The position numbers were made by a program, and so were the translations under genes. 64,000 nt of DNA from Planctomyces sp. SH-PL14 (GTDB lineage: Bacteria; Planctomycetota; Planctomycetia; Planctomycetales; Planctomycetaceae), in the NCBI RefSeq assembly GCF_001610835.1, contig NZ_CP011270.1, forward strand, positions 5,846,001-5,910,000, read 5' to 3'. The notes below the pieces were generated by a model. It was not told where the DNA came from. It saw only the letters and a program-made list of their open reading frames with translations, and made no database searches. This document shows, one piece after another, positions 1 through 64,000 of this stretch (within the stretch, counting starts at the first letter, position 1; each line of letters begins with the position of its first letter).

Positions 1-2311
1 TCAAACGGATCTCGAGAGCCTGTCCCTTCTGCCCCGGCCCGCCGTCGAGTTCGTGCAACCAGCGGGAAAAGTAGCCGGTCCCCTCAGGGGCTTCGGCGTG
101 AATCGAGAACTGAATGCCGGCATAGGGCGTGACGCGGAAGCGGCCTTCGGCATCGGTCCGGGCTTCGTACCCGATTGATGACCCGAAGCGTTGTTCGCTG
201 GACATCACCGTGAGCCGCACCGCGGCCGCCGGCTTCTGGGTCTCGCCGAGCAGGATCACGCCCGCGATCGTCTTGGCCGGCATGAGGGGGATCCTGGCCG
301 TCTCTCCGCGAGCGACGTTCCGGACCGTGCCGCGGTAGGTGGAGTCGTGCGGCCCCCGCTCCTCCTCAAGGCCAGTGTTGACGGAGAGGTGGTGCCGGAA
401 GAATCCATCCGTTCCGCCCGCCCGGAGAAAGACGCCGTGGTCCGGCGGGATGATGGGGATCGTGATGCGGCCCTCGGCGTCGGTGGTCCACTGAAGCGGG
501 ATGTTCCGCAGCAGGGGCTCGGTCTCCAGCGACTTCAGTCCGTCGAGCCGGGTCGGGAACTCATCTTTTCGCGTGCGTGTGATTCCCGTGAGTGTCACGG
601 GAATATTGGGCGTGGGGTTGCCCTGGCCATTCACGAACTGGATCGTCAGTGGCTCCGCGGGGCCAAGAGTGAGGTGGCAATCCATCTTGGACGTCTGTGG
701 GTCGATGGCTTGCCATGTAATGGCGAAACCGGAAGCCCACGCGACCAGTTGGAGTTCCCGGTGCGTGCGCGGGGAGGCGGTCGGGATGTCGAGGTGGAAC
801 CGGCCTTCGGCGTCGGCCGTCGTTTCGGCGAAGAGGCGGCGGGTGGAGCCGCGGTTGCCCCCTAGGATACCGAGGATCGCCACGCTGGCGACGGCCGGGC
901 GGCCGTTGGCGTCGACGACGCGTCCTTCCCAGGTGGCGTGCGGGAGTCCCGGATCGGGGGCCTGGCCGACCGGGGGTGTCGTCGGTGCGGGGATCGGCTC
1001 CTTCGGCGCGGCGGGGGATGAGGGCTGATTGGGAGAGGGTGTTGTCATGGGAGCGCCTCCGCTGGCCTTCGGTGATGGGATGGGACGGGGGGCGGTCGGG
1101 GTGTCGGGAGACGGTTCGGCGGCGGCGCGGTTGAGCGTGGCGAAGGGGGAGATTCCGGCCGCGGCCAGTGCGGCCGCGGCGACGAGGATCCGTCCCCGGC
1201 GGCTGAGGCGCGCGGCTCGGTCGCGGCGGTGGTGGAGGAGTCCGGCGATCCGGTGTTCGAGCCGCCAGGGGGCGTCGAGGAAGCCGACCGTGGCCGGTTG
1301 CGGACGGGCGGTTGAGATCGACTGGGCGAGGTTCAGGAGCGTCCGGCTGTAGGAGACGGTATCGGTGGTGGTGAGGACCGCGTTGTCGCAGAGCTCTTCG
1401 CGAGCTCGGGACAGGGCGCGGTTCAGCACGTGCGTCAGGGGGTGGATCCACAGGAGAGCGGCCGCGACGTTCTGGAGCAGGACGATGGCCTGGTCTCTAC
1501 GGCGGATGTGGGCAAGTTCGTGAACGAGAATGTTCCGGATCTCGTCGGGAGTGAGGCGGCCGACGAGGCGGGCCGGCCAGACGATCCGCGGCGTGGGCCA
1601 GCCGGCGGCGACGGGGCCGGCGACTCGGTTCGAGATCACGAGTTCGGCGTGCCGCGGGCCCTGGAGGGCGGCGAACGTTGTGGCGAGCGCGGTGTCTTCG
1701 TTGCTCGTGGCTTCGCGGAGCAGGGCGGCGAGGCGGGTGCAGGTCCACAGGAGCCGGGAGAGCAGGAGTGCCGTTCCGGCGCCCCACACGGCAAGGAGGC
1801 CGAGCAGGAGTGGGCGAAGGAGGGACGTGTTGCTTCCGGCCGCTCTGAAAGAAGCGGGTAGGCTCTGCATCGGTTGGGGCGAAGTGCCGTCGCTCGTTGT
1901 TGGAGTGAGGGGGGCGTCGACTGTGATGCCAGGTTGCGGCGCGGCGACGCGTGGCAGAGGGGGGCTGGTGGCGGCGCCGAAGGAGGCGGTCGGGGCAATG
2001 GCGGCTGCGGGTTCCGCGGGAGGGCTGGCGGTGGTAGCGGACTGCGATACCAGGGGCTCGGAATGAGCGGTCGCTAGCGTGGGGACCTTCAGCAGTCCGA
2101 GGTTCGAGCCGGGGATGAGAGCCGCGAGGGCGGGGCTGAGGAGCAGGAGGATCAGCCCGAGCAGGAGGGCCGCGTGCCGCGTGGCGGGTTGGCGACGGAA
2201 GGGAGCCGCGATGGCGAGGAGGGGCGTCGTCTGGACCGTGACGAGCAGGAGGATGTTGGCGGCCCATGTGAGAAGGGCTTCGAGACGGCCGGGGTCTGAG
2301 GTGATGCTCAT
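1..2311 (-). CDS. M56-family (BlaR1-like) membrane peptidase with carboxypeptidase-regulatory-like C-terminus, partial
   Basis: The frame is open for 770 codons from the ATG at 2311 to the window edge, so the C-terminus is missing. The N-terminal third has hydrophobic helices (about residues 10-30, 40-60 and 150-170) and then the zinc-protease motif HELAH at about residues 264-268, as in M56/BlaR1 antirepressor proteases. The stretch after that is Pro/Ala/Thr rich and is followed by repeated beta-rich segments with 'DAEGRF' signatures (three visible), typical of carboxypeptidase-regulatory-like domains. No penicillin-binding sensor domain is visible in the part present. The start overlaps the BlaI-type stop by ATGA, so the two genes are translationally coupled. 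Inferred role: a membrane sensor that cleaves or inactivates the repressor on an unknown extracellular signal. Confidence 0.88.
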   Translation of the reverse strand, partial: MSITSDPGRLEALLTWAANILLLVTVQTTPLLAIAAPFRRQPATRHAALLLGLILLLLSPALAALIPGSNLGLLKVPTLATAHSEPLVSQSATTASPPAEPAAAIAPTASFGAATSPPLPRVAAPQPGITVDAPLTPTTSDGTSPQPMQSLPASFRAAGSNTSLLRPLLLGLLAVWGAGTALLLSRLLWTCTRLAALLREATSNEDTALATTFAALQGPRHAELVISNRVAGPVAAGWPTPRIVWPARLVGRLTPDEIRNILVHELAHIRRRDQAIVLLQNVAAALLWIHPLTHVLNRALSRAREELCDNAVLTTTDTVSYSRTLLNLAQSISTARPQPATVGFLDAPWRLEHRIAGLLHHRRDRAARLSRRGRILVAAAALAAAGISPFATLNRAAAEPSPDTPTAPRPIPSPKASGGAPMTTPSPNQPSSPAAPKEPIPAPTTPPVGQAPDPGLPHATWEGRVVDANGRPAVASVAILGILGGNRGSTRRLFAETTADAEGRFHLDIPTASPRTHRELQLVAWASGFAITWQAIDPQTSKMDCHLTLGPAEPLTIQFVNGQGNPTPNIPVTLTGITRTRKDEFPTRLDGLKSLETEPLLRNIPLQWTTDAEGRITIPIIPPDHGVFLRAGGTDGFFRHHLSVNTGLEEERGPHDSTYRGTVRNVARGETARIPLMPAKTIAGVILLGETQKPAAAVRLTVMSSEQRFGSSIGYEARTDAEGRFRVTPYAGIQFSIHAEAPEGTGYFSRWLHELDGGPGQKGQALEIRL

Positions 2312-2721
2312 AGCGCCTTCCTTCCGCGTTTGGGGGTGGGCTTAGGCGTGGCGTTGTCGATGAGGGCCCGGATGCGTTCTTTCTCGTCGTCGGAGAGGCC
2401 GCGGTATTCCATCATGGCCATGAGCATGTTTTCTGGAGAGCCGGCGAAGAGGTGGTCGATCATCCGGGCGACGCTGGCTCCCAGCGACGTGGTCCGGGGG
2501 CGGGCGGCGGAGTAGAGGAAGAGGCGGCCCTCTTCGCGGTGGGTGAGCCAGCCTTTCTCCTCGAGGCGGACGATGAGGGTCTGGACCGTGTTGCGGGCGA
2601 CGTCCCGTTTTGGCGAGAGGGTGGTCCAGACCTGGCTGACGGTGACTTCCCGTTCGGCCCAGACGATTTCCATAATTTCACGCTGGGCGTCCGTGAGCGG
2701 CGGCGCGTCTTTCTTGGCCAT
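2308..2721 (-). CDS. BlaI/MecI/CopY-family transcriptional repressor
   Basis: This 137-residue protein has the usual length and layout of BlaI: a winged helix over about residues 8-80 (LTDAQREIMEIVW, then RNTVQTLIVRLEEKGWL and a wing at HREEGRLFLYSA) and a C-terminal dimerisation region that is the site of BlaR1 cleavage in known systems. The chosen start (MAKKDAPP) gives the family's usual N-terminus; upstream in-frame codons read through a repeat and are unlikely. It precedes and is coupled to the M56 protease gene. Two dyads just upstream of the start fit BlaI binding sites, so the pair is probably autorepressed. Confidence 0.92.
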   Translation of the reverse strand: MAKKDAPPLTDAQREIMEIVWAEREVTVSQVWTTLSPKRDVARNTVQTLIVRLEEKGWLTHREEGRLFLYSAARPRTTSLGASVARMIDHLFAGSPENMLMAMMEYRGLSDDEKERIRALIDNATPKPTPKRGRKAL

Positions 2722-2743
2722 GCGGCGATCCTGAGGATGGGTG

Positions 2744-2783
2744 CCTACAGAGTGTAGGTGACGATTACCTACAAGGTGTAGGT
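2744..2783. promoter_or_regulatory. Tandem BlaI-type operator palindromes
   Basis: Two perfect dyads sit just upstream of the BlaI-type gene: CCTACAGAGTGTAGG at 2744-2758 and ACCTACAAGGTGTAGGT at 2767-2783. Both have the TACA-N3-TGTA core of BlaI/MecI operators, and their centres are 24 bp apart. They begin 23 bp before the start codon, where binding would block the promoter. Confidence 0.75.
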
Positions 2784-2883
2784 GAGTCAAGATCGTATGA
2801 TTCGTCCTTGCCGGCGCGGCCGTTCGACGAGGATTCATGGCAGGGCACGGGCGGCCGTTTTGGTAGGCCGCCGTTGGAGAGAC

Positions 2884-2985
2884 TTCTTTCGTCCCTGACG
2901 GGACTGCCCTGTCGGGGTGCGAGGCGTGGACCCACCCTTGAAAGGGTGGGCTATTTTCGGCCGTCCCTGCGGGACTTCCTGCGAC
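2884..2985 (-). repeat. Type B hairpin repeat, copy 1
   Basis: One BIME-like unit: TTTCGTCCCTGACGGGACT, then the hairpin CCCACCCTTGAAAGGGTGGG, then CTATTTTCGGCCGTCCCTGC. The same arrangement recurs near 10313, 16361 and 20314. It abuts truncated type A sequence on its right. Confidence 0.8.
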
Positions 2986-3163
2986 GAGAACTTCCTCACA
3001 CCGGACCGCTGGCTTTGGGAGCGCCGCCGGTTGATGTAGGGGCATCCGGCACGGCGTCCGCGTTTGGGCACGCGCTCCTACAGACATCTCTCGACGGCCA
3101 GGCCTCCGGCGGGCAAGGGGCATTCTGCCCCCTGCACCCCTGACCAGGGTACCCCTGGACCCG
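2986..3163 (-). repeat. Type A intergenic element, truncated copy A1 (reverse)
   Basis: This retains the left half of the type A element in reverse orientation, ending in CCCCTGGACCCGG. The right half is replaced by the adjacent type B unit. The GGGTCC end lies about 42 bp beyond the stop codon of the minus-strand CYTH-like gene. Confidence 0.8.
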
Positions 3164-3204
3164 GTGAGGCGCTGAGCGTTGGATATCCGTTCGCCGAAGC
3201 GGCC

Positions 3205-4032
3205 CTAGTCGCCGGCAGCAGTCTCCGACGTCGTGCGGTAGACATACTCCGTCTTCGTCATCGCCTGCGGATGCGCCCAGTCCATCCTCTGCAGCGTGCT
3301 GAACAGCTTGCGGGCATTGCGCGAGAGCGGAGCCGTGAAGGATTCCTCGTTGTCGTCCGAATCACCGTCGTCATCCTTCTTCGCCGGGTAGCGAAACGAG
3401 AACTCGGTCACGAGCGGGCGGCCGGTCGGTCCGTTCGACCACAGGATCAACGCCACGTCGATCTTCTCACCGAGCAGGTTCAGCCCCTTCTCCTCCAGCA
3501 CCCGCTCAAAGGCGCGGATGCCATTGACCGGGGTCAACCGCGTTGAGGATGGACAGATCATGCCGTCGCGACGGAGCTGCCCGAGCGCCGGGAACAGTTT
3601 GGCAGCCTTACCGAGCGAATCCGGCCCGGCCCCCGCCTGATCGATCTTGTTCGAATGCGAATACCGCGACCGGAACGGCGGTGCGATGTCCTCTTCGAAC
3701 TTCACTTCGTCTCCGGCAGCGTTCGTCGAGACATCCGCGCCGGCCGCTTCATAACGGTCTTCCGTCCGGTACTTGAGCGTGTACTCCGCCTTGCCGTTCT
3801 TCTTCGTCCGTCGACGCAGCACGTACCCGTTGGCCCGGATCGTATGGTCCTCTGTATCGAGGAACTCGACCGTCCGCTCCTTGGGCTCGCCGAGCGAGCC
3901 GGTGAAGTTCAACCCGAGCGGGACGACGAACTCCTTGACCTCGCTCCAGAACCGCTCCGCCCCCTCCTTCCAGTCGCGGAATGAGCGCTGGTCCAGCATC
4001 AGCTTGTATTCGCGCGATTTGACGAGAAGCAT
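3205..4032 (-). CDS. CYTH-like (triphosphate-tunnel fold) protein
   Basis: 275 residues starting at an ATG preceded by a strong AAGGAGG five bases away. The opening SREYKLML resembles the ExExK motif of CYTH enzymes. Alternating charged beta-strands follow (NGYVLRRRT, AEYTLKYRTEDRY, VKFEEDIAPPFRSRYSHS), as in a tunnel-type beta barrel. CYTH proteins bind triphosphates or polyphosphate, and VTC-type polyphosphate polymerases share the fold, but substrate and activity cannot be read from the sequence. It stands alone on the minus strand with a repeat on each side. Confidence 0.7.
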   Translation of the reverse strand: MLLVKSREYKLMLDQRSFRDWKEGAERFWSEVKEFVVPLGLNFTGSLGEPKERTVEFLDTEDHTIRANGYVLRRRTKKNGKAEYTLKYRTEDRYEAAGADVSTNAAGDEVKFEEDIAPPFRSRYSHSNKIDQAGAGPDSLGKAAKLFPALGQLRRDGMICPSSTRLTPVNGIRAFERVLEEKGLNLLGEKIDVALILWSNGPTGRPLVTEFSFRYPAKKDDDGDSDDNEESFTAPLSRNARKLFSTLQRMDWAHPQAMTKTEYVYRTTSETAAGD

Positions 4033-4212
4033 GTCCGCCTCCTTCGTTGGCCCCGGCCCTTGACCCGATGAGAATGACCCGCGCGAGACGCGGGAACGTG
4101 GATGATGATCCTCAATCCCGGTGGGGAATGCATCTGCGGGCAAGACACGGGAGGGCCGCGAGCGTTGACCGCTGGGCCTGTCTCTCGGAGTCGAAGCCAT
4201 CGCGCCGCAGAC

Positions 4213-4402
4213 CGGGAGGGCGAAGCTCCTGCTGAGCCGCAAAGGTTCGTAAACGCAGTCTCCTGTCGCCCCGGCCCTCCCTGTCGGGCCTCCTTCTCCT
4301 TTGAGCAATGTCTTCAGCAACCACGGCTCGTTTCAGACGGGAGCCAGGGGCGATCGGGCGCGTTCTCCACCGCCGCGGCTCGGCTGGAGCCTCGCCCTCC
4401 CG
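4213..4402. repeat. Type C long inverted repeat, copy 1
   Basis: The arms are 4213-4240 (begins CGGGAGGGCGAAGCTCCTGC) and 4375-4402 (ends GGAGCCTCGCCCTCCCGG), inverted copies separated by about 135 bp. The same pair of arms occurs at 54488-54634. The rest of the 500-bp gap between the CYTH-like and ceramidase-like genes holds nothing recognisable. Confidence 0.75.
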
Positions 4403-4531
4403 GGGGCATCCTCTTTGGGACCGCGCACTCGATCGCTGGTGGACACACGGTGCTGATTTCAGATCAAACAACGTTGATGTAGGCTTCGGGGCGAGCTCGC
4501 CAACTTCGTTCCCCTTTGGCTCTGCGTGACA

Positions 4532-6043
4532 ATGTTGTTTAAGACTGGCTCTCTCGTCCGCCTGGCGGCTGTCCTCTGTGTTGTTGTCGTGAGTGGGGCG
4601 TTCGTGCCCATGACTCATGCTGCGGACCCCGCACTCCGTGTCGGCGTGGCACAGGTGGAGATCACGCCGCCTGTCGGGTTCCCGATGGCCGGCTACTACC
4701 ACGAACGACTCGCCCAGGGGACCGCCAATCCGCTGTGGGCCAAGGCGATCGTCTTCCAGGACGGACCCGTGCAGGGGGCGTGGGTGGTGTGCGACCTGAC
4801 CGGCGTTTCGATCGACCTGGCGACGACCGTCCGTCGCCGCGCGGCGGAGAGGACCGGGATCCCCTTTGAGAACATCGTCGTCTCGGCTACGCACTCTCAC
4901 ACGGCGCCGGACTACTACCGTGCGCTGTATCGCCACCTGGGACCGGCCGAGGAGATCAAGACCGACACCGATCGCGAACGGGCCGCGTATACGGGGCGGC
5001 TCGTCGACGCGATCGCGCAGTCGATCGCCGATGCTCAGAAGGGGGCTATCGCCGCGAAACTGCGGAGCGGGTCGGCGACGCAGGAGACGCCGGTGTCGTT
5101 CAGCCGGCGGTTCGTCATGCGGGATGGCAGCCAACAGACGTGGGTGGGGCTCAAGCATCCGGAGGCGGTCCGGTGTGCCAACCCGATCGATCCGGAGATC
5201 GGGCTCCTTCAGATCCGCCGCGCTGAGGACGATGCGCCGACCGGGCTTGTCAGCAACTTTGCGCTGCACCTCGACACCGTTGGCGGGCACATGTGGCATG
5301 CGGACTATCCCTATGCCATTGAGCAGGCGGTGCGGAAGGAGTTGGGGGAGAAGGCGGTGTCACTGTTCGGGACCGGGTGCTGCGGGGACATCAATCATGC
5401 GGATCCGACCGGGGCGGCGCGGCGGACGGCGGAGGCGATTGGCTCGGCGTTGGGGACGACGATCTGTGGGGGGCTGGCGGGGCTGAAGGAGGTTGAGAAG
5501 CCGCGGTTGACGGTGGCGTCGCGGCGGGTGGATCTGCCGCTGGAGCCGGTGACGCCGGCGGAGGTGTTGCAGAGTCTGGAGCTGGTGAAGGCGGCTCAGG
5601 CGGGGCAGACGGTGCCGTTTCTGGAGCACGTGCTGGCGTATAAGCGGCTGATGCTGGATCAGTTGTTGCGGAAGGAGCCGACGGTGGATGGGACGGGGCT
5701 GGTGTCGTTGGGGTTGTCGCGGACGTGGCGGGGGGTGGGGGAGTCGTTGCCGATTGATGTGACTGTGTTTGGTGTGGGCGACGATGTGGCGATTGTGTTT
5801 TTGCCGGGTGAGGTGTTTGTGGAGTTGGGTTTGGCGATCAAGCAGGCGTCGCCGTATCGGACGACGATGGTGGTGGAGCTGTCGCAGTGTGTGGAGACGA
5901 TTTACATCCCGACGCGGGCGGGTTCGGTGGGTGGTGGGTATGAGGTGACGAATTCGTTGGTGAAGCGTGGTTCGGGGGAGATGTTGGTGGAGGCGGCGGT
6001 GGGTTTGTTGCGTGAGTCGCGGGCGGGGGCTTTGAAGCCTTGA
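4532..6043 (+). CDS. Neutral/alkaline ceramidase-family secreted protein
   Basis: 503 residues with an N-terminal signal peptide (hydrophobic to about residue 28, cleavage near THAADP). The body matches the ceramidase-like family of planctomycetes: RVGVAQVEITPPVGFPMAGY at the start, ATHSHTAPDYY near residue 120, HLDTVGGHMWHADYP near 245-260 (metal-binding histidines) and GTGCCGDINHAD near 285. In true neutral ceramidases the last motif is GDVSPN with a nucleophilic serine. Here the equivalent position appears to be Asn, so ceramide hydrolysis is uncertain. A GTG six bases upstream is an alternative start; no clear ribosome site is visible. Codons shift from C-ending in the first half to G/T-ending near the end. 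Confidence 0.85.
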   Translation: MLFKTGSLVRLAAVLCVVVVSGAFVPMTHAADPALRVGVAQVEITPPVGFPMAGYYHERLAQGTANPLWAKAIVFQDGPVQGAWVVCDLTGVSIDLATTVRRRAAERTGIPFENIVVSATHSHTAPDYYRALYRHLGPAEEIKTDTDRERAAYTGRLVDAIAQSIADAQKGAIAAKLRSGSATQETPVSFSRRFVMRDGSQQTWVGLKHPEAVRCANPIDPEIGLLQIRRAEDDAPTGLVSNFALHLDTVGGHMWHADYPYAIEQAVRKELGEKAVSLFGTGCCGDINHADPTGAARRTAEAIGSALGTTICGGLAGLKEVEKPRLTVASRRVDLPLEPVTPAEVLQSLELVKAAQAGQTVPFLEHVLAYKRLMLDQLLRKEPTVDGTGLVSLGLSRTWRGVGESLPIDVTVFGVGDDVAIVFLPGEVFVELGLAIKQASPYRTTMVVELSQCVETIYIPTRAGSVGGGYEVTNSLVKRGSGEMLVEAAVGLLRESRAGALKP

Positions 6044-6099
6044 GGAGTGCTTCGCGAGAATGAGGCTCGGTGGTCGTTTGTGGCCGCCGGTTGCGGGCC

Positions 6100-6127
6100 C
6101 ATCTTGCGGGAGCAAGATGGCTACATT
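6100..6127 (+). repeat. Type E small hairpin, copy 1
   Basis: CATCTTGC-GGGA-GCAAGATG is a perfect 8-bp stem with a four-base loop, followed by GCTACATT. A second copy at 51590-51618 keeps the loop and tail. It lies between the ceramidase-like stop codon and a type A element. Confidence 0.6.
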
Positions 6128-6443
6128 GGGTCCAGGGGCACCCTGGTCAGGGAGTGCAGAGGGGAGAATCCCCTTTGCCCGCCGGAGGCTTGGCCGTCGG
6201 GAGATGTCTGAAAGAGGGTGTGTCCAAACGCGGACACCGTGCCGGATGCCCCCTCACTAACCCGCGGGGATGCAAAGCGAGCGGTGAGTTCTCGACGCCG
6301 GTTTCACAAAGCCGTCGCCCGTTATATTCGACTGTTCCTCATGGAAGCGCCTCCGGCGGCAAGGGGGCGAGGCCCCCTTGACCCCAGCTGCCATGGCACG
6401 TTGGGTTTGAGCGAATGGGTGCTGCGCCGGCCGGGATGCGGTC
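6128..6443 (+). repeat. Type A intergenic element, full copy A2 (forward)
   Basis: A full-length copy. It opens with GGGTCCAGGGGCACCCTGG, passes the CCCGCCGGAGGC block, a GTCC...GGAC dyad and the TTCCTCATGGAA hairpin, then the mirror block CCTCCGGCGGCAAGGGGG, then GTTGGGTTTGAGC, and ends near GCGCCGGCC. Its GGGTCC end is 85 bp after the ceramidase-like stop. Confidence 0.85.
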
Positions 6444-6571
6444 CGCGGAACAAGTCGCGCCGGTCACTTCTCTTACGGGCCGAACTCCCTTCGCTTCGCT
6501 GCTAACAACACGGATGCCATCAAATCGCATTCATCCATCGTCTGCGGCACAACTTTTGAAGCAGCTGGGAG

Positions 6572-8335
6572 ATGCCGAACGCGACCAGAACGTTTCCATC
6601 CCAGGTTCCACGCCCCGTGAGCAGCCCGCGCGACAGTACCTTCAGCCGCCAATCCCTGTCGTGGCTGCGGCAATGCCTTTGGGATTTTCTCAAGTCGACC
6701 TCCGGTCCGCGGGCCCGGTCCTGGCTCATCGCACTGCTCGTCTGCATCCTGCTCATGAACGGGATGAACGTCCTCAACAGCTTCGTCCTCCGCGAATTCA
6801 TGTCCGCGATCCAGGGACGGAACTGGCCCCACTTCCAGTGGTACGCCTGGACCTACGCCGTGGTCTTCGGCATCTCGACGCTGATCTCCGTCTCGATGCG
6901 GTTTGCCGAAGAACGCCTCGGCCTCCTGTGGCGGGACTGGATGACGCGGTCCCTCACCTCCACCTACATCGACGGCAAGATCTATCTCCAGCTGCACGCG
7001 GACACCGGACTGACGAACCCCGACCAGCGGATCTCCGAAGACGTCAGAGCCCTGACGGTGACGACGCTCTCGCTGGCGCTGATGATCTCGAACAGCACCG
7101 TGGCGGCCCTGTCATTTGCCGGGGTGCTGTGGGCCATCAGTCCGATGCTGTTCGTCGTCGCCGTCATTTACGCGCTCGTCGGCTCCGCCCTGACCGCGTA
7201 TCTGGGGCGGCCGCTCGTTCAACTCAACTACCAGCAGTCCGACTTGGAGGCGAACTTCCGCGGCGAGCTGATCCACGTCCAGCGGTCCGCGGATGCGATC
7301 GCGCTGGCCGGCTACGAGGGGCGGAGCCGGCACAGCCTTCTCGACCGGATCGAGCGGCTGGTGGCGAACTACCGCAAGATCATCTCGGTCAACCGCAACG
7401 TCGGCTTCTTCACGACGGGTTACAACTACCTGATTCAGCTCGTGCCGATCGTGATTGCCGCGCCGCTGTTCATTGAGCGGGAGGCGGAGTTCGGCGTCAT
7501 CGGACAGTCGACGATGGCGTTCTCGACGATGGTGACGGCGCTCTCCCTGATCGTGACGCAGATCCAGTCGATCTCCGCCTACGCGGCGGTGCTGAGACGG
7601 CTTGGGGAGTTCGCGAACAACGCCTCGCAGGCGATGGAGAAGCGGAAGGTGGGGTGCGTGGGCTGCAAGTCCGAGGCGGACTGCTTCCGGTTCCACGACG
7701 TGACGCTGCGGTCATCGCTCGAGGATGGGGAGGTGCTGGTCCGCGACCTCGACCTGACGATCGAGAAGGGGGACCGGCTGTTGATCTCCGGGAATCACGC
7801 GGCACAGCAGGCGCTGTTCCGGGCGGCGGCGGGGTTGCCGGTGATCGGGACCGGGAGCGTGGTCCGGCCGCCGGAGGGGCGGGTGGCGTACATCCCGGAG
7901 AACCCGTTCCTGCCAGTGGCGACGCTGCGGGACATGCTGATTTCACCCGACGACAAGACGACGACCGATGACGAGATGTGGGCCGTGCTGCGTCAGCTGG
8001 GGCTCGATACGGCGATTCGTCGGGACGAGGCTGGGGCGACGCGGAACTGGACGGATCTGTTGACGCTCAAGCAGGAGCAGCTGGTGGCGGTGGCGCGGGC
8101 GATCCTGGCTCGTCCGGACTTTGCGTTGATCGACAATCTGGCGTCGGCGCTGGATGGGGTGACGGAGCGGCGGGTGTTGAAGCTGCTGCAGCGGCGGGGG
8201 ATCACGTGTGTTTCATTTGGTGTGCAGTTGCCGACGGTGGAGTTTCATGATCGGTATCTGGAGTTGGGGGACGGCGGGACGTGGCAGTTGACGGAGGTGA
8301 CGCCGGAGTTGGCGGCGGAACGGGATCCGGTTTGA
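6572..8335 (+). CDS. SbmA/BacA/ABCD-type ABC transporter with a degenerate ATPase domain
   Basis: 587 residues. An N-terminal membrane domain (about residues 45-340) has the SbmA/YddA family layout, including the LNYQQSDLEANFRGELIHV and RSADAIALAGYE region. A C-terminal nucleotide-binding domain follows (about 370-575), but its key motifs are lost. The P-loop position reads SGNHAAQQALF and lacks GK[S/T]. The signature LSGGEQ is LTLKQEQ. The Walker B region is FALIDNLASALD, with Asn in place of the catalytic Glu. A linker holds Cys at CVGC and again five residues on (CKSEADC). In the family these proteins export or import peptides, fatty acyl groups or cobalamin; SbmA itself works without an ATPase, so proton-driven transport is a reasonable inference. 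Confidence 0.85.
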   Translation: MPNATRTFPSQVPRPVSSPRDSTFSRQSLSWLRQCLWDFLKSTSGPRARSWLIALLVCILLMNGMNVLNSFVLREFMSAIQGRNWPHFQWYAWTYAVVFGISTLISVSMRFAEERLGLLWRDWMTRSLTSTYIDGKIYLQLHADTGLTNPDQRISEDVRALTVTTLSLALMISNSTVAALSFAGVLWAISPMLFVVAVIYALVGSALTAYLGRPLVQLNYQQSDLEANFRGELIHVQRSADAIALAGYEGRSRHSLLDRIERLVANYRKIISVNRNVGFFTTGYNYLIQLVPIVIAAPLFIEREAEFGVIGQSTMAFSTMVTALSLIVTQIQSISAYAAVLRRLGEFANNASQAMEKRKVGCVGCKSEADCFRFHDVTLRSSLEDGEVLVRDLDLTIEKGDRLLISGNHAAQQALFRAAAGLPVIGTGSVVRPPEGRVAYIPENPFLPVATLRDMLISPDDKTTTDDEMWAVLRQLGLDTAIRRDEAGATRNWTDLLTLKQEQLVAVARAILARPDFALIDNLASALDGVTERRVLKLLQRRGITCVSFGVQLPTVEFHDRYLELGDGGTWQLTEVTPELAAERDPV

Positions 8336-8341
8336 AGAGCC

Positions 8342-8395
8342 CCGGGTCCAGGGCGGTCAGCCCTGGCCGCCGGAGGCACTCCTGTGAGGAACGGT
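8342..8395 (+). repeat. Type A miniature copy A3
   Basis: GGGTCCAGGG, a short loop, CCCTGGCCGCCGGAGGC and then CACTCCTGTGAGGAACGGT: the left tip of the element fused to the inverted right arm, with the interior missing. It starts 8 bp after the ABC transporter stop codon. Confidence 0.65.
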
Positions 8396-8446
8396 CCAAG
8401 CCGCAACGGACACGGTAGGTGCCGGGGAAAGTTTTCGAAGGGGCAC

Positions 8447-8923
8447 TCACTCCGTCGTTGCAACGTACCCGGTGCGGATCTCAGCCAGGTTCCGGGCGAT
8501 AGCGCGTCGCAGGAGCAGCGAAATCAGCCAGAGGACGGGCCTCGCCGCGGCGGACCTGGGATGCAGTGTGAAGGACCGCACAACGCGGGTTCCGACTGCG
8601 ACGCGTTCGAAGGTCCAGGCTTCCTCGAAGCGGGTCGCGAGGCGGGAGAGGGGTGGGGAGAAGTCGACCATGTCGAGCCGGAGGCGCGTGGCGGGATTCC
8701 ACTCGACGATCTCTTCAGTGTGCGTGGAGCCATCGGTGTTAGTGACGCGGATCCGGGAGCCGACGACCTGAGGCGTGCGGAGGGTGAATTCGGCGGACCG
8801 GATGCCCGGGAGCGGCCCGTAGCCATGGAAGTCCTTCCAGCGGTCGACATCGAGGATCTGGTCCGCGATCGCTTCGGGCGGCTGGGGGAGGGTGTCGGTG
8901 CAGGAGAAGGAGACGGGTTTCAC
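8447..8923 (-). CDS. SRPBCC (polyketide cyclase/START-like) family protein
   Basis: 158 residues with the SRPBCC pattern: PEAIADQILDVDRWKDFHGYGPLPGI at the start, a central run of beta-strands ending FEEAWTFERVAVGTRVVRSF, and a long C-terminal helix (PVLWLISLLLRRAIARNLAEI) that closes the hydrophobic cavity. Such proteins bind lipid-like small molecules; the ligand cannot be told. The gene lies alone, convergent with the ABC transporter. Confidence 0.8.
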   Translation of the reverse strand: MKPVSFSCTDTLPQPPEAIADQILDVDRWKDFHGYGPLPGIRSAEFTLRTPQVVGSRIRVTNTDGSTHTEEIVEWNPATRLRLDMVDFSPPLSRLATRFEEAWTFERVAVGTRVVRSFTLHPRSAAARPVLWLISLLLRRAIARNLAEIRTGYVATTE

Positions 8924-9056
8924 GGAGGGTTGTTGTGGCGCCCCTTCTGGGCTTTGGACTGAGTGGTGGCGCCGATCCTGGGGCGTTGCCCTTAGCTCTG
9001 TTGTTTCACGCCGCTGGTGTGGACCCGGTGCCGATCATCCGGGACGTTTCCTTATC

Positions 9057-9953
9057 TCACTTCGGGCCGCCGGACGGGAAGGAGCCGCTCTCGTCGGTCA
9101 GCACAGCCGGCTGCTTCTCGACTCCGTAGAGGAAGTCGTAGGGGCGATCCCGCTGGTATTCCCAGGTCGGGCTTTCCCATACGGTTCGTTCGCCGCGGCG
9201 GAGGCGGAGGGCTGAGCCGGTGAGGCGGGCGGGGGCGAGCGTCCAGGAGGCTTCGCCGGTGCTTTCGTTGCGGCGAAGCTCGATGAGCACGAACAGCTCG
9301 GGGTCGGTCGCCATGACGAAGGCGAAGATCGCGCCGTCGACAGCGCCGGGGGTGTTCTCGGGGTAGCGGTAGAGGGGCTGTGAGAGGAGGCGGAGGTCGG
9401 TGTCGGGCTGGGGGTCGTCTCCGATGATCGAGGCCTGCAGCTCCGCGGCGAGATCGCGCATGTTGCGGAGGCGGGCCGTGCGGGAGGGGCCGGGTTTGGG
9501 GGTGTCGGCGAGGGGGAGCCATTCGACTCCCGCTTCTCTGGGGGACCACCACGGTTTGTCACCCAGCGTGGCGGAGACGGGGACCTGGGTGAGGCTGTGG
9601 AACTCGTAGCAGAGGGCCCGTTGGGAGCGGTCTTTGGGATCGAGGGCGGACCAGACGCTGCCGATGACGCTGGGGCGTCCGGCATTGGTCCAGAGGTGGA
9701 TCGTGCCGTGCTGGGTGTCGCCGCGGATCGGGTTGGTCCACGTTTGCAGCGGGGTAGGGACGAGGGTGAGCGGGACGGTGTCGTTGTGGTGTTCCGCGAC
9801 GGAGAACTCCGCGGCCCGCTCGCGGTAGAAGGTGTGCCAGCGGCGGACTTGAGCGACGTCGCCGGAGTCTTCGTCGCTGGAGGCCGGGTGGCCGAGCGTG
9901 ATCGCGAGCAGCGCGGCGAGGAAGGGGACGCAGACCGTGAATTGTCGCCTCAT
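9057..9953 (-). CDS. Secreted hypothetical protein
   Basis: 298 residues starting at MRRQFTVCVPFLAALLAITL, a clear signal peptide with probable cleavage near HPASSDE. The mature part is a soluble mixed alpha/beta protein with many Trp and Arg (RRWHTFYRERAAEF, GTIHLWTNAGRPSVIGSVWS, ELFVLIELRRN). I do not recognise a family. The fold reads like proteins that handle monitored data records in planctomycete genomes, but this is only an impression. The chosen ATG leaves the signal peptide at the N-terminus; the longer upstream frame would bury it. Confidence 0.75.
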   Translation of the reverse strand: MRRQFTVCVPFLAALLAITLGHPASSDEDSGDVAQVRRWHTFYRERAAEFSVAEHHNDTVPLTLVPTPLQTWTNPIRGDTQHGTIHLWTNAGRPSVIGSVWSALDPKDRSQRALCYEFHSLTQVPVSATLGDKPWWSPREAGVEWLPLADTPKPGPSRTARLRNMRDLAAELQASIIGDDPQPDTDLRLLSQPLYRYPENTPGAVDGAIFAFVMATDPELFVLIELRRNESTGEASWTLAPARLTGSALRLRRGERTVWESPTWEYQRDRPYDFLYGVEKQPAVLTDESGSFPSGGPK

Positions 9954-10107
9954 CGTCCACCTTGGGGATTCGGTGCGGTGAATCGGCGACGGGTGAGGTC
10001 GGCCGGTCAGCGCACGGGACAAGTGGCCACGGAAGCAGTTGGGATGGCGTTAGCTTGGCAGAGTGAGTCGTGCCGGGCAACTCGGGCGTCGGGTGCTGCG
10101 TGGACCG

Positions 10108-10593
10108 TGTGGACGTCCTTGCCGGCAGGACTCTGATAGCTCAAACCCAACGTGCTGCGGCCGCTGGGGTCAAGGGGGTCTGTGTTGTTTCTTTGGCCCC
10201 CTTGCCGCCGGAGGCGCTTCCATGAGGAACCGTGGTAAGCAACGGATGTCCGTTTTGTGGAACCGGCCTCGAGTGGCTTGCCCGGTTAGATGGCGTTCCG
10301 CGGAAGGAGAGTTCTTTCGTCCCTGACGGGACTGCGCGGTCGGGACACGGCGTGGACCCACCCTTGAAAGGGTGGGCTATTTTCGGCCGTCCCTGCGGGA
10401 CTTCCTTGGGGGAGAGGTCCTTCGCACCGCATCGCTGGCTTGGCGATCCCCGCGGGTTGGTGTGGGGGCATACGACACGGTGTCCGCGTTCGGACACTCA
10501 CTCCTTCAGACATCTCTCGACGAGAGGGCCTCCGGCGGGCAAAGGGGCGTTGCCCCTCTGCACTCCCTACCAGGGGTTGCCCCCTGGACCCCG
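10108..10593 (-). repeat. Type A element, composite copy A4 (reverse) with nested type B
   Basis: A full-length type A copy in reverse orientation (CTCAAACCCAACGTGC at the left, CCCCTGGACCCCGG at the right), enlarged to about 485 bp by a type B unit at 10313-10406. The right-arm hairpin loop (10179-10196) contains CTGTGTTGTTTCTT, found inverted in copy A11. The GGGTCC end is 25 bp past the stop of the minus-strand haem-protein gene. Confidence 0.85.
10313..10406 (-). repeat. Type B hairpin repeat, copy 2 (nested)
   Basis: CTTTCGTCCCTGACGGGACT, the hairpin CCCACCCTTGAAAGGGTGGG, and GGCCGTCCCTGCGGGACTT. It is inserted within copy A4, with type A sequence on both sides. Confidence 0.85.
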
Positions 10594-10618
10594 GTATGGG
10601 CTGCGACGGTGGATGAGG

Positions 10619-11224
10619 TCATGTGCCAGTGACCGGGATCGTGATCATTAGCGCGGCATGCCGTGTCCGCGTGCTGCGACGGTTCGGCAAATGGCACTTC
10701 AAACACTCCGACGTCAACGGCACAACACCGATCTGCCGGTAGACCCCCTCTGCCGTCTCCTCACGCATCAGCTCACCCATCGCCAACGCCTGTACGGCAC
10801 TCTTCTCAAAATCCGTCTTCGCCTTGTGGTCGACATTCATCGCATCGGCGTCCACCGCCAGCCAGCGGAACTCGACCTGCCGCCGCGTCCCCAGCTCTTG
10901 AAAGACATCCCGCAAGAGGAGCGCCGGAATCGGCAGACCCTCGTCTTCCCGGTAGTACGCCTGGTGAATCGCCCGCAACATTTCGTTCGCCAGATCGTGG
11001 AGCAGCACCGCCCGATCCCGAGCCTCCTCAACCGTTGGCCGCCGCGGTGTCGGCTGCGACTTCGCGGGCTCCCGGGGCGGCGGTTGCCGCGGCGGCTCTG
11101 TCGGCACCGGGGCCGCCTCCGCCGGCGGCTGGGCTCCGACGGACTCGGCATCGGGCTTCATCGCCTCGTTCGCCACAACGACTCCGAGGGCAATCACGCA
11201 AAAGGCGGCTCGAAAGATTCGCAT
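10619..11224 (-). CDS. Tll0287-like (DUF3365) haem-binding domain protein, exported
   Basis: 201 residues. An N-terminal hydrophobic segment (RIFRAAFCVIALGVVVANEA) is a signal peptide or anchor, followed by a Pro-rich linker to about residue 65. The globular domain runs from LLHDLANEMLRAIHQAYYRE to a C-terminal SECLKCHLP, a CxxCH haem-attachment motif in the place seen in Tll0287-like/DUF3365 proteins. These are periplasmic haem sensors or redox proteins. It is divergent from the ScdA_N gene, with a 16-bp palindrome between them, which suggests shared control by a redox or NO-type regulator. Confidence 0.8.
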   Translation of the reverse strand: MRIFRAAFCVIALGVVVANEAMKPDAESVGAQPPAEAAPVPTEPPRQPPPREPAKSQPTPRRPTVEEARDRAVLLHDLANEMLRAIHQAYYREDEGLPIPALLLRDVFQELGTRRQVEFRWLAVDADAMNVDHKAKTDFEKSAVQALAMGELMREETAEGVYRQIGVVPLTSECLKCHLPNRRSTRTRHAALMITIPVTGT

Positions 11225-11289
11225 GGTGGGGCCTGCTCACGGACAGAATCCGCCGCAGCCTACCCGCTGACAACAAATGTGTAAACAAT

Positions 11290-11305
11290 ACTTGTTTAAA
11301 CAAGT
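11290..11305. promoter_or_regulatory. Palindromic operator candidate between divergent genes
   Basis: ACTTGTTTAAACAAGT is a perfect 16-bp palindrome in an A/T-rich patch, 66 bp from the haem-protein start and 50 bp from the ScdA_N start. It could serve both promoters. No exact consensus is recognised. Confidence 0.5.
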
Positions 11306-11354
11306 GAATGTCGGGGTGGAAAATTGCTGAGAGTCGCTGGAACCTGAGGACACG

Positions 11355-11567
11355 ATGCCGACCGATGAGGACAACCTGGAGACCAGCGCGACGGACTGGG
11401 TCATCGACCACCCGCAGACGACGCCGCTGTTTGATCGGCACGGAGTCGACTACTCGTGCGCCGGGAAGTCGCTGCGGTATGCGTGCCGGCAGGCGGGCGT
11501 TGAGCCGGAGGCGTTCCTGGCGGAGCTTCTCGCGATGATCCGCGCCAATGGCCCCGGGACGAATTGA
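11355..11567 (+). CDS. ScdA_N (DUF542) domain protein
   Basis: A stand-alone 70-residue domain: TSATDWVIDHPQTTPLFDRH, then GVDYSCAGKSLRYACRQAGV and a final helix. This matches the N-terminal domain of the di-iron Fe-S cluster repair proteins (ScdA/YtfE/RIC), where a Cys pair near 'YCCGG' is usual; here one Cys is Ser. The haemerythrin-like di-iron domain is absent. In other bacteria such small DUF542 proteins sit with nitric oxide response genes. The divergent haem protein fits a nitrosative or redox role, which remains inference. Confidence 0.82.
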   Translation: MPTDEDNLETSATDWVIDHPQTTPLFDRHGVDYSCAGKSLRYACRQAGVEPEAFLAELLAMIRANGPGTN

Positions 11568-11665
11568 TCCGTCGCAGGAATGCTAAGTGCCATCGCGCGG
11601 CGTGTCCGCACCGCGATCCAGAGCACCACGAAAGCCCGCCGACGTCGCCTCAAGGAAACAGTGAC

Positions 11666-12514
11666 TCAGTTGTCCTCACCTGCGACGACAGACTCAGCCT
11701 TGGACTCGGCGTCGGCCTCTTGTCCGGACGTCGAATCCGATCGATCCGTCGCCGCCTCCGACCGTGCGGCTTTGGCCCGGGCGACTTTGGCGGCCACTCG
11801 GTTGATCTTGCGACGAGCTTCGTCCGCCTTGTCTCCTTCCATCACTTCGCGCTTGATGACTTCCGTGGTCAGGACCTGCCGGATCTCCTCGGATGTGATT
11901 CGGACATCGGGAGAGACTTTCCGCAGCTCCCGGCGGATCGTGTCGACGATAGTGTCGGAGACGACCATCGCTCCCAGGAAGAAGCGACTCAGGGCCTGCT
12001 TCTGGTTGTGATACTCGCCGAGAGCGGACTTCAACCAACCTTCCTTGGCAAACAGGTAGAGGGCTTCAATGTCCTTGTCGGACTTGGCATTCAGTCCGCA
12101 GAAGTCGATCGAGACCACGAGCTCGGCGTCGATCGGCTTTGCGAAGGTCAGCTTGTAGATCCGCCACTCGACGCCATTGGTGAGCAGGACCCAGTCGACG
12201 CCCTGGTTTGCCGCATAGTCGACCGCCTGTTTGACGTGCGGATCCTTGAGTTCGATTCCGACGGCTTTGACTTCAATGAGTGCCTGGAGATTCCCGTCCA
12301 GCTTGGTCGCCAGATCGCAGAACGTTCCGCGGATCGCGTGCTCGGACGTGATCTCGGAGTATTTGTCGTAGCCGAAGATCTCAGCCAGCATGTCGACGAT
12401 GATCGTCACGGTGTCCGATTCGCCGACGTCACGAGACTTCGCCGAGGAGAGGATTGGCTGAAACCGTTTGATGCCCGCGGAAATACGGTCCGAGATGCGT
12501 GATGGGACTGGCAT
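11666..12514 (-). CDS. HsdR_N-type (PD-(D/E)XK nuclease fold) protein without partner
   Basis: 282 residues starting MPVPSRISDRIS. The first 170 residues resemble the N-terminal nuclease domain of type I restriction R subunits: SDTVTIIVDMLAEIFGYDKY, a core strand ending QALIEVKAVG (the ExK of PD-(D/E)XK) and QAVDYAANQGVDWVLLTNGVEWRIY. The rest is charged and helical, with a coiled-coil-like Lys/Arg/Ala tail. No helicase domain, methylase or specificity subunit lies nearby, so this is an orphan of the type common in planctomycetes. A damaged or regulatory nuclease are both possible. Confidence 0.8.
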   Translation of the reverse strand: MPVPSRISDRISAGIKRFQPILSSAKSRDVGESDTVTIIVDMLAEIFGYDKYSEITSEHAIRGTFCDLATKLDGNLQALIEVKAVGIELKDPHVKQAVDYAANQGVDWVLLTNGVEWRIYKLTFAKPIDAELVVSIDFCGLNAKSDKDIEALYLFAKEGWLKSALGEYHNQKQALSRFFLGAMVVSDTIVDTIRRELRKVSPDVRITSEEIRQVLTTEVIKREVMEGDKADEARRKINRVAAKVARAKAARSEAATDRSDSTSGQEADAESKAESVVAGEDN

Positions 12515-13059
12515 GAAAAGGGCCCCTTCTTGAGTAATTTGTCCCTCTTGGCCGTCTTGGGACGAGGAGTGACGAAATGGCCTCCGCGCTCCCCGGGGAC
12601 GAATCCCCAAGGCGACCCCGAAACGACCGACACTCCCCCGCTCGGAGAGTCACATGATGCTGGCCGGCCGAAACACTCGCCGGACGAAACAGGGCCGTCT
12701 GTTGGTCCGGAGAGCGGAAGCGTTGCTTGCGGCCACTTTAGTCGTCGCGGCGTTCCTTCGCCAACCAACTGCGTGGTACCGTCAACAACGTCGTCGTGAG
12801 AGTGGGGGAACCGGCTCAGTTCGACGTCGTGTCCAGGACTGGCTGCTGGAAGCGATTGGAGGAACACTCGCTTGAGGGCTCTTTCGTTGGCCTGCCACGA
12901 CCACAGTGGCTTGCACCGTTCCTGACTGGAATGCCTCCGGCGGGCAGGGTTCCACCCTGCACCCGGCTCTTCTGGCTGCCCGAGATGGCCTTCCCGGATT
13001 GGCGGAGTGCTTTATCGACGACGTAGAATCGCCCACCTCCATCACTCCGGGAGAACGAC
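12515..13059. other. Intergenic region with a fragment of type A sequence
   Basis: No gene is supported here. At about 12931-12978 there is a miniature of the type A tip in reverse (TGCCTCCGGCGGGCAGGG, then CACCCTGCACCCGG). The rest must carry the promoters of the two divergent flanking genes, but no convincing -35/-10 pair stands out. Confidence 0.4.
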
Positions 13060-13917
13060 ATGAGAACGCAAGTTCTTGGGGCCGTCGTACTGGGCTTCCT
13101 GCTGGCCAGCCGCGCCGTCGCCGACAACGCCGTCTACGTCCTCGAAAACGAAACCGTTCGCGAAGTCGGCAAGATCCCCGGCTACGCCACCATCTGCTCC
13201 CCGGAGCTCTCCCCCGACCAGAAGTGGATCGCCGTCGACGGCTGGAAGACGGGGCAGACCAATACCGACGCCCATCTCCTGCTGTTGAATGTGGTGACCG
13301 GCGAAACGAAGGACCTCGGGGTCGGCTGCATGCCCTCCTGGTCCGCGGACGGCGATCACCTCGCGTACTCGCGGTACGGTCAGGGAGTCTGGATCCGCTC
13401 GGTCGACGGGGAGGAGTCGCATGCGATCGACCGCCGGGGCTGGGGAGCGCAGTGGTCTCCCGACGGTACGAGTATCGCCTACAGCGTCGGAGGCCAGCTC
13501 GTGATTCTTGATGGCGCGACCGCCACCACCCGCGACATCTTTCCGCCGAAGGACCAGCCGTACTCGTACCTCTACTGGAACTGCACCTGGTCCCCCGACT
13601 CCCGCCGGGTCTGTTTCAAAGGACGGCGGAGCGACGATACGAATGAGTTTGCGATCGTGTCGGTGGACGGCGTCGAACCGGATCTGCGGGTCTGCTGCAG
13701 TGCCAAGGACTACAACGAGGACATCGCCTGGCATCCCGATGGAGAGTCGATCGTCATCCCGCGCGCGCCCCGCCCCGGCGAACCCGCGCGGCTCGACCGG
13801 TTCCAGCTGGATGATCCGAAGAAGATCGAGCCGGTCCGCGGCCTCCCCCTGGATCGGCACAACAGCGGCATGTGCTGGTCGCGCGACGGGAAGAAGCTGT
13901 ACTACATCCAGCGGTGA
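13060..13917 (+). CDS. TolB-like beta-propeller (PD40/WD40-like) secreted protein
   Basis: 285 residues with a signal peptide (RTQVLGAVVLGFLLASRAVA, cleavage near VADNA). Repeating propeller blades carry the PD40 signature: LSPDQKWIAVDGW, PSWSADGDHLAYSRYG, AQWSPDGTSIAYSVGG, CTWSPDSRRVCFKGRR, IAWHPDGESIVIP and CWSRDGKKLYYI. Six repeats fit a TolB-type propeller. Such domains bind proteins or sugars in the periplasm. No catalytic domain is attached, and its partner is unknown. GAGAACGAC before the ATG is a fair ribosome site. Confidence 0.85.
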   Translation: MRTQVLGAVVLGFLLASRAVADNAVYVLENETVREVGKIPGYATICSPELSPDQKWIAVDGWKTGQTNTDAHLLLLNVVTGETKDLGVGCMPSWSADGDHLAYSRYGQGVWIRSVDGEESHAIDRRGWGAQWSPDGTSIAYSVGGQLVILDGATATTRDIFPPKDQPYSYLYWNCTWSPDSRRVCFKGRRSDDTNEFAIVSVDGVEPDLRVCCSAKDYNEDIAWHPDGESIVIPRAPRPGEPARLDRFQLDDPKKIEPVRGLPLDRHNSGMCWSRDGKKLYYIQR

Positions 13918-13930
13918 GGGCCGATGCCGG

Positions 13931-14293
13931 CTAACTCACGGGCACTCCAAACTGCTCCCGCGCCATCCGCTGCGCCGTTGCGAAGAAGCGGCTAGCGTTT
14001 GACCAGTCGCTCGACGCACCGAGCGCCTTCCGGCCGGCGTCGGAGAAGACTTCGAGGAGATGGGAGCCCTCGTTTCCGCTGCGGGCCGCTTCCGACGCCG
14101 TCGCCGGGGGACTGGTCCGCGAGGTGACGAAGTAGATCGGTTCCTCGGTCTCCCGGTCGTAAACCGCAAGGATGAACAGGTACTCGGCCGGTGCCGGCGA
14201 GTGCGTGTTGTCGAACATCAGGATCGTGTGCTGCTCGTCGAGCGGAACGCCCGCGACGCGGTGGATCGGCAGAAGATGCGGCATCTCATCCAT
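13931..14293 (-). CDS. Hypothetical protein
   Basis: 120 residues, soluble, no membrane segment. Contains RVAGVPLDEQHTILMFDNTH, a strand pair EYLFILAVYDRETEEPIYFVTSR and a C-terminal helix (ASRFFATAQRMAREQFG). No family is recognised. It is the last member of a run of minus-strand genes that includes the helicase and Prim-Pol, and its small size and odd content fit an accessory or mobile-element protein. Confidence 0.6.
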   Translation of the reverse strand: MDEMPHLLPIHRVAGVPLDEQHTILMFDNTHSPAPAEYLFILAVYDRETEEPIYFVTSRTSPPATASEAARSGNEGSHLLEVFSDAGRKALGASSDWSNASRFFATAQRMAREQFGVPVS

Positions 14294-14456
14294 GGACTCT
14301 TTCTCCTCAATCGGTAGCCCTCAATCAGCCCGCGAGGCCCGTCGGCATGCGGCCGACTGCCCGGAGAACGTCCCTTGATGGAACCAAGTTGGCGCTCGAT
14401 CGTCAAACCAGAACCCGTTGCGGGCGGGGGCCGGGACCGGTTGTGCGTTGCGTGAT

Positions 14457-16250
14457 TCATGTCGGCAGGTCCATGGCATAGCGGGCGTCCCCTTCTTGGA
14501 GGAGCGTCAGGCGGTGTCGGGCTCGGGTGACGCCGACGTACTGGACACGCCGTTCTTCATCGGCCCCCGCGGTGGTCTCCATCCCCCGGATCACCTGGTG
14601 CGACAGTGTGGTCAGGAGGTAGACGTTGTCCGCCTCCATTCCCTTGGCGCTGTGGATCGTTCCGACGAGGACCCGCGGCGACTCGACCGCGTCCGGACCG
14701 TAGTCATCGATCGCCCGCAGGACCGCGGCCGCTCCGTCGATGAGCGAGACCCACTCACCGGACTGGATCCTGCGGATGAGGGCTTCCGTCGCTCCCCATT
14801 CGGTCAAGCGGCTGGTCTCGATGGAGAGCCATTCGTCGCCGCCGGGTGTCCCGGAGTCTTCCGCTGCGGCGATGCCCGAAGGGGTGGTCTCCTCGAAGCG
14901 GGCCTTGGTTCCTCGCACCAGGTTTCCTTCGGACGGGATCTGCCGCACGATCTGACGCCAGGGTCCGAGGGCCATGTAGCCGTCCTGCGCGATCCGGAAA
15001 CCCATGATCGCCGCCTGCCGCACGGGGGCGTTCCAGCGGTTGGGTTGGCCGGTCGTCGGCAGCCAGGGGATGTGCAGCGCGTCGAGACGACGGGCGATCC
15101 GGCTGGCGTGGTAGTTGCTTCGGGCGAGGAGCATGTGGGTGGGGCGGCGGCTGGTCGCTCTGCTGGCCGTGGCCGTCGTGACTCTGTTGGCGTGTTGATC
15201 AGGGGGCTGACGCCCCCCGCTCGCCGTTGTGGAAGTGGGGTGGCGGATTTCGTCGCAGATCCGCTCCAGCCATTCGGCCTCCCGCCAGCCTGCGGCCGTG
15301 ATCTCGCCTCGATGCGGCGCGGGGGCGATCTGCCGGTCCCAATAGTCCGTGCACGAACGCAGGATCCGCCCTCCCAACTGCTGTACCGGCGCGGGGCAGC
15401 GCCAGGTTCGCGGCATGACCTGCTGTTTCTTTGCGGGCCAGCCCATGGCGCACCGCGCGTCCGCTCCGTTCCAGCCGTAGATCGCCTGGAACGGGTCGAG
15501 GCACAGGTAGATCCATCGCGCCCGTGAGACGAGACGCCGGCTGACCCGGTCGAGGAGCGGCGAGGTGTCCTGCTGTTCGTCGAGAAACCAGACCGGGACG
15601 TCGGGGATGTCCCCCAGGGCCGTTGTCTCCCGCGGGCCGCGGGCGTCGCTCCAGCGGACTCCGGCGTACCGGCCCAGGAGGTCGACGAAATCGATCCGTC
15701 CGTCGATCCGCTTGGCCTGCTCGTACCTCGCGACGATCTCCCGGCAGCGTGCGAGGTCGGGGGTGCGTTCGTCGCAGTACCTTGCCGGCTCCCAGACCTT
15801 TTCCAGCGTGACCAGTCGACTTCTGGCCGTGGACCAGAGGGAGAGGATCCGGTCGGCGTCGGTCCTGGCCGCGAAGACGTCGTCGCCGTTGCCGTAGAGG
15901 AGGTCCGGGGTGGTTCCTGTTTCGGAGATCTCCTCCTGGAGCGCGGCGGTGAGCCACTCGCGGTCCTTCTTGTTTCCGGCGAGGAGCTGGTTTCCCTTGA
16001 TGCCGACGAGTCGGTAGCAGCAGGCATGCAGGGTCTTGAACCAGCCGTGCTGGGCGAGGTCGGCGGGGTCGACGTCGAACTTCGCTCCGGCCCTCCGTGC
16101 CGCTTCCAGACAGGCGGCGCGAGTGAAGGAGCAGAAGCCGACATCGAAGGGGGTGTAGCCGCCTGTTGAGAGAGCGGCGTCCATGCGTTCGAGGAGGTAG
16201 GTCGTTTTGCCGGTGCCGGCTCCACCGATGATCCGGGCGACTTGAGGCAT
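14457..16250 (-). CDS. UvrD/Rep-like superfamily 1 DNA helicase
   Basis: 597 residues. Motif I (Walker A) GGAGTGKTT is at residues 9-17. SF1 motifs follow in order: CSFTRAA (Ia), WFLDEQQDTS (II, Walker B), LDPFQAIYGWNGAD (III), MPRTWRCP (IV region), GTIHSAKGMEADNVYL (V) and YVGVTRARHRL (VI). It is shorter than UvrD or PcrA (about 720) with a trimmed second domain, like phage or plasmid-type SF1 helicases. Same strand and vicinity as a Prim-Pol gene suggests a joint replication role. A Gly/Gln-rich insertion around residues 330-360 (TSTTASGGRQPPDQHANR) looks like a disordered loop. Confidence 0.88.
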   Translation of the reverse strand: MPQVARIIGGAGTGKTTYLLERMDAALSTGGYTPFDVGFCSFTRAACLEAARRAGAKFDVDPADLAQHGWFKTLHACCYRLVGIKGNQLLAGNKKDREWLTAALQEEISETGTTPDLLYGNGDDVFAARTDADRILSLWSTARSRLVTLEKVWEPARYCDERTPDLARCREIVARYEQAKRIDGRIDFVDLLGRYAGVRWSDARGPRETTALGDIPDVPVWFLDEQQDTSPLLDRVSRRLVSRARWIYLCLDPFQAIYGWNGADARCAMGWPAKKQQVMPRTWRCPAPVQQLGGRILRSCTDYWDRQIAPAPHRGEITAAGWREAEWLERICDEIRHPTSTTASGGRQPPDQHANRVTTATASRATSRRPTHMLLARSNYHASRIARRLDALHIPWLPTTGQPNRWNAPVRQAAIMGFRIAQDGYMALGPWRQIVRQIPSEGNLVRGTKARFEETTPSGIAAAEDSGTPGGDEWLSIETSRLTEWGATEALIRRIQSGEWVSLIDGAAAVLRAIDDYGPDAVESPRVLVGTIHSAKGMEADNVYLLTTLSHQVIRGMETTAGADEERRVQYVGVTRARHRLTLLQEGDARYAMDLPT

Positions 16251-16310
16251 GGAGAAGACAAGGCGAGCGGGGGGCGTCAGCCCCCTGATCCCGCATTCAA
16301 CCTAGGAATG

Positions 16311-16341
16311 GAGCCACAGATGCACACAGATGAGCACGGAT
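16311..16341 (+). repeat. Type F repeat, half copy
   Basis: GAGCCACAGATGCACACAGA then TGAGCACGGAT: one arm of the inverted repeat seen complete at 26856-26938. Confidence 0.6.
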
Positions 16342-16360
16342 CAGAACAGCCAGGAAAATG

Positions 16361-16571
16361 AGTCCCGGCAGGGACGAAAGAAAACAGCCCCCCGTTTCAA
16401 CGGGGGGGACGCGACGCGATTTCGATCGAGTCCCGTGAGGGACGGAAGAACACAGCGATGCTCGACATCGATCGTCTCTTTCGTCCCTGCCGGGACTGCG
16501 CGTTCTCGGTGCGTCCCATCCCCACCACTGAAGTGGTGGGCTATTTTGGGCCGTCCCTGATGGGACTTCCT
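16361..16571. repeat. Type B hairpin repeat, paired copy 3
   Basis: Two type B units face each other. One runs AGTCCCGGCAGGGACGAAAG with hairpin CCCCCCGTTTCAACGGGGGG. The other, inverted, is CTTTCGTCCCTGCCGGGACT with hairpin CCCACCACTGAAGTGGTGGG and GGGCCGTCCCTGATGGGACT. The hairpin sequences differ but keep base pairing. Confidence 0.85.
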
Positions 16572-16794
16572 GGTCTCGCATGCTGGTGACGTCCGCTTTG
16601 CGGGGACCGGTATTGAGGACTCCATCACACCGCATCGCTGGCTCTGTGATCCCCGCGGGTTGATGTGGGGGCATACGGCAAGTTGTTCGCGATTGGACAC
16701 GCTCTCCTTCAGACATCTCCCGACGGCCAGGCCTCCGGCGGGCAAAGGGGCGTTGCCCCTCTGCACTCCCCACCAGGGTGCCCCTGGACCCGGG
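16572..16794 (-). repeat. Type A element, truncated copy A5 (reverse)
   Basis: Left two-thirds of the element in reverse, ending CCCCTGGACCCGGGG. Its right arm is replaced by the adjacent type B pair. The GGGTCC end lies about 30 bp past the stop codon of the minus-strand 75-residue gene. Confidence 0.8.
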
Positions 16795-16824
16795 GAGGGG
16801 CTTGGCTGTGAGCGGTGGTTGTGG

Positions 16825-17052
16825 CTACCTGAGGGACTTTTTGCCTGACCGTGTGATCCTGTAGAGCTCTCCAATCTTCTGCAGGAATCCCTCCTGTATC
16901 AGATGCCTCGCCGCCACCTCCGCCCGCGGCAAGTGATTCGCCTCACCCTCCAACACATCACTCAACTCCTCCAGCGTCGCCAAGCCTCCAACATCCGCCG
17001 CGCGGCACAACAAGTCGAACTGGTCATGATTCAATCGCTCCGCCGTCTTCAT
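16825..17052 (-). CDS. Small winged-helix-like protein coupled to Prim-Pol
   Basis: 75 residues: LNHDQFDLLCRAADVGGLAT, LEELSDVLEG, RAEVAARHLIQEGFLQKIGE and LYRITRSGKKSLR. The helix-helix-helix-wing order, ending in a basic tail, looks like a small winged helix. Its ATG overlaps the Prim-Pol stop as ATGA, so it is translated with the primase and probably works with it (loading or copy control). The family cannot be named. Confidence 0.7.
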   Translation of the reverse strand: MKTAERLNHDQFDLLCRAADVGGLATLEELSDVLEGEANHLPRAEVAARHLIQEGFLQKIGELYRITRSGKKSLR

Positions 17053-18536
17053 TCTTCAATCGCTCCCTTCCTGGCCAACGCCTCCAGTGCCCGAACCCCA
17101 GCGGCCGACAGCACTCGAAACTTCACCCACCTGGCTCCAAACCGCCGCGTCCGGTCACTCACGCCGCACTCCCGCAGCACCGCATTGATCTCGTTCCGCT
17201 CCGGGTAGTCCTTCAGGCTCCCCCCATTCGTCAGCAGATACTCCGTCTTGAACCACAGCGATCCATCGGCCAGCCGGCACGGACGCCCCGCACTATGCGG
17301 CTCTTCCGCCGACAGCGCGTGATCGAGATGCTGCGACCAGATCAGGTGCGCCACGACCCGGTCCCGGCACTCCTCGAACGACGGCTCCTCCGTCGCCGCC
17401 GCATCGGCCAGCTTCTGCCGCAGCCCGCGCCGTTCCTTCCGGTTCCCGCCCCACAACGAGCCGAACCCGTAGTCGAAGCTGACCCCCTTCTGCCGCAGTG
17501 CCTGCTTTTCGACGTGTGCGGCGTTGAGCCACTGGTCGAGGCTGAGCTCGACGAACCCCTCCCACAGCGGACCGAACAGCTTCCACTTGGGGGGATCGGC
17601 GTTGACCCGGATTGCTCGCCAGCTCTCAAGCTGAGCCTGCGCGGTCTGATTGCTTCGCTGCTGGCGGCTGCGGGTTTCGAGGGCGAGGGCGTTGTGCCAC
17701 GTCGCTTCGACGACCATGGGGGCGAGAGGCGGGACGTTCCTTTCGTTCCAGTGGAGGAACTCGCGATGGCGTTCTTCGAGGGCTCGCGGGTTGGTGATGT
17801 CGATCTCGCTCATCCACTTGCCGGCGAGGCTGATGGCGGCGTTGTTGCGGCCCCCTTCAGAGACTCCTTGGAGAAGGTCCTGCCAGTAGCGCGGGGGGCG
17901 GGCTTTGCGGACGGTTGATGTGGCGGGCTTCCCCTGGTTTGTGGTGGCAGAGGGGAGACCGATGTGTTGGCGGATCCGCTCGATGACTTCGGGCGGGATG
18001 GACATGGGGGGGCCGTCGTCGAGGGAGCGGCCGGGGAGCCAGGTGTAGGTCGGGCCGTCGGGGTGGATTGACGGGGGGAAGATGCAGTAGCTCCCTTTGC
18101 CGTTGCCGGCTTTGACGTCGATGAGGCCGCGGGTGCCGTCGGCGGAGTGGATCTTCCAGTTGGCGTGGGTGTTGTTGGGGAGTGCGTCGGTCCAGCGGAA
18201 GAGGAAGTGGCGGCCGCGTTGGCCTTTGAATTGGGGGGTGTGGAGGTTGATGCCTTGGAAGAGCGTGTTGACGACGAGGTCGACGGCTTCGTCGCTGTCG
18301 GCGTCGAGGTCGAGGATCCAGTTTTCAGGCGGCACGGTGGGGTGGGGGCCCATGGTGACGGCGACGTTGGCTTGGGGGGATCGGGTGTACCATTGGTTGA
18401 TCTGGGCGAGATCCGTGGTGGCGTATTGCTGCCAGGGTTGGCGGGGGAGGAGTGGGGTTTTCTTACGTGGGGCGCAGGGGAAGACGCGGAGGTTTTGGGC
18501 GGCGTAGTTCAGCGCTTCGCGAAGCAGAGTTGTCAC
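17049..18536 (-). CDS. Bifunctional DNA primase/polymerase (Prim-Pol, AEP family)
   Basis: About 495 residues. The N-terminus LREALNYAAQNLRVFPCAPR is the standard Prim-Pol opening. Archaeo-eukaryotic primase motifs follow: NWILDLDADSD (metal-binding DxD), GQRGRHFLFRW, and IDVKAGNGKGSYCIFPPSIH. The C-terminal half is helical with no helicase motif. I chose the GTG at 18536; a longer GTG-initiated frame would reach into the type A repeat and is unlikely to be native. These enzymes serve plasmids, phages and integrated elements. Third positions are mostly C in the first third of the gene and mostly G near its end. Confidence 0.88.
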   Translation of the reverse strand: MTTLLREALNYAAQNLRVFPCAPRKKTPLLPRQPWQQYATTDLAQINQWYTRSPQANVAVTMGPHPTVPPENWILDLDADSDEAVDLVVNTLFQGINLHTPQFKGQRGRHFLFRWTDALPNNTHANWKIHSADGTRGLIDVKAGNGKGSYCIFPPSIHPDGPTYTWLPGRSLDDGPPMSIPPEVIERIRQHIGLPSATTNQGKPATSTVRKARPPRYWQDLLQGVSEGGRNNAAISLAGKWMSEIDITNPRALEERHREFLHWNERNVPPLAPMVVEATWHNALALETRSRQQRSNQTAQAQLESWRAIRVNADPPKWKLFGPLWEGFVELSLDQWLNAAHVEKQALRQKGVSFDYGFGSLWGGNRKERRGLRQKLADAAATEEPSFEECRDRVVAHLIWSQHLDHALSAEEPHSAGRPCRLADGSLWFKTEYLLTNGGSLKDYPERNEINAVLRECGVSDRTRRFGARWVKFRVLSAAGVRALEALARKGAIEE

Positions 18537-18570
18537 GATCAAACCCAATATGGCGTTGTCAAAATCCACC

Positions 18571-18882
18571 GGGTCCAGGGGCACCCTGGTCAGGGAGTGC
18601 AGAGGGGAGAATCCCCTTTGCCCGCCGGAGGCTTTGGCCTGGATCGCTCTCTCTGAAGGAGCGCGTGTCCAAGCGCGGACGCCGTGCCGGATGCCCCTAC
18701 ATCAACCCGCGGGGAATCCAGAGCGAGCGGTGAGTTCTCTACGCCGGTACCACAAAGCGGTCGCCAGTTGCGTACCACGGTTCCTCATGGAAGTGGCCTC
18801 CGGCGGCAAGGGGGTGAGACCCCCTTGACCCCAGCGGCCGTCGCACGTTGGGTCCGAGCTATGGAAGTCGTGCCGGCGAGAA
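18571..18882 (+). repeat. Type A intergenic element, full copy A6 (forward)
   Basis: Complete, from GGGTCCAGGGGCACCCTGG to GTGCCGGCGAG. It is one of three copies whose GGGTCC end is not just after a stop: it faces the 5' end of the Prim-Pol gene. Confidence 0.85.
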
Positions 18883-18887
18883 CCCGG

Positions 18888-19400
18888 TCACTTCGACGAG
18901 ACGAGACGCGTCACTTCACCCCACTGGAAGACGCTCCGCAGTTCGCGCGGAATCTCGGTGCCGTTCGCCAGCCATTCACGAAGACGGCCTTTCACCGCCG
19001 CCGCATCGAAGGTCTCCTGACACAGGTCAGCCAGGCCAAGCTGACGCAGGACGGCACAGACGGTTTCCTGCGTGACGCCATCGCGGTCCGCCTTCTTCTG
19101 GCAGAAGAACTCGCGGCGGGTGTGGATGTTGAACCGCTCGACCTTGTTCTCGAGGAACGGGACGTCGATGTTCGCCGAGGCGAGACCGTCCGCCGCCATG
19201 TCCTTGATGAGTGGCTCGGCGAGCCGGTCCTCTTCGGCCCGGACGGACTTGAGGGCGTCGTCCAGAAGTCGGCGGAGAGCGCCGAGCGTGGCGAAGGCTC
19301 GCAGCCGTTCGGTCACGGACCGGGCGGATTCGACCTGCGAGACCGCCTGGGAGTAACAGGCGAGGGCGTCAGCAACGCGGGGGAGGACTGGAGTGGTCAT
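18888..19400 (-). CDS. Hypothetical protein of the Prim-Pol/helicase block
   Basis: 170 residues, almost entirely helical and charged, with coiled-coil tendency over residues 15-70 (YSQAVSQVESARSVTERLRA, LRRLLDDALKSVRAEEDRLA). A second half has NIHTRREFFCQKKADRDGVT. No family is recognised. Position and size recall accessory proteins of phage or plasmid replication modules. Its stop lies only a few bases from copy A6. Confidence 0.65.
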   Translation of the reverse strand: MTTPVLPRVADALACYSQAVSQVESARSVTERLRAFATLGALRRLLDDALKSVRAEEDRLAEPLIKDMAADGLASANIDVPFLENKVERFNIHTRREFFCQKKADRDGVTQETVCAVLRQLGLADLCQETFDAAAVKGRLREWLANGTEIPRELRSVFQWGEVTRLVSSK

Positions 19401-19475
19401 GGAAAAAATGTCCGAGTGTCAGGTTTTGAGTTTTCCGTGGTCAGCAATCAGTCAGGGGGCGGTGACGGACCGGGG

Positions 19476-19721
19476 CTATGCTTCCTGTCCCGTGGCAGCT
19501 GGCATTTCTTGTTTCATTGTCCACAGGCGTTCAGCGGCTTCCCGCAGCCTGGGCTGGTCCACCCGGGCCGTGGTCCGCTCCCGCAGTTCCTGGTGGATGC
19601 GGTCTTCGATGAGGCCCTCGACGTCTTCGAGGCTGGTGCAGTGGCGGATGTGGTGGAGGCCGATGCTGGTCGTTGGGAGACGGGCGATCGGTTGCCAGTC
19701 GATTTCGATGAAGGTCGTCAT
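19476..19721 (-). CDS. Small hypothetical protein
   Basis: 81 residues starting MTTFIEIDWQPIARLPTTSI. The centre (CTSLEDVEGLIEDRIHQELR) is helical and acidic. The start overlaps the stop of the upstream 77-residue gene as ATGA, so the two are translated together. No family is recognised. Confidence 0.6.
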   Translation of the reverse strand: MTTFIEIDWQPIARLPTTSIGLHHIRHCTSLEDVEGLIEDRIHQELRERTTARVDQPRLREAAERLWTMKQEMPAATGQEA

Positions 19722-19951
19722 GTCCGCAGTCCTTCGATGGCGAGGCCGAGTGTGTGGGCGAGGTGGGCGGCGCGGCGTTGCCAATAGGCGCGAGTGTCAG
19801 GTCCGCTGCGGTGGTCCTCGGCGAGGAGTTGCGATTCGCGGAGGTCCCGCACAAGGGCTTCGCGGTTCACTGTCTGAGGTGGTGGGCGGTAGTCGCGCGG
19901 GATCGGGACGGCGTAGCCGGCTTCGAACTCGCACCGGGCGCGGTGGTCCAT
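19718..19951 (-). CDS. Small hypothetical protein
   Basis: 77 residues: MDHRARCEFEAGYAVPIPRD, a Pro-rich turn, then two helices (NREALVRDLRESQLLAED and AYWQRRAAHLAHTLGLAIEG). Its coupling with the next gene supports reality; the longer frame upstream is low-complexity and was not used. It is the first gene of the minus-strand block. Confidence 0.55.
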   Translation of the reverse strand: MDHRARCEFEAGYAVPIPRDYRPPPQTVNREALVRDLRESQLLAEDHRSGPDTRAYWQRRAAHLAHTLGLAIEGLRT

Positions 19952-20313
19952 GGACGGATCCCCAGGGAAGGAGCGGCCGTGTCCGCTCAATCGGACCGCG
20001 GCGGGAGCGTGATGGAAGAAGGGGCGTCCTTGCCCCGAATGGCGGGTCCATGCCGGGACGGGACCTCGTTGTCCCGATGGAGACGTGGCCGCGGAGGACA
20101 CCCCGCGGCGGCAGTCGGGTTCGGTCGGGGTCTCCCGGACCGTTCCTCGTCACGCCTCACACCCTTTCAGCCCTGGAAACTGCGGTTTCCAAATGGACGA
20201 GGAGAAATGCGGCCCGGGAGAATTTTTGCGGTGACTGCGTGGTGATTTGTTGCCGCGACGCGCGGGGCGGCAGAATGCGGAGCCCGTGAATGGTTCAGCA
20301 GCGAGCCGAAAGA
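19952..20313. other. Upstream region of the small-gene block
   Basis: No gene is supported. A hairpin TGGAAAC-TGCG-GTTTCCA lies at 20174-20191 and could be an operator or a terminator-like stem. The remainder is GC-rich spacer. Confidence 0.3.
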
Positions 20314-20531
20314 AGTCCCGTCAGGGACGAAAGAGAATCGCCCACCATTTCAATGGTGGGTTTCAGCGATGGAATCGGACGAGTCCCGTCAGGGACGGCA
20401 GAGGACTGTGGCCGCGCGTCAGCGATGAGTCCGGTCGGTTCTTTCGTCCCTGACGGGACTCGTTCGAGCTGACGTGCCGTGGCCCCCCCGTTGAAACGGG
20501 GGGCTATTTTCGGCCGTCCCTGTCGGGACTT
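20314..20531. repeat. Type B hairpin repeat, paired copy 4
   Basis: Unit one: AGTCCCGTCAGGGACGAAAG, hairpin CCCACCATTTCAATGGTGGG, then AGTCCCGTCAGGGACGG. Unit two is inverted: CTTTCGTCCCTGACGGGACT, hairpin CCCCCCGTTGAAACGGGGGG, GGCCGTCCCTGTCGGGACTT. This is the cleanest type B pair and stands free of type A sequence. Confidence 0.88.
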
Positions 20532-20639
20532 CAGAGGGAACTGTCTGCGCATCGGCCCCCCGCAAGGCCGGCGAACCGCGCTTCCGTGACACGCGGTTCC
20601 TCGTGTCCGATGGGCCCCTGCCGACTATCTACCTTCCGT

Positions 20640-20676
20640 CTTCCGCCTTAAGCCTTCCGCCTTAAGCCTTCCGCCT
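20640..20676. repeat. Short tandem repeat
   Basis: A 14-bp unit CTTCCGCCTTAAGC occurs about 2.6 times, ending at the stop codon of the aldo/keto reductase gene. Confidence 0.6.
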
Positions 20677-21642
20677 CTACTCATAGATCGGGAAGAACGT
20701 GCCGAAGGCGGGTTCACAGAAGTCGCCGGGGTCGTTGAAGCGTCGGCGCTGGTCAAGGGCCGTGATCGCCTGCATCTGGTCGGCCGTCAGAGCGAAGTCG
20801 AACAGGGCGAGGTTCTCGCGGAGACGCTCGGGCTTCGAGGTCTTGGGGACGATTGACGTGCCCCGCTGGACGCCCCAGCGGAGGACGACCTGGGCCGGCG
20901 TGCGGCCGACGGCGTTGGCGATCTCGGTCACGACCGGGTGGTTAAGGACCGAGTCGTCGGTCGTGGCCATTCCGAGCTGGACGTAGGAGGGAGCGCCGAG
21001 CGGGGAGAAGCCGGTGACCGCGATCCCTTCCTCGCGGCAGAAGCGGAGGAGCTTCGTTTGCGCGAGGTACGGGTGCAGCTCGACCTGCAGGACCGCGGGG
21101 TGGATGCGGGCTTCAGTGAGCAGGTCCCGCAGGAGGCTGACGCCGTAGTTGCAGACACCGATGTGCTTCACGAGACCGTCGTCGACCAGTTCCTCCATGG
21201 CCTGCCACGTTTCGTAGAGCGGGATCGGCTCGGCGATCATGCGGGGCTGGGCCGCCGCGGGATCGTGGACCCAGCCCGGGGGATACCGCTCTTCGAACGG
21301 GACGTACCGCAGGGCGATCGGGAAATGGATCAGGTAGAGGTCGAGGTATTCGAGGCCGAGGTCGCGGAGGGTCCGCTCGACCGCCGGCCGGACGTGCTCG
21401 GGGTCGTGGTAGGTGTTCCAGAGTTTGGACGTGACCCACAGGTCCTCGCGGCGGCAGAGGCCGGCGTCGAGCGCCCGACGGATGCCAGCTCCCGCTTCCG
21501 CCTCGTTGCCGTAGTCGCAGGCGGAGTCGAGATGCCGGTAGCCGGCCCGGATCGCCTCTTCGATGAGGTCGGCCACCTGGTTGCGGTCGATTTTCCAGAG
21601 ACCCAGGCCGACGGGGGGGATGGAGATGGGGGGAGAGGGCAT
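20677..21642 (-). CDS. Aldo/keto reductase, xylose-reductase-like
   Basis: 321 residues. All four catalytic positions are present: Asp and Tyr in HLDSACDYGNEAE, Lys in WVTSKLWNTY, and His in LYLIHFPIALRYVPFEERYP. The last stretch and the NADPH site (IVPKTSKPERLRENL) are closest to the AKR2 xylose/aldose reductase group better known from eukaryotes. It reduces sugar or other aldehydes with NAD(P)H. The start at 21642 has AAGGA six bases upstream; the longer frame does not. It is the last gene of a three-gene minus-strand operon with a lyase and an epimerase-like protein, pointing to sugar metabolism. Confidence 0.88.
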   Translation of the reverse strand: MPSPPISIPPVGLGLWKIDRNQVADLIEEAIRAGYRHLDSACDYGNEAEAGAGIRRALDAGLCRREDLWVTSKLWNTYHDPEHVRPAVERTLRDLGLEYLDLYLIHFPIALRYVPFEERYPPGWVHDPAAAQPRMIAEPIPLYETWQAMEELVDDGLVKHIGVCNYGVSLLRDLLTEARIHPAVLQVELHPYLAQTKLLRFCREEGIAVTGFSPLGAPSYVQLGMATTDDSVLNHPVVTEIANAVGRTPAQVVLRWGVQRGTSIVPKTSKPERLRENLALFDFALTADQMQAITALDQRRRFNDPGDFCEPAFGTFFPIYE

Positions 21643-21701
21643 CGTGTGTCCTTGGGAAGTATCAGGTGACAAGTATCAAGTATCAGTGGAGGGGCTGACC
21701 G

Positions 21702-22724
21702 CTATCCGCGTAGCCATTCGTCTCGATGTTCTGCGACGAACGCGTCGTCGTTGAGGTGGGCGTAGGCTCTGGTGACGCGGTCGATTTCGGCGGATTGGCC
21801 GGGGCTGAGGCCTTCGTTCTCGTCGAGACACCAGATCCCTTCGAGGAGGCCCTGGCGGCGGAGGACTTCGTGGAGGCCGGCGATGCAGCCGCGGAAGCTG
21901 TTGGCGGCGTCGAAGAAGGCGGCGTTCGAGTCGGTGACTTCGACGCCGAGCCGCATCCGTTCCGGGGTGGCGTTGGCGTTGCGGCAGTCTTCGAGGAGTT
22001 CGACCGCGCGGCGGGTCCAGACGGACCAGTGGCCGAGGAGGCCGCCGACGATGCGGCGTTCGGTGTTGCCGATCCGGAAGGGGGTGACGAAGTCGGTCAC
22101 GATCGCGTCATCGTTGCCGGTGTAGAGGGCGATGTCGTCGCGGCCGGCGTCGATGACAGCGCGGATGACGTCGAGCGTCTGGTAGCGGTTGAACGGGGCG
22201 ATCTTGATGGCGACGACGTTGGGGATCTCGGCGAAGCGCCGCCAGAACGAGTACGGGAGGATCCGGCCGCCGACGCTGGGCTGGAGGTAGAAGCCGACGA
22301 CCGGGATCGCTTCGGCGACTGACCGGGCGTGGGCGATGAGTTCATCGTCGGTGGCGTGTCGCAGGGCTCCGAGGCTGAGGAGGCCGGCGTGGTAGCCGTG
22401 CTTTCGCAGGAGGGCGGCTTCGTTCAGGGCTTGGGACGTGGGGCCGCAGAGGCCGCCGATCCGGACGAGCGGGCGTGTCGAGCGCTGCATCTCTTCGGCG
22501 GCGAGGGCGAGGACCGGTTCGAAGAGGCCGAAGCGGGGTTCGCGGATGGCGAACTGAGTTGTGTGGACTCCGACCGCGAGGCCGCCGACGCCGGCCGCGA
22601 TGTAGTAGCGGGTGAGGGCGCGTTGGCGTCGTTCGTCGAGCCGCCGCTCCGCCGTGAGAGCGAGCGGATGGGCGGGGATGGCGAGGCCGCGGCGGAGGTG
22701 GGAGCGGAAGTCAGAATCGTCCAT
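21702..22724 (-). CDS. Dihydrodipicolinate synthase / KDG aldolase family lyase
   Basis: 340 residues, a (beta/alpha)8 barrel. The Schiff-base lysine is in NVVAIKIAPFNRYQ and the assisting tyrosine in IPVVGFYLQPSVGG. AGVGGLAVGVHTTQF replaces the usual GTTGE loop, so the substrate is not the ordinary DHDPS one; 2-keto-3-deoxy sugar acids are plausible given the neighbours. It overlaps the upstream epimerase-like gene by 14 bp and precedes the reductase by about 60 bp. Confidence 0.85.
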   Translation of the reverse strand: MDDSDFRSHLRRGLAIPAHPLALTAERRLDERRQRALTRYYIAAGVGGLAVGVHTTQFAIREPRFGLFEPVLALAAEEMQRSTRPLVRIGGLCGPTSQALNEAALLRKHGYHAGLLSLGALRHATDDELIAHARSVAEAIPVVGFYLQPSVGGRILPYSFWRRFAEIPNVVAIKIAPFNRYQTLDVIRAVIDAGRDDIALYTGNDDAIVTDFVTPFRIGNTERRIVGGLLGHWSVWTRRAVELLEDCRNANATPERMRLGVEVTDSNAAFFDAANSFRGCIAGLHEVLRRQGLLEGIWCLDENEGLSPGQSAEIDRVTRAYAHLNDDAFVAEHRDEWLRG

Positions 22725-23739
22725 CGTGCACTTCGAAGTGGGTCGGTTTGCCGATTGTGGTGCCGCCCCGCTGGAGCCAGTGCGCGGTGGCTTCGATCAT
22801 TTCGTCGATCGAGACGGCGGGGGGGCCGAAGAGGTCGTAGGAGCGGGAGGCGTCCCAGATCCAGGCGGTGGGGCCTTCGGTCCCGGTGATGCGGGCTTCG
22901 CGGCCGACGGCCCGGCCGAAGCGCTCGGCGAGCGTGCGGACTGAGAGTTTTTCGAGGCCCGTGACGTTGAGGGCGAGGGGCGGGGATTGGGTGTGGGCCA
23001 GCGACTGGATGGCGCGGGCGCAGGCATCTCCCTGCCAGATGACGTTGACGTAGCCCATGGAGACGTCGACGGGTTCGCCGGCCTGGACCTTCTGGGCGAT
23101 GTCGAGGAGGACGCCGTAGCGGAGGTCGATGGCGTAGCAGAGGCGGAAGAAGAGCAGGGGTGTGCGGGCGGTGCGAGCGAAGTGGCCGAAGAGGCGTTCG
23201 CGGCCGACGCAGGAGTTGGCGTATTCGCCGGGTGGGGTGAGGGGGGTGTCTTCGGAGGCGCCGGGGCCGTCGGCGGGGACGAGGGGGTAGACGCAGCCGG
23301 TGGAGAAGACGACGGTTCGCGATTGGGAGAATCGCTGGGCGACGTAGGCGGGGACGAGGGTGTTCATGGCCCAGGTCGTTTCGGGGGCGTCGCTGGTGCC
23401 GAACTTCTGGCCGGCGAGGAAGAGGACGTTGGGGACTGAGGGGAGGGCGGCGACCGCGGTGGGATCGAGGAGGTCGCAGCGGATGGTTTCGATGCCGTGT
23501 TGTTGGAAGTCGGCGAGGGTGGACGGGGAGGAGAAGCGGGCGACGGCGATGACGCGGCGGGAGGTGTGGCCTAACTCATCGAGGGTGCGGCGGAGCATGC
23601 GGGCGAGGGTGGGTCCCATTTTGCCGCTGGCGCCGAGGACGATGAGGTCGCCGTCGAGGTGTTGGAGGGTGTGGAGAGTGGCGGTGGTGGGTTGGGAGAG
23701 GGTTTGGTCGAGGTCTGTGAGGTTGTGGATGGGGTGCAT
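22711..23739 (-). CDS. NAD-dependent epimerase/dehydratase-like protein
   Basis: 342 residues with a Rossmann domain from residue 30: LIVLGASGKMGPTLARML is the dinucleotide loop, followed by ETIRCDLLDP, NVLFLAG and VVFSTGCVYP. The tyrosine of the SDR-type catalytic pair is in GEYANSCVGRER, but the position of the catalytic Lys (YxxxK) is Cys, so chemistry may be altered or lost. The C-terminal domain (NVIWQGDACARAIQSLAH, LNVTGLEKLSVRTLAERF) is sugar-epimerase-like. First gene of the operon; role is inferred as sugar or sugar-acid oxidation or epimerisation. Confidence 0.8.
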   Translation of the reverse strand: MHPIHNLTDLDQTLSQPTTATLHTLQHLDGDLIVLGASGKMGPTLARMLRRTLDELGHTSRRVIAVARFSSPSTLADFQQHGIETIRCDLLDPTAVAALPSVPNVLFLAGQKFGTSDAPETTWAMNTLVPAYVAQRFSQSRTVVFSTGCVYPLVPADGPGASEDTPLTPPGEYANSCVGRERLFGHFARTARTPLLFFRLCYAIDLRYGVLLDIAQKVQAGEPVDVSMGYVNVIWQGDACARAIQSLAHTQSPPLALNVTGLEKLSVRTLAERFGRAVGREARITGTEGPTAWIWDASRSYDLFGPPAVSIDEMIEATAHWLQRGGTTIGKPTHFEVHDGRF

Positions 23740-23784
23740 GTGGGGAATATAGGAGATTGGCTTCCTTACGAGTGAGGCTCAGCC

Positions 23785-24105
23785 GGGTCCAGGGGCACCC
23801 TGGTGGGGAGTGCAGAGGGGCAACGCCCCTTTGCCCGCCGGAGGCCTGGCCGTCGAGAGATGTCTGAAGGAGTGAGTGTCCAATCGCGGACGCCGTGTCG
23901 GATGCCCCCTCACCAACCCGCGTCGTTCACGGACCGGTTGCTGAATGACAACGGAGTCCTCAACGCCGGTTTCACAAAGGGGACATCCGTTGTTTACCAC
24001 GGTTCCTCACAGGAGTGCCTCCGGCGGCAAGGGGGCGGGGCCCCCTTGACCCCAGTGGCCGTAGCACGTTGGGTTTGAGCTGTGGACGCTGTGCCGGCGA
24101 GGACG
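23785..24105 (+). repeat. Type A intergenic element, full copy A7 (forward)
   Basis: Complete, between the divergent epimerase-like and beta-helix genes. Its right-arm hairpin reads TTCCTCACAGGAG rather than TTCCTCATGGAAG, a change that keeps a stem. Confidence 0.85.
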
Positions 24106-24181
24106 TGTGTCCTGGTCGTGTGATTGACTACACTCGGCCAACGCTCGCGGTCATCGGCCCCGCCCACAGGAGAACGTCCTG

Positions 24182-25513
24182 ATGTCCCCGCTCTCGCGCC
24201 GCTCCTTCCTCGCCTCCACCGCCGCTCTCGCCGGAGGCGTCGCCAGTCTCAGGTCATCGGCCGCGGCCGACGACCGCCCCCCCGTCACCGCCCCCCGCGC
24301 GACCTCGTTCGATGCTCGCGTCGAACCGAACTGGGACGAGTGCCTGTCTATCTCCGTCGGACCGAAGGATGCGGACATCGTCGGCACCAGCCATCGCGCC
24401 GTGCAGGCCGCCGTTGACTACGTAGGATCTCTCGGCGGCGGCACCGTCGTCCTCCGTCCGGGCAAATACGTCCTCCGCGGCGCAGTCCACCTCCGCTCAA
24501 ACGTCCGAATTCAGGGGACCCCCGGCGAAACCATCGTCACCAAGATCCCGTCGCGCATGTGCAAACTCGCCGCCGACTCCGACTGGTACGATCAGGAACT
24601 CACCCTCGCCCCCGGCCACGGCTTCGAAATCGGCGACAGCATCTGCCTCCGCATGAAGAACGCCCACAACGGCAGCCCCCAAGTCCTCAAGCGGCGACTC
24701 GTCGCCCGCTCCGGCGATCGCTTCAAGCTCGACCGGGCCCTTAAAGAAAACGTGTGGGAGGCGGGAACGCCGACCGTCCACGCCCTCTTCCCGCTCCTGA
24801 CGGGGGAAGAGATCGAACAGATCGCCATCGAAGGCCTCGTCCTCGACGGCGACAAGGCCAACAACGACAACCTCGACGGCAACTACGCCGGCTGCGTCTT
24901 CCTGCAGGACTGCCGCGACATCGCCATCCGCCGCGTCGAAGCCCGCGACTACAACGGCGACGGCCTGAGCTGGCAGATCTGCCACGACGTGATCGTCGAA
25001 GACTGCCGCTCGACCGGCCACACCGGCCTCGGCCTGCACCCCGGCTCCGGCTCGCAGCGGCCGCTGATCCGCCGCAATCATCTCGCCGGGAACTCGATCG
25101 GCCTTTTCTTCTGCTGGGGGGTGAAGTTCGGACTGGCCGAGGAGAACACCTGCGACGGCAACCGCGTCGGGATCTCGATCGGCCACCGCGATACCGACAA
25201 CCTCGTGCGGAACAACGTGGTCACCAACAGCGGCGAAGTGGGCCTCCTGTTCCGTCCCGAGCGGGGACCGGGCTTCTGTGCCCATCGCAACCGCATCGAG
25301 TCCAACCGCTTCGAGAACAACGGCGGCCGGACGGCGGCGGCGATCGATATTCAGGGAGGGACCGAGTCGGTGACGCTCGTCGGCAACACGGTCAGCGAGA
25401 CCCGCGCGGCCGAAGAGCGGATCGGCATCCGCCTCGGCGACCTGACCCGCGACATCCGCCTCGACGGGAATACGGTCACCGGCTTCGCGCGGGATGTCGT
25501 TCGACCGGCGTGA
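24182..25513 (+). CDS. Tat-exported right-handed beta-helix (pectate-lyase-like) protein
   Basis: 443 residues. The N-terminus SPLSRRSFLASTAALAGGVA is a Tat signal (twin Arg). From about residue 70 there is HRAVQAAVDYVGSLGGGTVV and LRPGKYVLRGAVHLRSNVRI, the typical opening of a pectin-lyase fold, then regular helix rungs with Asn ladders (CVFLQDCRDIAIRRVEARDY, DGLSWQICHDVIVEDC, LIRRNHLAGNSIGLFF, NLVRNNVVTNSGEVGLL). Such proteins cleave or bind acidic polysaccharides outside the cytoplasm. No defined catalytic set is visible, so the substrate is unknown. Confidence 0.85.
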   Translation: MSPLSRRSFLASTAALAGGVASLRSSAAADDRPPVTAPRATSFDARVEPNWDECLSISVGPKDADIVGTSHRAVQAAVDYVGSLGGGTVVLRPGKYVLRGAVHLRSNVRIQGTPGETIVTKIPSRMCKLAADSDWYDQELTLAPGHGFEIGDSICLRMKNAHNGSPQVLKRRLVARSGDRFKLDRALKENVWEAGTPTVHALFPLLTGEEIEQIAIEGLVLDGDKANNDNLDGNYAGCVFLQDCRDIAIRRVEARDYNGDGLSWQICHDVIVEDCRSTGHTGLGLHPGSGSQRPLIRRNHLAGNSIGLFFCWGVKFGLAEENTCDGNRVGISIGHRDTDNLVRNNVVTNSGEVGLLFRPERGPGFCAHRNRIESNRFENNGGRTAAAIDIQGGTESVTLVGNTVSETRAAEERIGIRLGDLTRDIRLDGNTVTGFARDVVRPA

Positions 25514-25602
25514 CCACGGGATCGGCGGCCACAGCGGCTCGGTCTGATCTTCCTTGGGCCTCCCGGACATGGGACACTGTCGATGTTCTTGGGGAGGGGC
25601 CG

Positions 25603-26805
25603 ATGAGATCTGTCGCATTCATCTCGATTCGCCACGAGGAGCGGAGCCGGCGGAGTCTCCTTCGCCAGTGGGGCAGCTTTCTGGCGGTGCTGGTCGCTGC
25701 TGGCGGTTCGATCTGGTCGAACGCCTGCGCCGCGGATCCCAACGTGCCGAAGGACGCGCCGCCGGAAGCCCGACCGCGAACGCCGAGGGAGGGGATCGAC
25801 TCCGCGCTCGACTGGCTGGCGCGGCATCAGCTTCCCACCGGCCACTGGAGTTTTCAGGACCTCCACCTCCAGTGCGAGGGGGACTCCTGTACGCCGCTGG
25901 TCGGCGAGGACCGCAGGGACGCGGGATCGGTTCGCTCCGATCCCGCGGCAACCGCCATGGCGCTGCTGCCGTTCCTGATGGCGGGCGAGTTGTCCGGAGA
26001 CGCAAAGCCGCATCAGAAGGCGGTTCTCAAGGGACTGCGGCGGCTGGTCCGGTTTCAGAATGCCGAGACCGGCGCTCTCTACGGCAAGACCGGCGGCGGC
26101 TCCCGGATGTATGCGCATGGGCTGGCGACGCTGGCGGTGTGCGAGGCGTACCGTCGTTCGCAGCGGGAGGAGTTCAAGGAGCCGGCGCAGAAGGCGGTCG
26201 AGTTCATTCAGAAGTCGCAGCATCCCGGGCAGGGGGGCTGGCGGTATTACGTGGCGGGGGAAACGCCGACCGGCGGGGACACCTCCGTCTTCGGCTGGCA
26301 GATGCGGGCCCTGGTCTCGGCACGGGCCGGGGAACTCGATGTGTCGCCGAAGTCGCGGGAACTCATGACGGTTTACCTGCGGGTGGCGTCCGGGGGCCAG
26401 CAGTCCGGGCTGTTCGCCTATGAACCCAAGGGGCCGTTCAGTCCGTCGATGACGGGGGTCGGTCTGCTGTCGCTTCAACTGCTGGAGCAGCAGCCGGCGG
26501 ACGAGACCGTGGCGGAGGCGGTCGCCTACCTGCGGCAGCGGCCGCCGGGACGCGGGGCGCCGGACTGCTACCGGGACTACTACGTCACGGACGCAATCCG
26601 ACGCAGCTCTCCGGAACACTGGCCGGAGTGGCGGGAAGCGATGCGGAAGGCGCTCCTCGAAACGCAGGCCCGCGAAGGCTGCCCGCGGGGAAGCTGGAGT
26701 TCGCTGGCTCCCGTCCGCGATCGCTGGTCGGACCTCGGGGGGCGGCTGATGGTGACTGCCTTCAGCACCATGACGCTCCTGGAGTGCGAGGAAGCGAGCC
26801 CGTGA
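25603..26805 (+). CDS. Secreted prenyltransferase/squalene-cyclase-fold protein
   Basis: 400 residues. A basic then hydrophobic N-terminus (RRSLLRQWGSFLAVLVAAGG) is a signal peptide. The mature part has the alpha/alpha-toroid repeats of squalene-cyclase-like proteins: GIDSALDWLARHQLPTGHWS, ATAMALLPFLMAGE, MYAHGLATLAVCEAYRRSQR, AVEFIQKSQHPGQGGWRYYV and MTGVGLLSLQLLEQQPAD. The acidic DxDD motif of true cyclases is absent, so this is the non-enzymatic or unknown group frequent in planctomycetes. GGGGAGGGG ahead of the ATG fixes the start. It follows the beta-helix gene by about 90 bp on the same strand. Confidence 0.82.
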   Translation: MRSVAFISIRHEERSRRSLLRQWGSFLAVLVAAGGSIWSNACAADPNVPKDAPPEARPRTPREGIDSALDWLARHQLPTGHWSFQDLHLQCEGDSCTPLVGEDRRDAGSVRSDPAATAMALLPFLMAGELSGDAKPHQKAVLKGLRRLVRFQNAETGALYGKTGGGSRMYAHGLATLAVCEAYRRSQREEFKEPAQKAVEFIQKSQHPGQGGWRYYVAGETPTGGDTSVFGWQMRALVSARAGELDVSPKSRELMTVYLRVASGGQQSGLFAYEPKGPFSPSMTGVGLLSLQLLEQQPADETVAEAVAYLRQRPPGRGAPDCYRDYYVTDAIRRSSPEHWPEWREAMRKALLETQAREGCPRGSWSSLAPVRDRWSDLGGRLMVTAFSTMTLLECEEASP

Positions 26806-26855
26806 CGGCGGTGCGTTTTCGGGACGTTTGCCTGCGCGAGGGAGGAAGAGGAGTA

Positions 26856-26938
26856 AGCCACAGATGAACACAGATCAACACGGATAAAGGCAGGCAGGCC
26901 AACCTCCCATCTGTGTGCATCTGTGTTTATCTGTGGCT
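26856..26938. repeat. Type F inverted repeat, complete copy
   Basis: Left arm AGCCACAGATGAACACAGAT (26856-26875) and right arm ATCTGTGTTTATCTGTGGCT (26919-26938) match at 19 of 20 positions and would form a long stem between two convergent genes. Confidence 0.75.
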
Positions 26939-26951
26939 CAACTCCTTCGCG

Positions 26952-27890
26952 TCACTCCAGGGTCGTCGCCGCGAAGGTCTCGAGGCCGAGCATGCCGCGG
27001 ACGCGGATCGTTTCCTCCTGCGGCGTGGCGCCGAAGAACCGCTTGAACTCGCGGCTGAACTGCGAGGGGCTCTGGTAGCCGGTCCGGCTCGCCGCGACGC
27101 CCGCCGTGAGACCTTCGAGGGCCATCAGCATCCGGGCTTTGTGCAGACGGATCGTCTTGAAGTACTGCAGCGGGGATGTCGCGGTGACCGCTTTGAAGTG
27201 GTGGTGGAAGGCCGAGACGCTCATCCCGGCGCTGCGGGCCAGGGCGGGGACGTCGATCGCGTCGGCGTAGCGGGCGTGCATCCGCTCAAGGGCCCGCTGG
27301 ATCACGCTCATCCGGCCGTTGACCGCGATCAGCGACCGCAGCGCGCCCCCCTGCTCGCCGCAGAGGACGCGGTACGTGATCTCGCGGATGATCTGCGGGC
27401 CGAGGATCCGGGCTTCGGCCGGCTGCGTGAGGCATTCAAGGAGCCGGACCGTCGCCTCGCTCAGTGCGGCGTCGAGCTGCGTGGAGTACATGCCGTGCGT
27501 GTGGGGGCCGTCTTCGCCCGCGGCGGGCGGCGGGGTGTGTTCCATCTTGAGGAGGAGGTCGCTCAGGACGTGGAGGTCGACTCCGATCGAGACCGCCAGC
27601 AGCGGGCCGTGCGTGGCGACCTCGGTCTCGCACTCGAACGGCATCGGGACCGAGAGGACGAGGTAGTTGTGCGCGTCGTAGGTGTAGACCCGGTCGCCGA
27701 GATAGCCCCGCTTCCGGCCCTGGCCGACGACCACGATGCTCGGCTCGTAGAGGACCGGCGTGCGGGGGATCGACTGGCTGGACCGCATGACTTTCACGCC
27801 GTCGAGGATCGTGGACCCGATGCCGTCGCTGGTCGCGAGGGTGCCGAGGAGCTCGGTCAGGCGGCGGTTGCTGGCGGTGAGGTCGTGCAT
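26952..27890 (-). CDS. AraC-family transcriptional regulator (AraC_N type)
   Basis: 312 residues from MHDLTASNRR. The N-terminal sensory domain (AraC_N, PF06719-like) has PRTPVLYEPSIVVVGQGRKR, then DAHNYLVLSVPMPFECE. The C-terminal ~100 residues hold two helix-turn-helix motifs: VPALARSAGMSVSAFHHHFK and GVAASRTGYQSPSQFSREFK. E. coli YqhC shares this layout and controls an aldehyde reductase and an aldo/keto reductase. Here the divergent gene is an aldo/keto reductase and a zinc alcohol dehydrogenase lies beyond it, so a similar aldehyde response is inferred. An upstream ATG at 27941 is possible; neither start has a strong ribosome site. Confidence 0.87.
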   Translation of the reverse strand: MHDLTASNRRLTELLGTLATSDGIGSTILDGVKVMRSSQSIPRTPVLYEPSIVVVGQGRKRGYLGDRVYTYDAHNYLVLSVPMPFECETEVATHGPLLAVSIGVDLHVLSDLLLKMEHTPPPAAGEDGPHTHGMYSTQLDAALSEATVRLLECLTQPAEARILGPQIIREITYRVLCGEQGGALRSLIAVNGRMSVIQRALERMHARYADAIDVPALARSAGMSVSAFHHHFKAVTATSPLQYFKTIRLHKARMLMALEGLTAGVAASRTGYQSPSQFSREFKRFFGATPQEETIRVRGMLGLETFAATTLE

Positions 27891-28135
27891 CGCTGAGAGG
27901 TCGCGGAATCGCGGGACGGAGGGGACGTACGGACGTGGCATCCGGACGTGGCTGCCGGTCAGGACAGCATCGGGACGGATCGGCGGTCGTGCATCCAAGA
28001 ATCCGGGCGGCTGGAGAATCAGGCAAGGGATAGGCAGGTTTCGGCCTAGTTGGGCTCTGCTTTCTGGAGTTTCATGTCCACCGTCCCGCGATGGTGCGGG
28101 ATGACCGATACGACCGCTCAGTTGAGGGGAAGACG

Positions 28136-29194
28136 ATGGACTACGCGACACTGGGACACACGGGACTGCTCGTTTCGCGGCTCTGCTTCGGGACGATGAC
28201 GTTTGGCGACGGGACCGGGATCTTCGGCGCGATCGGCAACCAGGGGCAGGCCGAGGCGGATGGCCTGGTGAAGGCGTCGATCGACAGCGGGATCAACTTC
28301 TTCGACACCGCGGACATCTACACTGAGGGGCAGAGCGAGACGATCCTGGGGCAGTCGATCCGGAACCTGGGGATCGCCCGCAAGGACGTGGTCCTGGCGA
28401 CGAAGGTCTACGGCCGCGTCGGACCGGGGCGGAACGACATCGGCGCGTCCCGCGGGCACATTCTGGATGGCGTCGAGGCGAGCCTGCGGCGGCTGCAGAC
28501 CGATCACATCGACCTGTACCAGATCCACGGGACCGATGCCGTGACCCCCGTCGAGGAGACCGTGCGGGCCCTCGACACGCTCGTTCAGCAGGGGAAGGTC
28601 CGGTACATCGGCTGCTCGAACTGGCAGGCGTGGCGGATCGCCAAGGCGCTCGGGATCTCGGAGCACCGGAGCCTGGCGAAGTTCGACACGCTGCAGGCGT
28701 ACTACTCGATCGCTGGCCGCGATCTGGAACGGGAGCTCGTGCCGCTGCTGGAAGCGGAGCGGATGGGACTGATGGTCTGGAGTCCGCTGGCCGGGGGATT
28801 GCTCTCCGGGAAGTACAGCCGGGAGAACCAGAAGCCGGCGGGGTCGCGGCGGTCGCACTTCGACTTCCCGCTTGTCGACAAGGAGCGGACGTGGCGGATT
28901 CTGGATGCCATCGCGCCGATCGCGAAGGCGCACAACTGCAGTGCTGCCCGGGTCTCGCTGGCGTGGCTGCTTTCGAAGAAGGTCGTGACGTCGATCATCA
29001 TTGGAGCGAAGCGGCTTGATCAGCTTCAGGACAATCTGGCGGCGGTCGAGCTGAAGCTCAGCGACGAGGAGTTGCGGACGCTCGATGAGGTGAGCACGCT
29101 GCCGCCGGAGTATCCCGGTTGGATGTTGCCGGTTCAGGGGCACGACCGGCTGGGCGTCCCGGATCGGCCGATCTGGGAGACGATGGGGAAGTGA
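28136..29194 (+). CDS. Aldo/keto reductase (Tas/YajO-like)
   Basis: 352 residues. MDYATLGHTGLLVSRLCFGT is the standard start of this family, preceded by AGGGGAAG. The catalytic tetrad is complete: Asp and Tyr in FFDTADIYTEG, Lys in VVLATKVYG, and His in IDLYQIHGTD. The cofactor site is near SIIIGAKRLDQLQDNLAAVE. It reduces carbonyl compounds with NADPH. Divergent from the AraC-type regulator with about 245 bp between starts, which very likely carries the operator. Confidence 0.9.
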   Translation: MDYATLGHTGLLVSRLCFGTMTFGDGTGIFGAIGNQGQAEADGLVKASIDSGINFFDTADIYTEGQSETILGQSIRNLGIARKDVVLATKVYGRVGPGRNDIGASRGHILDGVEASLRRLQTDHIDLYQIHGTDAVTPVEETVRALDTLVQQGKVRYIGCSNWQAWRIAKALGISEHRSLAKFDTLQAYYSIAGRDLERELVPLLEAERMGLMVWSPLAGGLLSGKYSRENQKPAGSRRSHFDFPLVDKERTWRILDAIAPIAKAHNCSAARVSLAWLLSKKVVTSIIIGAKRLDQLQDNLAAVELKLSDEELRTLDEVSTLPPEYPGWMLPVQGHDRLGVPDRPIWETMGK

Positions 29195-29255
29195 TGTTCT
29201 TGGTCCGCGGCCGTGCAGAGAGCGTCCCAGCCGCGACCCGCACGCCATGCAAGTC

Positions 29256-29578
29256 GGGTCCAGGGGCACCCTGGTGGGGAGTGCAGAGGGGCAACGCCCC
29301 TTTGCCCGCCGGAGGCCTGGCCGTCGAGAGATGTCTGAAGGAGTCCGTGCCCAGACGCGGACGCCGTGCCGGATGCCCCCACATCAACCCGCGTCGTTGA
29401 CGGACCGGTTGCTGAATGACGACGGAGTCCTCCACGCTGGTACCACAAAGCGGACGTCCGTTGTGTCCCACGGTTCCTCAATGGAAGTGCCTCCGGCGGC
29501 AAGGGGGTGAGACCCCCTTGACCCCAGTGGCCGTCGAAAGTTGGGTTTGAGCTAACGGAGCTCAGCCGGCAAGCACGC
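29256..29578 (+). repeat. Type A intergenic element, full copy A8 (forward)
   Basis: Complete copy; the GGGTCC end lies 61 bp past the aldo/keto reductase stop. It separates that gene from the alcohol dehydrogenase on the same strand. Confidence 0.85.
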
Positions 29579-29707
29579 GGTTCGAGGCAGCGGGACAAGA
29601 CCGCGACCTCCCGCGCCTCAGTAAACACTCATTGGAGAAGCCGGCGGCGAGACACTCTGCCCGCCGCGTTGTTTCGACTTCCTGTTTCGTGTTGGAGAGT
29701 TCGTTCC

Positions 29708-30784
29708 ATGTCGACCACTGCTTCCCGTCCTGCCCGTGCCTATGCGGCTCAGAGTGCTGAATCGCCACTCGCGCCCTTCGGCATCCGCCGCCGTGCGCCG
29801 ACCGCGCACGACGTCGCGATCGAGATCCTGTACTGCGGCGTCTGTCACTCGGACCTGCACCTCTGCCGCAATGAATGGGCGGAGAGCAACTTCAACGCGG
29901 TCTACCCGGTGGTGCCGGGGCATGAGATCGTCGGCCGGGTCGTCGAGGTCGGCCCCGCGGTGACCAGGTTCAAGAAAGGGGACATCGCCGCGGTCGGGTG
30001 CATGGTCGACTCCTGCGGTACGTGCCCGAGCTGCAACAAGGGAATGGAGCAGTACTGCGAGACCGGCTTCACGCTCACCTACAACAGCCCGGATAAGCAC
30101 CTCGGCGGTGTCACCTACGGCGGCTACTCCGAGAGCGTCGTCGTCGATGAGGCGTTCGTCCTGAAGGTCCCGCCGCACCTCGATCTGGCGGCGGCCGCGC
30201 CGCTGCTGTGTGCGGGGATCACGACCTACTCGCCGCTGCGGCACTGGAATGTCGGGCCGGGGAAGAAGGTCGGGATTGTCGGCCTCGGCGGGCTGGGGCA
30301 CATGGGGGTGAAGTTCGCCCGGGCGATGGGGGCGCATGTCGTGGTCTTCACGACGTCGCCCCACAAGTCGGAAGATGCCCGGCGGCTCGGGGCCGACGAG
30401 GTCGTGATCTCGAGCGACGCGGCCCAGATGGGGAAGCACTTCCGGAGCTTCGACTTCATTCTCGACGCGGTCTCGGCCAAGCACGACGTCAACGCCTTCG
30501 TGCAGCTCCTCCGGCTCGACGGGACGCTGACGATGGTCGGAGCGCCGGAGAAGCCGCTGCCGGTCCAGGTCTTCAACCTGCTGATGGCCCGCCGGCAGAT
30601 TGCCGGGTCGTCGATCGGCGGGATTGCCGAGACGCAGGAGATGCTCGATTTCTGCGGCGAACACAACGTCGTCAGCGACGTCGAGGTGATCGCGATCCAG
30701 GAGATCAACGCCGCCTACGAGCGGATGCTGAAAGGGGACGTCAAGTACCGCTTCGTGATCGACATGGCGTCGCTGAAGGGGTGA
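29708..30784 (+). CDS. Zinc-dependent alcohol dehydrogenase (YahK/CAD-like)
   Basis: 358 residues; GGAGAG lies just upstream of the chosen ATG. Catalytic zinc ligands are in YCGVCHSDLH and PGHEIVG; the structural zinc site has its four Cys in SCGTCPSCNKGMEQYC. The NADP-binding loop is GLGGLGHMG. The whole is closest to cinnamyl-alcohol-dehydrogenase-type enzymes that reduce a wide range of aldehydes with NADPH. A hairpin terminator follows. Context with the aldo/keto reductase and AraC regulator suggests an aldehyde detoxification group. Confidence 0.92.
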   Translation: MSTTASRPARAYAAQSAESPLAPFGIRRRAPTAHDVAIEILYCGVCHSDLHLCRNEWAESNFNAVYPVVPGHEIVGRVVEVGPAVTRFKKGDIAAVGCMVDSCGTCPSCNKGMEQYCETGFTLTYNSPDKHLGGVTYGGYSESVVVDEAFVLKVPPHLDLAAAAPLLCAGITTYSPLRHWNVGPGKKVGIVGLGGLGHMGVKFARAMGAHVVVFTTSPHKSEDARRLGADEVVISSDAAQMGKHFRSFDFILDAVSAKHDVNAFVQLLRLDGTLTMVGAPEKPLPVQVFNLLMARRQIAGSSIGGIAETQEMLDFCGEHNVVSDVEVIAIQEINAAYERMLKGDVKYRFVIDMASLKG

Positions 30785-30810
30785 CCCGCCCCGCGGAGGC
30801 CGCCAAAACG

Positions 30811-30842
30811 AAAACACCGCCATCGATGCGATGGCGGTGTTT
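30811..30842 (+). terminator. Rho-independent terminator-like hairpin
   Basis: AACACCGCCAT-CGATGCG-ATGGCGGTGTT is an 11-bp stem followed by a short T run, 27 bp after the alcohol dehydrogenase stop. The opposite strand has an A-rich tail as well, so it may act in both directions between convergent genes. Confidence 0.75.
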
Positions 30843-30892
30843 CGTGTGAGTCTCTCGGAGACCGCGGCCGGTGATGGCCCGCGGTCGGCGGA

Positions 30893-31747
30893 TTAGACCG
30901 GCTTGTAAATCCGGTCCCGCAGGCCGGCGGTCTTGGAACCGCTGACGAAGAGGTGGCCGAACGGGTACTCGTACTGCTTCTCGAGACCCGGGTAGGTCCC
31001 GATCTCGATGAACTGGAAGCGGACGTCGTTGAACAGGGCGCGGAAGTCGTCGTGGACTTCGTGGAGCTTGTCCGCGGTGACCCAGACGTCGGCGGCGGAG
31101 TTGGTGCCGACGGCGTTGACCTTGTCTTCCGACCAGGAGGCGTGGTTCTGCGGAATCTGCGCCGAGGTGATCTTGGGGTAATACTGGAACTGGATGCTGA
31201 CGACGCCGTTGGGCTTCAGGGCGCGGTGCATCGACTGCAGGATCGAGCTGCGGATCGACCGCACGCAGATGTGCTGGAAGCAGAGGACCGAGAAGACGAA
31301 GTCGTAGCTGGCGGCCGGGGCGTCGCCGCAGTCCTGTCCGCCGCTGAGGAAGAACTTGGAGCCCGCCTTGGAGAGCGTCTCACTGTTCTTGGCGAAGCCC
31401 AGCATCTCCGGGCTGATGTCGACGCCGTCGGCGGCGAAGCCGGAGTTGACGAGTTCTTCCATGTTGCGGCCGACGCCGCAGCCGTAGTCGAGAGCCCGGA
31501 AAGCCCCCTTCTTCGGGATCTCGAGGAACTCCTTGCGGACCTCGGTGATGTCCGCGCCGCGGACCGTCGCGTTCCGCTCGGCGTAGTCGTTCAGCATGTA
31601 GGCCAGGGTCGACTTCGAAGCGGCGCGAGCCTCGGCGTAGTTCGGGTGAACGGCCGCTTCTGCTCCCTCACGGGTCGTGGCGACCGTGGCATAACTGTTC
31701 CTCTGCATCTTCAGATACGTCGCATTGCCAGCAGCCGAACCGGCCAT
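30893..31747 (-). CDS. SAM-dependent class I methyltransferase
   Basis: 284 residues from an ATG preceded by GAGGTG. Motif I is RALDYGCGVGRNMEELVNSG (about residue 92), followed by GVDISPEMLGFA, the SYDFVFSVLCFQHI region and LKPNGVVSIQFQYYP. A C-terminal extension (DDFRALFNDVRFQFIEIG) is family-typical. The methyl acceptor is unknown. It is divergent from the glycan-type cassette that follows, with about 400 bp between, and could modify its product. Confidence 0.87.
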   Translation of the reverse strand: MAGSAAGNATYLKMQRNSYATVATTREGAEAAVHPNYAEARAASKSTLAYMLNDYAERNATVRGADITEVRKEFLEIPKKGAFRALDYGCGVGRNMEELVNSGFAADGVDISPEMLGFAKNSETLSKAGSKFFLSGGQDCGDAPAASYDFVFSVLCFQHICVRSIRSSILQSMHRALKPNGVVSIQFQYYPKITSAQIPQNHASWSEDKVNAVGTNSAADVWVTADKLHEVHDDFRALFNDVRFQFIEIGTYPGLEKQYEYPFGHLFVSGSKTAGLRDRIYKPV

Positions 31748-32155
31748 CACACACCTCGTCGGGAATAGGAAGCACGAGCCGCCGCAGTCGCGACGCAAAC
31801 TCTTGCTCAGTCGTGCGGGTCACCCTACGCCTGCCGTTCGACCCCTGACAAGAGGCTTGGGCGGGGAAATCGATTGCCGCGCGCCCGGAGGGTTGACGGA
31901 TCGCTACCGGGAGCGAAGGAAGCGGTCGCACCGCGGCCTGGCGCCAAGATACGGAGGGGAGCGAAGGGGGCGGGCCGAGCGGCGGCGAGGGGGTTCGACG
32001 CTCCGTCTATTCCGTCCGGAACGGATCTCCCGGTCGGGGGACGGAGCCGGGGAACCCTTTCTCCGCGGCGCGGCGGGTCGTTCAAGGAGGGGCTTGTGCG
32101 CCCTCCCCCGAGCGGCAAACATGCCTGCGGGAGATCGAAGTGCAGGGGGGATCCG
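31748..32155. other. Divergent intergenic region
   Basis: About 400 bp between the methyltransferase and the GDPD-like gene. No supported gene, repeat family or terminator is seen. It presumably carries two divergent promoters. Confidence 0.35.
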
Positions 32156-32791
32156 TTGGACGTTCTTTGCCATCGCGGGTACTGGAAGGGGCCGGAGGAG
32201 AAGAATACCGAGGCGGCTTTCCGCCGCGGCTTTGCTCTCGGGCTCGGGACCGAAACCGATCTGCGGGACGACGGCCGGGGGGGAATCGTCATCAGCCACG
32301 ATCCGGTCCGGGACGGCTCGACGATGACCTTCGAGGCGTTCCTGGCCCTGCACGGGGAATACGGCCATCCGGGGCGGCTCGCTCTCAATATCAAGGCGGA
32401 CGGCCTGGCCCGGTCGGTCCGCGCGACGCTCGACCGCTTTCCCGGCGTGAAGGCGTTCGTCTTCGATATGAGCGTGCCGGACGCCCGCGAGTATCCGCGG
32501 TCCGGACTCCCGCTCTTCTCCCGTCTCAGCGAACAGGAGCCGTTCCTCTCGTGGGCGGGCTCCGCGGCGGGAGTGTGGCTCGATGGCTTCGACGGGGTCT
32601 GGTACGGTGAACCGGTGATCGGCGAGCACCTGGCCGCGGGGCGGTCGGTGTGTCTCGTCTCCCCGGAGCTCCACCGCCGCCCGCCGGAGGAACTGTGGTC
32701 CTGGCTCGCCGCTTCGCGGCTGACGGGCCATTCCGAACTCATGCTGTGCACGGACCTGCCCGAAGAGGCGCTGGCCCGATTTTGCCGATAA
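32156..32791 (+). CDS. Glycerophosphodiester phosphodiesterase-like (PLC-type TIM barrel) protein
   Basis: About 211 residues from a TTG start that sits five bases after AGGGGGGA; no ATG start fits. LDVLCHRGYWKGPEEKNTEA holds the catalytic HR, GTETDLRDD the acidic metal ligands, and GGIVISHDP the second His: the core pattern of the GDPD family. The barrel is shorter than usual (about 240-250). It opens a four-gene cassette with tight spacing; the next gene begins 9 bp downstream. Similar small GDPD-like proteins occur in capsule and LPS loci, where the true substrate is unknown. Confidence 0.82.
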   Translation: MDVLCHRGYWKGPEEKNTEAAFRRGFALGLGTETDLRDDGRGGIVISHDPVRDGSTMTFEAFLALHGEYGHPGRLALNIKADGLARSVRATLDRFPGVKAFVFDMSVPDAREYPRSGLPLFSRLSEQEPFLSWAGSAAGVWLDGFDGVWYGEPVIGEHLAAGRSVCLVSPELHRRPPEELWSWLAASRLTGHSELMLCTDLPEEALARFCR

Positions 32792-32800
32792 GGGGGACGT

Positions 32801-33541
32801 ATGAAGATCCTGGTCCCGATGGCGGGAAGAGGCGTGTCGGGGGACAAGTTCCTGTTCGGCAAGAGCCTGGCGGAGATCGCCCAGAGCACGCTGATCGAAC
32901 TCGTCACCGAGAATCTCAAGGGGATCGAGGGGGCGGAGTTCGTCTTCGTCATCAGCGAGGACGACGCCCGTCAGCACCACCTGCGGGAGGTCCTGCAGCT
33001 CCTCTGCCCGAAGTGCGAGATCCTGGTCACGAACCGGGAGACCGGCGGCGCGGCCTGCACCGCGCTCCTGGCGATCGATCACTACTCGCCGGACGAACCG
33101 CTGATCATCGCCAACGGCGACCAGATCATCGACACGCCGCTGCAGAAGGTGGTCGAGGACTTCCAGCGGCGGGAGCTCGACGGCGGGATCATCGTCTTCG
33201 ACGCAGTCCATCCGCGGTGGTCTTACGTGCGGGTCGACGAGTCGGGTTATGTGGTCGAGGCGGCGGAGAAGCGGCCTATCAGCCGCCTGGCGACGGCCGG
33301 CTTCTACTACTTCCGCCGCGGCCGGGACTTCATCGACTCGGCGTTCGCGATGATCCGCCGGGACGAGAGCGTCAACGGGCGGTTCTACGTCTGCCCGGTG
33401 TTCAACCAGATGGTCCTTCAGGAGCGGCGGATCGGGATCTTCTCGATTCCGCGGAGCGCCTATCACTCGCTGGCCACGCCGCGGGGGATTGCCGCTTACA
33501 ACATGCTGCTCTCGGGACGGAAGGAGTCGACGGCCCGATGA
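32801..33541 (+). CDS. Sugar-phosphate nucleotidyltransferase-like protein, divergent signature
   Basis: 246 residues with the NTP-transferase fold: ILVPMAGRG at the start, EPLIIANGDQIIDTPL as the metal/base region (NGDQ), HPRWSYVRVDESGYVVEAAE and TAGFYYFRRGRDF. The usual loop (GxGxRF...PKPL) is replaced by VSGDKFLFGKSLAEI, so nucleotide chemistry may differ from that of its neighbour. Its stop overlaps the cupin start as ATGA. It shares clear homology with the second nucleotidyltransferase three genes on, indicating an old duplication. Confidence 0.83.
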   Translation: MKILVPMAGRGVSGDKFLFGKSLAEIAQSTLIELVTENLKGIEGAEFVFVISEDDARQHHLREVLQLLCPKCEILVTNRETGGAACTALLAIDHYSPDEPLIIANGDQIIDTPLQKVVEDFQRRELDGGIIVFDAVHPRWSYVRVDESGYVVEAAEKRPISRLATAGFYYFRRGRDFIDSAFAMIRRDESVNGRFYVCPVFNQMVLQERRIGIFSIPRSAYHSLATPRGIAAYNMLLSGRKESTAR

Positions 33542-33861
33542 TCGAGTCGCATCTGGACAAGATGGTCAAGGGGTGGTTCATCGGCAGTTTCACGCCGACC
33601 CTGCTCGACACGACCGACTTCGAAGTCGGCGTGAAGGCGTACAAGGCGGGGGACCGCGAGGGGAGCCATCATCACAAGATCGCCACGGAGTACACCGTGA
33701 TCGTCAGCGGCCGCGTCCGGATGTGCGGCCGGGAGTGGGGCGAGGGAAGCATCATCATCATTGAGCCGGGCGAGTCGACGGCGTTCGAATCGCTGACCGA
33801 CTCGGTCACGGTCGTCGTGAAGGTCCCGGGTGCCAGGAATGACAAATATGTCGACGAATGA
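33538..33861 (+). CDS. Small cupin-fold protein
   Basis: 107 residues. GSHHHKIATEYTVIVSGRVR is cupin motif 1 (His cluster plus Glu), and GEGSIIIIEPGESTAFESLT is motif 2. Single cupins of this size in glycan loci are often sugar isomerases, epimerases or ligand sensors. Coupled by ATGA to the upstream gene and overlapping the start of the downstream one, so it is surely made with them. Confidence 0.85.
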   Translation: MIESHLDKMVKGWFIGSFTPTLLDTTDFEVGVKAYKAGDREGSHHHKIATEYTVIVSGRVRMCGREWGEGSIIIIEPGESTAFESLTDSVTVVVKVPGARNDKYVDE

Positions 33862-34597
33862 CGTGCTGAATATCGTGGTGCCGATGGCGGGTCGCGGGAG
33901 CCGCTTTCAGACGGCGGGGTTCGCCCTGCCGAAGCCGCTGATCCCGGTCCGCGGGAAGCCGATGATCCAGTTTGTCATCGACAACCTGCGGCCGTCGCGC
34001 CCGCACCGGTTCATCTTCATCACGCTGCGGGACTTTGCCGAGCAGTTCGGTCTGGACGAGAAGCTCCGGGTCTGGGCTCCGGGGTGCGAGGTGCGGTTCC
34101 TCGACGCCGTGACGGAGGGGGCGGCCTGCACGGTCCTGACGGTGAAGTCGCTGATCGATTCCGACGCGCCGCTGATGATCGCCAACTGCGATCAGTACGT
34201 GGAGTGCGCGATGGACGATTACCTGGCGGCGATGGACCAGCCGGGGACGGACGGGCTGATCATGACGATGTGGGCGGACCATCCGAAGTGGTCGTACTGT
34301 CGGTTCTCGCCCGAGGGGCGGGTGACGGAAGTCGTCGAGAAGCAGGTCGTTTCGAACGAGGCGACGGTCGGGATCTACAACTACAAGCACGGCCGGGATT
34401 TCGTCCGGGCGGCGGAGCAGATGATCGCGGCGAACGAGCGGGTGAACAACGAGTTCTATGTCGCTCCGGCGTACAACGTGTTGCTGAAGGAGGGGCAGGA
34501 GATCAAGGTCTTCAATGTCGGGAAGGAGTACGACGGGATGTTCGGGCTGGGGACGCCGTTCGACCTGGAGAAGTTCGGAGAGTTGCGGCCGGCGTGA
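33848..34597 (+). CDS. Sugar-phosphate nucleotidyltransferase
   Basis: About 249 residues from MSTNDVLN, an ATG nine bases after AGGA and inside the cupin gene's last codons. It carries the intact family signature: VVPMAGRGSRFQTAG, LPKPLIPVRGKPMIQFVIDN, MIANCDQYVECAM and FYVAPAYNVLLKEG. These enzymes activate a sugar or alditol phosphate with NTP. LicC-like and capsule-type enzymes share this shape. It ends the cassette; a strong terminator follows within 40 bp. Confidence 0.88.
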   Translation: MSTNDVLNIVVPMAGRGSRFQTAGFALPKPLIPVRGKPMIQFVIDNLRPSRPHRFIFITLRDFAEQFGLDEKLRVWAPGCEVRFLDAVTEGAACTVLTVKSLIDSDAPLMIANCDQYVECAMDDYLAAMDQPGTDGLIMTMWADHPKWSYCRFSPEGRVTEVVEKQVVSNEATVGIYNYKHGRDFVRAAEQMIAANERVNNEFYVAPAYNVLLKEGQEIKVFNVGKEYDGMFGLGTPFDLEKFGELRPA

Positions 34598-34634
34598 TTT
34601 GTCCCTGGTGGGACGATTCTGTTTTGCTTTCGAG

Positions 34635-34664
34635 GCCCGCGGATCAGGTGATCCGCGGGCTTTT
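34635..34664 (+). terminator. Rho-independent terminator
   Basis: GCCCGCGGAT-CAGGTG-ATCCGCGGGC, a perfect 10-bp GC stem, then TTTT, 38 bp after the last gene of the cassette. Confidence 0.88.
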
Positions 34665-35146
34665 GTGTTCTGTGGCCGAGCGTAAACTCAGTGCTCGGCG
34701 GACGCGGTCACCTGTGTAACCCGACGTCAATCCCCCGTGGGGGCAGGCGACGGAAGTGCGACGGCAATCTTGCGATCAATAGCCCCCACACGTTGGAGGC
34801 GCGATCGGTCCGAATCGCTGCAACTCGGCCTCGCGAGAACGCAAGCCGGAAATACCTCTTCCCCGAATTCGCCCTTCGTTTGGTCGCCAACGTGAATGAC
34901 AGCATCTTCGGCGGACGAGCCGGATACCAGAAGTGGCCGCTCCGCCACCAAGGGCCCACTTACCAAGGCCGCTCTGCGGGCGGTGGACTTTGTGGACACT
35001 GGACTGCACACCGCCGGTCGACGCACCGCCGGTGTGCAGCAGCGATTCATGAGTGCCGAAAGAGGAGCGACCGGAAGCCTCAACGCGAGCAAGACACGCC
35101 TACCGCGATCGACCGCGTGTTGTGTCCCGCCGCCTGAGCTCCCTCA
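34665..35146. other. A/T-richer region without a supported gene
   Basis: Base composition is visibly less GC-rich than the neighbours. Open frames here (one of about 150 codons) have unbiased codon use and no recognisable motif. A CACCGGCGGTGCGT-like inverted motif lies around 35010-35035 (CACCGCCGGT / ACCGCCGGTG). It may be decayed sequence of foreign origin. Confidence 0.4.
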
Positions 35147-35671
35147 TCAGAGGGGACGAAACGAAATGGTAACCAGCGCATCGTCGTAATCGTCCTGCCC
35201 CGCGTCTTCAAAGCCTACGACCAAGTCACTCTCGTTACGGACAAAGACTCGCTTGGGGCTTTGAAACCATGGCCGCCGACCACTCGGTGGACCATTCTTG
35301 TGCCAACCGGTCACAATATAAACCCCGCTCTCCCGGAGCTCCAGTTCCTCCAAGCTGCGGGCATAATTTCCCCGCTCGGCCATCAGCTGATAGTCCTGAT
35401 CGACGTCATAGATCATGACGGCGTTCTCATACCAAGCCCGGCAACTGAATCGGCAGATTGCCCGTCGGTTTGATGCGACCGAAAACCGTTCAGCCCAAGC
35501 AAAAGTCAGGGCCTGATTTCTTTCGGGACCGAAGTTACTGGCCGAACGAAATGCCGCCGCAGCCGTGCTGCTGTCCTCAGTTCGCCCGCCCTCATCTAGA
35601 TCGACCAAACCTTTAATTGTTTCCAAAGCGGACAAAACCTTGTACTTCTCTTCTTTGCTAAAGTTGCCCAT
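35147..35671 (-). CDS. Hypothetical protein in an A/T-richer island
   Basis: 174 residues from MGNFSKEEKYKVLSALETIK. The composition is that of a soluble protein (WAERFSVASNRRAICRFSCR, MIYDVDQDYQLMAERGNYAR, ESGVYIVTGWHKNGPP) ending in DALVTISFRPL. No family recognised. The frame is long for its GC content and has a start near GCAACTTTAG with no clear ribosome site. The island lies inside the glycan region, and this gene could be newly acquired. Confidence 0.5.
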   Translation of the reverse strand: MGNFSKEEKYKVLSALETIKGLVDLDEGGRTEDSSTAAAAFRSASNFGPERNQALTFAWAERFSVASNRRAICRFSCRAWYENAVMIYDVDQDYQLMAERGNYARSLEELELRESGVYIVTGWHKNGPPSGRRPWFQSPKRVFVRNESDLVVGFEDAGQDDYDDALVTISFRPL

Positions 35672-36163
35672 TTCATCGCTCCGAAGAATTGGATATGCGA
35701 TCCTTCGCCTCTGGCCCGAGACGCGATTTAAGCGTAGAAGCCAAGACGTATCAGTTACGCCCGGCTATCCGACGCGGAGTGTAGCGGAAGCACTTGACTG
35801 ACACCAGAAAGAAAAGGACGCCGCAGCTGATATTAACAGGAGGCTCAATTCCAGGTCGCTCAACACAAGACGCGTGATTGCGAGTTGCAACCGCTGCGAA
35901 GGAAGCAGCACGTAAATCGGAGCTGATTCGAACAGGTGCCGGGAAGTCCTCCGCGGCGGACTCTCGTTCGAGAACCGGCTGTCCGTTGCGGTTCGCCGAA
36001 GGACAACTTCCGGCAAATTGGGCCAATAGTTCACAAGACGGCTTGACCAGTGCATCGCGCAGGAGATCCGCTTCGGCCCTGGTGGGCGAAGCAGGTCGGA
36101 CCGCACGGGGAGCCACCTTCCGCCGGAACTCTGTTCGATCGACGTGCGAGATTACCGAGGCGG
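35672..36163. other. A/T-richer region without a supported gene
   Basis: No convincing coding frame or repeat. With the 34.7-35.1 kb stretch it brackets the hypothetical gene and shares its composition. Confidence 0.4.
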
Positions 36164-36790
36164 TCAGCGGCCTTCCGAGAGGCCGCGGATCTGACGCAGG
36201 ATCGCCTCGTGGGAGACGTCATTCACCGTCTCAATCGTCATCACGTTCGCCCCCGCGGCCTGCGCGGCGCGGATGCCGTTGATGTTGTCCTCCAGGACCA
36301 GGCAGTCGGTCGGCCGGAAGCCGAGCATCTCCATCGCCTTCGAGTAGATCTCCGGGTCCGGCTTCGCCTTCGAGACGTCCTCGTTGCTCAGGATCACGTC
36401 GAAGTAGGAACGGATCCCCGCCTTCTCCAGCATCATGTGCACCGTCTCGCGGATCGAGTTCGAGGCGACCGCAAGGCGATACCCGGCCGACTTCAGCTTG
36501 GCCAGCGCGTACTGGTGCGCGAAGACCGGCTTGCAACGCACGTTCACCAGCTCGAACGTGTAGAGCTGCTTGAGGTCCGAGATGAACGAGTGCAGTCCCT
36601 GCGGCAGGCCCCGCTCCATCGTCAGCATGGCGAGCTTCTTCTTCGTCGGAAGCCCGTCGTACGTCACCAGGTGGTCGTGACGGCTGATCGCGTAGCCGAA
36701 CAGGCTGAGGGCCCGGTTCAGCGCCTCGTAATGCCACTCCTTGGCGTCAATCAGCACTCCGTCCATGTCAAAGATGATCGCGCCAATCAT
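36164..36790 (-). CDS. HAD-superfamily hydrolase (beta-phosphoglucomutase/phosphatase-like)
   Basis: 208 residues. Motif I IIFDMDGVLIDAKEWHYEAL (nucleophile Asp and acid/base Asp), motif II LAVASNS, motif III Lys in VSKAKPDPEIYSKAM, and motif IV CLVLEDNINGIRAA are all present. A helical cap lies between residues 20 and 85. GGAAGAG precedes the ATG. It removes or moves a phosphate on a small sugar phosphate; with two nucleotidyltransferases nearby it may act on a precursor of the activated sugar. Confidence 0.9.
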   Translation of the reverse strand: MIGAIIFDMDGVLIDAKEWHYEALNRALSLFGYAISRHDHLVTYDGLPTKKKLAMLTMERGLPQGLHSFISDLKQLYTFELVNVRCKPVFAHQYALAKLKSAGYRLAVASNSIRETVHMMLEKAGIRSYFDVILSNEDVSKAKPDPEIYSKAMEMLGFRPTDCLVLEDNINGIRAAQAAGANVMTIETVNDVSHEAILRQIRGLSEGR

Positions 36791-36991
36791 GGTCGACTCT
36801 TCCCCGCTACCCGTGGTGCGCCACACGGCGGGATTTCCGTCGTGACGACCGCGTCCCGTGGCCCGGCGGCGAACCGCCGACGATCTCCCCGGACGCAACG
36901 ATCTGATGGACAGTGATTCGTTTGCGGCTGAAGTTCCAGCCGTTCGTATTCGAAAGGAGCGGGCGGCAGCCGTCCGTCCGCCCGGGCCGCA

Positions 36992-38011
36992 CTAGCCTCG
37001 CGCGATCCCCAGCCGCCGCTCGATGCGGCCTCGCAGGGAACGGAACCGGTTCCGCCCTTCCCAAGCCAGGAGCCGCATCCAGTTGCGGTACTTCGGCAGG
37101 TCCGGGACCAGCATCGAGAACGACCCGCGGCGCGAGATCCGGCCGTAGGTCTGCAGCCACTGGCGATACGTGTAACAGGTCTCGGGCAGGAACCGCTTCA
37201 AGAGGCCGGGCTTGAGCGGAACGACTCCGAGCTGATGGGGCGTCTGCAGCACGAAGTTCCCGGCGATGTACCGGTCGGTCTCTTCCACGATCCCGGGATG
37301 CATGTGCGAGATGTGGTCGCACTCGACGGTCGTGTGCTGGCGGAGGAAGTGCAGCCAGACGTATTGCTCGGGGAGGTACCGGAACCAACGGTACGTCCGC
37401 TTGGTGTCGGGCGCTTCGAGCTCCTGCCAGCGGCTCTCGGGGGTGAGGGCCAGGGGGGCGGACCACAGCGCCCGGAGGTCGTCCGTCCAGCCGAGCTGGA
37501 TGATGTCCGACGGATGGTGCGCGAGATGGCCGAGGCCGGGGTACGGAATCCGCGGGTCGCGGCTGTAGTGCGTGCAGCCGACGATGCGGTTCTTGACGAA
37601 GCGGTAGGTCTCGCCGCCGAAGTCGAACCGGCCATAGCCGTTCAGGATCCGGTCGTTGGCGAACTCGCAGTCGGTGCGGCACTTGATCGCGTAGGGACGG
37701 GTGGCGGCCTCGAGTCCGCGGCGCGTCGAGAACAGCATGCGGTTCATGTTGTTCGGGAACTGCGAGCCGTCCGGACCTTCGACGGAGAAGCCGCCGGGGT
37801 CGCTGTTGAGCTGAGCGATGTCGTACTCGAGGCCGTCGAGGTTCGTCCCTTCCCACGTCGAGAGGACGATCTCCGCTCCGGGGAAGCAGCGGCGGATGCT
37901 GGCCAGCACCCGCTGGGTCACGCGTTCCTGGACGGGGAGGTCGGGCGTACCGACCACGGGACCTTGAACGACGATGGAAACCGACTGCGGTGAGAGCTTG
38001 GACTCGTTCAC
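36992..38011 (-). CDS. WavE-family LPS/surface polysaccharide biosynthesis protein
   Basis: 339 residues. The N-terminus VSIVVQGPVVGTPDLPVQER, then GAEIVLSTWEGTNLDG and NNMNRMLFSTRRGLEAATRP, with IKCRTDCEFAN, match the WavE family (PF07507-type), glycosyltransferase-like proteins of LPS core and capsule loci. No membrane segment is visible. It is divergent from the sulfotransferase gene and about 200 bp downstream of... the HAD gene's start lies on its far side on the same strand. Confidence 0.84.
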   Translation of the reverse strand: MNESKLSPQSVSIVVQGPVVGTPDLPVQERVTQRVLASIRRCFPGAEIVLSTWEGTNLDGLEYDIAQLNSDPGGFSVEGPDGSQFPNNMNRMLFSTRRGLEAATRPYAIKCRTDCEFANDRILNGYGRFDFGGETYRFVKNRIVGCTHYSRDPRIPYPGLGHLAHHPSDIIQLGWTDDLRALWSAPLALTPESRWQELEAPDTKRTYRWFRYLPEQYVWLHFLRQHTTVECDHISHMHPGIVEETDRYIAGNFVLQTPHQLGVVPLKPGLLKRFLPETCYTYRQWLQTYGRISRRGSFSMLVPDLPKYRNWMRLLAWEGRNRFRSLRGRIERRLGIARG

Positions 38012-38681
38012 AAAGATTCCCGGGACACGTCGCGGTTTGGGCTTGGCGAGTCAGCCGTAACTACGGGGCGATCGTATCCCCGGTCTCGACGACGGGCCAT
38101 TCGCATTTCCGCGGTTTGAACGAAATCTTCCCGGCTCGCGGACCGGTGCGGGCGCGCGTGTTGCGTTCTTGCAGCAATCTTCGCGCCCGGGGGTGTGGGA
38201 GAAGCGGTGATGCCGGCGGCGCGGGAGAGTGGACGCGGCCTGCGGCGGACGTTTCCCCTTTTCAACAACGGAGGCGGTTGCATGGGGCCGCGGGGCAGTG
38301 GCGAAATCATGACATTTCCGTTTGCCGGGGTCGGAGCGCGCAGTAGCGTGGTGAGTGCCCAAAGGGATGGCATCGCGGTTCGCGAATGATGCGACCGGGT
38401 GAGTCGGCTGGACATCGGTTCCGGCCTGGAGGGATTCCTGGACGGACTGCGCCCGGATGGGTCGCGGCGTAAGTCGTCGGAAGGTTGGTCGCCGGTGTTG
38501 CCGCCGCTCGATGCGGAGACCCCGGTGAGACGGTCGAGGCGTGAGCCGGATCGGCCGGTCGGTATGGCCCGGGAGATGCAGCCACTTCGGATGCGCCGGA
38601 CCGCATCCAGGAGCAGACGTCGGTTCTGTCGGCCGGCGTCGGCATCATCCGGTGGTATGAGAAGAGAAGAGGAATTGCACG
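38012..38681. other. Long divergent intergenic region
   Basis: 670 bp between the WavE-like and sulfotransferase genes. Open frames here are not supported by codon use or motif. No member of repeat families A-F is recognised. It may hold long untranslated leaders; no promoter can be assigned with confidence. Confidence 0.35.
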
Positions 38682-39554
38682 ATGACGGACTCCGGTGAGT
38701 TGCCGGTCATTTTGTTCCTTCACATTCCGAAGACGGGCGGGACGAGTCTGGACACCGGCTTCCTGCAGTCCATGATCCCTCAGGATGAGCGGCTGTGCGA
38801 GACGGACCAGTTCGTGGACCGGCACCTCGCGCAGCGGCATCTGTTTCATGAGATGGAGCTGCTCACCAAGGGGCTCAAGGTTCCGTACAGCGCGGTCTTC
38901 TCCCACTTCGTCCAGCAGTATCTCATCAACCCGTATCTGCGGTACTACGCGGGGCACATCAGTTACGGGGCGCATGTGGCGATCCCCCGGCCGTGTCTGT
39001 ACCTGACGCTTCTGCGCGATCCCGTGGATCGCGTGGTGTCGCAGTACCGGCTGTATCGCTCGCTGGGGATGTTCACCGGGACGATGCGGGAGTACATCCG
39101 GTCGGGCCGGCTGGAGGTGGACAACTACCAAGTCCGGTGTCTGTCGCTGCACGGGTGGAGTCGGGACGTCGTGACGCCGGACATGTTCGACGAGGCGAAG
39201 GAGACGCTGCTGACGCGGACGTTGTTCTCGGTGACGGAGCGGGTCGACATTCTGTTGAAGAAGGTGTGTCAGCGCTTCGGGTGGGCGGCGCCGGAGGAGA
39301 CGCCTTATCTGAACAAGACGCAGGCGGGTGAGTTGATTCATTGCGGCGGGGGGAACCGCTTCATGGACACGGCGGAGCTGATCCGTCCGGATGATCTGCG
39401 GGAGTTGGCGGACAAGAATGCGCTGGATCGTGAGTTGCATGCGTTGGCGAAGGCGAATCTGGAGCGCGGGCTGAGGCCGGATCCGGTGGTCAGCGAGACC
39501 GCGGCGGCCGCCGATCCCGAGTCCGCTGATCTGGCGGGTGCGCTGCAGGGCTAG
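38682..39554 (+). CDS. Sulfotransferase-family protein
   Basis: 290 residues. VILFLHIPKTGGTSLDTGFL contains the 5'-phosphosulfate loop (HIPKTGGTS) of PAPS-dependent carbohydrate sulfotransferases, and CLYLTLLRDPVDRVVSQYRL is the 3'-phosphate-binding region (RDPxxRxxSxY). This makes transfer of sulfate to a glycan likely, with the WavE-like protein on the other side of the divergent promoter. GAGGAA lies upstream of the ATG. The gene's last third uses many G-ending codons. Confidence 0.87.
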   Translation: MTDSGELPVILFLHIPKTGGTSLDTGFLQSMIPQDERLCETDQFVDRHLAQRHLFHEMELLTKGLKVPYSAVFSHFVQQYLINPYLRYYAGHISYGAHVAIPRPCLYLTLLRDPVDRVVSQYRLYRSLGMFTGTMREYIRSGRLEVDNYQVRCLSLHGWSRDVVTPDMFDEAKETLLTRTLFSVTERVDILLKKVCQRFGWAAPEETPYLNKTQAGELIHCGGGNRFMDTAELIRPDDLRELADKNALDRELHALAKANLERGLRPDPVVSETAAAADPESADLAGALQG

Positions 39555-39563
39555 TTAATAACC

Positions 39564-39878
39564 GGGGTCCAGGGGGTCACCCCTGGTGGGGGATGCAAGG
39601 GGGCAACGCCCACTTGCCCGCCGGAGGCCCTCTCGTCGAGTGATATCTGAAGGAGATTGTGTCCAAGCGCGGACAACGTGCCGGATGCCCCCACATCAAC
39701 ACGCGGGGATTCCAGGGCGAGCGGTGAGTTCTCAACGCCGGTTCCACAAAGGGTACATCCGTTGTGTCCCACGGTTCCTCACAGGAGTGCCTCCGGCGGC
39801 AAGGGGTGGCCCCCTTGACCCCGGCTGCCGTAGCACATTGGGCTTGAGCTATCGGCGCCGTGCCGGCCAGGACGTCCT
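39564..39878 (+). repeat. Type A intergenic element, full copy A9 (forward)
   Basis: Complete; begins GGGGTCCAGGGGGTCACCCC, 9 bp after the sulfotransferase stop. Ends near GTGCCGGCCAGGACG. Confidence 0.85.
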
Positions 39879-39989
39879 TCGAATCAAAAAATTCTGATTT
39901 TGACCGGTAAGTTCCACCGGCCGCCGGACGATCTCTCCTGAGGCGCCTCCTCGTCGAGACGCCCGGAGACTTCCCGGCAGACTCTGGCG

Positions 39990-40532
39990 TTGGACGCAAC
40001 CCTCCCATCGAACGAGGTTTACGAAGAGTTCCTCGCTCTCTTTGCGCGCCATCAGGACCGCCTCTTCGCCTACGTCTACACCCTCCTGCCACACCGGGCC
40101 GACGCCGAAGACGTCTTCCAGCGCTGCAGCCTCATCCTCTGGCGGAAATTCGCCGAGTACGACCGCGAAAAGGACTTCCTCTCCTGGGCCTGCGGCGTCG
40201 CCTTCTATGAAGTGAAAAACTTCCTCCGCTCCGCCGAACGCGAACGCCTGCAGTTCTCGCCGGAACTGATGGAACAGCTCGCCGTCGCCCGCACCGAACA
40301 GATGGCCCGGTCCGGCGACCGCCTCTCCGCTCTCCGGGAGTGCGTCGATCAGCTCAAGGCTGCCGATCGCGACCTCGTCGCCGCCTTCTACGGAACGAGC
40401 GAACAGCTCAGTGCCTTCGCCGCCGCCAGCGGCCTCGCCCTCCAGACCGTCTACAACCGCCTTTCCCGCATCCGCCAGATGCTGATGAAGTGCGTCGACC
40501 GCCGGCTCGCTGCCGAAGGAGCCGTATCATGA
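39990..40532 (+). CDS. ECF RNA polymerase sigma factor (Rhodopirellula/Verrucomicrobium type)
   Basis: 180 residues. Region 2: EEFLALFARHQDRLFAYVYT, then LPHRADAEDVFQRCSLILWR and FLSWACGVAFYEVKNFLRSA. Region 4: LRECVDQLKAADRDLVAAFY and a HTH ending SGLALQTVYNRLSRIRQMLM. This is the planctomycete-specific ECF class that precedes a FecR-like gene. The start is TTG as no ATG fits, without an obvious ribosome site. Its stop overlaps the FecR start (ATGA), so sigma and FecR are co-translated. Confidence 0.92.
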   Translation: MDATLPSNEVYEEFLALFARHQDRLFAYVYTLLPHRADAEDVFQRCSLILWRKFAEYDREKDFLSWACGVAFYEVKNFLRSAERERLQFSPELMEQLAVARTEQMARSGDRLSALRECVDQLKAADRDLVAAFYGTSEQLSAFAAASGLALQTVYNRLSRIRQMLMKCVDRRLAAEGAVS

Positions 40533-42358
40533 GTCCCGACCGCTCGCCCGATCCCGTCTTCGAACTTCAGGAACTCCTCGACGCCCTCGCGGCCGAGCGG
40601 CTGACCGACAGCCAGCACGCCCGCCTGGAGGAACTCCTCCGCGGCAGCCCCGAGGCGCGGCGGGCCTACTGCGACTTCATCGACCTCCACCTGGGGCTGC
40701 GGCGGATCCTGGGGACCGAGGTCGAGATCAATCCTGCGGCGGATGTGGCGGCGGCGCTCGCGGGATCGCTGCCGCAGGTGGGACGGGAGCCGTCCGTCTC
40801 CCGGAATGCCGCGCGGCTGGGGCGGCGGACGTGGATCATCGGCGGCAGCTTTGCGGCCCTCCTGCTGGCGGGGGTCTGGGTCGGAACGACGCTGCAGCGC
40901 GGCGTCGCGACCGTTCGGCCCGGGAAAGGCAACCTGGCTGGGGCCGACAACCGGCCCGCGACGGCAGCCGGCACCGGAACGGTCGCTGCGCCGGAGACGA
41001 CGAATGAGGGGAACGCGACCCCCGGCGCCGCGAACGACAGGCTGATGGTCGGACGGTTCATTGCCAACGCATGGCTGGCCCGGACCGCGGGGGCGGTCCT
41101 GTTCGGCGAACTGACCCCGCCGGTCGGATCGAACCTGCAGCGGGGACACGAATACGCCCTCATCGAAGGACAGGTCGAGATCGCCTTCTCCTGCGGAGCG
41201 ACCGCGATCGTCACCGCGCCGGCCGCGTTCGTCTGGGTGTCGGCGATGCGGCTCGATCTGCGGGTCGGGAAGTGCTCGGTGCACGCTCCGGACGGAGCCG
41301 AGGGCTTTGAGGTGACGACGCCGCAGACCCGCGTCGTCGATCTCGGGACGCGGTTCTCGGTCCGGGTTCACGAGTCCGGGGACTCGGACGTGCAGGTCGT
41401 CGAAGGGCTGGCGGAGGTCCATGAGGCCGAGCGGCCCGAGGCGGCGGCAGCCCGGCTGGCGACCGGCGAGGCGCGGCGGTACTCGCTGCGGGAGCCGGAC
41501 CGCTCCCGCCAGATCGGCTTCGACAAACAGGCTTATGAGTCGGGGTTGCCGGACCGGGTCATCTCCTACACCGCGTCGAAGACCGTCGACGGGCGGGTCG
41601 AGAACCTCGAGAGCGTGAAGGTCCAGCGGAGGGGCATCGAGCGGGAGTACCGCGTCGAGGAACTGATCCCGGTCGACATCATCCACTTTGCGAGCAGCGT
41701 CTCGGCTTCGAACCTGGCGGTCGCCGGGAACTTCAAGGGGACGACCGAGGCGGCGATGCGGCGGGACAACGCCCTCAACACCGGCCTCATCAACCCCGGG
41801 ATGTCCCGCGAGCCGCTGACGAGCGATCCGGTCTTCCCCGACCCGCGACGGGCAGCGACACCGGCGGACGGCGCCGCCAACGGCGATGCCGCTACGCCCA
41901 CTCCCGTTCCGACACAGGGGATGGCGTTCCGCTTCGACCGGCCGGTCGTCAACAGCGCGGGGCCGGATGTCGTGCTGTTTGAGATCCAGTCGGCGGTCTA
42001 TCCGCCGCCGGGGGACGCGTTCCACATCAGCCCCCTCCAGTTTGCCCCGGGGCTGCGGTCGCACACGATCCGCCGCTTCGACATCACGATGGCCTCCGCC
42101 GAGGCCCAGCCGGTCGCGCTGTTCGCCGTCGGGTCGATGGCCAAGACCTCCAGCAACCTCGACGAACTGCGGCGGCAGAAGATCCTCACCTCGCGGCAGA
42201 CGATGCAGTTCCGGGCCCTGGCGGTCGGGATCGACCTCTCCGACCTCGGCTACCCCGCGGGAGCCTCGGTCGAGGGGTTGTTCCTGCAGGACGCCGGGGA
42301 TGACAAGCACTACGTGGACCCGGTGTGGATTGGCGGGTTGCCCGCGGAACGGGACTAG
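40529..42358 (+). CDS. FecR-domain membrane protein, ECF partner
   Basis: 609 residues. An N-terminal cytoplasmic part (LQELLDALAAERLTDSQHAR, SPEARRAYCDFIDLHLGLRR) resembles anti-sigma/zinc-finger-less domains; one membrane helix (WIIGGSFAALLLAGVWVG, about residues 100-117) follows. The FecR domain is at about 220-330: LRVGKCSVHAPDGAEGFEVT, TPQTRVVDLGTRFSVRVHES, VQVVEGLAEVHE. The long C-terminal half is beta-rich and periplasmic. Likely senses or sequesters a signal for the coupled sigma factor, and the following DUF1549/1553 gene is a natural target. Confidence 0.85.
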   Translation: MSPDRSPDPVFELQELLDALAAERLTDSQHARLEELLRGSPEARRAYCDFIDLHLGLRRILGTEVEINPAADVAAALAGSLPQVGREPSVSRNAARLGRRTWIIGGSFAALLLAGVWVGTTLQRGVATVRPGKGNLAGADNRPATAAGTGTVAAPETTNEGNATPGAANDRLMVGRFIANAWLARTAGAVLFGELTPPVGSNLQRGHEYALIEGQVEIAFSCGATAIVTAPAAFVWVSAMRLDLRVGKCSVHAPDGAEGFEVTTPQTRVVDLGTRFSVRVHESGDSDVQVVEGLAEVHEAERPEAAAARLATGEARRYSLREPDRSRQIGFDKQAYESGLPDRVISYTASKTVDGRVENLESVKVQRRGIEREYRVEELIPVDIIHFASSVSASNLAVAGNFKGTTEAAMRRDNALNTGLINPGMSREPLTSDPVFPDPRRAATPADGAANGDAATPTPVPTQGMAFRFDRPVVNSAGPDVVLFEIQSAVYPPPGDAFHISPLQFAPGLRSHTIRRFDITMASAEAQPVALFAVGSMAKTSSNLDELRRQKILTSRQTMQFRALAVGIDLSDLGYPAGASVEGLFLQDAGDDKHYVDPVWIGGLPAERD

Positions 42359-42414
42359 GGACGAGGCCCCGGCGGCGGACGAGTCGAATCGGACTTCGGT
42401 GAACTCAGAGCGAT

Positions 42415-45400
42415 ATGCGAACGAATCTGTTGATTGCGGTGCTCCTCCTCCTGCCGACCTCCGGCCGGGGGGCCGATGCGCCCTCTCCCGAGCACCTGCG
42501 GTTCTTTGAGAGCGAGGTCCGGCCGCTGCTCGTGCGGCGGTGTCTGGAGTGTCACTCCGCCGAGAAGACCAAGGGGGGGCTGCGGCTCGATTCGCGGGCC
42601 GGGATGCTCCAGGGGGGGGAGTCGGGCGACGCCGCGGTTGTGCCGGGGAAGGCGGATGACAGCCCGCTCGTGCAGGCGATCCGGTATGAGTCGTTCGAGA
42701 TGCCCCCCGTCGGCAAGCTCCCCGAGCGGGAGATCGAGATCCTGACGAAGTGGGTCGCGATCGGAGCCCCCTGGCCGGGCGAAGACACCGCGCTGATCCG
42801 CCGCGAGGACAGCGACAAGCTCACCGCCGAGGACCGCCAGTGGTGGGCCTTTCAGCCCGTCAAAGACCCGCCTCTGCCCGAGGGGACCGAGCCGCAGGCG
42901 ATCGACCGCTTTGTTCACGCGAGGCTGCGTCAGGAGAAGCTGAGTCCGGCTCCCGAGGCGGACCGCGTGACGCTGATCCGCCGCCTGTCGTTCGACCTGA
43001 TCGGACTGCCGCCGTCGCCCGAGGAAGTCCGGGCCTTCGTGCAGGACGACGCGCCGGATGCCTATGAGAATCTCGTCGACTCGCTCCTCAGCCGGCCGCA
43101 GTACGGCGAGCGGTGGGCGCGGCACTGGCTCGACCTCGTCCGCTACGCCGACTCCGACGGCTACCGCATCGACCACTACCGGCCGAACGCGTGGCGGTTC
43201 CGCGACTACGTCGTCCGCTCGCTGAACGCCGACAAGCCGTACGACCGCTTCGTGCAGGAGCAACTCGCGGGGGACGAGATGTTCCCCGGCGACCCGGATG
43301 CGCTCGTCGCCACCGGGTACCTGCGGCACTGGATCTATGAGTACAACAGCCGCGACGCCGAAGGACACTGGGCGATCATTCTCAACGACATCACCGACAA
43401 CGTCGGCGATGTGTTCCTCGGCCTGGGGATGCAGTGCGCCCGCTGCCACGATCACAAGTACGACCCGATCCTCCACAAGGATTACTACCGGCTGCAGGCG
43501 TTCTTCGCCTCGCTGATTCCCCGCGACGAGACCGCCCCGGCGAGCGACGCCGACCGGCAGGCCTACGACGAACAGCTCCGGAAGTGGGAAGAGGCGACCG
43601 CCGAGATCCGGGCCAAGATCGAGGAGCTGGAAGCCCCGGTCCGCAAGGCGGCCCGCGACAGTGCCGTCGGCCGGTTCCCGGAGCGGATCCAGGCGGTCTA
43701 CTGGAAGCCGGACGGCGACAAGCTGCCGTACGACCACCAGCTTTCCGCGCTGATCGAGCGACAGGTCGAGTTCGAATACGAGCGGCTCGATACCCGCTTC
43801 AAGGGGGAAAAGAAGGAGCAGCTCATCGCCCTCAAGAAGCAGCTCTCCGCCTTCGACAAGCTCCGCCCCGCGCCGCTCCCGGTCGTCATGGCGGCCCGCG
43901 ACCTCGGCCCCGCCGCGGCCCCGACCTTCATCCCCGGCAAGGCGAAGGACCCGATCGAGCCCGGCTTCCTGACGCTGCTCGATCCCGCCCCCGCCAGCCC
44001 GGCGGCGCTGCCGAACTCAACCGGCCGGCGGACCGCGCTCGCCCGGTGGCTGACCCGATCCGAGCATCCGCTCACCGCGCGAGTCCTCGTGAACCGGGTC
44101 TGGCAGCAGCACTTCGGCCGGGGGCTCGCCGCGAACGCGAGCGACTTCGGCAAGCTCGGCGAGGCTCCCTCACATCCCGAACTCCTCGACTGGCTGACGA
44201 CGCAGTTCGTCCGCGGTGGCTGGAGCATCAAGGCGCTGCACCGGCTGATCGTCACGTCGGAGACGTACCGGCAGTCGAGCACGAATCCACAGCTCGCCCT
44301 CTGCCGCGAGGTCGATCCGGAGAACCGTCTCCTGTGGCGGGCCAATACCCGCCGGCTCGATGCGGAGCAGATCCGCGACTCGATCCTGGCCGCTTCGGGA
44401 CAGCTCAAGCTCGGTGTCGGCGGTGAAGGGGGGAACGGCGACAGCCCGCGGCGGACCCTCTATGTCCGCCAGATGCGGAACGCCCGCGACCCGCTGCTCG
44501 ACGCCTTTGACCTGCCGCAGTTCTTTGCCAGCGAGTCCTCCCGCAACACGACGACGACGCCGGTCCAGTCGCTGATGCTCATCAACAGCCCCGAGCTCCT
44601 GCGGTACGCCAGCCAGCTCGCCGACGGCGTGTGGGGGACCGCCTCGACCGACCCGTCGCTCCGGATCAGCGATGCCTGGTGGCGGGTCTACGGCCGGGCG
44701 CCGACGTCCGACGAACTGGCGGCGGCGACGGCGTTCGTCGCCGAGCAGGCCGAGCGGATCGCCGGCGGCGCGCAGGAGCGGGCGACGACCGAGATCGCGA
44801 CGGGGAAGATCCCGTACCGCGACGGCCAGGCGGTCCTGATCGGGACCGATCCGAAGCAGAAGCGGCTCCGCGTGCCGCACTCCTCGATGATGAACGGCGA
44901 CCACGATGACGCGGAGGGGAGCGACTTCACCGTCGAAGGGTTCTTCCAGCTCCGCTCGGTCTACGACACCGGAGCGGTCCGGCCCCTCGTCTCCAAGTGG
45001 GCCGGCGCGGGGGACCAGCCGGGGTGGTCGCTCGGCGTGACCGGCAAGGGGTCCCGCCGCAAACCGCAGACGCTCGTTGTCCAGATCCACGGCCGCAAGC
45101 TCAGCGGCACGTTCGGCGAGGCGGCGGTCTTCTCCGATCACCTCGTCGAGCTGAACAAGCCGTACTTCGTGGGGGCCGTCGTGCGGCTGGCGAAGGCCGG
45201 TGGCAAGAGCGGTGGCAAAGGCGAGCCGGGGTCGATCACGTTCTACCTCAAGGACCTGTCGAACGACGACGAGCCGCTGCAGACGGCGCAGGTCGCGCAT
45301 GACATCACCGGCGGGTTCGACAACGAGGAACCGCTGTCGATCGGCTGCCGCAGCCGCGGGCAGGAAGGGTTCGACGGCCTGATCGACGACATCCGCCTCA

Positions 45401-45636
45401 CCGGCCGGGCCCTGGCTCTCAACGAACTCCTCTACACCGCCGAAGGGGTGGCGAAGGGGACGCTCGGGTACTGGCAGTTCGAGGTTGAGCCGGGGGTCCT
45501 GCAGGACAGCTCGGACAGCCGGCTCAACATCCAGTGGACCGCGGCCGAATCGCCGAGCAACGACCCGCGTCGGCGGGCGTTCGTCGACTTCTGCCACGCG
45601 CTGCTGAACTCGAACGAGTTTTTGTACGTCGATTGA
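42415..45636 (+). CDS. DUF1549/DUF1553 (PSCyt1-PSD1) protein with LamG insert
   Basis: 1073 residues with a signal peptide (RTNLLIAVLLLLPTSGRGAD). The planctomycete cytochrome C domain follows, with haem motif CLECH at about residues 43-47. DUF1549 covers about 150-370 (ERWARHWLDLVRYADSDGYR, CARCHDHKYDP). DUF1553 begins near 540 (RTALARWLTRSEHPLTARVL, VWQQHFGRGLAANASDFG). A LamG/ConA-like lectin domain is inserted at about 825-1045 (DFTVEGFFQLRSVYD, GFDGLIDDIRLTGRALA) before the last DUF1553 segment (RRRAFVDFCHALLNSNEFLY). The partner DUF1501 gene follows. Such pairs are thought to degrade complex polysaccharide outside the cytoplasm; direct evidence is lacking. Confidence 0.92.
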   Translation: MRTNLLIAVLLLLPTSGRGADAPSPEHLRFFESEVRPLLVRRCLECHSAEKTKGGLRLDSRAGMLQGGESGDAAVVPGKADDSPLVQAIRYESFEMPPVGKLPEREIEILTKWVAIGAPWPGEDTALIRREDSDKLTAEDRQWWAFQPVKDPPLPEGTEPQAIDRFVHARLRQEKLSPAPEADRVTLIRRLSFDLIGLPPSPEEVRAFVQDDAPDAYENLVDSLLSRPQYGERWARHWLDLVRYADSDGYRIDHYRPNAWRFRDYVVRSLNADKPYDRFVQEQLAGDEMFPGDPDALVATGYLRHWIYEYNSRDAEGHWAIILNDITDNVGDVFLGLGMQCARCHDHKYDPILHKDYYRLQAFFASLIPRDETAPASDADRQAYDEQLRKWEEATAEIRAKIEELEAPVRKAARDSAVGRFPERIQAVYWKPDGDKLPYDHQLSALIERQVEFEYERLDTRFKGEKKEQLIALKKQLSAFDKLRPAPLPVVMAARDLGPAAAPTFIPGKAKDPIEPGFLTLLDPAPASPAALPNSTGRRTALARWLTRSEHPLTARVLVNRVWQQHFGRGLAANASDFGKLGEAPSHPELLDWLTTQFVRGGWSIKALHRLIVTSETYRQSSTNPQLALCREVDPENRLLWRANTRRLDAEQIRDSILAASGQLKLGVGGEGGNGDSPRRTLYVRQMRNARDPLLDAFDLPQFFASESSRNTTTTPVQSLMLINSPELLRYASQLADGVWGTASTDPSLRISDAWWRVYGRAPTSDELAAATAFVAEQAERIAGGAQERATTEIATGKIPYRDGQAVLIGTDPKQKRLRVPHSSMMNGDHDDAEGSDFTVEGFFQLRSVYDTGAVRPLVSKWAGAGDQPGWSLGVTGKGSRRKPQTLVVQIHGRKLSGTFGEAAVFSDHLVELNKPYFVGAVVRLAKAGGKSGGKGEPGSITFYLKDLSNDDEPLQTAQVAHDITGGFDNEEPLSIGCRSRGQEGFDGLIDDIRLTGRALALNELLYTAEGVAKGTLGYWQFEVEPGVLQDSSDSRLNIQWTAAESPSNDPRRRAFVDFCHALLNSNEFLYVD

Positions 45637-45655
45637 TTCCAGCGGTCAGACCAAC

Positions 45656-45716
45656 ACCAGCCCGAAGCGCAAGCGAGGGGCGACGGCGAAATCCCTCGCT
45701 TGCGCTTCGGGCTGGT
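45656..45716. repeat. Type D inverted repeat
   Basis: ACCAGCCCGAAGCGCAAGCG at the left and CGCTTGCGCTTCGGGCTGGT at the right form a perfect stem of about 24 bp with a 13-base loop, in the 113-bp gap between the DUF1549/1553 and DUF1501 genes. It could limit transcription into the second gene or stabilise the first message. Confidence 0.85.
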
Positions 45717-45749
45717 CTGGGACACGTTTCGTTTTTTGTGAGTCCTGAC

Positions 45750-47210
45750 ATGAACCGACTCCCGCATATCGAGATCCCCGCCACCCGCCGCGACTTCCTG
45801 ACCCGCAGCGGGGCCGGTTTTGGCGCCGTGGCGCTCGCCGGGATGCTGGGGAACGCCCGGGCGATGGCTGCGCCGTCGGGGTCCCCTTCGGCCGCTCCGG
45901 TCGCGCCGAAGAGCCCGCTCGCTGCGAGGAAGCCGCACTTCGGGGGGACCGCCAAGAGCGTGATCTTCCTCTTCATGGAGGGGGGGCCGAGTCATCTCGA
46001 TACCTTCGACCCCAAGCCGCTTCTCAATGAGCTGGCCGGGAAGCCGCTGCCCGAGAGTTTCGGCTCCGTGATCCTGGCGATGGGGGAAGCCCGGGCACCG
46101 CTGCTCGAGTGCAAGCGGACCTGGAAGCAGCACGGGCAGTCGGGGCTGTGGGTCTCCGACTGGCTGCCGCACACGGCCCAGATGGTCGACGACATCGCCG
46201 TGATCCGCTCCTGCTGGGCGGAAGGAATCAACCACTCCTCCGGCGTCTGCCAGATGAACACCTGCTCGATCCTCGGCGGGCGGCCGTCGCTGGGGAGCTG
46301 GGTCAGCTACGGCCTGGGGACCGAGAACCAGGACCTCCCGGCGTACGTCGTGATGCAGGACAACCGCTCGTCGGTCGTCAACGGGCCGCGGAACTGGAGC
46401 GCGGGGTTCATGCCCGCGGTCTATCAGGGGATCCGGCTCTCCGAAGGGACCGAGCCGGTCCCGAACCTCAAGAACCCCGAGGCGATCTCGACCGCTCAGC
46501 AGCGGGCGAAGCTCGAATTCCTCAACGGCCTCAATCGCGGTTACGCCGGCCAGCATCCCGAGCAGAGCGAGCTCGACGCCCGGATCGCGAGCTACGAGCT
46601 CGCCTTCCGGATGCAGGCCCAGGCCCCCGAGGCGGTCGACCTCTCGCAGGAGACGCTCGAGACGCAGCGGCTCTACGGGCTCGACGACAAGGAGACGGAG
46701 CCGTTCGGCCGGCTGTGCCTGCTCTCGCGGCGGCTGGTCGAGCGGGGTGTCCGCTTCGTCCAGCTGTACAGCGGCGCGGGGAGCAAGTGGGACGCGCACT
46801 CCGGGATCGAGGCGAACCATTCGAAGCTGTGCCGCGGGACCGACCGGCCCGTGGCGGCGCTGCTCAAGGACCTCAAGGCCCGCGGCCTGCTCGACGAGAC
46901 CCTCGTGATCTGGGGGGGCGAGTTCGGCCGGACGCCGATGTCGGAGCAGGGGAACGGCCGCGATCACAACCCGACCGGGTTCACGATGTGGATGGCCGGC
47001 GGCGGAATCAAAGGGGGGCAGGCGATCGGGACGACCGATGAGCTCGGCCTCCGGGCCGTGGAGAACAAGCTCCACGTCCGCGACCTGCACACCTCGATCC
47101 TGCACCTCCTGGGTCTCGGGAACCTCGACCTCACGTATATCCACAAGGGCCGGCCGGAGAGGCCGACGATCAACGAAGGGGAGTTCTGCGAGCAGCTCGT
47201 TCGCGGATGA
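45750..47210 (+). CDS. DUF1501 (sulfatase-like) Tat-exported protein
   Basis: 486 residues. The N-terminus (ATRRDFLTRSGAGFGAVALA) is a Tat signal. The DUF1501 body has SVIFLFMEGGPSHLDTFDPK, GQSGLWVSDWLPHTAQMVDD, SWVSYGLGTENQDLPAYVVM, TLVIWGGEFGRTPMSEQGNG and LHTSILHLLGLGNLDLTY. The fold is that of alkaline phosphatase/sulfatase enzymes. It is the regular partner of DUF1549/DUF1553 proteins, here just downstream on the same strand. Confidence 0.93.
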   Translation: MNRLPHIEIPATRRDFLTRSGAGFGAVALAGMLGNARAMAAPSGSPSAAPVAPKSPLAARKPHFGGTAKSVIFLFMEGGPSHLDTFDPKPLLNELAGKPLPESFGSVILAMGEARAPLLECKRTWKQHGQSGLWVSDWLPHTAQMVDDIAVIRSCWAEGINHSSGVCQMNTCSILGGRPSLGSWVSYGLGTENQDLPAYVVMQDNRSSVVNGPRNWSAGFMPAVYQGIRLSEGTEPVPNLKNPEAISTAQQRAKLEFLNGLNRGYAGQHPEQSELDARIASYELAFRMQAQAPEAVDLSQETLETQRLYGLDDKETEPFGRLCLLSRRLVERGVRFVQLYSGAGSKWDAHSGIEANHSKLCRGTDRPVAALLKDLKARGLLDETLVIWGGEFGRTPMSEQGNGRDHNPTGFTMWMAGGGIKGGQAIGTTDELGLRAVENKLHVRDLHTSILHLLGLGNLDLTYIHKGRPERPTINEGEFCEQLVRG

Positions 47211-47387
47211 CTCCGGTTCGCTGATTCCGGGACGCGGTCTTGCCGTGGTCCGGCGAACGTCCTCGTGTGCGCTCGATTTGCTTCGGGCGCTATCGACGGA
47301 CGTTGCGACCGCGCGCGCATAATTAAAACTCGTCCCGATCGGCATTAACAGGATTTAGTTAAAAGTTGTCTGATTGGCGATCCTCTG

Positions 47388-47419
47388 TTGATTGACTGGC
47401 CGGTCGTCGTTTATAGGAT
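47388..47419 (+). promoter_or_regulatory. Possible sigma-70-type promoter of the DUF1559 gene
   Basis: TTGATT (47388-47393) and TATAGG (47412-47417) are 18 bp apart, with an overlapping alternative TTGACT/TAGGAT. The A/T-rich run just upstream (47315-47365, ATTTAGTTAAAAG) resembles an UP-type element. It lies about 90 bp before the start codon. Confidence 0.4.
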
Positions 47420-47508
47420 CGTGTCAAATGCGGTGCCTGCTTTTCCACGGTCCGGGGTTCTGACCCGGTTCGATCCATTCTCACTTCCTTTCGTTCCCGG
47501 AGTCGCTC

Positions 47509-48558
47509 ATGACCCCTCCGCCCGCTGTCGTTGTGTCCCCCGCGCCCCGTCGGACGCGGAAAACGCCTGGTTTTACGCTGATTGAGCTGCTGGTCGTCAT
47601 CGCGATCATCGCCGTGCTGGTGGCGATCCTGCTCCCGGCGGTGCAGCAGGCCCGCGAGGCGGCGCGGCGGTCGCAGTGCCAGAACAACCTCAAGCAGCTG
47701 GCGCTGGCGGTCCATAGTTATACCGAGACGTTCGGCGTCCTCCCGCCGGCTTATGTTCATCAGCGGGCGGCGACATCCATTACCGGGGACAATCACGGGC
47801 ACTGGGCGTGGTCGGCGCTATTGCTCCCTTACGTCGAGCTTTCGGGTCTCTATAACAAATTGAATGTCGGTGGGCAGACGCCGAGTCAGGCGCTGGTCGA
47901 CAGCCGCGACGAGATGCGGAAGAACTACGGCGTCTTCCGCTGTCCTTCGGACAACGGTCCGGCCTTCCATGACACCGGGACGAGCCTGGGCTACACGATC
48001 TCGCTCGTGAGCGGGGCGGGGGACACCGGCCTGTCGGTGACGAACTACGTCGTCTCGAACAACACGAAGAACGTCCGTCAGCGGCGGGCGACGAACGGCA
48101 AGGACGGGACGACCGGCGCGACGGGGCCGTTCTGGATGGACAGCAGCTGTGCGCTGCGGGACTTCGTCGACGGGTCGAGCAACACGCTCCTGATCGGCGA
48201 GCGGGCCTACAAGTCGAACAGCATCCTCATGAATGCCGGGATGCTGTTCTGCGTCCGGGACTACAACGGGCTGGGGCCGTCGTCGCAAGACATCACGAGC
48301 CCGGCGGCGAACCAGGGGCTGATGTCGATTGCCGGGAGCGTCCATGAGGGGATCAACCCGGTGCTGACCGCCGTCGATACGTTCCGCAGCCAGTCGTACA
48401 GCAGCCGGCACGTGGGCGGGGTGCACTTTGCGTTCGGGGACGGGCGGGTCGCGTTCCTGAGCGAGAACATCCAGAACAACATGGTGACCAACGGCACCGA
48501 CAGTGTGCTGGAGGCGCTGGCGGGGATTGAGGACGGCGTGGTCGCTTCGGAGTACTGA
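47509..48558 (+). CDS. DUF1559 pseudopilin-like secreted protein
   Basis: 349 residues. A type IV pilin-type N-terminus ([20 protein letters not shown], with G|F cleavage and Glu5) is followed by the family's own signature [20 protein letters not shown] and LKQLALAVHSYTETFGVLPP. The C-terminal motif HVGGVHFAFGDGRVAFLSEN is the H-x-G...DG element of DUF1559. CGGAG sits before the ATG. Such proteins are abundant in planctomycetes and are exported by a type II-like route; their role is unsettled (surface or pore/crateriform structures). It is followed by a terminator-like stem and a small lipoprotein. Confidence 0.93.
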   Translation: MTPPPAVVVSPAPRRTRKTPGFTLIELLVVIAIIAVLVAILLPAVQQAREAARRSQCQNNLKQLALAVHSYTETFGVLPPAYVHQRAATSITGDNHGHWAWSALLLPYVELSGLYNKLNVGGQTPSQALVDSRDEMRKNYGVFRCPSDNGPAFHDTGTSLGYTISLVSGAGDTGLSVTNYVVSNNTKNVRQRRATNGKDGTTGATGPFWMDSSCALRDFVDGSSNTLLIGERAYKSNSILMNAGMLFCVRDYNGLGPSSQDITSPAANQGLMSIAGSVHEGINPVLTAVDTFRSQSYSSRHVGGVHFAFGDGRVAFLSENIQNNMVTNGTDSVLEALAGIEDGVVASEY

Positions 48559-48600
48559 GCGCCGCGGGTGTCATGAGCAAGGCGGGCCGGCCTTGGCCGT

Positions 48601-48663
48601 GGGGGCGGGACTGTTCATCGGAGCGGATGGCGGTCCCGCCGCCCGGCCTTTTCTTTTCGTTTT
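48601..48663 (+). terminator. Terminator-like hairpin after DUF1559
   Basis: GGGGGCGGGACTG pairs with CGGTCCCGCCGCCC across a 17-base loop, followed by CCTTTTCTTTTCGTTTT. It lies 45 bp after the DUF1559 stop and just before the lipoprotein gene, where it may attenuate. Confidence 0.6.
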
Positions 48664-48679
48664 CCTGGAGGAGTGGCTG

Positions 48680-49102
48680 ATGTTTCGTAGCGGCATGCGC
48701 TGGCCGTGCGTGGGAGCGGCTGTGGTTGTGGCGGGGATGGCGGCGGGGTGTGGTTCGGCCGGGCCGGAGATTGTGCCGGTGTCGGGGATCATCAAGCTGG
48801 ATGGTCAGCCGCTGGATCAGGCGACGATCCTGTTCGTGCCGGAGAAGGGGCGGACCGCGGTCGGCCTGACCGATGCGAGCGGGACGTACCGGTTGCAGTT
48901 TACGGAGGACCGGTGGGGGGCGTTGCCGGGGGCGCACAAGGTGATGATCACGACGGAGCGGGCGCAGTCGGGTGGGGAGGGGAGTCCGGTCGTCCCCGGG
49001 CGGAAGGAGTTGTTGCCGAAGAAATACCATGCGGCGACGGAGTTGACGGCGGAGGTGGCTGCGGACAAGAAGTCGATCGATTTCGATCTGACATCGAAGT
49101 AG
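48680..49102 (+). CDS. Small lipoprotein, carboxypeptidase-regulatory-like
   Basis: 140 residues. The lipobox is VAGMAAGC (Cys about residue 24). The mature part VPVSGIIKLDGQPLDQATIL, TAVGLTDASGTYRLQFTEDR and GAHKVMITTE is a transthyretin-like beta sandwich as in planctomycete lipoproteins that accompany DUF1559 genes. TGGAGGAG sets the start. Same pairing occurs in reverse order at 52.5-54.1 kb. Confidence 0.88.
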   Translation: MFRSGMRWPCVGAAVVVAGMAAGCGSAGPEIVPVSGIIKLDGQPLDQATILFVPEKGRTAVGLTDASGTYRLQFTEDRWGALPGAHKVMITTERAQSGGEGSPVVPGRKELLPKKYHAATELTAEVAADKKSIDFDLTSK

Positions 49103-49110
49103 TCGGACCG

Positions 49111-49424
49111 CGTCCTTGCCGGCACAGCGTTGTTAGCTCAATCCCAACGTGCCATGGCGAGCCGGGGTCAAGGGGGTCTCACCCCCTTGCCGCCGGAGGC
49201 GCTTCCATGAGGAACCGTGGGACGCCACGGACGTCCCCTTTGTTGTACAGGCGTTGAGGACTTACCGCTCGCCTCGCAAGCGCCGCGGGTTGGTGAGGGG
49301 GCATACCGCACGGTGTCCGCGCTTGGACACTCACTCCTTCAGACATCTTTCGACGAGAGGGCCTCCGGCGGGCAAAGGGGCGTTGCCCCTCTGCACTCCC
49401 CACCAGGGTGCCCCTGGACCCGGT
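49111..49424 (-). repeat. Type A intergenic element, full copy A10 (reverse)
   Basis: Complete, in reverse, filling the whole gap between two convergent genes: 8 bp after the lipoprotein stop on one side, with its GGGTCC end 11 bp from the HEAT-repeat gene stop on the other. Confidence 0.87.
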
Positions 49425-49434
49425 GAGGTGAGAG

Positions 49435-51237
49435 TTATCTCTTGCGCCGAGAGATCGACTTCGCCACCGACTCCATCGTCCGCTTCACCGTCGCATCCCC
49501 CTCCCTCGCAATCTGCGCCTCCAGCGCCGGCAACGACTTCGACGTCCCCACCCCCCGCAACACATCCGCCGCCGCATACCGCACATCCCGGTCCGGATCA
49601 CTCAGCCGCGGAATGAGCACCCGCTCACTCGCCTCCTTCTCATCCCCCATCACCATCTTCACCCAAGTCCGCAACGACCGGTTCCCGAGCAACTCACCAC
49701 ACAGATCCAGCGTCTTCTCCCGGTCGATCGCCATCATCGCCTTCAACACCTTCGTCGCCTGGTACTCCGGCACCCGCAACAACAACTCCCCCAACCCCGC
49801 GAACTGCTCCGGGCCGGACCACTTCAACAACGCCTCCATCGTCACCCGCTCCGGATCGACCTTCGCCATCGCGAGCAGCTTCTCCGCAACATCGGGGCGG
49901 CCCGCATCCCGAGGCGTCTCCTTCAAATACTCCAGGGCCTGACGCCGCACCGCACCATCGGTCGAATCCACGTTCCTGATCGCTTCATCGATCGACTTGG
50001 GACGCAGGGCCGCGACCCGGGCATCGTGCGCCGCCTGATCCCCCTGCCGCGGCCGGCGGATGTCGGGCCCGGGCAGACCGAAAGGAGGCGCTCCGGGCGG
50101 GGGGATGTAGCCGGGGGGCGGCATGGTCCCCGGCGGAGGCATGAAGCCCGGCGGAGGGACAAACCCGGGCGGCGGCATGGATCCCGGGGGAGGCAGGACG
50201 CCGGGAGGAGTGAACGGCGGAGCGCCGGGGGGCGGGGGAACGAACATGTCGCTCTCGGTCGGATCCGGCGCCCCTCGCGCGGCGGGCGGTCCGTTCCCGG
50301 GAGCGACGGCCGGGGCGATCCGCGGAGCCTGGCCGTTGTCCACCACCGCGATGGCCGGCTTCGGCTTTCCGACGTTCCCCGCGAGGTAGGCCCCCAGCAT
50401 CTGGATCGGCATGAGGACGACAAGCGACCCGATCACGGTCCCCAGACCGCCGGCGAGCAGCCAGACCGCCCGCCGGGTGTGCGGCAGCGTCAGGATCGCG
50501 TAGCGGATGAAGTAGAACGGGAAGAGGAAGAACAGGCAGAAGCCCGGCTCGTTCTTCCAGACATACCGGAAGGCGGACCACCAGGACATCAGCACCATCC
50601 CGCAGCCACCCACAAGGCCAATCAGGAGCGAGATCACCGCCAGCGGGGGATACCAGCCGCCGATGAACGCCATCAGGACCCACAGCACGAGTCCGATCTG
50701 GACCGCCGGCCGATCGAGCCAGAGCCGCTCTACGAGCGATGGCTTCGCGAAGATCTCCAGCGGGAGCGCCTCCAGTTCTCCTTCCCCTTCATCGGGGACG
50801 ACCCAGCCCCGCGGGGCCGCGGCGGGCCGGGTGGGGGGAAGGCCGCAGCGGTGGCCCCAGGCCCGCAGGCTGTTCTCGGGCCCCTGTCGGTACCGCTTCA
50901 TCACCCGCTGCGTGGGGAAGACGGTGATTCCGTCGGGAAGGTCGAGGTGGACCTTGATCTCCATCTCGGGGTCGTCGGGATCGCCGACCCAGGTGCCGCC
51001 GACTTTCATCCGCACGACTTCGCCGGCGTAGGCGCCGATCGCCATGAGCCGGATGCCGAGTTCGCGGGCCAGGAGTCCTTTGGGGCGGGCCTGTCCGCCA
51101 GGCGCCTGTTCGTCGAAGAAGCGGTCGAGCTCGGCGAGGCTTTCCGGTGAGAAGTCGATCTTGTAGCCGGCTTTGTGGAGGAAGGCGCCGATCTGGAGCG
51201 CGTAGGAGGCCATGAGGTCATCGATCGAAACGGCCAT
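49435..51237 (-). CDS. Membrane protein with Pro-Gly repeats and HEAT-like C-terminus
   Basis: 600 residues. A soluble N-terminal domain (residues 1-165, HLDLPDGITVFPTQRVMKRY) precedes about four membrane helices at 180-305 (VQIGLVLWVLMAFIGGWYPP, LAVISLLIGLVGGCGMVL, FCLFFLFPFYFIRYAI, WLLAGGLGTVIGSLVVLMP). A disordered linker at 330-410 repeats PPPG[A/S/F/T]MPPPG-type units. The C-terminus (about 420-600) is made of HEAT-like helices (DGAVRRQALEYLKETPRDAG, DPDRDVRYAAADVLRGVGT, EAQIAREGDATVKRTMESVA). It is probably a membrane-anchored scaffold. Codons run from C-ending at the start to G-ending at the end. Confidence 0.85.
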   Translation of the reverse strand: MAVSIDDLMASYALQIGAFLHKAGYKIDFSPESLAELDRFFDEQAPGGQARPKGLLARELGIRLMAIGAYAGEVVRMKVGGTWVGDPDDPEMEIKVHLDLPDGITVFPTQRVMKRYRQGPENSLRAWGHRCGLPPTRPAAAPRGWVVPDEGEGELEALPLEIFAKPSLVERLWLDRPAVQIGLVLWVLMAFIGGWYPPLAVISLLIGLVGGCGMVLMSWWSAFRYVWKNEPGFCLFFLFPFYFIRYAILTLPHTRRAVWLLAGGLGTVIGSLVVLMPIQMLGAYLAGNVGKPKPAIAVVDNGQAPRIAPAVAPGNGPPAARGAPDPTESDMFVPPPPGAPPFTPPGVLPPPGSMPPPGFVPPPGFMPPPGTMPPPGYIPPPGAPPFGLPGPDIRRPRQGDQAAHDARVAALRPKSIDEAIRNVDSTDGAVRRQALEYLKETPRDAGRPDVAEKLLAMAKVDPERVTMEALLKWSGPEQFAGLGELLLRVPEYQATKVLKAMMAIDREKTLDLCGELLGNRSLRTWVKMVMGDEKEASERVLIPRLSDPDRDVRYAAADVLRGVGTSKSLPALEAQIAREGDATVKRTMESVAKSISRRKR

Positions 51238-51415
51238 GCCTGCCTCGTGGGGTCAGGGCCGGGCGCGAGCTGGGGAGGATGAGGTTCCGGGTTGTGATCG
51301 TGCGGGCGCACGGGGATCGGAACGTTGCCTCAGAACAGTGTCGACGCCGGCCGCAGAAGTGGGGGCATCATGACTTCCGTCGGCGGCGGGCATCAAGCCC
51401 GCTGGCTCGAGCGGC

Positions 51416-51562
51416 GTCCTTGCCGGATCGGCTCGATAGCTCAAACCCAACGTGCGACGGCAGCCGGGGTCAAGGGGCCAAGAAACAACACAGGGCCCCT
51501 TGCCGCCGGAGGCGCTTCTGTGAGGAACTGTGGGACACAACGGACGTCCCCTTTGTGGAACA
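51416..51562 (-). repeat. Type A element, truncated copy A11 (reverse, right half only)
   Basis: Keeps the right arm: GCTCAAACCCAACGTGC, the stem CAAGGGGCC...GGCCCCTTG with loop AAGAAACAACACAG (the inverse of the A4 loop), and CGCCGGAGGCGCTTCTGTG. The GGGTCC half is missing. Confidence 0.8.
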
Positions 51563-51589
51563 GTTGATTGCCTTCGCCGTGAGTGGGCT

Positions 51590-51618
51590 CATCCCGCGGG
51601 AGCGAGATGGCTACATTG
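51590..51618 (+). repeat. Type E small hairpin, copy 2
   Basis: CATCCCGC-GGGA-GCGAGATG then GCTACATT. Stem has one mismatch; loop and tail match copy 1 exactly. Confidence 0.6.
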
Positions 51619-51670
51619 CGGGACGTGATTCCCGCGTCTCATTCTCGGCAGCCGTTCCCAGGGACACGCG

Positions 51671-52447
51671 ATGTCGACCACCGCCGACGAACTCTTCCAG
51701 GACGAGCTCACGCGCCGCGGTCTGAAGTTCTCGATCGCCGATGACGGGCAATACGAGATCGCACTCGGCGAAATGGACGCGTCCGTGAGCCTCGCGAACA
51801 TCCGCCGTGATTTCGAGCGCGACGGAGATCCGGCGGCGATTGCCCGGTTCGTGGAGCAGCTTGTTCGCCGTCAGCAGCCTGCCCGACCGGGCTGGCCTGA
51901 AGTCAAACCGCTTCTTCGCTACTCCCTGGAGCCCTCGGACTACGACGTCGATTTCAGCCAGATCCTCCACGAAGGACTCACCGAGAACCTGCTGAAACTC
52001 TTTGTGTTTGTCTCGGAGGACGGATCCCGCATCTCATGGATCGGGACGCCCCATCTGACGGAGTGGCAGGTTTCGCGGCAGGAGGTCATGGCGCTGGCCA
52101 ACGCGAACATGGATCAGCTGGCCGGGGAGACGACGCTGGAGGTCGACGAGATCGACGGCGTGAAGCTCGGGATGCTGTCGGCGGAGGAGACGCCGTTCAA
52201 AGCGTCGCTGATTCTGTCTCCGCGATTCCGGGAGATTGTGGAGCCGACGCTGGGCTGGCCCGTGCTGGTTGTCGTACCGGTCCGCGACTTCGTCTATGTC
52301 CTCGCCCGACAGAACATCGACTTCCTGGGACGCCTGGGGGGCGTGGCGCTCCGCGAGTACCAGGAGTCGGGACACCCCGTGACACTCGAAGTCCTGGAAG
52401 TCAGCGACCAGGGGCTCAAAGCAATCGGCACCTTCGCCGATTCGTAG
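51671..52447 (+). CDS. DUF1444-like protein
   Basis: 258 residues, soluble. The opening ADELFQDELTRRGLKFSIAD, and later DVDFSQILHEGLTENLLKLF, RISWIGTPHLTEWQVSRQEV, MALANANMDQLAG and PVLVVVPVRDFVYVLARQNI follow the DUF1444 family (seen also in Bacillus YtpQ-like proteins). Function unknown. It is convergent with the lipoprotein gene. Confidence 0.75.
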   Translation: MSTTADELFQDELTRRGLKFSIADDGQYEIALGEMDASVSLANIRRDFERDGDPAAIARFVEQLVRRQQPARPGWPEVKPLLRYSLEPSDYDVDFSQILHEGLTENLLKLFVFVSEDGSRISWIGTPHLTEWQVSRQEVMALANANMDQLAGETTLEVDEIDGVKLGMLSAEETPFKASLILSPRFREIVEPTLGWPVLVVVPVRDFVYVLARQNIDFLGRLGGVALREYQESGHPVTLEVLEVSDQGLKAIGTFADS

Positions 52448-52469
52448 CCGGTACCCCGCCAGCGGTCCT

Positions 52470-52985
52470 TCAGTCCTTCAGCTCAAATCGCAGCTCCTCC
52501 GCCCCCTCTGCCGAGATCTCCACCGTGAGGCCGGACTTCGTCGGGTCGGCGTACTTGGCCGGGATCAGCGACTTGGGCTGGGGAACGGAGCGGCGGGCCT
52601 TCTTCTCATAGACTACGTCGTCCTGCGAGATCTTCATCAGCGTCACGCGATACGCCCCCGGGACGGCACCCGATTCGGGAGGGAACGCCTTGAGGTCGAA
52701 CTTCCCCTCCGCATCAGTCGTCGCGGCCGCCGCGTACTTGTGGGCGCTCGGCTGGAACACCACGACCGCCTCCGGGACCGGCTCGCCGCGATAGGTGACG
52801 ACGCCGTGCGCCGGGACCGTCGCCGGCCGGTCGGTCTTCGGGCCGCCGCCGCAGCCGGTCAGCACCACGACCGCCAGCAGCCCCGTGAGAACGGACGTCG
52901 TTCGCGGACGCGCATGACGCCGGGACGGGGAGGCCGAAGCGGCGAGGTCTGCGGAAAGACCGGTGCAGGTGGGGCGGGCGAACAT
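52470..52985 (-). CDS. Small lipoprotein, carboxypeptidase-regulatory-like
   Basis: About 171 residues. The lipobox LAVVVLTGC lies at residue 45 from the chosen ATG, a long signal for a lipoprotein, so the true start may be further in; no internal ATG fits. The mature part has VPAHGVVTYRGEPVPEAVVV, ATTDAEGKFDLKAFPPESG and GAYRVTLMKIS, a transthyretin-like sandwich. It follows the second DUF1559 gene on the same strand, mirroring the 47.5-49.1 kb pair. Confidence 0.83.
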   Translation of the reverse strand: MFARPTCTGLSADLAASASPSRRHARPRTTSVLTGLLAVVVLTGCGGGPKTDRPATVPAHGVVTYRGEPVPEAVVVFQPSAHKYAAAATTDAEGKFDLKAFPPESGAVPGAYRVTLMKISQDDVVYEKKARRSVPQPKSLIPAKYADPTKSGLTVEISAEGAEELRFELKD

Positions 52986-53059
52986 GAGCGGGGAGACCTT
53001 GGGGGGAGAAGCACCCCGGACGTTGCGCCGGGGCGTTCCTTCAATGCCGGCGGGCGAAC

Positions 53060-54121
53060 TTAGAAGTCCGAGAGGAGCTCTCCGCCGCCCCGCGTGCCGA
53101 GGTTCCCCCACACCCCGTACGCGCTCTTGCCGGAGCCGGGCGACGTCAGGTCTACCGTGCAGCTCTGGAAGCCGCTCGTCGGCAGGACCGCCCCCTGGTT
53201 GCCGGTGTCGATGTTGTCGCCGATGAACCGGACCGCGCCGTCCGCCATCAGGACCTGGACGCCACCCGCGTGCAGGCTTCCCGCGTTGAAGATCCCGAAG
53301 CCGCCGTTGCTCCGCGAGTTCCGCGTGAAGCAGCTCGACGAGTTCGGAGGAACCGACGTCGAGAACGTGGAGTAGATCGAGGCCCCGTCACCCCAGCGGT
53401 AGCCCCGCATCGCGTCAGAGTTGTGGGCCCCGCCCGGATAGGTCTTGAGGGCCGCGTTCCACAGCGCGGTGCAGGCGGCCGGGCTGATCGCGTTCGCCGG
53501 GAGGAGCGTATTGGCCACGATCCCCGGGCCGTTCGTCGACGTGGGGGCGACGATCTCCGACATCGCGATCGTGTTGCTCGAGCCGTCCGTGACGCTGCTC
53601 AGGTTCAGGCACTGCACGTGGGCGAACAGGCCGCGGCTGTCCAGCGGGCGGTTGCAGCCGAAGTCGTTCCCCGCTTCCCCGTCGCCGACGCAGAACACGT
53701 AGTTCCGCTTGCCGCGGGTGTTGCCCGCGTTGACCGGGTCCGTCATCCCGGCGTCGCTCGGGCAGGCCATGACGCCGATCTTCTTGGTCCAGGGGGCGTT
53801 GTTGCTCCACGGGCGGTTGTTCGCCGGTAGAGCTTCGACTTCCCGGGCCATCCCCCCCTGCTCGATGTACGGGAGCAGCGCGATGAAGCCGGACATCCGG
53901 AGCGCCTCTCCGCCGGTGAAGGCAGGGAAGACGTTGGCGACGTCGTGGTAGTTGTGGAGCGCGAGGCCGAACTGCTTGAGGTTGTTCTTGCAGCTCGACT
54001 GGCGGGCCGCTTCCCGCGCCTGCTGGACGGCGGGGAGGAGCAGGGCCACGAGGACGGCGATGATCGCGATCACGACCAGCAGCTCGATCAAAGTGAAACC
54101 GGATTTCGAACGTCGCGACAT
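53060..54121 (-). CDS. DUF1559 pseudopilin-like secreted protein
   Basis: 353 residues. [20 protein letters not shown] is the pilin-type signal, then [20 protein letters not shown] and [20 protein letters not shown]. The C-terminal [20 protein letters not shown] is the family's DG motif. Inside there are several Cys ([26 protein letters not shown]) that may form disulfides after export. Pairs with the downstream lipoprotein. Confidence 0.93.
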
Positions 54122-54324
54122 GAGATCGAACCTAACCCTCTATCGAGTCGAATACCGGCGAAAGCCCGCCGGTCCTGCCGATGCGCCATTCGCATCAACG
54201 GGGCCTGACGTTCCCAGGGCCCGCATCCCGCAGCGGTCCTCCGGCGTCCCAGGTATGTCGCAGAGCGCCCCCCGCCGTTACGCCCGAAAACCCGCTTTTA
54301 CACAAACTTAACCAGCCAGCGTCC

Positions 54325-54392
54325 CGCTGGACCGGATGGCCGTGGAACGATGGGTTTGAGCGGATGGATGTCGTGCCGGCGAGGGCGGTTTT
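54325..54392 (+). repeat. Type A fragment A14 (right tip)
   Basis: GGATGGCCGTGGAACGATGG, GTTTGAGCGGATGGATGTCG and TGCCGGCGAGGGCGG match only the last 60 bp of the element. Confidence 0.55.
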
Positions 54393-54487
54393 CGAGCTGG
54401 TGAGAAAGGAATCCGAGCGGTGGGAAGGTTGGAATAAGGCTTGGCTCATGGATGGTGTTGCGCAAAGCGTCGTTGATGATCGCGAAA

Positions 54488-54634
54488 CGGGAGGGCGAAG
54501 CTCCTGCTGAGCCGCGCCGGTTCCTGACCGCGTCAACACGGCCTCAGGTCACGACGGACATTCTTCCGGCCATGTCGAGGAGACGTCGTTTGCGTCCACC
54601 ACCGTTGCGGCTCGGCGGGAGCCTCGCCCTCCCG
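54488..54634. repeat. Type C long inverted repeat, copy 2
   Basis: Arms 54488-54515 (CGGGAGGGCGAAGCTCCTGC...) and 54607-54634 (...GGAGCCTCGCCCTCCCG), in the same order as at 4213-4402 but with a shorter, unrelated spacer. Confidence 0.75.
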
Positions 54635-54731
54635 AGGCCTTTGCACCGACTTCCGAATGCCCGTTTGAAGAGCGGCATTCTCACGCGGGCTGATGTGGGC
54701 TAACACTGTGTCGGTGCGACGGAGACTCCAC

Positions 54732-55799
54732 TTGGACACGTTCCTTCAGCGACTCGGGATCGAGCGGCCGATCATTCAGGCTCCCATGGCCGGGGTCTCG
54801 ACGCCGGAGATGGCGGCCGCGGTGTCGAATGCGGGAGGGCTGGGCTCGATCGGGGTTGGGGCGGTCGATGCCGAGGGGACGCGGCGGATGATCGCCGCTG
54901 TTCGATCGAAGACGGACCGGCCGTTCAACGTCAATGTGTTCTGCCATCGGCCGGCGGTCGCGAATGCCGCTCGCGAAGCGGCGTGGCTGGCGCGGCTGGG
55001 GCCGGAGTTCGCGCGGTACGGTGCGAAGCCGCCCGCGCGACTGACGGAGATCTATGAGTCGTTTCTGAACGACGACGCCCGGCTGGCGGTGCTGCTCGAG
55101 GAGCGTCCCGCGATCGTCAGCCTTCACTTCGGCCTTCCCCCGCGGGAACGCATCGACGCCCTTCGCACGGCGGGGATCATTCTTCTCGCGTCGGCGACGA
55201 GTCTCGCCGAAGGACGTGCCGTTGCCGCCGCGGGAGTCGATGCCGTGGTCGCGCAGGGATACGAAGCCGGCGGACATCGCGGCGTGTTCGATCCCGATGC
55301 GGCGGACGACTGCCTCGGGACCGTGGCCTTGACCCGGCTGCTGGCGACCCGGCTCGACCTGCCGGTCATCGCGGCGGGAGGGATCATGGACGGAGCGGGG
55401 ATCGCGGCTTCGCTGATGCTGGGGGCGGTCGCCGCGCAGCTCGGGACGGCGTTCGTCGCCTGTCCGGAGTCGTCGGCGGACGCAGGCTACCGGGCCGCGC
55501 TCCTCGGCCCGCCGGCGGAGCGGACCGTCATGACGAGAGTCATCTCGGGCCGTCCCGCCCGCTGTCTGGCCAATCGCTTCACGGCGCTGGAGCAGGAGGG
55601 CGTCCGGGATGCGGTCCCGGAGTACCCGATCGCCTACGACGCGGGGAAGGCGCTGCATGCCGCCGCCAAGGCGACCGGCGAGTTCGGCTACGGAGCCCAG
55701 TGGGCCGGGCAGGGGGCTCCGCTGGCCCGGGTGATGCCCGCCGGTGAGCTGGTGAGGCAGCTGGGAAGCGAGACCGAGCGGGCGTTGGCGAGCTGTTGA
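54732..55799 (+). CDS. Nitronate monooxygenase (2-nitropropane dioxygenase family)
   Basis: About 355 residues. [20 protein letters not shown] is the family's FMN-binding start; [17 protein letters not shown] contains the phosphate-binding and active-site His region; [20 protein letters not shown] and [17 protein letters not shown] complete the FMN barrel. I prefer the TTG at 54732, which has CGGAG upstream and gives the usual N-terminus, over the ATG at 54693. It oxidises nitronates with FMN and oxygen, usually for detoxification. Confidence 0.9.
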
Positions 55800-55843
55800 G
55801 TGTCCGCGGGCTGCCGATGTGCAATTCAAGATCGTCGGCCGAC

Positions 55844-56168
55844 CGGGTCCAGGGGCGACCCTGGTGGGGGATGCAAGGGGGGCCTGTGTTGTTTTATGGG
55901 GCCCTCTTGCCCGCCAGAGGCCTGGCCGTCGAGAGATGTCTGAAGGAGATCGTGTCCAAGTGCGGACAACGTGCCGGATGTCCCAACATCAATCCGCAAG
56001 GATCCCGGGGCGAGTGGTGAGTCCTCAACGCCGGTTCCACAAAGCGGACGCCCGTTGTGTCCCACGGTTCCTCATGGAAGTGCCTCCGGCGGCAAGGGGG
56101 CGTGGCCCCCTTGACCCCAGGCTGCCGTGGCACGTTGGGTTTGAGCTATCGGAGGCGTGCCGGCGACA
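55844..56168 (+). repeat. Type A intergenic element, full copy A12 (forward)
   Basis: Complete; starts 44 bp after the nitronate monooxygenase stop and ends about 20 bp before the stop of the convergent SDR gene. Its left-arm hairpin carries the CTGTGTTGTTTTAT loop, otherwise seen in right arms (A4, A11). Confidence 0.87.
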
Positions 56169-56188
56169 GCGGTGTTCGAGCAACGACT

Positions 56189-56944
56189 TCATCCACGCCC
56201 CACGAGCGGCATCTGGGTGGCCATCACCGTCATGAACAGCACGTTCGCATCCAGCGGTAGCCCCGCCATGTAGACGACCGCCCGCGCGACGTGCTCCGGA
56301 TCCATCCGCGGCTCGACCATCATGGTCCCGTTGGCCTGCGGGACGCCGTTCACCATCCGGGCCGTCATCTCGGTCGCCGCGTTCCCGATGTCGATCTGAC
56401 CGCAGGCGATGTCGTACTTGCGGCCGTCCAGCGACGTCGACTTCGTCAGCCCCGTGATGGCGTGCTTCGTCGCGGTGTACGGCGCGGAGTTGGGCCGCGG
56501 CGCCGTGGCCGAGATCGAGCCGTTGTTGATGATCCGCCCGCCCCGCGGCGTCTGCGACTTCATCAGCCGGAACGCCTCCTGCGTGCACAGGAACGGACCC
56601 GTGAGATTGACGTCCACCACCGCCCGCCACTGCTCGAACGTCAGGTCCTCCAGCGGGACCGCCGGCGCGCCGGTGCCGGCATTGTTGAACAGCACATCAA
56701 GCCGACCGAAGGCCCCCGCCGTCTGTTCAAAGAGCGATCGGACGGACGCGGGGTCGGTCACGTCCACGGCGACCGGCAGAGCCGTCGTGCCTGCGGGAGC
56801 GAGCGCCGCCGTCGCCTGGAGTGTCTCCAGCCGCCGGCCCGCCAGAACGACGCGGTAGCCTTCTCCGAGCAGGGCCAGCGCCACCGCGCGGCCGATCCCG
56901 GACCCGGCTCCCGTCACCAGTGCAACTTTCCCTGCGTCGGCCAT
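56189..56944 (-). CDS. Short-chain dehydrogenase/reductase (classical SDR)
   Basis: 251 residues from an ATG preceded by GGGAAGG. The cofactor loop is TGAGSGIG ([20 protein letters not shown]), NNAG in [11 protein letters not shown], and the catalytic set is Ser in [10 protein letters not shown] with YTATK. Substrate unknown; many such enzymes act on alcohols or sugars. Confidence 0.92.
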
Positions 56945-57067
56945 CACACCTTCCCGTTGTCCGTTGGAACTGTCCCCTGAAACCGGGTGCCGACGACAGT
57001 GACGAGCTTCTGCTCCGCGGTCCAGAGAGAGCGCCGCGCCAACGTCGTCGGCCACTGTCGACGGCGG

Positions 57068-58384
57068 TCAGCGGCGCTCCAGGCCATGCAGCACGCTGCG
57101 GACATCCGCGATGTGCAGCAGGAAGTTGCGGAGGTCCTCGTCGCTGTTGAGTTTCCCCGCCGAGAACTGCTCCAGGGCCTCGGATTTGAGGCGGCTCAGC
57201 GCCCGTTCCTGTTCCAGCGCGGCGGCCTCGTTCCACGCTCCCTGGGCCGCCTGGTCGAGGCAGGCGAGCTCGATCGCGGTTGCCCGGTCGAGCCAGATCT
57301 CGAGGCCGACCGCCTTCCGCCGGACTGACCACCGCCACAGGAGGAAGAGGGCGATGGCCGCCGAGACGAGGAAGCTCCGCAGGTTCTCCGCCGCTTCGAT
57401 CAGATCGTTGCTCAGGATCGGCTCGTTGCGGTTGAGATAGGAGACCGCGCCGGGATGGAGCGAGAACTCCCGCAGCCGCGCCAGCTCGGCGGCGTCGAGG
57501 GCCGGGAGGGCGGCGTTGCGTGCGAAATCCCCCTCGTAGAGGACTGACATCAGCCGTGACACGGCGTCGGTCGAGAGATCGCTGCGGACCACGAGGGCCA
57601 TCGAGGGCGCGACCGTCGGAATGTCCTCGCGCGGTTCAGCAGGATCGGTCTGGTACATGCAGGCGGGGATCGACTCCGAGCGGACCTGGACGTCGATCCG
57701 GGAGTACGCTTCCGCGAACGGCAGCCCCTTCAGTCGATAGCCCCGCTGCTGGACGAGCCACTCCGCCAGCGGCGAGGGGAGGCTGGAGACGGTGAAGAGG
57801 AGGTCGGGAAGGTCGCCGGGGTCCGCCTGGCGAAGGTTCTCTTCCGAGCGGCTGTCGTCCTGGAAGTCGCCCGGCGCGAGGCCGGCGAAGTCCAGGAGCC
57901 TGAGCCCCAGCCGCCGCGTTCCGCTTCCCAGGGGGCCGAGATGAATCCGTTTCCCCGCGAGCGCTTCCCAGTGTTCGTCGACCAGCTCGGGACGGATGAG
58001 AACGTGGATCGGTTCGGGACAGAGGATGGCGATCTGCGAGACGCCGGCGATCCGTTCCATCCCCCCCTGGACGAGGGCGGCGTCGATCTCGCCGCGGCTG
58101 ACTTTGACGAGGCTTTCCTCGGAGCCTGCCGTGGGAACGAGTTCGAGTTGGAGCCGCGCGGCGCGGGCTTCGTCCCGGAGGACCTCGGCGATGGCGTGAC
58201 GGCGCTTGAGCGGTTGCCCGGCGCTCAGGCGAACCGGGAGTGTCGGTTCGCGGAGGTTCCGGAGGAGCAGGAAGCCGGAGACGGCCACCATCGCCAGGCA
58301 CGCCAGCGTGAGCCAGCGGACGGCGAGCGTCCGCTGGATCCGGCCGTCGACCACGGGGGGAAACGGGGACTTGTTCATGAACAT
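57068..58384 (-). CDS. TAXI-family (TRAP-like) solute-binding protein, membrane-anchored
   Basis: 438 residues. An N-terminal membrane helix (AVRWLTLACLAMVAVSGFLL) is followed by a periplasmic binding domain of the TAXI type: PVRLSAGQPLKRRHAIAEVL, LELVPTAGSEESLVKVSRGE, IDAALVQGG and ILCPEPIHVLIRP. A second helix (FLVSAAIALFLLWRWSVRRK, about residue 345) leads into a cytoplasmic coiled tail (IELACLDQAAQGAWNEAAALEQ). No TRAP membrane subunits are nearby. The tail suggests a signalling or tethering role in place of, or beside, transport. Confidence 0.83.
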   Translation of the reverse strand: MFMNKSPFPPVVDGRIQRTLAVRWLTLACLAMVAVSGFLLLRNLREPTLPVRLSAGQPLKRRHAIAEVLRDEARAARLQLELVPTAGSEESLVKVSRGEIDAALVQGGMERIAGVSQIAILCPEPIHVLIRPELVDEHWEALAGKRIHLGPLGSGTRRLGLRLLDFAGLAPGDFQDDSRSEENLRQADPGDLPDLLFTVSSLPSPLAEWLVQQRGYRLKGLPFAEAYSRIDVQVRSESIPACMYQTDPAEPREDIPTVAPSMALVVRSDLSTDAVSRLMSVLYEGDFARNAALPALDAAELARLREFSLHPGAVSYLNRNEPILSNDLIEAAENLRSFLVSAAIALFLLWRWSVRRKAVGLEIWLDRATAIELACLDQAAQGAWNEAAALEQERALSRLKSEALEQFSAGKLNSDEDLRNFLLHIADVRSVLHGLERR

Positions 58385-58671
58385 CCGCGAGACGGGACAG
58401 GGAGAGTTCGGCCTGCCCAATCTATCGCAAACGGAAAAACGGCCGAGCCGGCTCACTCCGTCGTGGCCTGAGCCTTTCTGCGGGCCGGCACGCCATCGTC
58501 GCGGTGCCGGACACCCACGCTCCAACGGACGGGTGGTCTCGCCGGCGGCTTAACAGATCGTGAACAATTTCCAGGATCCGCGACCCGTTTCGCCTCTACG
58601 CGACATTAAAGACCTGTGGCTCACGTCCGCGCTCCCGGACACCCGAGGCAGCGATCCTTCAAAGGTCTTTG

Positions 58672-61164
58672 ATGAAACCCATCGTCTTCGCCGGTCTGGT
58701 CTTCAGCGGACTGGCCCTGGAAGTCGCCTATCGCAACTCCCGCGATGCCCAGGCTCAGACGCCCGATGAGCGGCCGCCCGGCGCCGGTTCGGCCAGCGGC
58801 TTTGACCGGCTCCCCCAGGGCGATCGGCGCGGCGGGGGCCGCGGTCGGCAGGCGGATGGCCCCGGCGGTCCCGAAGGTCCCGGTGGACCGGGCGGATTCG
58901 GCGGCCCCGGAATGGGGCCTGGCGGACCGGGCGGTCCCGGAGGCTTCGGCGGCGGGACGCGCGAGCTGGTCTCTCAGTTCGATCAGGACGGAAACGGGTG
59001 GCTGAACAAGGACGAGCGTCAGGCGGCGCGAAAAACAGCACAGCAGGGGGGCCGCGGCGGACGGGGGGGACCCCGGTTTGGCGGTCGGCCCGACCCGGGC
59101 GAGTTCCTCGCCGGTCCGGCTCTTGAGGCGCTCGACACGGACGGGAACGGCAGTGTCGCGGCGGATGAACTCTCTGCCGGAATCGGCAAGCTCTTCCAGC
59201 GGGCGGCCGGCGACAGCCGACAGATCACGCCGGCGGAACTCGGGCAGGCTCTCGATGCGATCGTGCCCCGGCCGGACTTCGGCCCGGGCGGGGGCGGGCC
59301 GGGAGGTGGAGGTCCGGGAGGATTCGGGCGTCCGCCGGGACCGGATGGTGCGGAAGGACCGCGCGGGCCGGCCGGGGCACCCGGGGAACCGGAGCGACGG
59401 GGACGGGGTGACGAGCCGATGGGGGGACGCGGTCCGGGGCGCGGCTTCGGTCCGGGGTTCGCCCTCGCCGGGGCGATCGCGCGGGAGGCGGACCGCAATC
59501 AGGACGAGTCTCTGACGCTCGATGAGCTCCAGAAGGCGGGACGGGACCTGTTTCAGAAGGGGGACGCGGATCATGACGGGGAGTGCACCGCCGTGGAGCT
59601 GAAGACGGCGATCGGCTCGCTGATGGCCTCCGCTCCCTTCGGCGGTCCCGGCGGCGGCCCTGGGGGTGGACCCGGCGGCCCGGGAGGACGGTCGCGGGAG
59701 GCGGGGCGGCCCGGGCCGAAGGTGGAGTCTTCGCAGGTCCGCAATTACGGCGACGAGCCCCTGTTTGCTTCCGACGTGCTGCGGACGCTGTTCCTGACCT
59801 TCGAGAACGACGACTGGGAGAAGGAGCTCGAAGACTTTCACGGGACCGACGTCGATGTCCCGGCGACGCTGAAGGTCGATGGCCAGAGCTACTCCAACGT
59901 CGGCGTCCACTTCCGCGGGATGTCCTCCTACGGCGGTGTCCCGACGGGATCGAAGCGGTCGCTGAACGTGGCGATCGATCTGGCGGACGGCAAGCAGCGG
60001 CTGATGGGGCAGAAGACCCTGAACCTGTTGAACGCCCACGAGGACAGCTCGTTCCTGAGCTCCATTCTCTACTCGCACATCGCCCGCAAGCACATCCCGG
60101 CTCCGAAGGCGAACCTCGTCAAGGTGGTCATCAACGGCGAGAGCTGGGGGCTGTACGTGAACGTGCAGCAGTTCAACAAGGACTTCGTGACGGAGAACTT
60201 CGGCGGCGACGGCGGCGGGGCGCGGTGGAAGGTGAGCGGCAGCCCCGGCGGCGGAGGGGGGCTCGAGTACCTCGGGGATCACGTCGACGACTACCGGCGG
60301 CGGTACGAGATCAAGTCGTCGGACAGCAACAAGTCGTGGAAGAAGCTCATCGAGTTCTGCCGCGTCCTGAACGAGACTCCGGCCGACCAGCTCGAAGCGG
60401 CGATCACGCCGCTCCTTGATGTCGAGGGGGCGCTCTGGTTTCTGGCGCTCGACGTGGCGCTCGTCAACAACGACGGCTACTGGGTCCGGGCGAGCGACTA
60501 CAGCCTGTATCTCGATGGAGCGGGGAAGCTGCACCTCATTCCGCACGACATGAACGAGGCCTTCCATCCCGCGATGATGATGGGGATGGGGGGCCCGGGT
60601 GGGCCGGGAATGGGCGGCCCGGGCGGCTTCGGAGGCCCCGGTGGGCCGGGTGGACCGGGTCCTGGCGGTCCCGGATTTGGCGGCCGTGGTTTCGGTCCGG
60701 GAGGGGGAGGGGGAGGCCGCGGCGGTAACAACGCCGGCGGAAACGAAGAGGGCCGCGGACGGCGGCCGATGGGTGAAGGGGACGAGCCGCGCGGACCGCG
60801 GGGGAATGCCCAGGGAGGCCGCGGGCTCGAACTCGATCCGCTCGTCGCTCTCGACGATCCCCGCAAGCCGATGCGGAGCAAGCTCCTCGCCGTGCCGAAG
60901 TTCCGCGAGCGGTACCTCGAGATGGTGCGGACGATCGCCCGGGAGGACATGAACTGGGAGGTGATCGGTCCTGTCGTCGCGCAGTACCGGGCGCTGATGT
61001 CCGCCGACGTTCAGGCCGATACCCGGAAGCTCAGTTCCTTCGAGGCGTTCGAGGCGGCGGTCGCGTCCCGCCCCTCCGGCGGTGCGGCGCCGACCGAAGG
61101 TCGCGGCCGGGAGATCAGCCTGCAGTCGTTCTTCGAAGGCCGCCGGGCGTTCCTGCTCCGCTGA
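58672..61164 (+). CDS. CotH-kinase-fold protein with four EF-hands and Gly/Pro-rich linkers
   Basis: 830 residues with a signal peptide (KPIVFAGLVFSGLALEVAYR). Four EF-hand loops are visible: DQDGNGWLNKDE, DTDGNGSVAADE, DRNQDESLTLDE and DADHDGECTAVE, spaced by Gly/Pro-rich linkers. From about residue 360 the CotH domain runs: DVPATLKVDGQSYSNVGVHF, RGMSSYGGVPTGSKRSLNVA, QKTLNLLNAHEDSSFLSSIL, LVKVVINGESWGLYVNVQQF, and the kinase-like centre WFLALDVALVNNDGYWVRAS with LHLIPHDMNEAF. A long Gly-rich run splits the C-terminus. CotH proteins are protein kinases in spores; the secreted planctomycete type is uncharacterised. It precedes a DUF4956 gene, as in many genomes. Confidence 0.9.
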   Translation: MKPIVFAGLVFSGLALEVAYRNSRDAQAQTPDERPPGAGSASGFDRLPQGDRRGGGRGRQADGPGGPEGPGGPGGFGGPGMGPGGPGGPGGFGGGTRELVSQFDQDGNGWLNKDERQAARKTAQQGGRGGRGGPRFGGRPDPGEFLAGPALEALDTDGNGSVAADELSAGIGKLFQRAAGDSRQITPAELGQALDAIVPRPDFGPGGGGPGGGGPGGFGRPPGPDGAEGPRGPAGAPGEPERRGRGDEPMGGRGPGRGFGPGFALAGAIAREADRNQDESLTLDELQKAGRDLFQKGDADHDGECTAVELKTAIGSLMASAPFGGPGGGPGGGPGGPGGRSREAGRPGPKVESSQVRNYGDEPLFASDVLRTLFLTFENDDWEKELEDFHGTDVDVPATLKVDGQSYSNVGVHFRGMSSYGGVPTGSKRSLNVAIDLADGKQRLMGQKTLNLLNAHEDSSFLSSILYSHIARKHIPAPKANLVKVVINGESWGLYVNVQQFNKDFVTENFGGDGGGARWKVSGSPGGGGGLEYLGDHVDDYRRRYEIKSSDSNKSWKKLIEFCRVLNETPADQLEAAITPLLDVEGALWFLALDVALVNNDGYWVRASDYSLYLDGAGKLHLIPHDMNEAFHPAMMMGMGGPGGPGMGGPGGFGGPGGPGGPGPGGPGFGGRGFGPGGGGGGRGGNNAGGNEEGRGRRPMGEGDEPRGPRGNAQGGRGLELDPLVALDDPRKPMRSKLLAVPKFRERYLEMVRTIAREDMNWEVIGPVVAQYRALMSADVQADTRKLSSFEAFEAAVASRPSGGAAPTEGRGREISLQSFFEGRRAFLLR

Positions 61165-61299
61165 GTGCGGGCCGTCCGTTGAAGGATCGCCTCGCCCGTC
61201 GTTTGTCCTGTCTCCGTTCTCCCCCGTCCGCGGCTGCGGACACCGTATGATGAGCGCCGTCCGACTCCGGCTCGGCGGCGCCTGCCGAGGAGTCCTGCC

Positions 61300-61968
61300 T
61301 TGCCCGAGTGGCTTTATCCCATGGTGGAAGCTCCGCATCTTCCGATGAGTGCCCTCCTAGCGCGGCTGATCTTTGCCATCGTCGGCGGGACGCTGGTGGC
61401 GGGGATCTATCAGCGGACCCGTCGTGCCAGCAGCATCGCGCCGACCTTTCCCGCGACGCTCGTCCTGCTGTCGGTGCTGATCGCCGTGGTGACGCAGGTG
61501 ATCGGAGACAATGTGGCGCGGGCCTTCAGTCTGGTGGGGGCGCTTTCGATCGTCCGTTTCCGGACGGTGGTTCAGGACACGAAGGACACGGCCTTCGTGA
61601 TCTTTGCGGTGGTGGTGGGGATGTCGATCGGGGCGAACCAGCCGGTGGTTGCGGCCGGGGGGATCGTGGCGGTGGGGCTGACGGCGTGGCTGTTCCGGGA
61701 CCGCCCGGCGCAGGCGTTGTCGATTGACCGTCAGATCGTGCTGGAGGTGAAGCTGGGGTGGGTCGATGATGTCGAGGTGGTGGTCCGGAGTGCTGTTGCG
61801 GCGCACATCCTCGATATTGAGCCGCTGGCGTTGTCGACGTTGAAGAACGGGGCGGGGTTGGAGGCGCGGTTCCGGATGCGGTTGTTGCCTTCGGTGCGGC
61901 TGACGGAGCTGGTAGCGGATCTGAACCGGATCAACGGTGTGCAGAGCGTGGAGTTGCGGACGGAATGA
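61300..61968 (+). CDS. DUF4956 membrane protein
   Basis: 222 residues. About four helices (LLARLIFAIVGGTLVAGIYQ, FPATLVLLSVLIAVVTQVIG, DTAFVIFAVVVGMSIGANQP, VVAAGGIVAVGLTAWLF) surround the family motif DNVARAFSLVGALSIVRFRT. The C-terminal third is a cytoplasmic beta-alpha domain (HILDIEPLALSTLKNGAGLE). The TTG start at 61300 has GGAG at the right distance; ATGs at 61321 and 61345 are alternatives. DUF4956 genes often pair with CotH and VTC polyphosphate polymerase genes; only the CotH partner is here. Confidence 0.87.
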   Translation: MPEWLYPMVEAPHLPMSALLARLIFAIVGGTLVAGIYQRTRRASSIAPTFPATLVLLSVLIAVVTQVIGDNVARAFSLVGALSIVRFRTVVQDTKDTAFVIFAVVVGMSIGANQPVVAAGGIVAVGLTAWLFRDRPAQALSIDRQIVLEVKLGWVDDVEVVVRSAVAAHILDIEPLALSTLKNGAGLEARFRMRLLPSVRLTELVADLNRINGVQSVELRTE

Positions 61969-61971
61969 ACC

Positions 61972-62278
61972 GGGTCCAGGGGCACCCTGGTCAGCGAGTG
62001 CCGAGGGGAGAATCCCCTTTGCCCGCCGGAGGCTTTGGCCCGTCGAGAGATGTCTGAAGAGCCCGTGTCCCAGCGCGGACACCGTGCCGTATGCCCCCTC
62101 ACAACACGCTGGGAGTCCAGCGCGAGCGAGGGGTTCTCAACGCCGGTTCCACAAAGGGTGTGTCCGTCGTTTACCACGGTTCCTCATGGAAGCGCCTCCG
62201 GCGGCAAGGGGTGCCCCCTTGACCCCGGCTGCCGTAGCACGTTGGGTTTGAGCAAGCACAGCCGTGCCGGCGAGGACG
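61972..62278 (+). repeat. Type A intergenic element, full copy A13 (forward)
   Basis: Complete; begins 3 bp after the DUF4956 stop, the closest of all copies. Ends with GTGCCGGCGAGGACG. Confidence 0.87.
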
Positions 62279-62379
62279 GTGGTTGAACGGTCGGTTCCGC
62301 CTACACTACAGCCTGACCTGAATATCAACCGTTGCCCCCGCGCTCCGCATCGGACGTCCGCTTCAACCACCAGCGTGCC

Positions 62380-63648
62380 ATGCAGCCCCAACCCGCCTCG
62401 CGGCGTTCCTTCCTCAAAACCTCCCTCGCCCTCGCGGCGTCCGCCTCCGCCCTCTCGCACGGCGAACAACTCCTTGCCGCCGACGGCGACGCCCCCCTCA
62501 TCGCCTACATCGGCACCTTCAGCTCCCCTTTGAGCGACGTCCTCCCGACACAGGTGGACCTCCCCCCCGGCAACGGCCGCGGCATCCACATCTTCCGCGT
62601 CGATCGCCAGACCGGAGCGATGACTCCCGCCGGCGTCCATGAACTGGGGACGAGCCCGAGCTGCCTGGCACTCAACAAGGCCGGAACGCGGCTCTATTCC
62701 GCGAATGAGACCGACCGAGTTGGCGAGACGAAGGAAGGGACCGTCAGCGCCTTCTCGATCGACCGCAAGACCGGCCAGCTCACGCTGCTCAACACCGTCC
62801 GCTCCGGCGGCGCGGGACCGACCTACGTCAGCCTCCATCCGAGCGGCCGGTTCCTGCTTGTGGCGAACTACTTCGGCGGATCGGTCGCGGTCCTGCCGGT
62901 CCAGACCGACGGCCGGCTCGGCGAGCCGACCGACGTCCAGAACGACGCCGGGCCGATCGGCCCGGCCCGCGCCAAGAACGCCCCTCCGGGAAGTTTTGCG
63001 TTCAGCGGACATGACCGGACGCACGCCCACATGATCCAGGCCGATCCGTCGGGGAAGTTCGTCCTGCACGTCGATCTCGGGCTCGACCGGATCTATGTCT
63101 GGAAGTTCGACGACCAGAACGGAAAACTCGTCGCCAATGACCCCGCCTGGGTGGAGCTGCCACCCGGGGACGGGCCGCGGCACTTCCACTTCCATCCCAA
63201 CGGACGGTGGTTCTATTCGATCCAGGAAGAGGGCTCGACGATCGTCCTCTTCGACTACGACGCGAAGGCGGGGCGGCTCACCGCGCGGCAGACGGTCTCG
63301 ACGCTTCCGACGGGGTTCGGGGGGAGTAACTTCTGCTCGGAGCTCCTGGTTTCCGAGGATGGGAAGTTCGTCTACGCCGGGAACCGGCTGCACGACAGCA
63401 TCGGGATCTTTGCGATCGGAGCGGACGGGACGCTGACGCACGTGGCGGACGAATGGACGCGGGGGAACTATCCGCGGAGCTTCACCTTCGATCCGACGGG
63501 GCGGTTCCTGTATTGCGGGAACCAGCGGGGGGATAACGTGGCGGTCTTCGCCGTCGATCGCGCGACCGGCCTGCTGAAGTTCACCGGGCAGTACGTGCCG
63601 GTGGGGAACCCGTCGCACATCGTGTTCTTGGAGGGGGACTCGCGATAG
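62380..63648 (+). CDS. Lactonase-family seven-bladed beta-propeller (6-phosphogluconolactonase-like), Tat-exported
   Basis: 422 residues. QPASRRSFLKTSLALAASAS is a Tat signal. Propeller blades follow: IAYIGTFSSP, SCLALNKAGTRLYSANETDR, PTYVSLHPSGRFLLVANYFG, AHMIQADPSGKFVLHVDLGL, DGPRHFHFHPNGRWFYSIQE, ELLVSEDGKFVYAGNRLHDS and SFTFDPTGRFLYCGNQRGDN. The layout is that of YbhE-type lactonases, but export via Tat and the secreted site rule out the usual pentose-phosphate role. An extracellular sugar lactone is the likely substrate. Confidence 0.9.
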   Translation: MQPQPASRRSFLKTSLALAASASALSHGEQLLAADGDAPLIAYIGTFSSPLSDVLPTQVDLPPGNGRGIHIFRVDRQTGAMTPAGVHELGTSPSCLALNKAGTRLYSANETDRVGETKEGTVSAFSIDRKTGQLTLLNTVRSGGAGPTYVSLHPSGRFLLVANYFGGSVAVLPVQTDGRLGEPTDVQNDAGPIGPARAKNAPPGSFAFSGHDRTHAHMIQADPSGKFVLHVDLGLDRIYVWKFDDQNGKLVANDPAWVELPPGDGPRHFHFHPNGRWFYSIQEEGSTIVLFDYDAKAGRLTARQTVSTLPTGFGGSNFCSELLVSEDGKFVYAGNRLHDSIGIFAIGADGTLTHVADEWTRGNYPRSFTFDPTGRFLYCGNQRGDNVAVFAVDRATGLLKFTGQYVPVGNPSHIVFLEGDSR

Positions 63649-63658
63649 AGGGGAGTGA

Positions 63659-63722
63659 TCGCGCCTCCGGCCGGCAGGAGGCTGGCCCCTGCACCCCCGC
63701 CAGGGCCAGCCCTGGACCCGAC
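63659..63722 (-). repeat. Type A miniature copy A15 (reverse)
   Basis: CGCCTCCGGCCGGCAGGAGG, CTGGCCCCTGCACCCCCGCC and AGGGCCAGCCCTGGACCCG: the left tip of the element alone, inverted, with its own hairpins. Confidence 0.6.
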
Positions 63723-63817
63723 AGGAGAGACTGTCCGCCGCGTCGTTCGAGTCACTCTCGACACATCCTCGACGAGAACTGTCATTCGCGAACGGGCAAT
63801 CCGGAGAAGTTCGGGCC

Positions 63818-64000
63818 ATGAGATCGGTCTTTGCCTTCCTGCGGGACGTGACGGAGGAGCAGGTCGCCGAGGAACTGGAGCGGCTCTATCCGTGGCCCGA
63901 CCGGCCAGTCGGGCGGAAGAAGGATTCCTGGGGCCTTCTGGAAGAGGAGCAGTGCTATCTGTGGATCTACTTCGCTGACAACTTTGACCGCGAGTTTGAC
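63818..64000 (+). CDS. Hypothetical protein, partial at right edge
   Basis: 61 codons to the window edge from MRSVFAFLRD, with GGAGAAG eight bases upstream. VTEEQVAEELERLYPWPDRP and EEQCYLWIYFADNFD suggest a small soluble protein. The family is not recognisable from this part. Confidence 0.65.
   Translation, partial: MRSVFAFLRDVTEEQVAEELERLYPWPDRPVGRKKDSWGLLEEEQCYLWIYFADNFDREFD

Follow-up and report, generated by a model that had tools for sequence, protein, structure and literature searches.

The planctomycete protein P0001 belongs to a clade of ABCD/YddA-type half-transporters in which the motifs for ATP hydrolysis were lost once, with a single origin on the tree, and in one nested branch of which the nucleotide-binding domain (NBD) was deleted later than the ATPase had died. 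As the best explanation of the whole, to which we assign a probability of about 0.5, we propose that this is an old ABCD/YddA-type clade whose dead NBD stays docked and whose members transport independently of ATP, the substrate in many of them being a gluco-oligosaccharide. That the members of the clade are ATPase-dead is, judging by their motifs, nearly certain.

The P0001 gene

P0001 is encoded in a window of 64,000 nucleotides (the whole stretch of DNA that was analyzed) from Planctomyces sp. SH-PL14, positions 5,846,001 to 5,910,000 of contig NZ_CP011270.1. Its features are given below in coordinates of the window, all on the + strand.

6572..8335, +, whole gene of P0001, a dead-NBD ABCD/YddA-type half-transporter of 587 aa (ORF, Pfam)
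6704..7621, +, membrane domain, residues 45-350, the region used for the trees (Pfam ABC_membrane_2 at residues 50-300)
7037..7039, +, E156, equivalent of SbmA E193
7241..7243, +, D224, acidic and clade-fixed, candidate proton site
7247..7249, +, E226, equivalent of SbmA E276
7655..7666, +, linker CxxC, CVGC, residues 362-365
7691..8305, +, pseudo-NBD, residues 374-578 (AlphaFold2 blocks mostly >90; selection)
7787..7819, +, P-loop remnant SGNHAAQQALF, residues 406-416 (motif alignment)
7898..7900, +, E443 replacing the Q-loop Gln (motif alignment)
8060..8080, +, altered signature LTLKQEQ, residues 497-503 (motif alignment)
8120..8155, +, Walker B and D-loop remnant FALIDNLASALD, residues 517-528 (motif alignment)
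8222..8224, +, V551 replacing the H-loop His (motif alignment)

The frame is open over 587 codons, as the initial annotation of this DNA had described it, and runs uninterrupted to a TGA stop; the alignment reproduces the losses reported there for the P-loop, the signature and Walker B. Beyond these motifs, P0001 also lacks the Q-loop Gln and the H-loop His; the position of the Walker A Lys is occupied by Gln, and in Walker B the Asp is retained (D521), with N522 standing at the position of the catalytic Glu. Of the set of features by which an ABC ATPase is recognized (P-loop, Q-loop Gln, signature Gly, catalytic Glu and H-loop His) P0001 has none, and the Pfam ABC_tran profile matched it at E 0.022 only, under the cut-off. 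The combination of an ABC_membrane_2 domain with a fused NBD fold was recovered by Pfam (ABC_membrane_2, 3.3e-38; SbmA_BacA, 1.7e-11), by the AlphaFold2 model and by the fold matches. The GC content at third codon positions (0.91 for the membrane part, 0.86 for the NBD) and the recurrence of the same losses in 68 other dead-NBD members make chance or a sequencing slip look unlikely.

Elsewhere in the window, dispersed repeats of ~50-230 bases in both orientations are scattered within the first 30 kb, one of them sitting in the gap upstream of P0001:

2918-3164, 6135-6412, 10113-10582, 16361-16793, 18578-18888, 20471-20530, 23781-24106 and 29252-29581, dispersed repeats

A gene of planctomycete type, encoding a PSCyt1/PSCyt2/PSD1 protein, is located at 42415-45636 (+), and two long ORFs overlap on opposite strands at 58621-61338 (-) and 58669-61164 (+), the former frame having no Pfam match.

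Loss of the ATP site across the family

Scanning genome contigs yielded 90 confirmed relatives, 80 of which were kept, and further loci were taken from genomes in the taxonomic family and phylum of the window. The 86 proteins aligned were sorted by their motifs into 69 with a dead NBD (P0001 included), 14 with an intact one and 3 without NBD; L099, truncated at a contig end, was counted only where the residue in question is present. The 69 dead-NBD members span Verrucomicrobia, Chromatiaceae, Methylococcaceae, Myxococcota and other groups, and the frames of all of them are open. In the phylum of the window the gene is rare, as 5 of the 392 genomes drawn matched at E 1e-20, three of them carrying the dead-NBD form (the genome of P0001, G161 and G207), the other two an intact relative.

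According to the motif table, the catalytic Glu, the Q-loop Gln, the last P-loop Gly, the Walker A Lys and the signature Gly are each present in 14/14 intact proteins, and the H-loop His in 10/14. In the dead-NBD members, by contrast, both the catalytic Glu and the H-loop His are absent (0/68 each), while the Q-loop Gln persists in 2/69 and the last P-loop Gly in a single protein of the 69. Other positions are eroded in part: the Walker A Lys is found in 34/69, the signature Gly in 35/68 and the Walker-B Asp in 57/68, and the first two of these counts leave residual nucleotide binding possible in some members. The lost ATPase that had been claimed for P0001 is accordingly confirmed at the level of sequence, and the loss is common to all 69 members compared. 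Two ABC proteins of the YddA side, L133 (genome G452) and L136 (genome G450), have separately degenerate NBD motifs, Asp or Gly standing in for the catalytic Glu, which suggests recurrent ATPase loss in the wider family.

Among the best-ranked matches of the open-licence PMC literature, no report of a dead-NBD SbmA/ABCD relative or of the family of P0001 was found; the word 'degenerate' is absent from PMC13316013 and PMC12003926.

Phylogeny and the NBD-less branch

Only columns of the membrane domain entered the trees. A quick tree united the dead-NBD and NBD-less proteins in one clade (SH-aLRT 99), and a careful tree, to which more intact relatives were added and from which 17 rows (near-copies, SbmA and L099) were left out, recovered it as a 64-row clade with 100/100 support. 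The nearest intact groups to the clade were L128-L132 and L105/L108/L112. SbmA was placed outside the clade in the quick tree, on a very long branch that makes its placement unsure.

The three NBD-less proteins, of 363-402 codons from stop to stop, end just past the last membrane helix, and no recognizable NBD remnant was detected at their loci (best tblastn E 0.07). Of 288 genomes searched within one order, 48 matched at E 1e-60, intact-type copies included; the 30 best matches, taken as loci (the short matches G731:C152, G655:C60 and G666:C673 being left out), contained six further NBD-less genes, downstream of which no NBD remnant was found at E 0.01. In a tree of 30 earlier and 23 new rows, with six duplicates left out, the nine NBD-less proteins grouped together with 100/99 support, nested in a 24-row clade (100/100) that also holds P0001. 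The three states even occur side by side, the draft genome G455 encoding the intact L131, the dead-NBD L153 and the NBD-less L095 together, and L093, from the same isolate, being another dead-NBD copy. The initial annotation had suggested that P0001 may be a natural intermediate between the ABCD and SbmA forms, which is supported in kind, given the series of intact NBD, dead NBD and no NBD, and is not supported for the path to SbmA itself (see below). In one of the short matches, G731:C152, a 356-residue open frame at ~26021-26977 has 44% identity to an NBD-less protein, which is in the range of intact-type copies; it may represent a further case of NBD loss, or else a split gene.

Retention of the degenerate domain

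The NBD of the dead-NBD members evolves under purifying selection, its dN/dS being below 1 in all 26 disjoint pairs, with a median of 0.16 versus 0.11 for the membrane domain (rough NG86 estimates). Three of the 26 values exceed 0.42, with a maximum of 0.67, and for P0001 and L114, a pair with a high dS of 1.43, the NBD value was 0.225. The view that the domain is maintained was therefore justified. The situation named beforehand as speaking against it, namely close homologues with an intact P-loop and a lone copy under relaxed selection, was not the one encountered, as the homologues lack the P-loop too.

Constraint is distributed unevenly within the protein. Pairs of dead-NBD members have mean identities of 0.627 (membrane part) and 0.442 (NBD), pairs of intact ones 0.522 and 0.531, respectively, and the mean entropy in the family is 1.19 for the membrane domain versus 1.92 for the NBD. 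Within the NBD (~37 effective dead-NBD sequences versus ~9 intact ones), entropy is raised at the P-loop (1.90 versus 0.65) and the D-loop (2.39 versus 0.99), and nearly unchanged in helix 1 (0.72 versus 0.81) and at the Q-loop/membrane face (0.95 versus 0.83). AlphaFold2, supplied with 45 sequences, modeled P0001 with an overall pLDDT of 82 and pTM of 0.77; 10-residue blocks of the NBD mostly exceeded 90, and the membrane stretches 177-188 and 323-329 were below 50. The best Foldseek matches of the model were ABCD1 (3.6e-22) and Rv1819c, with TM-scores of 0.5-0.6 over the whole chain, and VIA-align superposed it on ABCD1 with Z 25.5 (408 residues, 3.8 A). Considering the folded core and the preserved membrane face, we infer that the NBD is a docked domain no longer needing ATP.

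The linker cysteines, in which the initial annotation saw a hint of metal or redox control, are real in P0001 (CVGC and a third Cys), and CxxC is enriched in the linker of dead-NBD proteins (24/69 versus 0/15 intact). Most members, however, lack it, so that such control is a mere possibility for a subset, and a family-wide switch is disfavoured. The linker inserts of L051, L056 and L066 (C-x-HHRRTxECPxC) resemble a small metal-binding knuckle.

Sugar-enzyme neighbourhood

Neighbours were counted by tblastn with named queries instead of ORF clustering, on account of antisense shadow ORFs; 1,2-beta-oligoglucan phosphorylase (SOGP) and GH94 were told apart by the better match to one representative each, Pfam/NCBIfam naming being applied to representatives only. 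In the first sample, with flanks ranging from 2 to ~10,000 bases, GH94 or SOGP was present at 22/69 dead-NBD, 2/3 NBD-less and 0/14 intact loci, i.e., at 24/72 loci of the clade. With an F5/8-domain protein (~1,050 residues, weakly glycosidase-like), GH1 and MdoG/MdoH added, the counts rose to 40/69, 2/3 and 0/14, respectively (Fisher p 3.7e-5 for the sugar-enzyme link, in a test that is not independent because the sequences are related, and nearer intact sisters turned out to be linked as well), which leaves 29/69 dead-NBD loci without any such neighbour. The closest relative found, L114 (62% identity), has GH94 34 bases downstream. At the Chromatiaceae loci L045, L050, L053, L058, L061, L067, L070 and L078 the dead-NBD gene is accompanied by MdoG and MdoH, and at most of them also by GH1.

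In the second sample SOGP lies directly behind 5/6 NBD-less genes, so that it follows 7/9 of them in both samples, and, once duplicates are removed, a sugar-enzyme gene occurs within ~0.8 kb downstream at 10 of 17 dead-NBD loci. Among the seven loci that lack one, two (L181 and L184) have membrane domains in common with L044 and L060. A specific link to the dead NBD, as the 0/14 of the first sample had implied, was dropped, since two of five nearer intact sisters are linked to sugar enzymes (of the remaining three, one is on a contig of 4.5 kb): L132 is part of a same-strand run of SOGP, F5/8 protein and transporter (seen in L189), and L131 adjoins an F5/8 protein. L165 (seen in L192) and L167 (seen in L193) are dead-NBD proteins with SOGP neighbours, and SOGP is found beside intact, dead-NBD and NBD-less forms alike, which suggests that the lineage is one of oligoglucan transporters in which the use of ATP was abandoned. 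The sugar link does not explain the ATPase loss, and, as the intact L131 and L132 share it, may predate it. Pfam analysis of ten proteins, nine encoded at family loci, revealed no common theme at loci without these enzymes.

None of SOGP, GH94, F5/8, GH1 and MdoG/H is encoded around P0001 in the 64-kb window. Its genome yielded no match to SOGP_N or to the F5/8-domain protein in searches of which neither returned a positive-control match, and its sole GH94 match is a long frame ~210 kb from P0001, which reads by its domains as a cyclic-glucan-synthase-like gene. That the SOGP-linked relatives move gluco-oligosaccharides seems somewhat better than an even bet; for P0001 itself such a role is less probable. 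OpgG and OpgD act on beta-1,2-glucan. Enzymatic functions have been reported for both (PMC10514313).

Proposed mechanism and alternatives

Transport without ATP by the clade is, in our opinion, likely. The following scheme could account for it. The clade would comprise old, widespread ABCD/YddA-type half-transporters in which ATP hydrolysis was lost once; the dead NBD would remain folded and stay docked to the coupling helices, and P0001 would most likely act as a homodimer. The substrate, in a direction that we infer along with the energy source, would be driven across by a gradient of protons or of another ion, or would cross by facilitated diffusion with cytosolic trapping. In many relatives it would probably be a gluco-oligosaccharide, most plausibly 1,2-beta-oligoglucan, which the neighbouring phosphorylase would then split to glucose 1-phosphate.

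The tight linkage with enzymes in part of the family, and the general experience that dead enzymes often turn into scaffolds, would also fit a protein that transports nothing and serves glucan enzymes as a membrane scaffold or sensor. We regard this as unlikely, though the best of the alternatives, because the membrane domain is more conserved than the NBD in terms of entropy, and one branch has deleted the NBD, on which a scaffold would probably rely for docking, and retained its SOGP neighbour.

Slightly less credible is that P0001 is half of a heterodimer in which an intact partner hydrolyzes ATP, on the pattern of TAP or TM287/288. ABC exporters in which one side is degenerate do exist, and some genomes of the family do contain several ABC_membrane_2 copies, some of them intact. 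The genome of P0001 (8.44 Mb, one contig), however, has a single ABC_membrane_2 match, P0001 itself, and hence no intact partner within this family, and a single copy was also found in 13 of 27 other genomes, most of them drafts and one of the 13 with the NBD-less form only. For the ABC_membrane_2 family this argues for a homodimer; moreover, Walker A is lost as well, and NBD-less relatives exist.

Still binding or slowly hydrolyzing ATP through an unusual site would be compatible with the partial retention of the Walker A Lys, the Walker-B Asp and the signature Gly, but is improbable when the catalytic Glu and the H-loop His are missing in 68/68 members, the Q-loop Gln in 67/69 and the last P-loop Gly in 68/69, when P0001 has Gln in the Lys position and when a nested branch dispenses with the NBD altogether.

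As regards the energy source, SbmA is the obvious reference, and its glutamate ladder consists of E193, E203, E269, E276, E287 and E378 (PMC13316013). In P0001 only the equivalents of E193 and E276 (E156 and E226) are acidic, both being shared by intact ABC relatives, and the other four glutamates are missing. Two residues from E226, position 224 is Asp in 76/76 rows of the clade (including the second readings L155 = L043 and L154 = L075); nine intact sister sequences have Gln, Glu, Arg or Lys there, and 17/17 more distant ones have Arg. Asp224 is therefore a candidate proton site; together with Q289 it represents the clearest clade-fixed polar change. R110, E113, E114 and Q330 were rejected as clade-specific, for most of the intact sisters L128-L132 have them too. 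According to alignment lengths, 46 residues precede residue 47 in P0001 (50 from stop to stop) versus 83 in SbmA, and the coupling-loop spans are 31/35 versus 22/27; in the three NBD-less relatives aligned, the spans are likewise 31 and 35 and the N-termini 37-46 residues. Of three marks of a SLiPT (no NBD, glutamate ladder, TM0 with lost coupling helices) P0001 has none in full. A true intermediate on the line to SbmA/BacA is for these reasons very improbable, even though SbmA too lacks an NBD and has a membrane fold in common with P0001: four of the six ladder glutamates and a TM0-length N-terminus are absent, the coupling-loop spans are of full length even where the NBD is gone, and SbmA branches outside the clade, long as its branch is.

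Decay into a pseudogene, to which the faster evolution of the NBD than of the membrane domain in 24/26 pairs might point, is very unlikely in view of NBD dN/dS below 1 in every pair, open frames in 69 members and one origin across several phyla.

Within the preferred reading, ATP-independent transport by a clade with a dead, docked NBD, a more specific version is tentative, with the odds somewhat against it: a primary pump would have become an ATP-independent, probably proton-coupled oligosaccharide transporter, separately from SbmA and using a different acidic residue, Asp224, through intact, dead and missing NBD steps beside SOGP, with the dead NBD serving as a structural or regulatory dock.

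Implications and comparison with known systems

The wider question is how secondary transporters such as SbmA originate from ABC transporters. In a study of 2026, SbmA is derived from a YddA-like protein, whose membrane domain is speculated to have become separated from the NBD, and split genes are cited (PMC13316013). The clade described here suggests another order, with ATPase death first and NBD deletion later. Its natural before/after sets beside the same enzyme make it testable what the membrane domain needs for ATP-free work. It also proposes a 1,2-beta-oligoglucan transporter for some SOGP-carrying bacteria, and illustrates that the presence of ABC-transporter domains does not by itself imply an ATPase.

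SbmA/BacA, the proton-driven SLiPT peptide importer, is akin to P0001 in its homologous ABC-type membrane domain (Pfam 1.7e-11) and in two acidic ladder positions, and works, as is likely for P0001 too, without an ATPase; unlike it, P0001 has kept the NBD and full-length coupling-loop spans, and lacks four ladder glutamates and a TM0-length N-terminus. The eukaryotic ABCD1-4, which rank with the best PDB matches to P0001 in both sequence and fold, are ATPases moving acyl-CoA or cobalamin, whereas P0001 has no ATP site by sequence. In the heterodimeric ABC exporters TAP, TM287/288 and BmrCD one NBD lacks catalytic residues and the partner is intact; in the genome of P0001, on the contrary, the only family member (ABC_membrane_2) is itself ATP-site-dead. 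The YddA/BclA and Rv1819c types share the domain order of P0001, Rv1819c (6tqe) being among its best sequence and structure matches, but E. coli YddA has the ATP motifs that P0001 lacks, and BclA and Rv1819c perform ATP-driven transport (PMC12003926). Finally, in Listeria lin1841-lin1843, a putative ABC-type transporter proposed for Sopn intake stands beside SOGP (PMC3960220), as the transporter does in the SOGP-linked relatives of P0001, from which the Listeria system, compared by its description alone, differs in having an ATP-binding protein.
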